40,521 nucleotides of DNA from Victivallales bacterium. Its GTDB lineage: Bacteria > Verrucomicrobiota > Lentisphaeria > Victivallales > Victivallaceae. Each line of letters opens with the position of its first letter. The first letter of the stretch is position 1. Below, in pieces: positions 1 through 40,521 of the stretch. Position numbers and translations under genes: made by a program. The stretch is taken from positions 1-40,521 of the forward strand of contig JAISIP010000045.1 of the NCBI GenBank assembly GCA_031261965.1. Reading direction: 5' to 3'. The notes below the pieces were generated by a model. It had not been told where the DNA came from and made no database searches. It was given only the letters and a program-made list of their open reading frames with translations.

Positions 1-1
1 G

Positions 2-700
2 TTCAATGATATGCTGGGCAACACTTTAGGCGTAAGCGACAACGGAAACTTCACTAAGGTGAACATGACCGCTTTCGGCGAAACTACCGCCACTAACAAC
101 TCATCACTATCCACTAATCACTTCTTCACCGGGAAACCCTATATCAGCGAACTCGGCTATGCAGTCCTCTTTCGCAACTACCGCCCGGAACAAGGCAAAT
201 GGCAAACCGCCGACCCCTTAGGCTACCCCGACGGCTGGAACAACTTAGCGTATGTCAATAACGGCGTAACCGGAGCAATCGACTATTTGGGGATGGAGTG
301 TGTAGCTGCAGATACTATTCAAAGGACGCGCAATTACATTTTATCTACCGGTCCACTTGTGGTTGAGAAGTTATCCGATTTTTCTTACCTGTATAGTATG
401 ACTTGGAGTGCCTACGGATTTGAACATTACGGGAGTTATATTTCTTGTTCATGTGGAGGCAGTTGTGGTTCTTGTGACGGGTTACATTGGGTAGAAGATA
501 ATATAGAAGGTCCATTTGTGGCTAATGACCCGGTTGTAGGGTGGTATCTTTCCGACGAAGTGATGACGGAAGAAGAATTAGCAGTGAAGAAAGATGATTG
601 GACTAAACAACTATCAGATGCTATTAGAGGTCCTCTTGAGGCATGGAAAGCCGATATATGGAAAGACATTGAGGTGTCGTGTATACCTAAGCCAGAGTAA
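2..700 (+). CDS. RHS repeat-associated core domain protein, C-terminal fragment (5' end outside window) with variable tip
   Basis: Frame is open to the left edge (F-N-D-M...). RHS-core-like 'GYAVLFRNYRPEQGKWQTADPLGYPDGWNNLAYVNNGVTGAIDYLG' is followed by a non-conserved C-terminal tip. Confidence 0.85.
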   Translation, partial: FNDMLGNTLGVSDNGNFTKVNMTAFGETTATNNSSLSTNHFFTGKPYISELGYAVLFRNYRPEQGKWQTADPLGYPDGWNNLAYVNNGVTGAIDYLGMECVAADTIQRTRNYILSTGPLVVEKLSDFSYLYSMTWSAYGFEHYGSYISCSCGGSCGSCDGLHWVEDNIEGPFVANDPVVGWYLSDEVMTEEELAVKKDDWTKQLSDAIRGPLEAWKADIWKDIEVSCIPKPE

Positions 701-783
701 TTATCGCAAGTGTATTAGGCGAAAGCTGACGAGAAGACACCACGCATAGTGTAAATAAGTTGCGTATATAGCTGAGAGGTTTT

Positions 784-3348
784 ATGAAACCAGGTTATTA
801 TATTATCGGGTTGTTGCTGTGCTGTGGTGGTTTTTTGTTCGGGAAACAGCCGGAGGAGGACATTGAGGTGATCACCGGGGAATGGGTCGAAACCGGCAAC
901 GTCAAAAAACTCTACGACACCCCGCTTGGGGCGGTTTACCGTTTTTCGCTCAGCTCCACATATCTTTGCCAACCTTATTCCTCCGATCTCGTTGTAAAAT
1001 ATCGGGGCAAGATCAATTATAAAAAGGAGAGTTCGAGTGGGGGCAGCCAACAGGAAGGAGTTAAATTCTCTGGCGTGTTGCAGTTCAATTTCGGCAAGAA
1101 ACGGCTGAAAGATAAGCGGTTTGTCGTTATTGACTTCAAGGTTCGGGCGTTCCCGGCGGTGGAAAAAAAGGAAACCGCCGACTTTCAGTTCCAGCTCCTC
1201 AGAAGCGGCGAGGAGAAACTTCACGACCGTTATAAAACAGTCAATGGGATTCTTGATCTGCATAATCGCAAATTGCCATGGTTTAGCACCTCTTTTCGTC
1301 AGCTCTCTGATTTTTGGAAAACGGAAACCAGCGGATATTATTATACTCCCCTATTTGAGCCGTATTCGTATCGAATTATTTTTGATACCCGAACGGGCAA
1401 AAATCTGACTGTGAATAACAATGGACTTAAAATGATTATTACCAAGCCGGAAGAGTTAATCGACAGCCGCTCCCCGATTGAGATAAAAACCTTTGGAATA
1501 GTGGCGCAATCTTTCGGGTCAAAATATCGACGGCAGGTGCTGGAATTTTCGCCGCCCAAGGTGTATCGTTTCAACTCAGCCGAGCTATTGGATGCTTTGC
1601 CGGAGTTGACGGTAAAAGCTTATCCATATGCCGGATACGCCTTGCGCGATTCCAGAAATCGCCCGGCTGCCGCCGAAGATGAGTTCCGGCAAGTAAAAAG
1701 AAACAATAACCCGGATTTGCAGTACGCCTACGCCTTGCGACTGCTCTATGGCGATAATGCGCAACCATCGCAAGCGATCGAACTTTTGGAGCGGGCGGCA
1801 AAAGAAGACCATGTTTTGGCAAATTACCAGCTTGGAGTATGTTACTATCGGGGATATGCCGTGGAGATGGATTACCGCAAGGCGGATCGTTATTTGAAAA
1901 TTGCCGAAAATTATGGCTATACCCCCGCGACTATCTTACGAATGTTACTGATTTGGAATCAGAAGAATCGCCCTCGATTCGCATATAAAAAACCTTGGGC
2001 GGAAAAAATGAAGAGAATGTTTATGTACAATCCTTCTTTTTGTCATGCTCATGACCCTCACGCATATAGAGGGATTTTTACCGGAGTAGGGGATTTGTCT
2101 GAAAGGGAGATTTCACCCAAAAGTTTCGCCAGAGGTGATTGGGCTGCAAAATATTTACATCTTAAAGAGGTTTTCACTGATGCGCGGGAAAGAACACTCA
2201 AAGAATTGGACGAGCTTATTCAATCCGGCTATCGACCGGGAGCGTTGCAACTGGCTATGTTTTTACAATGGAATAGAGCCTCTGACTTTGAGATCGCCGC
2301 AGCACTCAAGCGCGGAGTGGATATGGGCGACCGCGAGACGGAAATTATGTATTTGGAGTGGCAAGCCCGGCTCAAAAAATTGGATGCTTCGGCTTTTACC
2401 CTCTTGAAACAACTCCAATTCGGGTTTTATCCGCAATATCTTTTGCTTGAATTTGCGATGAAGAATCCCGACTTTCCCGGCGTTGCCGAGTTTTTGCAGT
2501 TTAAAAACGACCATGCCGAAGCAAAACGGATTTGGCAAGCGACAGATAAGCCCGAAGCCCGCTATTTGTTGGGTCTGCTGGAGTGGACGGTGGCGTTTCC
2601 TTATTGGAATATGCATGGCGTTATCCCGGTTCAAATCGAAGAAGAATCAATTGAAGATGGGAAAGACAGCCGCCCTGTAACCGAGCTTGACCGGCAACGG
2701 CGATACGAAATGAGGTCAATTCCCGCAGACGTCGGATTTAAGTATTTGAAAGAAGCCGCAAAGCAAGGTGTTCCCAATGCGATGTATCTGATTGCCCGGC
2801 AATATTCCCTGGCGGATTTTCCGATAGGCGATACGATAGATGACGAGGAACGATCAAAAATCGAGGGGCATCTTTTAATGAAACGTGCCGCCGAAGCCGG
2901 GCAGTTGAATGCGCGGTTTGAACTCTTAAAAACGGTAGTGGAGGACTCAACTACCTCTATAAACAAGATACCGCAATATTTGCCGGAAGTTGAGGAGTTT
3001 ATCAAGTTGGATTATTCCCCGGCGTATCTCGTAAAAGCGCGGATTTTGGATAAAATGGGGAGAAAAGATGCCCCCGAGGCATATTTGCGTGCCGCAAGAA
3101 AAGGCGAACGTGAAGCGTGGCGTCTGCTTGCACTTAAAGCCGCTGCGCAAAAACAAATGAAAATCGCCGATGAGTTTTGGAGCGATTATATCCGCGCCGA
3201 CCGGGAGTTCCGCCAACAGGATCGTTACGACGTATTCTACCCGGAAATCAAGATTGATATAAAAGAAAAACCGTGGCAAAAGCTCCTTGATGAGCGTGCC
3301 AAAATCTGGGAATCCAGCCTGAAGCCTGAAAAAATATTTGAAGATTGA
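784..3348 (+). CDS. Secreted/lipoprotein-like Sel1-repeat (TPR-like) protein
   Basis: N-terminal hydrophobic signal 'MKPGYYIIGLLLCCGGFLFG'; Sel1-like repeats 'ANYQLGVCYYRGYAVEMDYRKADRYLKIAENYGY', 'NAMYLIARQYS...LLMKRAAEAGQLNARFELL'. Confidence 0.75.
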   Translation: MKPGYYIIGLLLCCGGFLFGKQPEEDIEVITGEWVETGNVKKLYDTPLGAVYRFSLSSTYLCQPYSSDLVVKYRGKINYKKESSSGGSQQEGVKFSGVLQFNFGKKRLKDKRFVVIDFKVRAFPAVEKKETADFQFQLLRSGEEKLHDRYKTVNGILDLHNRKLPWFSTSFRQLSDFWKTETSGYYYTPLFEPYSYRIIFDTRTGKNLTVNNNGLKMIITKPEELIDSRSPIEIKTFGIVAQSFGSKYRRQVLEFSPPKVYRFNSAELLDALPELTVKAYPYAGYALRDSRNRPAAAEDEFRQVKRNNNPDLQYAYALRLLYGDNAQPSQAIELLERAAKEDHVLANYQLGVCYYRGYAVEMDYRKADRYLKIAENYGYTPATILRMLLIWNQKNRPRFAYKKPWAEKMKRMFMYNPSFCHAHDPHAYRGIFTGVGDLSEREISPKSFARGDWAAKYLHLKEVFTDARERTLKELDELIQSGYRPGALQLAMFLQWNRASDFEIAAALKRGVDMGDRETEIMYLEWQARLKKLDASAFTLLKQLQFGFYPQYLLLEFAMKNPDFPGVAEFLQFKNDHAEAKRIWQATDKPEARYLLGLLEWTVAFPYWNMHGVIPVQIEEESIEDGKDSRPVTELDRQRRYEMRSIPADVGFKYLKEAAKQGVPNAMYLIARQYSLADFPIGDTIDDEERSKIEGHLLMKRAAEAGQLNARFELLKTVVEDSTTSINKIPQYLPEVEEFIKLDYSPAYLVKARILDKMGRKDAPEAYLRAARKGEREAWRLLALKAAAQKQMKIADEFWSDYIRADREFRQQDRYDVFYPEIKIDIKEKPWQKLLDERAKIWESSLKPEKIFED

Positions 3349-3501
3349 GGACTATCTCTAAAAGCGGAAAAGTTGTCTAAAAATCGCACTTCCAAATTGT
3401 GAATCTGCTGATTTTTGAGATACCCTTGAGCTTAAAAATCACATCACGCATAGAATTGCGAGGCGCGATTTTCTGTCAAACTATCGATTTTCAGAGGTAG
3501 C
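3349..3501. repeat. Dispersed palindromic element, copy A (composite of two sub-elements)
   Basis: GGACTATCTCTAAAA...TTTTTGAGATACCC joined to ...CGATTTTCAGAGGTAGCC. Fills the gap exactly between the Sel1 stop (3348) and the recN stop (3502). Confidence 0.75.
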
Positions 3502-5157
3502 CTAAAGATTGCTCAAGATGTCTTTGGCGTGGGTTTCCGCCGATGCGCCGCCGCCGAGCATTCGACCGATCTCTTTGATTTGCTCCGGCTGGTTTAATTC
3601 GCGGCACCGGGAATAGGTTCGCCCCTCTTTGGTGAGTTTCTCGACTCCAAAATGGCGATCCGCCCGGGCTGCCACTTGCGCTAAATGTGAAATACAGAGA
3701 ATCTGGCGGTTCTTCCCCAAATTATGCAACTCCTTGCCCACCTGATTCGCGGTTTCCCCACCGATATTTACATCAATTTCATCGAAAACAACCATCGGAA
3801 TTAAGTCAGCGTCGGCTAAAACCGTCTTTAACGCCAACATCAGTCGCGATAATTCACCGCTTGAGGCGATCTTGCGCAACGGTTGCACGCTCTCTCCGGC
3901 GTTTGCGCTAAACAGCAACTCAATGCGATCCATGCCGTTAGCACCCGGTTCAACTTGGGTGAATTCAACTTCAAGAACGCTCTTGGCAAAACCGATCGCC
4001 GTAAGTTTTTGCATCACTTTTGTGGCAAAAGAAGCGGCACACTTTTTGCGTAAAATCGAGAGCTTTTCCGCCTCTTCTTGCAATTTTTCTGCAAGTTGTT
4101 TTTTTCTCAAATCAAATTCGGCACGTCGCGCCGCGGTATTGCGAAACAATTCGAGCCGATGCGCCGATTCTTCACGAAGTGTCAACACCTGTTCCAGCGT
4201 CGGGCCGTAACGTCGCTTGAGCGTAAAGAGTTCCCCAATGCGGCTCTCCATCGCCGATAACGCCTCGGGGTCAAGTTCGACTTTTTCGGCAAGCTCGCCG
4301 ATTCGGCTCGAAAGCGTGCCGATGCTCTGTTGCAAGCGGTCGCACTCCTCCAAAAATCCGGTCGTCAACGCTTCATCAATTCGCGACAGTTCCAAGAGTT
4401 TGCGATAGACGCTTCCGAGTTGGTCGGCGACCCCGTTCTCCTGTTCGGTCAGCATCTCGGTCAATTGCCGCGCCGTTTCGACCACCTGCCGGGAGTTTCC
4501 GGCAATTTTAAATCGCAATGAAAGCTCCTCGTCTTCGCCCAATGTGGGGTTGACCTTGTCGATATCCTCCAACTGAAGCTCTAACAAACCCCGCTCAGCT
4601 TCGTCCGGCAATTGACGGTCGAAGTCCTCTCGTTCACGCTTAAGCGCGTCAAGCTCTTCGGTGATTAGCCGACACTGTTCCAATTGGGGTTCCGCCCCGG
4701 CATAACGATCGAGCATTTCAAGCTGGCGTGCCGGAATCAGCAATGAAAGCTGCTCATTTGCACCGTGAATATCGATCAACTGCCCGCCGATTGCCGTCAG
4801 CAATCGGGCGCTGACCGGGGTGTCGTTCACGAAATTCCGCACATTCGTCGCTCCGATCACCCGGCGCAATTGAAGCGGCTCGGACTTCTCAAACGGAATT
4901 CCAGCCGGAATTAAAATTGCCTCGATATTGGCAACCAAGTACTCCGGCACCTCAAAACTGCCGGTAACTGCACAATAACTGCACCCGGTGCGGATCACCC
5001 CGCGATCGACTCTTCCTCCGAGCAAAAGCTCCACCGCCCCCATCAAAATCGATTTGCCCGCGCCGGATTCGCCGGTAACGACGTTGAAACCGGGGGCGAA
5101 CTCCAGCTCCGCCTCTTCAATCAGCGCAAAATTGGTGATTTTTACAAATGTAAGCAT
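3502..5157 (-). CDS. recN: DNA repair protein RecN
   Basis: 'MLTFVKITNFALIEEAELEFAPGFNVVTGESGAGKSILMGAVELLLGGR' Walker A; C-terminal 'SSGELSRLMLALKTVLA...VFDEIDVNIGGETANQVGKEL'. Confidence 0.97.
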   Translation of the reverse strand: MLTFVKITNFALIEEAELEFAPGFNVVTGESGAGKSILMGAVELLLGGRVDRGVIRTGCSYCAVTGSFEVPEYLVANIEAILIPAGIPFEKSEPLQLRRVIGATNVRNFVNDTPVSARLLTAIGGQLIDIHGANEQLSLLIPARQLEMLDRYAGAEPQLEQCRLITEELDALKREREDFDRQLPDEAERGLLELQLEDIDKVNPTLGEDEELSLRFKIAGNSRQVVETARQLTEMLTEQENGVADQLGSVYRKLLELSRIDEALTTGFLEECDRLQQSIGTLSSRIGELAEKVELDPEALSAMESRIGELFTLKRRYGPTLEQVLTLREESAHRLELFRNTAARRAEFDLRKKQLAEKLQEEAEKLSILRKKCAASFATKVMQKLTAIGFAKSVLEVEFTQVEPGANGMDRIELLFSANAGESVQPLRKIASSGELSRLMLALKTVLADADLIPMVVFDEIDVNIGGETANQVGKELHNLGKNRQILCISHLAQVAARADRHFGVEKLTKEGRTYSRCRELNQPEQIKEIGRMLGGGASAETHAKDILSNL

Positions 5158-5163
5158 AATCGA

Positions 5164-6045
5164 CTAATGTACGTCACGCCGCAAAGGAATTGAATCCGCC
5201 GCTCCGGCACGCCCAATGGCAATCGCCGCCGCCTTGGTCGCAAGTGTTATTGCCGCCTTTAACTCCATCCCCTCCGACAGCCCGGCGAATAAATAGCCGA
5301 TAAATGTGTCGCCCGCACCGGTGGTATCCACCACCTCGGCCGGATATGCCGGTACGGTTACAAACATGCCGTCTTCATCGAGAAAAGCACTGCCGGAAGC
5401 ACCCAAAGTGAGAATCACCCGGCAATTCGGATAGTTTGCATTTAGTGCAATTAAAATCGCTTTGGGGTCTTCCACTCCTGCCACACCTGCACCTTCGGTC
5501 TGGTTCAGTACCAGATAGCTCAACAGCCCAAGCGGCAACGTTTCGGCGATTTTGGGGTCAAACGGGGCAAAGTTCAGCCCGATTACAATGCCTGCTTCAT
5601 GTGCTTTGCGAATAATCAAATCAAGCGAATTTATCTCGTTTTGCAGCAACAAAAAGCCTCCTTCAGCCGCCTTAAGCACCGTATCAATCTCTTGTTCGGT
5701 GATCTTATAGTTCGCCCCGCCGAAAATAATAATGGCGTTTTCTCCGCTCGGATCAACTTGAACTATCGCATGACCGGTCGGAGCAGTGTCGGTGGTAATG
5801 ACCAATGACGTATCAACCCCGGCGTTATCGAGCGCCAAACGCAAAACTTCGCCGTCTTTGCCGATTTTTCCGGCATGCATAATTTTCGCCCCGGCACGCG
5901 CTAAAGCGATCGACTGATTCAGACCCTTTCCGCCGCAACCGGTAACGCAGTTCTCGGCACTCAACGTCTCGCCCGGACGGACAAAATGAGTTACCTTATA
6001 GAAATAATCGAGATTCATCGACCCAAAACAAACAATTTTCTTCAT
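5164..6045 (-). CDS. PfkB-family carbohydrate kinase (ribokinase-like)
   Basis: 'GSMNLDYFYKVTHFVRPGETLSAENCVTGCGGKGLNQSIALARAGA' and 'DTTGAGDTFIGYLFAGL'. Confidence 0.93.
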   Translation of the reverse strand: MKKIVCFGSMNLDYFYKVTHFVRPGETLSAENCVTGCGGKGLNQSIALARAGAKIMHAGKIGKDGEVLRLALDNAGVDTSLVITTDTAPTGHAIVQVDPSGENAIIIFGGANYKITEQEIDTVLKAAEGGFLLLQNEINSLDLIIRKAHEAGIVIGLNFAPFDPKIAETLPLGLLSYLVLNQTEGAGVAGVEDPKAILIALNANYPNCRVILTLGASGSAFLDEDGMFVTVPAYPAEVVDTTGAGDTFIGYLFAGLSEGMELKAAITLATKAAAIAIGRAGAADSIPLRRDVH

Positions 6046-8309
6046 AGCTGTTTCTCCGCAAGTTTTTTCAATTTAGTTAAGTCGAGTTTGCCGCTGCCGA
6101 GCAACGGAAGACGATCGATTTTGACAAAATCCTCCGCCTTGGGAATCCAAAGATTCGGAAGTTTATCAGCACGCAGCTGTGCGATAATCGCCACCGGGTC
6201 AAAATCATCCGGAGTATAAAATACCACCAACCGTTCACCGCGCTTCGCGTCCGTGCGGCCTGCGACCGCGATTTCGCGTTCGCCGTTACCGCGAATAGTG
6301 GCGATCGCCTGCTCAACAACTTCATGCGGCACCATTTCTCCGCCGATTTTGCTGAATCGTGACGCCCGCCCGGTAATATACACATAGCCGTCGCGGTCAA
6401 TTCGCGCAATATCACCGGTGTTGTAGTAGCCGTTCTGGACGACCCTGGCGGTTTGTTCCGGGTCGTTCAGATAACCTTTCATGACAATTCCGCCTTTAAC
6501 CTGCAAAAGTCCGGGCTGATTCGCGCCGAGTTCCACCCCGGTATAAGGATCGACCGTCCGTACATGAATTCCCGGCAAAGGAATGCCGATACTGCCGGAG
6601 TGATGAGCATGTTTTCCCAGCAGATGAATCTCATTGCACAAATTGACCGTCACAATCGGCGAAAGCTCGGTACAACCGTAACCCTCGACAATCTCCAGCC
6701 CCGTCATCGCCCGAAACTTAGCGGCAAGCTCAAAACTCAATTTCTCCGCCCCGGTAATTACCAGTCGCAACGACTTAAGCTGTTCGGCATTCGCTTTTCG
6801 CATATAGCCTTGCAAAAAGGTCGGAGTAGCTGTGAGTAACGTCACTCCATACTCGTTGATCGCTTTTACCACACCGGTAGCGTCAAGCGGGTTCGGCACA
6901 TAGATCACCGGGGTTCCGGACAGCGCCGGAAACGCAAATTCCACCGTGAAACCGTAAGCGTGAAAGAGCGGCAGATTCCCGGCGATACGATCGCGCTTAG
7001 TCCACAAAATCATCCGCCAAAACGACCAAAGATCGCAATTGATGTTACGGTGGGTAAGTTGAACCGCCTTGGGTTTGCCGGTTGAACCGCTGGAGAACAG
7101 CAGCACCGCCTCCCTGCCGACGTTGAACGCGCTGCGCGGTGCAAGACGGCGCATTAGCATTTTGAACGGCATAAACAGACAAAGCAGCGTGATTAAATAT
7201 TTGTCGTATTTGGTTATCTTCTTTGCCTCATCTTCAAGAATAACCATCTGAGCAGTCTCTTGCCACCCGAGTTTCTCTAAAAATTTGCGGCTGGTCAAAA
7301 TCCGGTCGATCCCGGCACGGGTCGCGGCTTCAAGTGCAACCTCTTCACCTGCGCTGAAGTTTATGATTCCCGGTGTTTTATCCGCAAAAAGCACACCCAT
7401 AATCATTGCAACCATAGTAGTGCAATTGGGCAGCAATACCCCGACGTAACGCGAATTGGTTTCCAGTTTACGTACCCGGCGCGATAAAATCGCACTGCGA
7501 ATGAGCATTGACAAGTTGCCGTATTTCGTCCCGTCCGCATCAAGATAAGTTACGGTAAACGGATGTCTTTTCGCCCGTTTGGCAAACCATATATGCAGCG
7601 GCAACTCACCGGGTTGCGGAGCCGCTTCGGACTCGGCTCCAAGCTCGGAAATCACCTGCCGAAACTCAAACGCCGACAGCGACGGTGAGACCGGGTGTCC
7701 GATTTTTAAGCTGAAATTAATCGGAATCGTGCGTGGCACACGGTATTTGAGCCGTTTTTTGTGTATGGTAAACAATCGCCCCCAGAGCATTCCGATTCGC
7801 ATCGGAATTACCGTCACTTCCACCCCGTTCGGGAGCAATGGCGCCACGCCGGAACGAAAACGCATAAGTCCGCCGTTGCCGGAAATCCCCCCCTCAGGGA
7901 ACAGGCAAAGCACTTCGCCTTTGCGCAACCGGGCGCGAACCCGATGAAAAAATCGCCGCATCGCCTTTGGTTGACTGATCGACGGAACTTGGATAACTCC
8001 AAGATACCAAAAGAGAAACCGGGTCGGCACAAAATCGATAATCTCTTTGCGTATCATAAATTTGACCGGGCGATGCGATGCCGATTGGATCAGCAGCATA
8101 TCGATCAGCGAAACGTGATTTGAAACCAGAAGCACCGGGCCGGAATCCGGGATATTCTCCACTCCGTCCACTCGAAATCGCATAAGCGTATGGCGCAAAA
8201 TCCAGACCGTAAGCTTCATCGAAAGTCTGGGACGCAACACCAAAATCAAGAGGCAAAGAAAAACAATAAAACCGAGTACCGACAGGAGGATTATCGTCAT
8301 ATTATTCAT
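6042..8309 (-). CDS. Bifunctional lysophospholipid acyltransferase / acyl-AMP ligase (Aas-like, no MFS domain)
   Basis: N-terminal PlsC motif 'NHVSLID' and 'FPEGGIS'; AMP-binding 'LLFSSGSTGKPKAVQLTH', 'EGYGCTELSP', 'YNTGDIARIDRDGYVYITGR'. Confidence 0.9.
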   Translation of the reverse strand: MNNMTIILLSVLGFIVFLCLLILVLRPRLSMKLTVWILRHTLMRFRVDGVENIPDSGPVLLVSNHVSLIDMLLIQSASHRPVKFMIRKEIIDFVPTRFLFWYLGVIQVPSISQPKAMRRFFHRVRARLRKGEVLCLFPEGGISGNGGLMRFRSGVAPLLPNGVEVTVIPMRIGMLWGRLFTIHKKRLKYRVPRTIPINFSLKIGHPVSPSLSAFEFRQVISELGAESEAAPQPGELPLHIWFAKRAKRHPFTVTYLDADGTKYGNLSMLIRSAILSRRVRKLETNSRYVGVLLPNCTTMVAMIMGVLFADKTPGIINFSAGEEVALEAATRAGIDRILTSRKFLEKLGWQETAQMVILEDEAKKITKYDKYLITLLCLFMPFKMLMRRLAPRSAFNVGREAVLLFSSGSTGKPKAVQLTHRNINCDLWSFWRMILWTKRDRIAGNLPLFHAYGFTVEFAFPALSGTPVIYVPNPLDATGVVKAINEYGVTLLTATPTFLQGYMRKANAEQLKSLRLVITGAEKLSFELAAKFRAMTGLEIVEGYGCTELSPIVTVNLCNEIHLLGKHAHHSGSIGIPLPGIHVRTVDPYTGVELGANQPGLLQVKGGIVMKGYLNDPEQTARVVQNGYYNTGDIARIDRDGYVYITGRASRFSKIGGEMVPHEVVEQAIATIRGNGEREIAVAGRTDAKRGERLVVFYTPDDFDPVAIIAQLRADKLPNLWIPKAEDFVKIDRLPLLGSGKLDLTKLKKLAEKQL

Positions 8310-8319
8310 GTTGTTACAT

Positions 8320-8937
8320 TTACTCCAAGTTTTTCAGTTGCTTGCGAAATTCTTCGACAGAAGTACAACGCAAATAAGGATTTTTCGTTTTCTCCTCGCC
8401 TAAAGTGCGGCACGACACCTCCCCGTAATCATGTCCCGGGTAAATCATCAACTTATCCGGCAAAGGTAAAATCACGTTTTTTATGGTCTCAAACATCTCT
8501 TTTGAACGGCAAAAGCCGATGCAGCCGACAAAAAGCGTATCCCCGGTGAAAAGTGCCGAATCATCGGAAAGTCTGAAGATCAGCGAATCCCGGCTATGTC
8601 CCGGCGTTGAAAGAACTTCGATCCACCCGTCGCCAAACGGCAGTTTTTGACCGTTGTGCAGTTTGATTTCTCCGGCAAGCGGGTGGTTGGAGTGGCTTGC
8701 GACTTCGGCGGGGAAGAATCCCCGCGCCTCGCCGAGGCACTCGCAATGATCCTGGTGTCCATGCGTCAAAAGAATATATCGCGCCTTGAGCGACTCGACA
8801 TTTTTCACGGCACGGCGAATTACATCGCAATCTCCGGTCGGGTCCACCAGCGCGGCATCGCCGTTGTCCGCGACGATCAGATAGGAGAAATTCTGATCGT
8901 ATCCCCCAACCCGTAATTGTTTAACCAGAAAGGACAT
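8320..8937 (-). CDS. MBL-fold metallo-hydrolase (glyoxalase II-like)
   Basis: 'LLTHGHQDHCEC' HxHxDH motif, 'TPGHSRDS', 'FTGDTLF', 'YPGHDYGEVS'. Confidence 0.92.
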   Translation of the reverse strand: MSFLVKQLRVGGYDQNFSYLIVADNGDAALVDPTGDCDVIRRAVKNVESLKARYILLTHGHQDHCECLGEARGFFPAEVASHSNHPLAGEIKLHNGQKLPFGDGWIEVLSTPGHSRDSLIFRLSDDSALFTGDTLFVGCIGFCRSKEMFETIKNVILPLPDKLMIYPGHDYGEVSCRTLGEEKTKNPYLRCTSVEEFRKQLKNLE

Positions 8938-8938
8938 A

Positions 8939-9931
8939 TCAGTGGCTCGCTTCGCCTCGTTCCTTGAGGAAATTCAACGCAGCGGCAGCTCCGGCGTAAT
9001 ATCCTATGTCACGACGCAACTCGGATGAGACGATTTCACAAGCTTCCCGCGGCTCTTTCCAGCAGAATTGCGGCAAATACTTTTTAATCGGGTCGGTGTA
9101 GAGATCACCCACCGCCCATGCCAAAGTGCCGAGAATCAGTTTTTCCGGGTTGAACGTATTTATAAGCATACCAAACGCCTGAGCGTTGCGCAAACTCATT
9201 TCGTCCCACAACGCGACCGAGTACGGGTCGTTGGCACGCACCGCCTTTTCCAACACGACCATATCAATTGCGTCAGCTTTGCCATCGACAAGCTGCATAA
9301 TCATGCTGTCGGGCTTATCTTTTAGCTCCGCTTGTATGCGCAAAGCGAGTGCCCGGCCGCCGGAGTACGCCTCGTAGCACCCTTTTTGTCCGCAACTGCA
9401 TTGTCTGCCGTTTATTTCAACGCAGATATGCCCGACTTCACCGGCACTCAACGCCCGACCGCCACGAATTAAGTGACCGGCGGCGATAATTCCGCCACCG
9501 ATGCCGGTACTCATAGTTAAGTAGATAATATCCTTGCAAGCGCGACCGGCACCAAAAAACCACTCAGCCAGAGCACCGCAGTTCGCATCGTTTTCAAAAC
9601 AACCGTCCAACTTCAAATTATCGCGCATATATTGTAAAATAGGGACGTTGCGCCAATGGCGATTGTTTACCGGGGCGGTCATAATTCCATTGACCGGGTC
9701 GGCGGGAAACGGCGCGGAAATTCCAAAAGCGGCGATGTCGCCCATCGTAAGCTTGGCTTCGGCGACAAGTCTCTTGGCTTCGGAGACCATTTGCGGAAGA
9801 ATATCTTCGGGATACGTATCGACATTTTCAATGCGTGCTTTGCCGAGAATTTTCCCTTCGCTTGATCCCAAGCCGATTCCAAGTTTAGTTCCGCCGACAT
9901 CAAAACCCAGCACGATTTGTTCTCGAACCAT
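8939..9931 (-). CDS. ROK family sugar kinase (glucokinase-like)
   Basis: 'LGFDVGGTKLGIGLGSSEGKILG', 'STGIGGGIIAAGHLIRGGRALSAGEVGHICVEINGRQCSCGQKGCYEAYSGG' (ROK zinc motif). Confidence 0.93.
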   Translation of the reverse strand: MVREQIVLGFDVGGTKLGIGLGSSEGKILGKARIENVDTYPEDILPQMVSEAKRLVAEAKLTMGDIAAFGISAPFPADPVNGIMTAPVNNRHWRNVPILQYMRDNLKLDGCFENDANCGALAEWFFGAGRACKDIIYLTMSTGIGGGIIAAGHLIRGGRALSAGEVGHICVEINGRQCSCGQKGCYEAYSGGRALALRIQAELKDKPDSMIMQLVDGKADAIDMVVLEKAVRANDPYSVALWDEMSLRNAQAFGMLINTFNPEKLILGTLAWAVGDLYTDPIKKYLPQFCWKEPREACEIVSSELRRDIGYYAGAAAALNFLKERGEASH

Positions 9932-10040
9932 ATTTTTCTCCGTTTTTTTAACTTTTATTGTAAATACACGTTTGCAGAATATAACCCCGGTACTATATTT
10001 TATAAAGGGTCTAAATTCAACTTTCTCGGAGTTTTTTTAT

Positions 10041-10829
10041 ATGATTTCTTCTTTTATGACTTTAGCGGCGACTCCAGGGGTCTATTACGCGTTTGAAAAC
10101 AGCGATATGGTCGGCAAAAGTATTGTCGTTCTGTTGCTGGTGATTTCGACTTTCACATGGTCGGTTATGATCGAAAAAGGGATTTCGCTTTATCGGGCGA
10201 AAAAGCTTTCGAGCTTGTTTATCGAGCGATTTAAGGCAAACACCAAAAGCATCACCAATGCCCAAATGCTGCGCGAAGCCGTCAACAACGCCAGCCCCGC
10301 CGCCCAGATTTACAATCAGGGCGTGGAGAAACTTCTGGAATTTTACGAAAGTGACTCGGCGACTTTCGGTCGCACCACCGGGGTGGCGAATTGCCCGACC
10401 AGGTTATCCGAAGCGCAATACAATGCGATCGAAGCGGTTTTAATCAGCGAAGAATCCTGGCAGGAAGTCGAGCTGGAAACCCGCGTAGGATTTCTCGCTA
10501 CCATGGTCAGTGTAAGCCCGTTCCTCGGTCTTTTCGGTACTGTCTGGGGTGTTATGCTCGCTTTTTGCGGTATTGCCGCTGCGGGCAAATCGGACTTTTC
10601 GGCATTGGCTCCGGGCGTTGCCGGGGCGTTGCTGACTACCGTGGCGGGGCTGATCGTGGCAATTCCCTCGCTGATCGGATACAATTTATTGACTTCGACA
10701 ATTCGCAACATCACCACTCAGCTGGACAATTTTTCCGACGAATTTATGGCGAGAATCAAACTCGAACAGCTTGGTATCGCCAAAGAACTTTCCCGGGAAA
10801 ACAGCTCAAAAATCGCGCCGGAGAGTTAA
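10041..10829 (+). CDS. MotA/TolQ/ExbB proton channel family protein
   Basis: 'ETRVGFLATMVSVSPFLGLFGTVWGVMLAFCGIAAAGKSDFSALAPGVAGALLTTVAGLIVAIPSLIGYNLL'. Start placed at ATG 10041; the longer ORF from 9534 runs antisense into the ROK gene. Confidence 0.93.
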   Translation: MISSFMTLAATPGVYYAFENSDMVGKSIVVLLLVISTFTWSVMIEKGISLYRAKKLSSLFIERFKANTKSITNAQMLREAVNNASPAAQIYNQGVEKLLEFYESDSATFGRTTGVANCPTRLSEAQYNAIEAVLISEESWQEVELETRVGFLATMVSVSPFLGLFGTVWGVMLAFCGIAAAGKSDFSALAPGVAGALLTTVAGLIVAIPSLIGYNLLTSTIRNITTQLDNFSDEFMARIKLEQLGIAKELSRENSSKIAPES

Positions 10830-10832
10830 TAA

Positions 10833-11243
10833 ATGAAGCGTCGCCGAAAAAGACGGCAAATGGCCGCCATCGACCAGATCAATGTAACGCCGTTGCTGGA
10901 TTTGACTTTTTTGTTGCTGATCGTCTTTATGATTACCATGCCCTTAATGGAGTACGGCACGAATATCACGCCTCCGGAAATGAATAGCGACAAACTCCCC
11001 GAAGATAACTTTAAAAGCGTCACTTTGACCAAAACCGGCACGGTGATGTTCGACAAGGACGCGGTGAGCCGCGAAGAGTTGTCCGCTTACCTTACACGGC
11101 TCAGAGAGAACGCGCCTAAAACTCAACTGCTGTTGCGGGCCGACGGTTCCCGGACTTACAACGATGTCATTGAGCTTATGGCACTGATTCGCCGCGCCGG
11201 ATTTCAAGATGTTTCACTGGTCACTCAAGCAGAGGGTAATTAG
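10833..11243 (+). CDS. ExbD/TolR family biopolymer transport protein
   Basis: 'IDQINVTPLLDLTFLLLIVFMITMPLMEYG' and 'LLLRADGSRTYNDVIELMALIRRAGFQDVSLVTQ'; 3 nt after the TolQ-like gene. Confidence 0.93.
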   Translation: MKRRRKRRQMAAIDQINVTPLLDLTFLLLIVFMITMPLMEYGTNITPPEMNSDKLPEDNFKSVTLTKTGTVMFDKDAVSREELSAYLTRLRENAPKTQLLLRADGSRTYNDVIELMALIRRAGFQDVSLVTQAEGN

Positions 11244-12170
11244 ATGGCAGGGAGCTTCACAGTTGCGCCTCCGTTGCGGCACGCTGAAGCACAGGAGCTG
11301 ATTTCACGAAAGTTGCGTTGCAAAATCGGTGTGCAAGTGGTGGCGGCTCACTGTCTGGTTATTTTCGGTCCGCTTGGAGTGGTGCTTTTTTCAAACTGGC
11401 GAAATCCGCCGGAAAATGCGTTTAAAGTGAAGTTAGTCGGCACGCTTTCGACCGGGGAACAAGTTGGGAACCCGACGCGATTGCGCCCGGTGGAAACTCC
11501 TAAAATCGCATCAAAACCGACCCCGCCTCCGCCGGTGGTAACGCCCCCGCCGCCGACCGTTAAGCCTAAAATTACGCCCAAAAAGCCGACTCCGCCTCCG
11601 CCGGTGGTCAAGCCCAAGCCGACACCCAAACCGCCGGTAGTCAAGCCCAAGCCGACTCCCAAGGCAGTGACCAAAAAGCCGACTGTTCCGGCTAAAAAAC
11701 CGGCGACCGAACCCAAAGCAACTCCACGCAAATTAAGTGATGCCGAGCAAGTGGCAATGGTGCGACAGTTGGCGGCGCAACGCGATAAAGTCGGGGGCAG
11801 CAACCCGAATATCGCCGTGCCGATCGGAGATGCCGACCGCGCTCAAGTTTTGGGCAAGCCCAATTACGGCACTCCGGGCGGCGGGGCAAAAGGTGAAGAC
11901 GAACGGCATTGGAACCGGCTCAATAACTACATCAAAAACCGCTGGGTTGAACCGCCGGATTCACTCTTAAGCGGAGTGCGTCCTGAGGTGACAATTCAAC
12001 TTGACATTGCGACGGACGGCAGAGTTACAGGCTCGCGAATCATAAAACAAAGCAAAAACTCCGCCATGGATAACTCGGTGCAAAGAATGCTCGATAATCT
12101 CGACCGCGTCCCTGCTCCGAGCAACGGTAAAACGACAATTATAATCATCTTGCGAACCGAAAACCAGTAA
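11244..12170 (+). CDS. TonB/TolA-like protein with Pro/Lys-rich spacer
   Basis: N-terminal hydrophobic segment, long 'PPPVVKPKPTPKPPVVKPKPTPK' spacer, C-terminal TonB_C-like 'IQLDIATDGRVTGSRIIKQSKNSAMDNSVQRMLDNL'. Confidence 0.85.
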   Translation: MAGSFTVAPPLRHAEAQELISRKLRCKIGVQVVAAHCLVIFGPLGVVLFSNWRNPPENAFKVKLVGTLSTGEQVGNPTRLRPVETPKIASKPTPPPPVVTPPPPTVKPKITPKKPTPPPPVVKPKPTPKPPVVKPKPTPKAVTKKPTVPAKKPATEPKATPRKLSDAEQVAMVRQLAAQRDKVGGSNPNIAVPIGDADRAQVLGKPNYGTPGGGAKGEDERHWNRLNNYIKNRWVEPPDSLLSGVRPEVTIQLDIATDGRVTGSRIIKQSKNSAMDNSVQRMLDNLDRVPAPSNGKTTIIIILRTENQ

Positions 12171-12299
12171 AAAAGGCGATTTTTTGCGATATTTTTTGAT
12201 ATTCGGGACTCAATGAGATTGATTTTCTAAAAAGCGGCGTTAAATTTCACAATAAGATATGTTTTATTATTTTTGCTATACAGGATGAAAGGGTGAATT

Positions 12300-13568
12300 A
12301 TGGCCGATCCGGATACAATCAAAAAGGACAACGCCCCAGAAGAGGGCGACGATACCAAGACCAGAAAAACCGTGCGGTTGAAACCCTCGATGACTCCGTC
12401 CGAGATTGATCTGACCCCACTGTCCAAACCCCCGCTTGCCGACCCGTTTGACGATCGTGACACCGACACCGGCAATCTCGAAGTCATGGAAGACACTCAG
12501 ACCCGCCGGACGGTCAAACTCAAGCCGATCGCCACTCAATCGGCGGAGCAACCCAAAGTCCCGATGTTGCAGAAACCGCTTGACGACGGCAGCAACACTC
12601 AAACCCGCAAGACAATCGTGCTTAAACCGATGGCGGTTTCAAACAGTAGCGTTAAGCTTGATGCTCCGACCGGAACTGCCCCCAAGGAATCGGACGACAC
12701 TAAAACCCGCAAGACCGTGCGTTTACATCCCTCGGCTGTCACCCCGTCCAAGGTGCAAGTCATACCGCCTCCGACTCCGGTTATACCGCCTCCGGCTCAA
12801 GCCAAGGCAGCCCCGGCGCAAGTGACACCACCCCCGGCACAAGTTACACCGCCTCCGGCTCAAGTTACACCGCCTCCGGCTCAAGCCAAGGCAGCCCCGG
12901 CGCAAGTTACGCCGCCTCCGGCAAAAGCAGCACCGGCTGCCGATGATTCCGACGATGCAGGTGCCCTTGAGAGCAGCGATACGATCAAAATCGCCCGTCC
13001 GGTACGTCCCGGCGGAATGATTCCTCCCAAAGTTCCGATTCAGGGAGCGACTCCGAATGCGGCACCAAATGCAACTCCGGGTGCGGCATCCAAAGCGACT
13101 ATGGTTTTGCCCGGTCTCGGAGGGGCAAGTCCGACGACACCGCCGCCATCGGTGACGCATTCACTGCCGGTGGCAAAACCTTTGCCGAGCGGGACAATCC
13201 GCCCCGAGCCGACCAAACCGCCGGTTTCTAAAGCCGTGCCGGTGATTCCGACACTCTCGGGACTAAAGCGGAGTAAACCTGAAGAGCCGGAGATTAAACC
13301 GACCGGCAGTGCCAATTCCACTCTCCCGGGCGGAGACATTAAGGTTGCAGAGAGCAAAAAGGCTCAAGAAGCCAAGACCGAAGCAACCGTTGCTCCCAAG
13401 ACCAAAGAAAAGGTCAAAGGCGAAAACGCGCCGTCCCGGCTCTATTTGATTTTAGCGGCGGTCAGTTTGGTGCTTATAATTTTGACGCTGACCTTTACCG
13501 CGGTGCAGTATTTGAATATCTGGGAAGAGCAAAAAATCATCCTGCCGCTGCTACCGCAACCTAAATAA
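12300..13568 (+). CDS. Low-complexity repeat protein with C-terminal transmembrane helix
   Basis: Recurring peptide 'DDTKTRKTVRLKP', 'EDTQTRRTVKLKP', 'SNTQTRKTIVLKP', 'DDTKTRKTVRLHP'; PPAQ repeats; TM 'LYLILAAVSLVLIILTLTFTAVQYL'. Confidence 0.75.
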   Translation: MADPDTIKKDNAPEEGDDTKTRKTVRLKPSMTPSEIDLTPLSKPPLADPFDDRDTDTGNLEVMEDTQTRRTVKLKPIATQSAEQPKVPMLQKPLDDGSNTQTRKTIVLKPMAVSNSSVKLDAPTGTAPKESDDTKTRKTVRLHPSAVTPSKVQVIPPPTPVIPPPAQAKAAPAQVTPPPAQVTPPPAQVTPPPAQAKAAPAQVTPPPAKAAPAADDSDDAGALESSDTIKIARPVRPGGMIPPKVPIQGATPNAAPNATPGAASKATMVLPGLGGASPTTPPPSVTHSLPVAKPLPSGTIRPEPTKPPVSKAVPVIPTLSGLKRSKPEEPEIKPTGSANSTLPGGDIKVAESKKAQEAKTEATVAPKTKEKVKGENAPSRLYLILAAVSLVLIILTLTFTAVQYLNIWEEQKIILPLLPQPK

Positions 13569-13574
13569 TCTTTT

Positions 13575-13646
13575 GGCTATTTCTAAAAACGGAAAACTTG
13601 CAAAATCGCACCCCCAAATTGCGACTCTGCTGATTTTCGAGATACC
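13575..13646. repeat. Dispersed palindromic element, copy B (short form)
   Basis: GGCTATTTCTAAAAAC...GATTTTCGAGATACC between the repeat-protein stop and the exonuclease stop. Confidence 0.7.
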
Positions 13647-13647
13647 A

Positions 13648-14604
13648 TTAAAAGAGTTCTCCTTGCTCCATTTGGGGGGCAGGGGGGCTTTGTTTTGGGG
13701 TGGATACTGTACCAAAGAGGTCGTTATTCTTATCCGTACTTGCCGCGACGGGGGGCAACTCCCGAATGATGCTGTGAAGCTCCATTCGCTCGCAGATTTC
13801 GCGAATTTTATTCCAGTCGGGGGCGGTACGGCGAAGATGTTCGGCAGGGGGCGTAAACCGGGCGGGAAGATCATCGCGCAACGTGACTAACTTGCGGTTT
13901 TTTCGGATAAGTTCCACATAATCCGCCAACTTTGCCCGAATCTTGGGGTTATCGATAAGCGAAAGGTCATCGAGCCACTTTTCGCTTGAGCCGTAAGCGT
14001 TCAAAATCTGTGCCGCACTCTTCGGTCCGACTCCCGGCACGCCCGGAATGTTGTCGGAATTATCCCCGGTCATTGCCAAAAAATCCACGATCAATTCGGG
14101 CGGAACTCCGAATTTGGTCATAACCTCGGCGATGCCACGCTCTTCAAAGCCGTTTTTGGCGGCGGGAATCAGCATTTTTATTTGCGAATTGACCAATTGC
14201 GAAAGGTCCTTGTCGGCACTGACGATGAGTACCGGCTGTTTTGCGTTGCGGGCAAAAGCGGCAATGAGGTCGTCCGCCTCATATTCCGGCTCTTCCAACA
14301 GCGGCCAGCCAAAGGCACAGGCCAATTCGCGAATGATTGGAATTTGAACCTTGAGTTCTTCGGGCATCGGCGGGCGGTTGGCTTTGTATTGCGGGGCAAG
14401 TTCGAGCCGAAATTGAACTTTGCCACAGTCGAACAACATCGCCCCGGCATCGGATGAATGCTCGGACTGAAGTTTCAACAGTATTCTGGCAAAGACAAAA
14501 ATCGCGTTGGTCGGCTCGCCTTTTGAGTTGGAAAGATAACGAATTGCGTAAAAGGCGCGAAAAATCTGACTGTACGCATCGATTAGAATCAGCGGGGATG
14601 TCAT
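13648..14604 (-). CDS. 5'-3' exonuclease (Pol I N-terminal/FEN-like domain, standalone)
   Basis: 'LILIDAYSQIFRAFYAIRYLSNSKGEPTNAIFVFARILLKL', 'EYEADDLIAAFA', 'VSADKDLSQLV', 'MTGDNSDNIPGVPGVGPKSAAQIL'. Confidence 0.95.
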   Translation of the reverse strand: MTSPLILIDAYSQIFRAFYAIRYLSNSKGEPTNAIFVFARILLKLQSEHSSDAGAMLFDCGKVQFRLELAPQYKANRPPMPEELKVQIPIIRELACAFGWPLLEEPEYEADDLIAAFARNAKQPVLIVSADKDLSQLVNSQIKMLIPAAKNGFEERGIAEVMTKFGVPPELIVDFLAMTGDNSDNIPGVPGVGPKSAAQILNAYGSSEKWLDDLSLIDNPKIRAKLADYVELIRKNRKLVTLRDDLPARFTPPAEHLRRTAPDWNKIREICERMELHSIIRELPPVAASTDKNNDLFGTVSTPKQSPPAPQMEQGELF

Positions 14605-14703
14605 GAGTTGTTCCTAAGTTTAATTGCCGGGGCTATAATTGGCGATACCTTTAAGGTACACCCGCAGGAGCGGCTTGTCAATAACGATACCCTAATTTGT
14701 AAA

Positions 14704-14800
14704 GGGTATCTCTAAAAACTCACCTTGAGTTAAAAAATCGATAGAGTCGTAATTTGGAGGTGCGATTTTTAGCCAATCTTCCAGTTTTTAGAGGTAGCCC
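14704..14800. repeat. Dispersed palindromic element, copy C (about 97 bp)
   Basis: GGGTATCTCTAAAAACT...CCAGTTTTTAGAGGTAGCCC terminal inverted repeats. Confidence 0.8.
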
Positions 14801-15261
14801 CAATTTGTAAATGGTTACAGGAACATTATTGTAAAATTCTTTTCACGGAATCAGAACAAAAAAAAGAGTCCGAGGTTTGTTTTTCTTCAGACGCTTAGAG
14901 GAGTAATTATGAAGAGGAGAAATTGCGTATAGGAGCCTGAATAGTACAAACCTCGAACAATACTTAGTATACAATGAAAAAATTTAAAATCAAACTATTT
15001 TTCGTTTTTTTTTAGAAAATTTTTCATTTTTTTTACAAATTTTGCCATTTACAAAAAATCATTACACAATTTTCCAAGACTCCACAAAATTTGGCGTGTT
15101 ATTGGTAAAATGATTTTTTGATATTTTTTTATCAAATATAAGTTTGAGCTGGATACGTTATACAATGAATAATCCGTTTTATCAACATAGAAATTGGTTT
15201 CGATATAAAAAATTTAACAAACCTCCCTTGACAAAGAGATAAAACGAGGATAGTTTACCCC

Positions 15262-16122
15262 ATGACAATTTTTAGTTTACAGAAAACACGAAAAAAGTTT
15301 GCCGAAGCACTGTCGCAAGGACCCAATGAGGTTCATTTTGCCACGCCCAAGCCGATGGCGGCAAGCCGTGTCGGCCGGCGCCCGGAGCATAGCTTCATTC
15401 TCAACTACACCGGCGGAAAACATGCCGTATGGGCGGAGAACGGACGGGTAAATTCACATCTAATGGCGTCGGGTGCGGCGGTGATAATTCCCGCCGGTTG
15501 TTGGATTGAGGAACATTGGGATGAACCTCATGAATCGATAGCGGTAACGCTTGCTGCGAATTATATCCAAGTTGCATATATCGGCAAAGATTTTAACGAG
15601 CGAAAATTCCCCGATCCCGACATTTGTTATCGGACTCGGGAGGGTACAGACAAGGTACTGTCGGTGCTTTTTGACTCGCTATGCATGTTAAAGCCGAGGT
15701 CGCGGGCGGCAATCTCTCTGCTGCGTTCGATCTGTGAGATAGTGGAGGAGCGTCTCGATTTGGAAATAGAGCAACAACTCTCCGACGATGAATTACTCTG
15801 GCAACGGCTTTGTGAACGGATTTTATATTGCTTTTCTTACGACGTATCCCGCGAGACGATGGCGGAAATGCTACAGATTCATCCTGCCAGGCTCTCTAAA
15901 TTGGTACGTAAATTCGCCGGGTGCGGGGTGTGTGATTTTATCCGCCATTTTCGGCTCAACTATGCAGAGGGGCTTTTAATGGAGAACGAGGTGATCTCCA
16001 TTGAAGAGATTGCCCGTCGAAGCGGATTCAACTCTGACAGCTATTTCATCTGGAGTTTTCGCCAACGGCACGGAGTTTCGCCGGGTCATTTCCGCCGGAG
16101 ACATTTAGAGCTTATCAACTAA
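15262..16122 (+). CDS. AraC-family transcriptional regulator
   Basis: C-terminal double HTH: 'MLQIHPARLSKLVRKFAGCGVCDFIRHFRLNYAEGLLMENEVISIEEIARRSGFNSDSYFIWSFRQRHGVSPGHFRR'. Confidence 0.93.
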   Translation: MTIFSLQKTRKKFAEALSQGPNEVHFATPKPMAASRVGRRPEHSFILNYTGGKHAVWAENGRVNSHLMASGAAVIIPAGCWIEEHWDEPHESIAVTLAANYIQVAYIGKDFNERKFPDPDICYRTREGTDKVLSVLFDSLCMLKPRSRAAISLLRSICEIVEERLDLEIEQQLSDDELLWQRLCERILYCFSYDVSRETMAEMLQIHPARLSKLVRKFAGCGVCDFIRHFRLNYAEGLLMENEVISIEEIARRSGFNSDSYFIWSFRQRHGVSPGHFRRRHLELIN

Positions 16123-16151
16123 TAAACGAAAACGCCCTGACTTGCCCAGAT

Positions 16152-16230
16152 TAGCCATTCACTTGCAGAATCGCATCTCCAAATCATGAATCTGCTAATT
16201 TTCAACACAACCCAGTTTTTAAAGATACCC
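16152..16230. repeat. Dispersed palindromic element, copy D (one end missing)
   Basis: 'CTTGCAGAATCGCATCTCCAAATCATGAATCTGCTAATTTTCAACACAACCCAGTTTTTAAAGATACCC' matches the right half of copy G; ends 1 nt from the ilvN stop. Confidence 0.75.
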
Positions 16231-16231
16231 T

Positions 16232-16729
16232 TTATGCTTTGCGGCAACGACTGATCGCAACCCGCCCGGAGCGGGCCATTTCCACAATGCCGAAGTCGCG
16301 AACCATTTCGACAAAGTTGTCGAGCCGATCGGAGCGTCCGGAAATTTCAACCCCGATTTCATCATGGCTGACCGAGACGATCGTGCCGTGAAAAATATCG
16401 ATAAGCTGAAGTAACCTGGTCTGTTTTTCGGGCGAATCGGTGCGGATTTTGATTAACGCCATTTCGCGTTCGACAAAGTGACTGCCGGTGAGATTCTCCA
16501 CGCTGATCACGTCGATCAGTTTGCGCAACTGCTTGTCGATTTGCTCAAGAATCGTGCTGTCGCCGCTGGTGACGATGGTCATTTTTGAAAATTTGGGGTC
16601 TTCGGTTTCGTGTACGGTCAAACTTGAGATGTTGTAGCCGCGTCCGCTGAAAAGACCCGCCACCCGGGCGAGAACTCCGAATTTGTTTTCGACGAGGACT
16701 GATATTGTGTGTTTTTCGGTTGCTTCCAT
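16232..16729 (-). CDS. ilvN: Acetolactate synthase small subunit
   Basis: 'HTISVLVENKFGVLARVAGLFSGRGYNISSLTVHETEDPKFSKMTIVTSGD' ACT domain and C-terminal IlvH/N domain. Confidence 0.95.
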   Translation of the reverse strand: MEATEKHTISVLVENKFGVLARVAGLFSGRGYNISSLTVHETEDPKFSKMTIVTSGDSTILEQIDKQLRKLIDVISVENLTGSHFVEREMALIKIRTDSPEKQTRLLQLIDIFHGTIVSVSHDEIGVEISGRSDRLDNFVEMVRDFGIVEMARSGRVAISRCRKA

Positions 16730-16744
16730 AAATAAAATCTCCGA

Positions 16745-17614
16745 TTATTTTGAGTGTGAAACGATTTCGCCGGGGAGTGTCGCGCAATTATCGGAAAGAC
16801 TGCGTCCGGGGTAGATTGAGGTGTGAATCCCGGTATGAACGTTTTCTCCGATTATTGCGCCGAACTTACGCCGCCCGGTATCGACAAATGCTTGATTTTC
16901 CAGCCAGCGGTGGTTTCGCCCGTCGTGCCGTAAATTTGAGACGATTGTTCCCGCACCGAAGTTGACTCCGTCGGAAATGACCGAGTCCCCGGCGTAACTT
17001 AGGTGACCGACACACACCTTTTTGCCGATCAGCGAATTTTTGATCTCCACAGCCTGGCCGATATGGCAGTTGTCGCCGATGGAGGTGTTGCCGCGGATAT
17101 AACAATTCGGACCGATTTTGCAATTTTCGCCGATGACGACATTGCCCTCGATATAGACTCCGGGTAAAATTACGCTGTTGCGACCGAGTTGGACGAACCC
17201 GTCCAGCGTCGCCCCGGTGCGGACTGTCCCCTCAAGGCGATTCGCAACGAGTTTGCCGACGAGTTGTTCGTTGAGTGCGAGCAAATCCCAGGGGTGGCGA
17301 ATGCGAAAAGAGTCCGGGTCGATCGCAATTACCGTCGGCGCGCCGGAAACTCCGGCGAGGGTAAGCTGCATAACGTTCGCTCCGTCGGAGGAGTCGCGTA
17401 CAACGCAGTTGCCGGAACTTAGCGCGATAAGTTTTGCGAACTCCAAGGTCGGCAGAAAGTCGGCGCGGATACTTAATGTTCGATCGGCGGGGACTTCAGG
17501 GATTCGGCTTAAGATCAGCTCGCTGATTTGCCGACCGGCTACTTTTATCGACCCGACTTCGCGGGTAATCGGCCAAAGACCGGGAACTTTTACCGGGACG
17601 ATCTCAACTGGCAT
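16745..17614 (-). CDS. Left-handed beta-helix acyltransferase, GlmU/sugar-nucleotidyltransferase-like with divergent N-terminus
   Basis: Hexapeptide repeats 'LGRNSVILPGVYIEGNVVIGENCKIGPNCYIRGNTSIGDNCHIGQAVEIKNSLIGKKVCVGHLSYAGDSVI'; no GxGTR nucleotide-binding signature. Confidence 0.8.
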   Translation of the reverse strand: MPVEIVPVKVPGLWPITREVGSIKVAGRQISELILSRIPEVPADRTLSIRADFLPTLEFAKLIALSSGNCVVRDSSDGANVMQLTLAGVSGAPTVIAIDPDSFRIRHPWDLLALNEQLVGKLVANRLEGTVRTGATLDGFVQLGRNSVILPGVYIEGNVVIGENCKIGPNCYIRGNTSIGDNCHIGQAVEIKNSLIGKKVCVGHLSYAGDSVISDGVNFGAGTIVSNLRHDGRNHRWLENQAFVDTGRRKFGAIIGENVHTGIHTSIYPGRSLSDNCATLPGEIVSHSK

Positions 17615-17699
17615 GGGGCAACCTCCGCCTGATTATTTACCTTTTTGACAATATATCATCAAAAGGGGTGCAGTGCAACTTTTTTTATAGCTTCGGCGA

Positions 17700-18608
17700 T
17701 CATTTCCACTCCGACAAATTCAGCTTGTTTACGAGTTTTAGCCGGAGATTTTGATCCATAACCGAGAAGAAATACAGCCCGGTCGCGGCACTGATTCGAT
17801 TGACGGAGACGGCGAAAGAGGAGAGATCGCGGTCGCCTGCGTCACGGTTCGGCAGGATAAAGCCGATCATAGCGGGCTCTTTCGTCTTGGGTGCGTACAA
17901 TACTTTGTAGTAAGCTTGCGGTACGGCAACGCGGTTTTGTCCGATAAATTGGGGTGTGCCCACAAAAATCGGGCCGGTAACGACTTGCAATTCGCCTTTG
18001 GCGAGAGCCCAGTCGCGAACTTTCGATTCCAATTCGCGCCAGATCCCCCGGTTGAAATCGGGGGTTTGCGGCGACATGTTGGAAAAGTAAAAACTCTCCG
18101 ACATCGACCTTGGCGACCACGCCAGATCGGCGGCGGGCGCCAAATGACCGCGGTCAAAACCGCTTTTTCGGTAATCTTCCTGCTGGGCTGAACCAGTTGA
18201 GATGTAAGGATCCACCCTGAAGTCGTCGGTGCGTTTTTCCGACTTGTTGCGGACTTCTTCCGCCGTGATTCGGTAAGTGACCCAGAGCGGTTGCTCATAT
18301 CTTTCGGAGTACCCCAGCGCGTAGCCGTGACGGTCGATCACCACGTCGGCCATGGCGGGTACGCCCAATTTTAAATTGTCGTAGGGCGAGTTCTCGGCGT
18401 CGGCGTAAGAGGTGATCAAAATCGGGCGATCGGGGGTTTTGAGCAGTCGGTCTTTGGTGAAATAAAACCAGGCGCGACCTTGCTGATAAAACGGGATGAA
18501 GTCGGCGTATTTTTCGCCGATTTCGAGGATGCCTACGCCGCCGACTCCGAGGATAAGGAGCAGTGAAACGAAGAGTTTTGATAAAGGAGAACGTTTTTTC
18601 TTTGCCAT
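17700..18608 (-). CDS. DNA/RNA non-specific endonuclease (NUC1 family), membrane-anchored or secreted
   Basis: 'DYRKSGFDRGHLAPAADLAWSPRSMSESFYFSNMSPQTPDFNRGIWRELE' (DRGH active site); N-terminal hydrophobic helix. Confidence 0.93.
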   Translation of the reverse strand: MAKKKRSPLSKLFVSLLLILGVGGVGILEIGEKYADFIPFYQQGRAWFYFTKDRLLKTPDRPILITSYADAENSPYDNLKLGVPAMADVVIDRHGYALGYSERYEQPLWVTYRITAEEVRNKSEKRTDDFRVDPYISTGSAQQEDYRKSGFDRGHLAPAADLAWSPRSMSESFYFSNMSPQTPDFNRGIWRELESKVRDWALAKGELQVVTGPIFVGTPQFIGQNRVAVPQAYYKVLYAPKTKEPAMIGFILPNRDAGDRDLSSFAVSVNRISAATGLYFFSVMDQNLRLKLVNKLNLSEWK

Positions 18609-18616
18609 AATTATGA

Positions 18617-18691
18617 GTGCCTCTAAAAACCGAAAACTCGGTTAAAAATCGCACTTTCAAATTGCGAATATGTCGATCTTTAGAGATACCC
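18617..18691. repeat. Dispersed palindromic element, copy E (short form)
   Basis: GTGCCTCTAAAAACCG...GATCTTTAGAGATACCC between the nuclease start and hepT stop. Confidence 0.7.
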
Positions 18692-18698
18692 TATAGAT

Positions 18699-19034
18699 TT
18701 AGAGTTCAGATCGAAGTTGGACAAGGCGCTGATACAGGGGTTCAATATCTTTTACTATAGTTTCCCAAATGATTTCTTCCTCGGTTTTGACGTAATCATG
18801 TGCTACGGTATTGCGCATATTTTTGATCTGTCGCCATGGAATATCAGGATACTTCTGTTTGAGTGCATCTGAAATGGACGCTGCGTCTTCGCCAAGCATG
18901 ATGAATGCAAATTTTACGGCATACTGTTTTTCTATCGATGCGGCATATTCAGTTTCGGAGAGATTTGCCACAAATGTCAGGAGGGCATTGGCATTTTCGA
19001 TCATATGCTCAATGCGTTGTAGATCGCTTAGCAT
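18699..19034 (-). CDS. HepT-like (DUF86) toxin/ribonuclease family protein
   Basis: RX4HXY motif 'RNTVAHDY'; overlaps the upstream nucleotidyltransferase gene by 7 nt. Confidence 0.9.
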   Translation of the reverse strand: MLSDLQRIEHMIENANALLTFVANLSETEYAASIEKQYAVKFAFIMLGEDAASISDALKQKYPDIPWRQIKNMRNTVAHDYVKTEEEIIWETIVKDIEPLYQRLVQLRSEL

Positions 19035-19327
19035 ATTTTTAACATCTCTTTTTGAACATTACAGCTGAATTCATCGTTTTTTTGAAGCCGTCTTAACGAA
19101 ACAACATCAACTTGACAACCTAAAAGATCCGACAAATCAAGCTCCAAGCCGGCATGGTCAAAGAGCGTCGTATGCTCTTTGAATTCGGCGAGGAAATCGA
19201 CATCGCTATCGGGGGTTTCCTCTTTGCGGACGCAGGAGCCGAACACATACATCCTTTTGGCGTTGTGTTTTTTCGCGATACGATGGATTTCGGTTTTTAG
19301 GCTCTGAATTCTTTCAAGCCGGCACAT
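19028..19327 (-). CDS. MNT-type nucleotidyltransferase antitoxin
   Basis: GSX10DXD motif 'GSCVRKEETPDSDVD'; gene order MNT then HepT. Confidence 0.9.
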   Translation of the reverse strand: MCRLERIQSLKTEIHRIAKKHNAKRMYVFGSCVRKEETPDSDVDFLAEFKEHTTLFDHAGLELDLSDLLGCQVDVVSLRRLQKNDEFSCNVQKEMLKIC

Positions 19328-19350
19328 TTCAGTTCTCCACGTTTACTTCA

Positions 19351-19518
19351 GGGTATCTCTAAAAACTCACGTTGCGCTGAAAATTAGCAGATTCACAATT
19401 TGGATGTGTAATTTTGCAAGTATCAGGCTAACATAGAGTTAACCGAATATGTGCAATGTCGCGCATACGAATATGAGCTGCAAATTTCAGCCAAATTTCC
19501 AGTTTTTAGAGGTACCCT
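19351..19518 (-). repeat. Dispersed palindromic element, copy F (full-length, about 168 bp; inverted relative to G)
   Basis: GGGTATCTCTAAAAACTC...CCAGTTTTTAGAGGTACCCT. Internal GGCTAACATAGAGTTAACC is the exact reverse complement of a 19-mer in copy G. Confidence 0.85.
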
Positions 19519-19544
19519 TCAATATACACTGCTTTTTGCCAAAG

Positions 19545-19898
19545 TCAACACCGCTTGGTCGCCCAACGCCGAAAGCGCGTGGCGATTTGCGATTGGACAC
19601 GATAGCCCAGTGCTATGATCATGTCGAGGTTATAATGGCTGATCTCCCGCTTGACCTGACGTTTCCCTTCGGTTTGAACTAATAAGAATTTCTTATGAGT
19701 TGAAATTTGCGGCAACTCGCCGTCTCTGAGGATTCCGTCAATGTGCATACTAATGTTAGGTTGGGTAGTATCGTAGATTTTGGCGATCTGATTTTGGGTG
19801 AGCCACAAATCCTCATCGGAAAAAAGCACATTGACGTTGGTAATGCCGTTTTCGTCCTGATAAAGGACAATGTTATTCGGTGTGGTATGGTTTTTCAT
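19545..19898 (-). pseudogene. RhuM-family (virulence RhuM) protein, C-terminally truncated
   Basis: 'IVLYQDENGITNVNVLFSDEDLWLTQNQIAKIYDTTQPNISMHIDGILRDGEL...HYNLDMIIALGYRVQSQIATRFRRWATK', then stop after 117 aa, where the family normally continues. Confidence 0.75.
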
Positions 19899-19964
19899 TA
19901 AGTTGCTATCCTATCTGATTCCGCATTCAAAATTTCTTTCGCGCCTTTCGCGGTTGTTATATGG

Positions 19965-20109
19965 AAACGGGCTCTTTGAGGCGGTCTCCCCTACACCGCC
20001 GTCCGTCGTACGGACTTCCGCGTTCCGCATTTACCCAAACGGGCTCTTTGAGGCGGTCGCCCCTACACCGCCGTCCGTCGTACGGACTCCCGCATTTAGC
20101 CAAACGGGA
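19965..20109. repeat. Two-copy tandem repeat (72 bp and 65 bp units, plus a partial third start)
   Basis: 'AAACGGGCTCTTTGAGGCGGTC(T/G)CCCCTACACCGCCGTCCGTCGTACGGACT(T/C)CCGC' begins at 19965 and 20037; 'AAACGGGA' again at 20102. Confidence 0.85.
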
Positions 20110-20175
20110 CGATGTGGACAAAAGTCCCCTACTACCCACTAATCACTACCCACTAATCACTAACCACTGCGCATC

Positions 20176-23100
20176 TCACTCCATGGCGCGGACTTTCTCT
20201 TCGATAAAGGCGATCTCTTTTTCTTCCAGACCGTATTTTTTGTAGAGCTGGCGGTCGATCTCGGGAATGGATTTCGTCCAGTCGACGTCGCTCTTCGCCG
20301 TAAAGTCCTGCAACGGCACTTTGGCCCACTTGTCTTTCGGATTGTCCTGAGTGACTTTCAATATCCCGAGCATGGTGCGGGCAAACTTTGACTTCACATA
20401 CTTGAGGCAATTTTGTGCCTCGGATTCATGATCAAACGCTCCGATTGAGATGAAAGTTCCCGTGAACCCCACCAGGGGTTCCCCCACCAGGGGTGTACTC
20501 AATACTTCGCCGATTGCTCCAGAGCCATTAGATTTAGGAATAAGTACTTTATACGTTTTTATATTTTCGTGTTTCATATCCACAAATCGTTGAGGGATAT
20601 AACGGTAAACACGTTCGTTGTCAATTACTCCGAGAGTTTTTATATCATCAGCGTTTATCGGAGATTCTGTAAAAACGGCTATTTTATCAAAACTATTGCT
20701 CCTGAACCGTCGATCTTTTCCTCCGCTACCTATGACTTTTTTATACTGAGGATATTCTTTGAAAAGAACATCTAAATTGAATTTGTTTTGTATGTACATG
20801 ATCTCGGTCAAGCTGTCTGAGAGCTTATGAGGCGCGGCTTTCTTCATAATACTTTTTAGTTCTTTAAACGAGGTAAATGTTTCTATTGAACCAAAATCTT
20901 TTTGGGTGTCACGATATGTGATAGCCACGCCCCCTTTAATGTCTGTATTGGGAAACAAAGTTTTACTGTCTTGTTCGTAGTGTTCCACCTTGATATGCGG
21001 ATCACTCAGCATTTTATCATTCCAAGATTTGGAGGTCTGTCCGGCATTGAACAGAAATCGTGCTGGAGTAATGAGGCAGACTTTATCGGACGCATGATAA
21101 GCAAAGTCAATAAAAAAATTATAAATAGGCAGCCCCGCAGTATTGTCACCTGCTGCCTCTTCCTGATACGGGGGATTACCCACTACGGCGTCGAATTTCA
21201 TATCCAAGTTACCTCCGGTTTTGGCAATTTCGGTTAAATCGCGGTGGACAAGGTGCGAATTATCGATGTCCGCAAAGTTGCCATAAACAAAATTTTTCGC
21301 GATATTGTAGATGATCTCGCTCGGCGCGAATCCGTAAATCTGATTCTCAAGAATGTGTTTGAGCCGTTTATGTTTGTCGGGGATCGATTTTTTTAGCCCG
21401 GCATAGAGCCGCTTGACGATTTCGGCGAGGAACAGCCCGGATTTGACATACAAATCGGCAAAGGTTTTATCGGGGTCGGTGAACAAGCCGGGATTCTCTT
21501 TTTCCAGCGCATCGATCATCATTTTCACCACACGCTTGGGGGTGTAGATCTGATTGGTTCTCTGCGGTGGGATTGAATTGAAAATATCCTCGGTTTGCGT
21601 TTCGTCGAAGTAGTCGGCAAGTTGCTCTTTTTTGCTCAAAAACTTCCGCACTGAATCATCAAACACCTTAGAATCGAAAAATTGGCATTCATCGCGTAAA
21701 ACACGAAATTCGTCAAGCGTAATACTCGTGACCTCTTTGAACACCTGTTCGCTAATGTGCGTATCGAAATTGGCAAGCGTGGTGTCCGGCGTGCCGTACG
21801 CCATCAAAAACGGCGGAATGGTGCGGGAGAATCCGCGCAAACGAGCGCGGACATCGTCCTCAACAGAGTCTTTCTTCTTCACCTCGCCTTTTACCAGAAT
21901 CTCTTTGGTAATTTCGCGGGTAAGTTCTTCGGTGGTTTCTTCGATTTTATGAGCCAATTCCTCTTGTAAGTCGGCGTTGATCTTATCGCGCTCATGCTCA
22001 AAACGTTCTTTGGCTTCGGCGATAGCCGATTGGTCGCTTCCGGCCTCGGCAATGGCTCTTTCGCAAACGGTTTCCGCCTCGTGTAGCTTGATATCCGTTT
22101 GTCGCTTTATAATCTCCACCTCTCGACCAAGGACGTTGGCACCTCCCTCTACAATCTGCTCAGCTTGGGCCGCGCTTACGGAGCGTTCGGATGCCAAATC
22201 TTTGGCGATCGGTAAAGTGCGGTCTCTAAAACTTTTCTTAATCGTCCCGGCGGCTTCTTCGGGAGTTTTATCGATAATTTCGGCAACTACCTCTTGCACG
22301 TCGCCGTAAATTTTCCTGCCGAAACGCGCTTTGGTCGTGCCTATGGTAATCGCCGGCGGGATAATCGGATTTCCCTCGTCGTCAAGATTTACCTCTCTGG
22401 TATCGATCGGCGAACCGATTTTATCGGGAACGCGTTTGCCGGGTTTGACCGGCTTTAACTTTTCCAATATTTCGCGGGCTTTGGCGGAGGCGAATATTCC
22501 ACCGATATTCTGAAACAGCAAGTTGGACATGAAGCCGCGCCTGACCACCTCTTGCGCTTTGATAAAGGTCGGTATGGTCAACACTTGACGGACGTCAAGC
22601 TCAACCATTTTTCCCTCCTCGTCTTCGGCGATGACCGGGAAAAAGTTGAGCAATGCGCCGATGTTCTGCTCGCGTTCCTCCGATGTGCCGCCACCCTCAG
22701 CGGTGACTCCATCGAGATTGTTGGCGAACTGGTCGTAAAGAATCAGCGTCCGCTCCGGCGCGAAATCAAAGACATAGGCGTTCTCTTTGCGCCGTTTCTC
22801 GCCTTTCACCGTGTAGCTCCACGGATTTTGAGAGCGGAACGCCGCTTGCATGTATTGACTGGGGGACTTGAGGTTGGAGAGCATGATCACCGCCGTCCAC
22901 TCCGGCACGGTTACGCCGGTGGTGAGTTGCCCGACCGAGAGGGTTATGGTTTTGGGGTGTGTTTTGATCGCGCTTTTCACCCGGTCGAACGCTCTTTGCA
23001 TGACGACCTGGTCTTCGTTCTCATTTTCTTCGCTGTCATGGGATCTGCCATCGCCGGCCGCTAAAATCACCTCATATTCGCCAAAAATCGGGTGTTCTCT

Positions 23101-24435
23101 AAGCAGTTTCTCCAGAGCCTTGGCGCTTGCCACCCGACTGAGATACCAAAATGTGTGCTTGAGTTCGTCGCGCAGCGCGGGTGTGGAAAAGGGATACTTT
23201 TCATTTGTCGTTAAGGTGTCGAGCCAGGTTTTTACCTCGTTTTTGTGTACGAATTCGCCCTTGCTGTCAGTCAGGAAAAATTCGTTGAGGTCAAAGGCGA
23301 AATCCACGTTTTCGCCATCGATTTCCGCGCCTTGGTTCACCTCATCGGTGATCATTCGACTCATTTGATAGCTGAAGAGATTTAGGCGTGGCAAATTTTC
23401 GTAAGGATTGTTAGTCTCACTGTCGTTTGGATAGCTTTCTTTGGCATCCTGCTCATCGGCGTATGTCCAGTTGTAAATTTGCTCCGCCGAGAATTTACCG
23501 CTCGCTATCGCTTTAAACGGAGTCCCCGACAAATGCAAGGTAAAATTGCGTTTGATGTTGTTAAAAGCAGTGTCGGTTTTTACCGTCTCGATTCCCTCAT
23601 GGGCTTCGTCGATCACCAGCAAATCCCATGTTAACTCTTTGACGTAGTCAAGTTTGTCGTATGCCCCTCCAAAACATTTTGCGCCTTTCAGATCCTGCAA
23701 CGAAATGAAAGTTATACAGTCATAACACTCATCGGCACTCTTTCCGCTATTGGCGTTGATAAACTCTTCGCGGGTAATAACGGCGCGATCGCTCAAGCTG
23801 TCGGCAGTGGAGACAAATTTATATTTGGTCTGCCATGCGATAAATTTCTCAAAATCATCGAACCACGAGTTGGCAATCGCCGGGCGATTGGTTACAATTA
23901 GTACGCTTCGCGCTTTCATTTGGCGTGCCAAATCGTAAGTGGTAAGAGTTTTGCCGAAGCGCGGTTTGGCGTTCCACAAAAATTCGCCGCCGGGATGATC
24001 TGACGCGTAAGTTAGTGTAAGCTCCACCGCCTTTTGTTGTTCGACGCGTAACTGATAATCCATCGCAGCATTGACTTGATCGCGTTTCTTTTTGCGGAAA
24101 TCATCGAAATCGGTATGGGATTTCTCCGGCGTTCCGTTGTAGTAAAACCACTCGGTGTTCGCCCGCTGTTCGATATGTTTGAATTTTCTCAAAAAAGCGT
24201 GAAGTTGCCGGTCGGTGAACCATTCGTTTATTCCGATGAATTTAGCCGGCTCCGACCAGAGTTTAGCCGGTGTAATTCCGGCGGTGTGGGTTTGCTGTCT
24301 GATACGCTCGTTGACATCTTTGCGTTCGGTGTAGCCGATTTTTATCCACCCGTCGTTCGGTTTGTATTCAGGAAGAATATAGGCGTAAATTTGAGGATAA
24401 ACAGTTTTGACCGTCTTGATTTGCGTATTGTTCAC
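20176..24435 (-). CDS. Restriction-modification fusion: T5orf172/GIY-YIG-like nuclease + DEAH helicase + Eco57I-like N6-adenine methylase
   Basis: N-terminal 'YAYILPEYKPNDGWIKIGYTERKDVNERIRQ...TEWFYYNG'; 'AKPRFGKTLTTYDLA' Walker A; 'LLVIDEAHEG'; 'IYTPKRVVKMMIDAL...DLYVKSGLFLAEIVKRL'; 'DAVVGNPPYQEE'. Confidence 0.9.
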   Translation of the reverse strand: MNNTQIKTVKTVYPQIYAYILPEYKPNDGWIKIGYTERKDVNERIRQQTHTAGITPAKLWSEPAKFIGINEWFTDRQLHAFLRKFKHIEQRANTEWFYYNGTPEKSHTDFDDFRKKKRDQVNAAMDYQLRVEQQKAVELTLTYASDHPGGEFLWNAKPRFGKTLTTYDLARQMKARSVLIVTNRPAIANSWFDDFEKFIAWQTKYKFVSTADSLSDRAVITREEFINANSGKSADECYDCITFISLQDLKGAKCFGGAYDKLDYVKELTWDLLVIDEAHEGIETVKTDTAFNNIKRNFTLHLSGTPFKAIASGKFSAEQIYNWTYADEQDAKESYPNDSETNNPYENLPRLNLFSYQMSRMITDEVNQGAEIDGENVDFAFDLNEFFLTDSKGEFVHKNEVKTWLDTLTTNEKYPFSTPALRDELKHTFWYLSRVASAKALEKLLREHPIFGEYEVILAAGDGRSHDSEENENEDQVVMQRAFDRVKSAIKTHPKTITLSVGQLTTGVTVPEWTAVIMLSNLKSPSQYMQAAFRSQNPWSYTVKGEKRRKENAYVFDFAPERTLILYDQFANNLDGVTAEGGGTSEEREQNIGALLNFFPVIAEDEEGKMVELDVRQVLTIPTFIKAQEVVRRGFMSNLLFQNIGGIFASAKAREILEKLKPVKPGKRVPDKIGSPIDTREVNLDDEGNPIIPPAITIGTTKARFGRKIYGDVQEVVAEIIDKTPEEAAGTIKKSFRDRTLPIAKDLASERSVSAAQAEQIVEGGANVLGREVEIIKRQTDIKLHEAETVCERAIAEAGSDQSAIAEAKERFEHERDKINADLQEELAHKIEETTEELTREITKEILVKGEVKKKDSVEDDVRARLRGFSRTIPPFLMAYGTPDTTLANFDTHISEQVFKEVTSITLDEFRVLRDECQFFDSKVFDDSVRKFLSKKEQLADYFDETQTEDIFNSIPPQRTNQIYTPKRVVKMMIDALEKENPGLFTDPDKTFADLYVKSGLFLAEIVKRLYAGLKKSIPDKHKRLKHILENQIYGFAPSEIIYNIAKNFVYGNFADIDNSHLVHRDLTEIAKTGGNLDMKFDAVVGNPPYQEEAAGDNTAGLPIYNFFIDFAYHASDKVCLITPARFLFNAGQTSKSWNDKMLSDPHIKVEHYEQDSKTLFPNTDIKGGVAITYRDTQKDFGSIETFTSFKELKSIMKKAAPHKLSDSLTEIMYIQNKFNLDVLFKEYPQYKKVIGSGGKDRRFRSNSFDKIAVFTESPINADDIKTLGVIDNERVYRYIPQRFVDMKHENIKTYKVLIPKSNGSGAIGEVLSTPLVGEPLVGFTGTFISIGAFDHESEAQNCLKYVKSKFARTMLGILKVTQDNPKDKWAKVPLQDFTAKSDVDWTKSIPEIDRQLYKKYGLEEKEIAFIEEKVRAME

Positions 24436-24448
24436 TTGCCTCTCGCTC

Positions 24449-25447
24449 CTATTTGCCGAACGGCTCCATTTTGTAGGTGTTCCAATTCATGACCCTGACC
24501 GGATTGCCGGGAGTCGTGACAAACTTCGGCTCAGGCTCGAAACCCGAGAAATACCCGTCGTCGCCCTGAACTTTTTTCTTTCGCCCGGTGAGCGGGGGAG
24601 TACAGCTCAACCCATCCATCTGAAACACGTTGTAACTGAGGATCAAAGCGATGTTTTTCAGCAATCCTATAGTCGGATTCTTGCCCCATTTCGCATGGTA
24701 ATAATCGGCATAGGTATACAAAAGATTCTCCCGGGCAAGCAAAAGCGAATCGCCGTTCCACTCAAAACCGTAGCTCGCCTTAAACGCAAGCTCCGCCAAC
24801 CGCTGGTACTCCGCCAGGTCATCGCATTCGGCGTTGATTCGCGTCAGCTTGCGATCCACAAACCCCTCGCGCTTCCCCAGCGGAATCAGTTCGCCCGTAC
24901 CCATGTCGTAACGGGTCGCCATGTAAGGAGCTTCCCCGCAGGTTATCTCCAGCCACGTCCGGCGAATATAGGTCTCCAAATCATCGTTTTTGTAACTCTC
25001 ATCAATTGCGTCTGCCTGCAACTTCACAATCCGAATCGGGGTGAAAACCTCCGCTTGAGTTTTTGTGCGTTGTTTTTGCATTTCCGCCGACTTTAACGCC
25101 CGGGGCATGATCAGTGTGCCGTTCTTCCCGGTGATGAGATCGGGCTTGATTTGAGCGGTCGCGGCATAACGGGTCGCGCCGTACTCTTTGTAATTGTCGT
25201 TCGCCCAAATTATATTCCGGGGACGCGAAGGCTTTGATCGGTTCTGATCACGCAGCAAAAGATCAAGTATTTCGGGCATGGTTTCCCTGATTTTGCTTTC
25301 CAGAATATCGGCGGATCGTTCACTCATATCTTTACGGACACTCCCATTTTTGTATCTCGAAATATAGCACCTGAACAAGCGAAAACAAATCAAAGCGCAA
25401 GTTAATTGCGAAAAATTGTCGTTATATGTCGGTTTTGCAATCAGCAC
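24449..25447 (-). CDS. Methylase-like restriction system partner subunit (no NPPY seen); true start probably internal at MSERSADI (25327)
   Basis: 'AEVFTPIRIVKLQADAIDE', motif-I-like 'WLEITCGEAPYMATRYD', 'ARENLLYTYADYYHAKWG', 'ALILSYNVFQMDGL'; directly upstream of the 1419-aa fusion on the same strand. Confidence 0.75.
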   Translation of the reverse strand: MLIAKPTYNDNFSQLTCALICFRLFRCYISRYKNGSVRKDMSERSADILESKIRETMPEILDLLLRDQNRSKPSRPRNIIWANDNYKEYGATRYAATAQIKPDLITGKNGTLIMPRALKSAEMQKQRTKTQAEVFTPIRIVKLQADAIDESYKNDDLETYIRRTWLEITCGEAPYMATRYDMGTGELIPLGKREGFVDRKLTRINAECDDLAEYQRLAELAFKASYGFEWNGDSLLLARENLLYTYADYYHAKWGKNPTIGLLKNIALILSYNVFQMDGLSCTPPLTGRKKKVQGDDGYFSGFEPEPKFVTTPGNPVRVMNWNTYKMEPFGK

Positions 25448-25533
25448 TCTTGAAAAATCCTGTTTGTGAGGCTAAAAGTTGACAATTTTTTGATGTAACA
25501 TCAAAGTACTGCAATAACAGAAAAGGTAAACTC

Positions 25534-26337
25534 ATGGAAAAGCAATCGAATCCTTGCGGCGAATTCTCATCGGCACTTTGCAACCACGCCAAAGCGGCGG
25601 TCAATATTCTGACCGTCGAACGGGCGTTGATTACCCGAATCAACCATATGCGGATTTTGCCGGAGTATGAGCGAATCCGTTATGGTACGCTTGAGCCGGA
25701 CGAGGTGGGCATCGCGCTGGCTTTTTCCAAATACTTGCCTGAGTCGGCGGTCGATCAAATGGATCTGGAATTCACGATTTGGGGTCGAAGTTGCCGTGCC
25801 GGGGAGTTTCGCTCTTATTTTCGTAAGCTCGGAGCAAAAATTCCCCAAAAGGAGTGTATAGTGGAGCTTTCGGGCGGTTCGCGTCTTGCTTTTGCCGAAA
25901 TAACCGCTCCGCATGGCGCATTGTTCGCCCCTGAGCATTTGTCGGGCGTGCCCGTCTTAAACGGTGCGTTGTTCCTCGCGGTAAGATTGAAGCTTATGGA
26001 GTCCTGCTTTCACGCCGACGACATCCCAAGTCACAGCGTCCGCATCGCCGAAGAGCCGCATTTGCCCCTTTTGGAGATAGAACGCTCACTCGAAGAGTAC
26101 CTCCGCCGGAAACTCCGGTCTCCCGTTGCCGTGGAGATCGATTCCCTTTCACCATTGCGGCGAATCGGGGGCAAGGAGATCCGATTCCGGGTAAGCTTGC
26201 TCGGCGTCGGGTCTGAAGCATTTGTCCGCCGTTTTCCGATCATCCGCCCCGAGTTCCCGAATTTAATGCATGCTCCGCTGGCGATATTGCCGGATACCGC
26301 CAGCGAAGATTACTTCACCGTGCTATGTGTGTATTAA
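25534..26337 (+). CDS. Hypothetical protein, divergent from the restriction module
   Basis: Intact 267-codon ORF with RBS-like 'AAAGGT' upstream. No family recognised by eye. Confidence 0.6.
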   Translation: MEKQSNPCGEFSSALCNHAKAAVNILTVERALITRINHMRILPEYERIRYGTLEPDEVGIALAFSKYLPESAVDQMDLEFTIWGRSCRAGEFRSYFRKLGAKIPQKECIVELSGGSRLAFAEITAPHGALFAPEHLSGVPVLNGALFLAVRLKLMESCFHADDIPSHSVRIAEEPHLPLLEIERSLEEYLRRKLRSPVAVEIDSLSPLRRIGGKEIRFRVSLLGVGSEAFVRRFPIIRPEFPNLMHAPLAILPDTASEDYFTVLCVY

Positions 26338-26388
26338 GGATACCTCTAAAAAAACAGCGACTTTTGCAAAATACCAAAAGCCGCTGTC
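26338..26388. repeat. Partial palindromic element, left end, with terminator hairpin (left flank of yefM-yoeB)
   Basis: GGATACCTCTAAAAA terminal repeat immediately after the stop at 26337, running into AAAAAAACAGCGACTTTTGCAAAATACCAAAAGCCGCTG. Confidence 0.75.
26348..26386 (-). terminator. Rho-independent terminator for yoeB-like gene
   Basis: On the minus strand: CAGCGGCTTTTGGTATTTTGCAAAAGTCGCTGTTTTTTT, 12-bp stem (one G-U) and T7 tail. Confidence 0.85.
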
Positions 26389-26392
26389 AAGG

Positions 26393-26650
26393 TCAGTAGT
26401 GATAGCGAAGCTGGGCAATTATCAACGTGTCACCATCCATTTTGTAAACCATTCGATCTACTTCGGTAATACGACGCGACCACCACGAGCTGAGATTACC
26501 TTTCAGCGGTTCAGGCTTGCCGATCCCCTCAAAAGGAGTGCGAATACAGACTTTTATTAGCTCATTTATTCTTTTGACGATTTTTTTATTCGATGATTGC
26601 CAATAGATATACTCTTCCCAAGCCTGCGGTGAAAATTTAAGATTGGCCAT
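26393..26650 (-). CDS. yoeB: Txe/YoeB-family mRNA interferase toxin
   Basis: 'LKFSPQAWEEYIYWQSSNKKIVKRINELIKVCIRTPFEGIGKPEPLKGNLSSWWSRRITEVDRMVYKMDGDTLIIAQLRYHY'. Confidence 0.95.
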   Translation of the reverse strand: MANLKFSPQAWEEYIYWQSSNKKIVKRINELIKVCIRTPFEGIGKPEPLKGNLSSWWSRRITEVDRMVYKMDGDTLIIAQLRYHY

Positions 26651-26903
26651 TGAGAAGCGACTCCAAATCTTTTTCTATGGCATCACCTTTTTCCAGCGAG
26701 TCAATCGAGGCGATTAGGCGTTTGGCGTTTTTGGGACTACGCAGCAAATAAACGGTTTCCGCCCATGCTTCGTAATCATCCAAGCCCATCATTACCACCG
26801 CATCTTTCTTTTTTCGGATAATCACCGGAATCCTGTTTCTTATCACTTTGTTGATAGTTTCGGACAAATCGGCTCTGGCAGCGGAGTAACTCATAACGTC
26901 CAT
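26637..26903 (-). CDS. yefM: YefM/Phd-family antitoxin (start at 26903)
   Basis: 'MDVMSYSAARADLSETINKVIRNRIPVIIRKKKDAVVMMGLDDYEAWAETVYLLRSPKNAKRL'; RBS AAAGGA upstream; overlaps the toxin start. Confidence 0.93.
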   Translation of the reverse strand: MDVMSYSAARADLSETINKVIRNRIPVIIRKKKDAVVMMGLDDYEAWAETVYLLRSPKNAKRLIASIDSLEKGDAIEKDLESLLNGQS

Positions 26904-26921
26904 AATATATATCCTTTGAGT

Positions 26922-26940
26922 TGTACAATAATAATGTACA
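26922..26940. promoter_or_regulatory. Putative YefM-YoeB operator: paired TGTACA palindromes
   Basis: TTGTACAATAATAATGTACAT: TGTACA at 26922-26927 and 26935-26940, 13 bp between centres, just upstream of yefM. Confidence 0.7.
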
Positions 26941-26972
26941 TCATTGTTGAAGGAAATCAAGATTAAAAAAAC

Positions 26973-27011
26973 AAAAAAACAGCGACTTTTGCAAAATGCC
27001 AAAAGCCGCTG
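26973..27011 (-). terminator. Rho-independent terminator for pgk, near-identical to 26348-26386
   Basis: On the minus strand: CAGCGGCTTTTGGCATTTTGCAAAAGTCGCTGTTTTTTT. Differs from the yoeB terminator at one of 39 positions. Confidence 0.85.
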
Positions 27012-27042
27012 ATAGCCAAATTTCCAGTTTTTAGAGGGAGTC
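27012..27042. repeat. Partial palindromic element, right end
   Basis: TAGCCAAATTTCCAGTTTTTAGAGGGAGTC matches the terminal sequence of copies F and G (AGCCAAATTTCCAGTTTTTAGAGG). Confidence 0.8.
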
Positions 27043-27047
27043 AAAAG

Positions 27048-28301
27048 TTACTTATCGGTGAGTGCAACCACTCCGGGCAGCTCCTTGCCCTCAAGGTATT
27101 CGAGCGACGCGCCGCCGCCGGTGGAGATGTGGCTCATCTTATCCGCCAAGCCGGACTTGTTCACCGCCGAAACACTGTCGCCACCACCGATAATCGAAAC
27201 TCCGCCGTTGGCTTTGACTTCGGCGACCGCTTTGCAGACTCCAAAAGTTCCGTTGGCGAATTTCGGCATCTCAAAACATCCCATCGGACCATTCCAAACC
27301 ACGGTTTTGGCACTTTTAATCGCGTCGGCGTAAAGTGCTGTGGTCTTCGGACCGATGTCGAGTGCCATCCAACCTCCGGGAATATCATCGCCGACGATTT
27401 GCGTATTCGCTTCGGCATCGAATTTGTCGGCGGCAACGTTGTCCACCGGCAAGAGGAAGTTGACTTTGAGCTCTTTCGCCTTGGCGATCATCTCGTTGGC
27501 GTAGTCAAGCTGATCCTGTTCACAAAGCGAGTTGCCCACGTCGTGACCTTGCGCCTTGAGGAACGTGTAAGCCATCCCCCCGCCGATAATAAGCGTATCG
27601 ACTTTGGTCAGCAAATTTTTGACCACCGCGAGCTTGTCGGAGACTTTTGCCCCGCCGAGAATCGCGACGAACGGACGCACCGGAGTCTCCACCGCGCTGC
27701 CGAGGTAGGCGATCTCTTTTTCCATCAGAAACCCGGCGACCGCCGGCTTCAGAAATTTGGTGATAACCGCAGTTGAAGCATGGGCGCGGTGAGCCGTGCC
27801 AAACGCGTCATTGCAGTAAATATCGCCGTAAGACGCCAATTTTTCGGCGAGCTTAAGCTGTTTGGCTTTCATCTCGGACTTTTTCGCGGCGTATTCGTCG
27901 TCGCTCATGCCCTCTTTCTTCTTGACTTTGCCTTGTTCCTCGGCGTAAAAGCGGGTGTTTTCAAGCATGACCACATCGCCGGGCTTCATCGCTTGAACCT
28001 CTTTGTCGGCATTGGCGCAATCGGGAGCGAAAGTCACCGCTTTGCCGAGCATTTTGGACAAATACTCCGCCACCGGCTTGAGGCTGAAATCCGCCTCGTA
28101 ACCTTTTTCCGCCGGGCGGCCGAGGTGACTCATGAGTACCAGACTGCCGCCGTTGTCCAACACATATTTGATCGACGTAAGCGCGCCTTTGATCCGGGTG
28201 TCGTCTTTGATGACTCCCTCTTTGATCGGAACATTAAAATCAACGCGCATAACTACGCGCTTGCCTTTGAGATCGACGTCGCGGAGTGTTTTCTTATCCA
28301 T
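27048..28301 (-). CDS. pgk: Phosphoglycerate kinase
   Basis: '[30 protein letters not shown]', 'LMSHLGRP', '[16 protein letters not shown]', '[18 protein letters not shown]', 'GGGDSVSAV'. Confidence 0.98.
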
Positions 28302-28336
28302 TTTTTTCTCTCTATCGTTTGGGGAAACCTTAATGC

Positions 28337-28367
28337 AAAAAAGGCGGGCGGCCTATTACCACCCGCC
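28337..28367 (-). terminator. Rho-independent terminator between gap and pgk
   Basis: On the minus strand: GGCGGGTGGTAATAGGCCGCCCGCCTTTTTT, 9-bp GC-rich stem (one U-G) and T-tract. Confidence 0.85.
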
Positions 28368-28393
28368 CTTTATGGGAATTACAAACAGTGTAA

Positions 28394-29404
<1,011 letters not shown>

Positions 29405-29503
29405 TTAGTTGTGTTAAGGGTCTGTGCAAGAATTATCAATGTTTATGAAATATAATCCGATTTTTAAAAAAGTCAAACTCCGCACCGAACTTATTGCGCG
29501 GAA

Positions 29504-29532
29504 TTGGCAAGTAACGTTTTCTGTGCTATAGT
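29504..29532 (+). promoter_or_regulatory. Sigma70-type promoter for the glycosyltransferase gene
   Basis: TTGGCA - 17 bp - TATAGT. Confidence 0.6.
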
Positions 29533-29568
29533 ATGAGCCTAAAATACTTCTAAAAAAGAGAGACGTCA

Positions 29569-30933
29569 ATGAACCGTATCTGTAACTTTTTGCGCGACAA
29601 TCGCGTTTTATTGCTTCTTTTTGTCTTGGGCTTTTTGTTGCGTTTGGCACTGGCGTTGCCGGGGTATTGGAGTGGTGCGGATCTGAGTTTCGCCCGACCC
29701 GACACCCCCGGTTATCTCGGTCCTGCTCAAGCTCTCGCGCAGGACAACGCCTACCTCGATTCTCCCGGCGGCGTTCCCAATTGCGGACGCGCCCCGGGAT
29801 TCCCGTTTTTCGCCTCGCTCTTTTTCCGCCTTTTCGGAATGTCTATATCGGCAGTGGAAACTCTTGTGTTTGGGTTGATTCTGGTCGGCTCTCTGATACC
29901 GTTGGCGGTTTACTGGGCGGGAAAAGTTTGGTTTGACCGCCGTATCGGGTTGTGGGCATGCGGCTTTACGGTGCTGAATCTAACAATGATCGCCAACAGT
30001 CCGATGTTGCTGTCGGACACTCTCTTTGGATTGTTCGTTGCTTTGACTCTCGGTTGTTACGGCATGTTTTACAAACACAAAGCGATCGGTTACTTTTTTA
30101 TCGCCCTTTTCTTGGCCGGAATCGGAGCGTTGATTCGTCCGATCAATTCGGTCTGGGTCTTGCCCGCCCTCTTTTTAATCGCCGTAACGCCGGAACTGAA
30201 CTATCGCAAGAAATGTTTGGCGGCGGTCGGTGGCGCGACACTCTTTTTGCTCGTTATTTTTCCGTGGATGGGGCGTAACGCCGCACTCGGTGCCGGATGG
30301 GTGATCGATACTAACACCGGCGCGATGTACCACCAAAACGGCGCGATGTTATTATCTAAGGTCAATCACTCCGGTTTCGAGGAGGAAAAGGCGAAAATTT
30401 TAGCCGAGTTAGAGAAGGAATTTGCCGATAAAACCAAATATCCCGACCTCAAAAGCCAAAGTGATTACCGCAAGCGGCAGTTTTTAAAATTGATTTTAGC
30501 CCACCCCCTGGCGTGGTTGCCGCAACATTTTAAAGTGCAAATCCTCTTGCCCGATGCTCCGACTTTTTTTGAAATTCTCGGCATTACCAGTGGCGGTCGC
30601 GGCACGATGGATGTTATGCAAAAATCCGGGGTTTTAGCGGCGGTAAATCACTATTTCAACGGCAAAACCTATATATTGCTCCCGGTGTTGCCGTTGTTGC
30701 TGGTCACTTTAGTGATGTATATTTTTGCGCTTATGAAACTCTTCGACTGGGTCATTCATATCCGGCACGACTGGTATATGATCTTGATTTTTCTCGCCTT
30801 TGTCGAATATTATTTCTTTTTGCCAGGTCCGATCGTTGCACCCCGCTATCAGATTCCGGCGTTGCCCCTTATCGCAATCATGGCATCAACACAAGTGCTG
30901 CGTTTTTGCAATTGGCTCAGACGCAAAGAATAA
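29569..30933 (+). CDS. Glycosyltransferase family 39-like (PMT/ArnT-type) integral membrane protein
   Basis: Multiple TM helices, 'RPDTPGYLGPAQALAQDN...RAPGFPFFASLFFRLFG', 'LLSDTLFGLFVALTLGCY', 'RYQIPALPLIAI'. Confidence 0.8.
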   Translation: MNRICNFLRDNRVLLLLFVLGFLLRLALALPGYWSGADLSFARPDTPGYLGPAQALAQDNAYLDSPGGVPNCGRAPGFPFFASLFFRLFGMSISAVETLVFGLILVGSLIPLAVYWAGKVWFDRRIGLWACGFTVLNLTMIANSPMLLSDTLFGLFVALTLGCYGMFYKHKAIGYFFIALFLAGIGALIRPINSVWVLPALFLIAVTPELNYRKKCLAAVGGATLFLLVIFPWMGRNAALGAGWVIDTNTGAMYHQNGAMLLSKVNHSGFEEEKAKILAELEKEFADKTKYPDLKSQSDYRKRQFLKLILAHPLAWLPQHFKVQILLPDAPTFFEILGITSGGRGTMDVMQKSGVLAAVNHYFNGKTYILLPVLPLLLVTLVMYIFALMKLFDWVIHIRHDWYMILIFLAFVEYYFFLPGPIVAPRYQIPALPLIAIMASTQVLRFCNWLRRKE

Positions 30934-32395
30934 AGTAACGCGCCAAAATGTAACCCGACGCCAGCACCATACTGCCGAGAGTGACCGGGATTCCGTATCT
31001 CAAAAAGTCCGAGAAAGTCACATTGTGTCCGTTCTTTTCGGCGATGCCGACCGTCACAAGGTTCGCCGCCGCGCCGACCAACGAGGCGTTGCCGCCGAGA
31101 CATACCGCCAATGCCAGACCCCACCAGAGCAGATCGCGGCACGCCTCATTTGTCCCGAACGCCGGAGTGCTGCTGATAAAAGCCGCTATGACTGTCACCA
31201 TCGCCGCCGTGAACGAAACGTTGTTCATCACCGCCGCCGCGATTGCGCTGACCCACATGATGACCAAAATCACAACCGGGACCGACCAGCCGTTCATAAG
31301 TGACATCAGTCCGCCGATTTTTGCCATCAGTCCGCAAAATTCCGCTCCGCAAACCAGGATAAACAAAGCCATAAAGAAAAACAGCGTACTCCACTCGATC
31401 TTTTCTAACGCATGGTCAACATCCACTTTGCAAATGCAAAGCGCCAGCGTCGAACCAGCCATCGCTACCACGCAGGGTTGTAATCCCACCGCACCATGAA
31501 TGAGAAAGCCGATAATCGTAAGAATCATAACGACTCCGCCGCGCTTGAGATTGCTCCAGTCGGTGATCGCCGCCCGCTCGTCCAACTCCATAATCAGTGC
31601 CCGTTTCTCAACGGTCACTTTCATGCGTTTGGAGTAATGCGCCCAGAGACAGATGCAATAGATGATCATGACCACCACGATAAACGGCGCAAGATTGATG
31701 AGAAAATCCGCAAAATTCAGCCCGGCGATCGAACCGATAATCAAGTTCGGCGGGTCGCCGATCAAAGTTGCGGTTCCGCCGATGTTCGATGCCATGGTTT
31801 CCGCCATAAGGAACGGAATCGGCGGAACTCCAAGCTCGTTGCATACCAAAAGCGTGACCGGCGCGACCAGAAGAATCGTCGTGACGTTGTCGAGGAACGC
31901 CGAGAGAATCGCCGTGGCGAAAACCAGAAGAATCATAGTGCGAATCGGCAACCCTTTGGCGATTTTTGCACATCTGATTGCAACGAACTGAAAAAGCCCT
32001 GTGCCGGAGAGCAAATTTACCAGCAACATCATCCCCGCCAAGGTAAAAACCACGTCGAAATTGGAATATCGCGCAAAGGTGTCCAGCTTATCGTACAATT
32101 CGGCTTTGCGGAGCATGGTTTCCTGCCCTGTCGCCTCCGGTGTCGCCTGTTCGGCATGGGCGAGTGTTTCGGTGCGATTTTGCTCCAACTGTTCCTGGGT
32201 TGAACCCAAATTTTCTGTTTGAACGATCTCGTGGGATGATGTACTATGCCCGGGTCCGGGCAGAATGACGATCAGCATAAGCATCGCACCCAAGAGGGCG
32301 GCGACGGTTTTATGCACTTTTTCCGAGGCGATCAAAACATATGTACCGACAAAAACAATTGTCCCAATCCAAAACATCAACGCTGAATATTCCAT
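30917..32395 (-). CDS. NhaD-type Na+/H+ antiporter / SLC13-ArsB-like permease
   Basis: 'ASNIGGTATLIGDPPNLIIGSIAGLNFADFLINLAPF', 'ATAILSAFLDNVTTILLVAPVTL', 'GNASLVGAAANLVTVGIAEKNG'. Confidence 0.92.
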   Translation of the reverse strand: MEYSALMFWIGTIVFVGTYVLIASEKVHKTVAALLGAMLMLIVILPGPGHSTSSHEIVQTENLGSTQEQLEQNRTETLAHAEQATPEATGQETMLRKAELYDKLDTFARYSNFDVVFTLAGMMLLVNLLSGTGLFQFVAIRCAKIAKGLPIRTMILLVFATAILSAFLDNVTTILLVAPVTLLVCNELGVPPIPFLMAETMASNIGGTATLIGDPPNLIIGSIAGLNFADFLINLAPFIVVVMIIYCICLWAHYSKRMKVTVEKRALIMELDERAAITDWSNLKRGGVVMILTIIGFLIHGAVGLQPCVVAMAGSTLALCICKVDVDHALEKIEWSTLFFFMALFILVCGAEFCGLMAKIGGLMSLMNGWSVPVVILVIMWVSAIAAAVMNNVSFTAAMVTVIAAFISSTPAFGTNEACRDLLWWGLALAVCLGGNASLVGAAANLVTVGIAEKNGHNVTFSDFLRYGIPVTLGSMVLASGYILARYFILCV

Positions 32396-32407
32396 AAATG
32401 ACCGTCT

Positions 32408-33316
32408 CTACCCGCGTAAAACTTTTTTTACAATATTACGAATCATAATTTCTCCGATGTACTTGCCGTCGGCATCGACGACGAAACAGGTACGGACGTT
32501 ATTTTTCACCATTTTTACGGTGAATTGAATCAATGGGGTCTCAGGGTGAACCTTGATTCTGGGAGCATGCATATAATCTTTTACCACATGTTGGTTCTCT
32601 TCCTGAAAAATCCTGGTGAACGGTTCAAAGCTGGTGAGAAACTCAAGGTTGTCCATGCGGAAAATATACTCAGGAATAAAACCTTTGAGAATATCGATTG
32701 CCGTTAACACCCCGACTAAATGCCCGTTGTTGTCGAGCACCGGAACGGTCGTATTGTCATCCCGGCTGAAACAGTCCAGCGCGGTCGAAAGCGTGTCGTT
32801 TTCGCGCAAAACTCCGGCACCTGAAACCATCACATCTTCGGCGACGAGGTTGTTGCGCACGGTGACGTTCGCTTCCCGCAAAATTTCGAGAAACCCTGCG
32901 GCGTTTTTAGCCGTGGAAAGCTTCTTTAGATTACCCGGTTTTGCCAAAAACCGCACCATCGCCGAGAGCGATTTCAAATACAAATCACTGGTATCGGGGG
33001 AAATCAGCGACATGACAACCAGATCACAGGGAGCGACATCACTTTCTTTGAAATGAATCGGCTTGGGTAAAATCCCGATGATTATATACAAGTCGTCAAA
33101 CCCGGCGTTGCGCAAATGCGGCAACGCACACCCTTCGTAGGGAATCTGCAAGGTATCTTCACGTTCGATCAGACCTGAGACGATTTGATCGACATTTAGC
33201 GGAATTCCGAGTACCGATTGCGCTTTTTTAAGCATTTCAGTATAGATCCCGGAACGGCTTACGCCATTGATCCCGGTAAAAATCAGTTCTTCGTTTAGAA
33301 TGGATACCAGTTTCAT
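32408..33316 (-). CDS. PTS EIIA type-2 domain fused to CBS-domain pair
   Basis: EIIA active-site region 'IPYEGCALPHLRNAGFDDLYI'; CBS motifs 'TTVPVLDNNGHLVGVLTAIDIL' and 'VRTCFVVDADGKYIGEIMIRNIV'. Confidence 0.88.
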   Translation of the reverse strand: MKLVSILNEELIFTGINGVSRSGIYTEMLKKAQSVLGIPLNVDQIVSGLIEREDTLQIPYEGCALPHLRNAGFDDLYIIIGILPKPIHFKESDVAPCDLVVMSLISPDTSDLYLKSLSAMVRFLAKPGNLKKLSTAKNAAGFLEILREANVTVRNNLVAEDVMVSGAGVLRENDTLSTALDCFSRDDNTTVPVLDNNGHLVGVLTAIDILKGFIPEYIFRMDNLEFLTSFEPFTRIFQEENQHVVKDYMHAPRIKVHPETPLIQFTVKMVKNNVRTCFVVDADGKYIGEIMIRNIVKKVLRG

Positions 33317-33341
33317 TTTTTATACTCCTCTTTTTCGCCGG

Positions 33342-34592
33342 TTACATCCTTGCTACGACCGCTTCGGCGAACGCGGAACAACCGACTTCGGTAGCTCCCT
33401 GCATAAGCCGGGCAAAATCGTAAGTCACCACCCGGTCGGCGATGGCACGCTCGATTCCCGAAGTCACCAGTTCGGCGGCTTCGACCCAACCGAGGTGACG
33501 CAACAACATTTCGCCGGACAGCGCGAGCGAACTCGGATTAACTTTGTCCAAGTTGGCGTATTTGGGCGCAGTTCCGTGAGTTGCCTCAAAAAGAGCGTGA
33601 CCGGTAGTGTAGTTGATATTCGCTCCCGGAGCTATGCCGATGCCGCCGACGCATGCCGCCAGCGCGTCCGAGACATAGTCGCCGTTGAGATTCATAGTGG
33701 CAATCACATCGTATTCGTCCGGGCGGGTCAGGATTTGCTGTAAAAACGCATCGCAAATGCAATCTTTGACCAAAATTTTTCCCGCCGGGGCTTGCCAATC
33801 GCAATCGGCGGCGACGACGGCTTTGTCGGCGTATTCCCGGCGTATAAGGTCATATCCCCAATTTTTGAAGCCGCCCTCGGTGAACTTCATGATGTTCCCC
33901 TTGTGAACCAAAGTGACGCTCTTGCGATTGTTTGCAATGGCGTAGTCCATAGCGGCACGGATCAGCCGCTCGCTGCCCTCGATTGAAATCGGTTTTATCC
34001 CGATGCTCGAACTTTCGGGGAAACGAATCTTTTTTACCCCCATTTCGTTCTGTAAAAAGGCGATCACTTTGCTTACTTCCGGCGTCTTGGCGTTCCATTC
34101 GATTCCGGCGTAAATATCCTCGGTGTTTTCGCGAAAAACCACCATATCGGTCTTCTCCGGGTGTTTTACCGGGGAGGGGACTCCGTTGAAGTAACGAACC
34201 GGACGCAAACAAACGTAGAGATCAAGTTCCTGGCGCAACGCGACATTCAGCGAGCGGATTCCGCCGCCGACCGGAGTGGTCAACGGTCCTTTGATCGCAA
34301 TGAGATATTCGCGAATGGCATCGACGGTTTCGCCGGGCAACCAGAGTTCTTCGCCGTAAACTTTATTTGCCTTTTCGCCAGCGAACAGCTCCATCCAGGC
34401 GATCTTGCGCTTGTTGTTGTAGGCTTTTTCGACCGCGCTGTTCCAAATCAGCATTGAGGCCTTGGTAATATCCGAACCGATACCGTCGCCCTCGATAAAT
34501 CCGACAATCGGATTATCCGGCACTTGAAGTTTGCCGGACGCGTCGGCGGTGATTTTTTTTCCGTTCGGGATTTTTATTTTTTGATAGGACAT
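33342..34592 (-). CDS. icd: Isocitrate dehydrogenase (NADP+)
   Basis: '[29 protein letters not shown]', '[13 protein letters not shown]', '[26 protein letters not shown]'. Confidence 0.96.
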
Positions 34593-34682
34593 ACCTTCTC
34601 CGTGTTTAAAAAATGCTCTTTTAGAGCTATCTGTCTAATATACAGCACGATAATGTTTTCTTCAAGTCTGAGAGCTTATCAA

Positions 34683-36092
34683 CTACTTCGTACCAACTAC
34701 TTTTGACGGGTTGAGAATATTCAACGGGTCAAAAATTTGTTTGATTCCCGATAAAAGCTCATCTTCACGCGGACTGAGCGATTCCGCAAGGAACGGTCGT
34801 TTTGCGATTCCGATGCCATGTTCTCCCGAAACTTTTCCGCCGAGGGTTTTAGCTTTGGCGTATAACTCGTTAAAGACGGCGTTGAGAGTCTTTTTCCACT
34901 CCTCTTCTTTTAATTCGTCGCGCAATACGTAGATATGCAAATTGCCGTCCCCGGCGTGACCGAACGAGCGTATTCTCGCCCCGTATTTCTTTTGCAGCGA
35001 ATGTGAAAAAAGTACAAATTCCGCCACATGCAAGCGGGGTACAACCACATCGCACTCGTCCATTTCAGTGGTGGACGCCTTGATCGCTTCGAGAAACGCT
35101 CCACGCGCCGACCAGATTGATTCGTTGCGTTCGGTGGTGTTGGAAATAAACACGTCAAGCGCCCCCGCCTCAAGGCAGGTATGGGCGGCGGCGTGATAGG
35201 CAAGGTCAAGCTCTTCCTTGCCGGCGGCATCGAAAGTCAGGAGCAAGTACGCATCGGAGCTGTTGTCGGGAAATTTCCGTCCGAGAAACTGTTCTGCCGC
35301 AAGAATCACTTCACGCTCCATAAACTCCACTGCCGTGGGAACAGAATTCGCCCTGATCACCGCAGGAACCGCTTTGATTGCCGAACTCAGATCGGGGAAC
35401 GGCACGAGCAAACTAAGCTTAAACTTCGGCAACGGGAGCAAACGCAAAATCGCTTTGGTCACAATCCCGAGCGTGCCTTCCGAGCCGACAATTAAGTCCT
35501 TCAAGCTGTAGCCGGAGCTGTTTTTGACGACTTTGCCGCCGATTTCAATAATCGAGCCGTCCGCAAGCACCACTTCCAGACCCCTGACATAATCGCGGGT
35601 TACACCGTATTTTACCGCCCGCATACCGCCGGCGTTGGTATTGATGTTTCCGCCGATGGTCGCGGTTTTTTCGCCCGGGTCTGGCGGGTAAAACAAATTG
35701 TGTTCTTCGACAAATTTGGAGATTTCCATGAGCAATACGCCCGGTTCGAGCGTAAGAGTCATATTTTCCTGGTCAAGCTCAAGAAAACGATTCATGCCGG
35801 ACAAGTCGATCATAATTCCACCGAAAAGTGCCACCGAGCCGCCGACCAGCCCTGTCCCTTGACCGCGTGGAGTAACCGGGATTCTGTTTTTTGAGGCGTA
35901 TTTCATAATCGCCGAAACCTCTTCGGCGGAGGCGACTTTAATTAGCACATCAGGGCGGTGAAACGTCCCGGAAAGTTCGTCATGGCAAAAATCTTCGCTG
36001 ACTTCAGCACCGGGAATAACCCGGTCGGGCGAGCAGATTTTTCGCAATTCCGCTAAATCATCGGAGTTGAATTTTTTGTATGAAGCAGACAT
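34683..36092 (-). CDS. FAD-binding lactate/glycolate dehydrogenase subunit (LctD/GlcD family)
   Basis: '[36 protein letters not shown]', '[32 protein letters not shown]', '[13 protein letters not shown]', '[11 protein letters not shown]'. Start set at MSASYKKF, just after the etfA stop; the longer ORF begins at 36125. Confidence 0.93.
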
Positions 36093-36093
36093 T

Positions 36094-37281
36094 TTATTGT
36101 CCTTTCTCAAGCTTGATTTTTTCAATCAATTGCGGCACGATTTTATAAAGATCGCCATGAATTCCGATATGTGCACTCTTGAAAATCGCGGCGTTGGGGT
36201 CGGTGTTAATCGCGACAATCAGCTCCGAGCCACTCATCCCCGCCACAAACTGAATCGCACCGGAAACTCCGCAAGTGATGATCAATTTGGGTTTGACCGT
36301 CCGCCCGGAGAGTCCGATCTGGCAACGCGGATTGACCCAGCCGGCTTCGATCAGCGAGCGGGTCGAGGCGAGTTTGCCTCCGAGCAACCCGGCAAGCTCT
36401 TCGAGCATGGCAAGATCCTCCTGTTTGCGAATTCCGCGTCCGGCGACTACGATGACTTCGGCTTCTTCAATCCCGACTTCGCGCTTCTTTTCGGTTACTT
36501 TTTGCACCGAAATGGCGGAATTCAGTTGCGGGTTTGCAAGCGAACAACGCGTGATTTTGCCGATGGCTTCCCGTTTGGGAGGAATCGGGAAAATCTTGTA
36601 ACGCACCGTCGCAAATTGCGGGCGGTGTTTCGGTGTATTGATATGCGCCATAATATTTCCGCCGTATGCCGGGCGAATCTGATCGAGGTCGGTACTCGGT
36701 TGCATATCAAGCTTGGTGCAGTCGGCGGTAAGCCCGGTACGGAATCGCGCCGCCACCCGGGGTGCGAGCGATCGACCCGAAGTGGTTCCGCCCACCAGTA
36801 CGGTGGAGGGGAGATTTTTATTGATAAAATCCTCCAGTACCGCGGTATAGGGTTCGATGCGGAAATGTTCGAGCGCCGGGTCGTCGTAGACGAACACCTC
36901 GTCCGCCCCGTAAGAGAGCAATTCATCCGCTTTGTCGGCGATCCGATACCCGATCAAGACGCAATAAACCGGATGATTGATCTTATCGGCGAGATCCCGC
37001 GCTTTGCCCAATAATTCAAACGTAATCGGGTGAACCGCTCCGGCGGTTTGTTCGGCAACCACGGCGACGCCGCGCCACGCGGATTTATCCACCGCCGGGG
37101 CATTCTTTTCTTCGACATACTCAAAAACACCGCCGCCTTTTTTAATGCAAATCCGACACATCTTGCAACCGGAGTCGATATCGAGTTTGCCGTTGTCGTA
37201 ATGAATCGCCCCAAACGGGCATAGTTTGACAAGCGCAGTGGGATTTTCCGCCTTTTCCTGATGAATTTTAATAAATGCCAT
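36094..37281 (-). CDS. etfA: Electron transfer flavoprotein alpha subunit with N-terminal ferredoxin-like domain
   Basis: 'LCPFGAI...SGCKMCRIC' iron-sulfur region, then EtfA body and C-terminal '[53 protein letters not shown]'. Confidence 0.95.
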
Positions 37282-37288
37282 AAATCTA

Positions 37289-38089
37289 TTACCTCAGCTG
37301 CTGCAAAAATTTTCTGTCTTCGAGAAGTTCAAAGAGACGTTCGGCAAGTTCCGCATCGGAACCCTCCCAACTTTCGTGCGTGTTGGTGCTTTCGGGCGGA
37401 AAAATCCGTTTGACTTGCGTCGGCGAACCGGATAGTCCGTAATGGTTCGGGTCGGTGTCCACCATATCGTCCAGCGTGTATACTTTTATATCGCGCCCGG
37501 CGGTTTCGAGTTTGCGCCGGAATGACGGCAAACGCGGTTCATAAATGCCCTTTTCCACACAAACCAGACCAGGCAGTTTTACTTTTACACTTTCGATGTG
37601 CAAGGGTAAATCCAAGTCCAGGGCAATTTCGCGATCGGAAAGCTCATGGATTTGTGAAACTCCCGCCACATGGGCGATACCCAAAAACTCCGCCAACTCC
37701 GCTCCGACTTGCGCTGTGTCGCCGTCGGTGGTCTGCTTGCCGCAAATAATCAGATCCGCCCCGCCGGAAGTCTTGATCCCTTGCGAAAGCGTATAGGCGG
37801 TCGCCAACACGTCGGAGCCGCCAAACCGCCGATCGGAGAGGATTATCCCATGGTCAACGCCCATCATAAACGCTTCGCGAATTACGCTTTCGGCCTGCGG
37901 CGGTCCCATGGTTACGACGGTTATTTCCGCACCGTGCGTCTGCTTAAAGCGCAACGCGGTTTCAAGCGCGTAAAGGTCGTAGGGATTCATTTTGGATTCC
38001 ACTCCATCCCGCTTAAGTACGCCGGTTTTGGGGTCGATTTCGACCTCCGAGGTCCCGGGAACCTGCTTGATACAGACTATTATTTTCAT
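37289..38089 (-). CDS. etfB: Electron transfer flavoprotein beta subunit
   Basis: 'MKIIVCIKQVPGTSEVEIDPKTGVLKRDGVESKMNPYDLYALETALRFK', 'ADLIICGKQTTDGDTAQVGAELAEFLG'. Confidence 0.96.
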   Translation of the reverse strand: MKIIVCIKQVPGTSEVEIDPKTGVLKRDGVESKMNPYDLYALETALRFKQTHGAEITVVTMGPPQAESVIREAFMMGVDHGIILSDRRFGGSDVLATAYTLSQGIKTSGGADLIICGKQTTDGDTAQVGAELAEFLGIAHVAGVSQIHELSDREIALDLDLPLHIESVKVKLPGLVCVEKGIYEPRLPSFRRKLETAGRDIKVYTLDDMVDTDPNHYGLSGSPTQVKRIFPPESTNTHESWEGSDAELAERLFELLEDRKFLQQLR

Positions 38090-39372
38090 GCATACCCCTT
38101 GATAATGACAGAGACTCCATCGGGAATCACCGCAACTTTGGAATTTTTCCCCGTGATTGCAAATGCAGTATTTAGTGCCTCATTGAGGGTAGAGGCAGTT
38201 AAAAGATGCATTTTTTTGAGCATGGCGTGATCGCAATCGCGAGTTACTACAATAACTTTTCGTTTGGCGAGAATACGGCCGAGAATTTGAAATTCCCACT
38301 GATCCGGCTCGGTCTGATCGCGGGGAATATTTGCCACGCGCCGGAGCAACTCCTCAGGTGACGCGGCGTTTGCCAAATTTTGATAAAAAGATTCGCCGCC
38401 GTGACCGTCGGAACACGAGGCGGCGATGATAATCACTCCGTTTTCACGCGTGGCGGCTTCCCCGGCGGTCATGCCTTTTACCGTCTGATAGACGTTTTGA
38501 TCGAGCGGATATCCGCCGTTGCTGGTCACGACAATATCGGATAACGGAACTTTTATCTCGGCGAACGAACGCAAAAAATCGCATCCGGCACGATGAGCCT
38601 CAAACGGATCGCCGGCAAAGGCGCGGACGATTTTTTTGTTGCGGTCGATCACCACGTTGGCGATAAACGCCAATTTTGTGGCTTTGGCGGCAAAGACCAT
38701 ATCGCGGTGAATCGGATTGTCCGCAAGGTTGCCGGTACGCGCATATGGACTTTGAATGAACTCCGAACAGTGGTTTGCCAAAACGGTTTGGCGCGAGGCT
38801 ATTCCGGGTAACACGCTTTTGCGGCCGCCGGAAAATCCGGCAAAAAAGTGCGGTTCGATAAAGCCTTCGGATAACAAAAGCTCGGTTTCAATTGCGAGAC
38901 GGTTGACGATAAGCTCTCCGCCCGAAGGCAACGTGCCAAGCCGAATCAGCGAAGAAGCGTCATTTGAATCGTGAATGACGATTTTTTCGCGTTCGACGAT
39001 CTCTGTACCGAATTTCGCCACGAGTTCGGCTTTGGTCGTACCGCGATGAAACCCGGTGGCGATAAGGATAGTTATATCGATGTCCGGTGAGTTTTGGCGC
39101 AAACGCGACAAAAGTTGCGGCACGATAAATTTGCTCGGCACCGGGCGGGTGTGGTCACTGGCGATGATCACGGCGGAACGCTTACCTCTGGCAAGTTCTT
39201 CAAGTTTGGGCGATTTGATTGGAGAATCCAAAGCGCAGTCAACGGCAGCTGCCTGATCGGTCGCCGCTTCGGGCAGGGCGGATTCAAAACTGCCTAAAAA
39301 GTTCTCTTCGGCGATTTCTCCGGAAATTTCGGTCCGGTTGTAAGGTAGGTTGATAGTTGTCATATATTCCAT
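38086..39372 (-). CDS. larA: Lactate racemase LarA-family protein
   Basis: 'IIASDHTRPVPS', 'ILIATGFHRGTT', 'GFIEPHFFAGFSGGRKSVLPGIASRQTVLANHC' match the LarA catalytic/pincer-binding positions; overlaps etfB by 4 nt. Confidence 0.93.
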   Translation of the reverse strand: MEYMTTINLPYNRTEISGEIAEENFLGSFESALPEAATDQAAAVDCALDSPIKSPKLEELARGKRSAVIIASDHTRPVPSKFIVPQLLSRLRQNSPDIDITILIATGFHRGTTKAELVAKFGTEIVEREKIVIHDSNDASSLIRLGTLPSGGELIVNRLAIETELLLSEGFIEPHFFAGFSGGRKSVLPGIASRQTVLANHCSEFIQSPYARTGNLADNPIHRDMVFAAKATKLAFIANVVIDRNKKIVRAFAGDPFEAHRAGCDFLRSFAEIKVPLSDIVVTSNGGYPLDQNVYQTVKGMTAGEAATRENGVIIIAASCSDGHGGESFYQNLANAASPEELLRRVANIPRDQTEPDQWEFQILGRILAKRKVIVVTRDCDHAMLKKMHLLTASTLNEALNTAFAITGKNSKVAVIPDGVSVIIKGYA

Positions 39373-39462
39373 TGGATTCGGTTTCGCCTCTAAAAATACT
39401 ATGAAACCGAGCTTTTTTCAATGGAAAAGGGATATTTATTTGGAAAATTTTCGTTTCTTGAT

Positions 39463-39490
39463 TTGATTTTCTTAAAACGCGAACTATAGT
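39463..39490 (+). promoter_or_regulatory. Sigma70-type promoter for tRNA-Cys
   Basis: TTGATT - 16 bp - TATAGT, 14 nt before the tRNA. Confidence 0.6.
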
Positions 39491-39504
39491 ATGAGCCATC
39501 ACAA

Positions 39505-39578
39505 GGCGTGGTAGCCAAGAGGTTAGGCGGCGGTCTGCAAAATCGCTTAGATCGGTTCAATTCCGATCCACGCCTCCA
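39505..39578 (+). tRNA. tRNA-Cys (anticodon GCA), CCA encoded
   Basis: Acceptor GGCGTGG/CCACGCC, anticodon arm GCGGT-CTGCAAA-ATCGC, T-arm ATCGG-TTCAATT-CCGAT, discriminator U73, CCA. Confidence 0.96.
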
Positions 39579-39597
39579 TTTTTTTGCCAGGATTTCA

Positions 39598-39784
39598 GGC
39601 TACCTCTAAAAACTGGAAATTTGGCTAAAAATTGCAGCTCACAATTGTATGCGCGGTCTTGCGCGTATCTGGTTAACTCTATGTTAGCCAGATGCTTGCA
39701 AAACCGCACCTCCAAGTTGTGAATCTGCCAATTTTTAACACAACCCAGTTTTTAGAGATACCCTTCAGTTTTTAGGGGGTAGCC
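39598..39784 (+). repeat. Dispersed palindromic element, copy G (full-length plus duplicated right terminal repeat)
   Basis: GGCTACCTCTAAAAACTGG...CCCAGTTTTTAGAGATACCC followed by a second CAGTTTTTAGGGGGTAGCC end; aligns along its length to the reverse complement of copy F. Confidence 0.85.
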
Positions 39785-40422
39785 TAATATCGGTACGCGC
39801 TGCCTCCTGCCCACATATATTTGAGCTCATCTGATGACCCGTAAGAGTTTGCCGGCGTGCACGCAATATTGGTTGATCCGTCGGGATTGCTTATTCCGAC
39901 AATCGTTCCGGGTGGATTGACTTTGCGCGGGGACATCGCCTGAACATGTCCGTCAAGAAAACCAATCGGGGTGGAAGTCAAATGTACATCGCCAAGAGGT
40001 CGATACGCACCGTCGATGCTCCCCGCCAAAGAGGTAAGTCCCTCGGCTCGATCTCCCACAATAATCCGCAGGGAAGGTTTTTTTACCAAAGGTGCATTAA
40101 GTATGCTTGACAAAACAATTGCCCCCTCGGAATATCCGCAAGCGGGATTCCAACCATAGGTTTCGCCCAGTCCGCCGATATAATTCCACCAATCCGTATG
40201 TGCGCCTTGAATACCGCCAATGGTCTTGTTGCTCGACGGGCAACGCAATTTTACTTGAATATAGTTGACGCTTTTACCCTGCAAAGTATATTCCGGGGCG
40301 TATCCCATTGAAACAAACCGGACTTCCCAGCGTATCTTGTCATACAAAAAAGGAGCAGTCATCCCCCGAAAATCACCCATATATGAGGCATTGTAAGAAT
40401 TGAGGCAACCTCTAAAAACCAT
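39784..40422 (-). pseudogene. Type II secretion/pseudopilin-like (DUF1559/H-X9-DG) protein lacking its N-terminal pilin helix
   Basis: 'RGCLNSYNASYMGDFRG...IGFLDGHVQAMSPRKVNP...YMWAGGSAYRY'. No 'FTLIELLVVIAIIAILA' segment upstream; the apparent start codon lies inside a palindrome. Confidence 0.6.
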
Positions 40423-40434
40423 TTTTTAGAGGTT
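40407..40434. repeat. Minimal palindromic element, copy H (hairpin of the terminal repeat only)
   Basis: AACCTCTAAAAA-CCAT-TTTTTAGAGGTT, perfect 12-bp stem with 4-nt loop. Confidence 0.8.
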
Positions 40435-40521
40435 TTGTATTAAACATAGTTCCGTTTTTTTGAATTTTACCAGTTTTTTGTCGCGTTTTTTCTGTTTTAT
40501 ACCCGGTTATTTTGGGGCGAT

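Follow-up and report, generated by a model that had tools for sequence, protein, structure and literature searches.

A yefM-yoeB toxin-antitoxin cassette between two near-identical predicted terminators downstream of pgk in a Victivallales bacterium

How does a small toxin-antitoxin (TA) operon come to lie between two near-identical direct repeats, each resembling a terminator and each abutting an end of a dispersed element? The question is raised by a locus in the 40,521-nucleotide contig JAISIP010000045.1 (here, the window) of a Victivallales bacterium, whose assembly is an incomplete MAG of 2.38 Mb in 209 contigs. Along the minus strand, the pgk stop codon is followed by a 40-nt spacer, terminator copy 1 (T1), a TGTACA palindrome, yefM, yoeB and terminator copy 2 (T2). 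Beyond T2 lies the 3' end of a convergent gene of no assigned function with its stop at 26337. The pgk gene (27048-28301, minus strand) encodes phosphoglycerate kinase (PF00162, 4.1e-159). The antitoxin gene yefM (26637-26903, minus strand) matches PF02604 (PhdYefM) at 5.6e-18 and NF008499 at 5e-25, the latter below the cut-off of that model, while yoeB (26393-26650, minus strand) encodes an 85-residue toxin (PF06769, 3.4e-36; TIGR02116, 2.4e-30). Together, the two genes span 26393-26903 on the minus strand and, with a YoeB-family toxin and a Phd/YefM-family antitoxin in one operon, the antitoxin first and the genes overlapping, they would be classified from sequence as a type II YefM-YoeB system. 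Upstream of yefM is a TGTACA-N7-TGTACA palindrome (26922-26940) that is YefM-operator-like, and similar TGTACA motifs are also found upstream of yefM in relatives. With this palindrome, the cassette of 586 bp, which holds only yefM-yoeB, has its own putative control region.

The direct repeats, T2 at 26348-26386 (3' of yoeB) and T1 at 26973-27011 (its stem starting 40 nt past the pgk stop), are 39 nt long, 38/39 identical and spaced by 625. The pair is far beyond chance, and the genome contains no third copy at ≤3 mismatches. An earlier, first-pass annotation of the sequence had described 39-bp direct repeats that differ at one position and had taken each for a minus-strand terminator, and both descriptions hold up. 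In each repeat, a minus-strand hairpin followed by T7 is predicted (-18.3 kcal/mol for T1 and -20.7 kcal/mol for T2) with a same-strand stop codon before it, as in rho-independent terminators, and we infer that both work as such in the cell. Because the terminator is duplicated around the TA pair, pgk and yoeB would each end in a copy of one hairpin, and the TA operon would be shielded from read-through from pgk. The boundaries of the repeat are those of the hairpin plus T-run, suggesting that one or the other took part in the event. Excision of the TA pair by recombination between the two repeats would be plausible.

Where does the repeat come from? The interior of the dispersed element, a MITE, was considered as its source and rejected, as alignment to the MITE consensus was no better than that of shuffles (P=0.34 for T1). 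By contrast, in each of the TA-free congeners G002 and G003, pgk is followed by one similar terminator only, 37-38 nt past its stop. In a comparison of hairpins of ~40 nt, T2 and T1 rank first and second among 1,281 terminator candidates of their own genome in similarity to the pgk terminator of G002, with scores of 38 and 37 against a median of 16; for shuffles, the corresponding score was 17.5 +/- 4.2 against 37. For the pgk terminator of G003, T2 and T1 score 31 and 31 and are the two best of the 1,281, with a lead of only one point over the next-best terminators. The pgk terminators of G001, G005, G006, G007 and G008 do not resemble the repeat; the pgk gene of G005 is as close as that of G003 (94% identity), yet its terminator is unlike the repeat. 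Based on the congener matches, the spacing to the stop codon and the lack of resemblance to the MITE, the best reading is that T1 is the inherited pgk terminator and T2 its copy. The first-pass annotation had the cassette entering at, or duplicating, an element or terminator downstream of pgk, and had suggested a look at TA-free pgk regions in relatives for both. The terminator half of this idea is supported: the repeats are the best matches to the terminators of G002 and G003, which in these TA-free genomes are single. The other half is not, because the congeners lack the MITE, which was, thus, not the ancestral landing site there. The empty site is reconstructed from congeners rather than from strains of the same species, and in these congeners a different gene lies beyond pgk.

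The TA pair is absent from seven of the eight congeners. A YoeB homologue is present in 1/8 congeners and in 8/52 other relatives and, if this genome is counted, in 10/61. The relatives of YoeB at 66-85% identity are from Lentisphaeria and Verrucomicrobia MAGs, and GC content is 41% in the cassette, 49% in the genome sample and 55% in pgk. From this patchy distribution and AT-richness, the cassette was probably acquired horizontally. In G060, a member of another family and the nearest relative in our first search (YoeB 68% identical), similarity extends only slightly beyond the stop of yoeB, after which there is no terminator like T2. A boundary at this point fits an operon that came in horizontally without T2.

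Based on these data, we suggest that yefM-yoeB was inserted behind the pgk terminator in this lineage by a recombinational route, that the terminator was copied to the far side, and that the MITE ends are separate remnants; we put the probability of this reading at roughly 0.6. We infer the following order of events. First, yefM-yoeB, together with the operator-like palindrome of the operon, would have been gained horizontally. Second, it would have gone in directly downstream of the pgk terminator. Third, the insertion event would have left a second copy of this terminator beyond yoeB. The MITE ends on either side would be leftovers of separate MITE insertions or deletions in the same intergenic space rather than the vehicle. 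The likeliest route would be recombinational and independent of a MITE transposase, i.e. integration assisted by homology or by a hairpin, or a switch of template at the terminator and its T-run; we identified no enzyme or known mechanism for duplicating a terminator in this way. Against this reading stand the unlike pgk terminators of five congeners, the short hairpins on which the terminator comparison is based, and the position of both repeat copies directly next to MITE ends, a coincidence under a purely independent history; a MITE insertion or deletion may have taken part in the event.

Could T1 instead be the leftover of an earlier TA copy? If yefM-yoeB had been duplicated in tandem together with its terminator, decay of the earlier copy could have left its terminator behind pgk. 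A precedent exists in another genome (L248), in which the flanking repeat is explained by a decayed tandem copy of yoeB. However, between pgk and T1 there is no remnant of yoeB, only the 40-nt spacer with a MITE end, and T1 lies about as far from the pgk stop as the pgk terminators of congeners, which it also matches. We, therefore, regard a tandem origin as unlikely.

The role of the MITE is best judged from the family as a whole, which we analyzed in ~1.42 Mb (about 60%) of the genome read as stretches. The element is ~167 bp, hairpin-forming and non-coding, with 19-bp terminal inverted repeats. In this sample, 101 full copies of 160-172 bp were aligned, giving a consensus of 166 bp that folds over nearly its full length as a hairpin (-88.5 kcal/mol). 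The copies have a mean identity to the consensus of 83%, and no two of the 101 are identical. Target duplications of 4 bp, most commonly TAAA, TTTA, TTAA, TTGA and TCAA, are perfect in 75 of the full copies and match at three of four positions in 16 more. Thus, the family has the terminal inverted repeats, lack of coding capacity, many copies and fixed-length target duplication that define a MITE. The genome contains 339 matches to the MITE ends (≤1 mismatch); the eight congeners have none, and among 136 other genomes of the order three have a single match and the rest none. As sampled, the family is, therefore, restricted to this species, and as far as we have searched it has not been described. 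No transposase bearing MITE ends was found among matches to the three DDE families PF01609, PF13586 and PF13751 in the species' own incomplete assembly, and the viral contigs contained no match to the MITE. One intact transposase copy was considered as an autonomous partner and rejected for lack of matching ends. Present about every 7 kb and, as sampled, in a single species of the order, the family offers a good example of a burst of element copies for which no transposase was detected. In a separate observation, a full MITE abuts a DDE_Tnp_1 transposase gene fragment near 7138-7597 of L294 (G000:C35) and possibly interrupts the gene.

At the pgk locus, the left MITE end (GGATACCTCTAAAAA, ~15 bp, 26338-26352) is flanked by TTAA, carries the inverted-repeat variant GGATAC, of which the genome sample contains 27 occurrences, and has an A-run that fuses with the A7 of T2. 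The right MITE end (TAGCCAAATTTCCAGTTTTTAGAGGGAGTC, 30 bp, 27013-27042) lies between the pgk stop and T1 and includes TAGCCAAATTTCCAGTTTTTAGAGG at 27013-27037; its outermost bases have diverged (AGAGGGAGTC versus AGAGGTAGCC in other copies). The 22-mer CCAAATTTCCAGTTTTTAGAGG has four matches in the window (≤3 mismatches) and none in shuffles. The TA pair had earlier been described as bracketed by a left and a right element end, and both are indeed there, with the right end now placed at 27013-27037 and the left end only ~15 bp long.

In principle, these ends could delimit a mobile insertion cassette, with the TA pair as cargo and the 705-bp unit 26338-27042 moved whole by the transposase of the family. 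The two ends face outward in the correct orientation, TTAA at the left is a common MITE target, and collapsing the 39-bp repeats onto each other yields an 80-bp MITE-ended hairpin, within the size class of short copies; moreover, mobile insertion cassettes with passenger genes have been described (PMC5444012). However, the 705-bp unit has no target-site duplication, its outer flanks, TTAA and AAAA, agreeing at 2/4 positions as compared to perfect duplications in 75/101 full copies. The right end has diverged at its terminal bases, the MITE interior is missing from the interval, neither the cassette nor the unit has a second copy in the genome, and no transposase with MITE ends was found in the three DDE families. 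In addition, part of the unit, namely the pgk terminator, is native to this locus. Finally, random placement of the 89 unpaired MITE ends (≤2 mismatches) in the sample gives 1.2 expected outward-facing end pairs 300-1000 bp apart, with a probability of 0.70 for at least one; the sample contains two such pairs, and one of these is a MITE in which a second element is nested. Because such brackets are expected at random, the flanking MITE ends are no evidence for a unit. We, therefore, consider it improbable that a composite palindromic element carries the TA pair as cargo, as the first-pass annotation had proposed, and its suggested search for other genes carried between the same ends gave no convincing case in 1.42 Mb.

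Three candidates for other such units were rejected. A 3-kb inverted-repeat pair in L115 encloses several apparently unrelated genes, has weak ends and was judged to be due to chance; a 333-bp pair in L105 is the MITE with the nested element. In the case of hepT-mntA, the right MITE has its own duplication (TTCA/TTCA), which is not shared by the left MITE; the two are, therefore, separate insertions. This HepT-like/MntA-like pair (18699-19330) lies between its two MITE copies at 18615-19517 of the window. The second element, a repeated one with the inverted ends AGAGCTTATCAACTAATAAACG, is found inside the MITE copy in L105 (11270-11430) and adjoins a MITE end in L056. We also observed 34-bp near-perfect palindromes in which two MITE-like ends adjoin each other back to back (GGCAACCTCTAAAAACCATTTTTTAGAGGTTGCC) at 40404-40437 of the window, at 85-118 of L085 and at 1522-1555 of L110.

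Least probable of all is that a site-specific recombinase used the terminator as its attachment site and that the locus is a decayed genomic island with attL and attR, because, even though the 39-bp repeat, lying at the 3' end of a housekeeping gene, looks like an att duplication and the host gene's terminator is preserved, no integrase lies between the repeats and the small cassette holds yefM-yoeB only.

Genomic islands and integrative elements at the 3' ends of genes are flanked by direct repeats and restore the host 3' signals. The insertion behind pgk is similar to them in being located behind a housekeeping gene and flanked by direct repeats, but differs in the lack of an integrase, in a cassette of only 586 bp and in a repeat that is a terminator hairpin plus T-run. 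Passenger genes are known to lie between MITE- or transposon-type ends in units that lack a transposase (PMC5444012, PMC4133298), and in this respect the locus is like mobile insertion cassettes and mosaic elements of the TIME type; unlike them, it has no target duplication, is single-copy and includes its own pgk terminator. Among bacterial MITEs, the BOX element of Streptococcus pneumoniae is, like the family described here, short and non-coding with terminal inverted repeats and many intergenic copies, and upstream of pneumococcal yefM-yoeB a BOX element supplies a second promoter (PMC6162744). By contrast, the MITE ends here are outside the duplicated terminators, and there is no MITE in the TA promoter.

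If the pgk terminator was copied during insertion, do similar duplications occur elsewhere? A scan for non-MITE terminators that lie on the same strand within 6 kb of each other, in which the window pair was set aside by the MITE mask, gave two near-identical pairs (L191 and L156) and, thus, three with the window pair, all around accessory genes; none of 13,075 random terminator pairs reached even half the similarity of these two. In L191 (G000:C47, 5473-6830), downstream of a sugar-isomerase-like gene, a single DUF4143/AAA_14 ATPase gene lies between terminators that are ~39/42 identical (92.9% over 42 positions). In L156, the pair is part of a longer duplicated leader-like stretch of ~230 bp and encloses an HTH-containing putative TA beside cas1-cas2-csn2; the partner toxin has no Pfam match and the TA status is, therefore, a guess from open reading frames. 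The same locus (G000:C189, 131-3600) also has a full MITE in the leader-like region and CRISPR-repeat-like fragments next to cas1-cas2-csn2. Beyond the window, flanking repeats at 79 other YoeB loci are mostly low-complexity repeats or boundary artefacts; among these loci, besides L248 with its decayed yoeB copy, a YoeB pair in a Bacillota MAG (L271) lies between 73-bp repeats containing a terminator-like hairpin. A limited literature search returned no report of a terminator duplicated around a TA cassette.

Because these cases are few and differ in age and extent, a common mechanism is only a suggestion. We speculate, while considering it doubtful, that host-gene terminators in this lineage are preferred landing and duplication sites for small accessory cassettes, such as TA pairs and the DUF4143 ATPase, via hairpin- or T-run-assisted recombination in which the host keeps its terminator and the newcomer gains a copy. 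If terminator duplication accompanies cassette capture, this would explain how small accessory operons become established downstream of housekeeping genes and leave them undisturbed, and a duplicated terminator would be a readable scar for finding such insertions. Elsewhere in the window, a large fused restriction-modification-like gene (ResIII, N6_Mtase, Eco57I and T5orf172) is found at 20176-25447, with a second gene upstream at 24449-25447.
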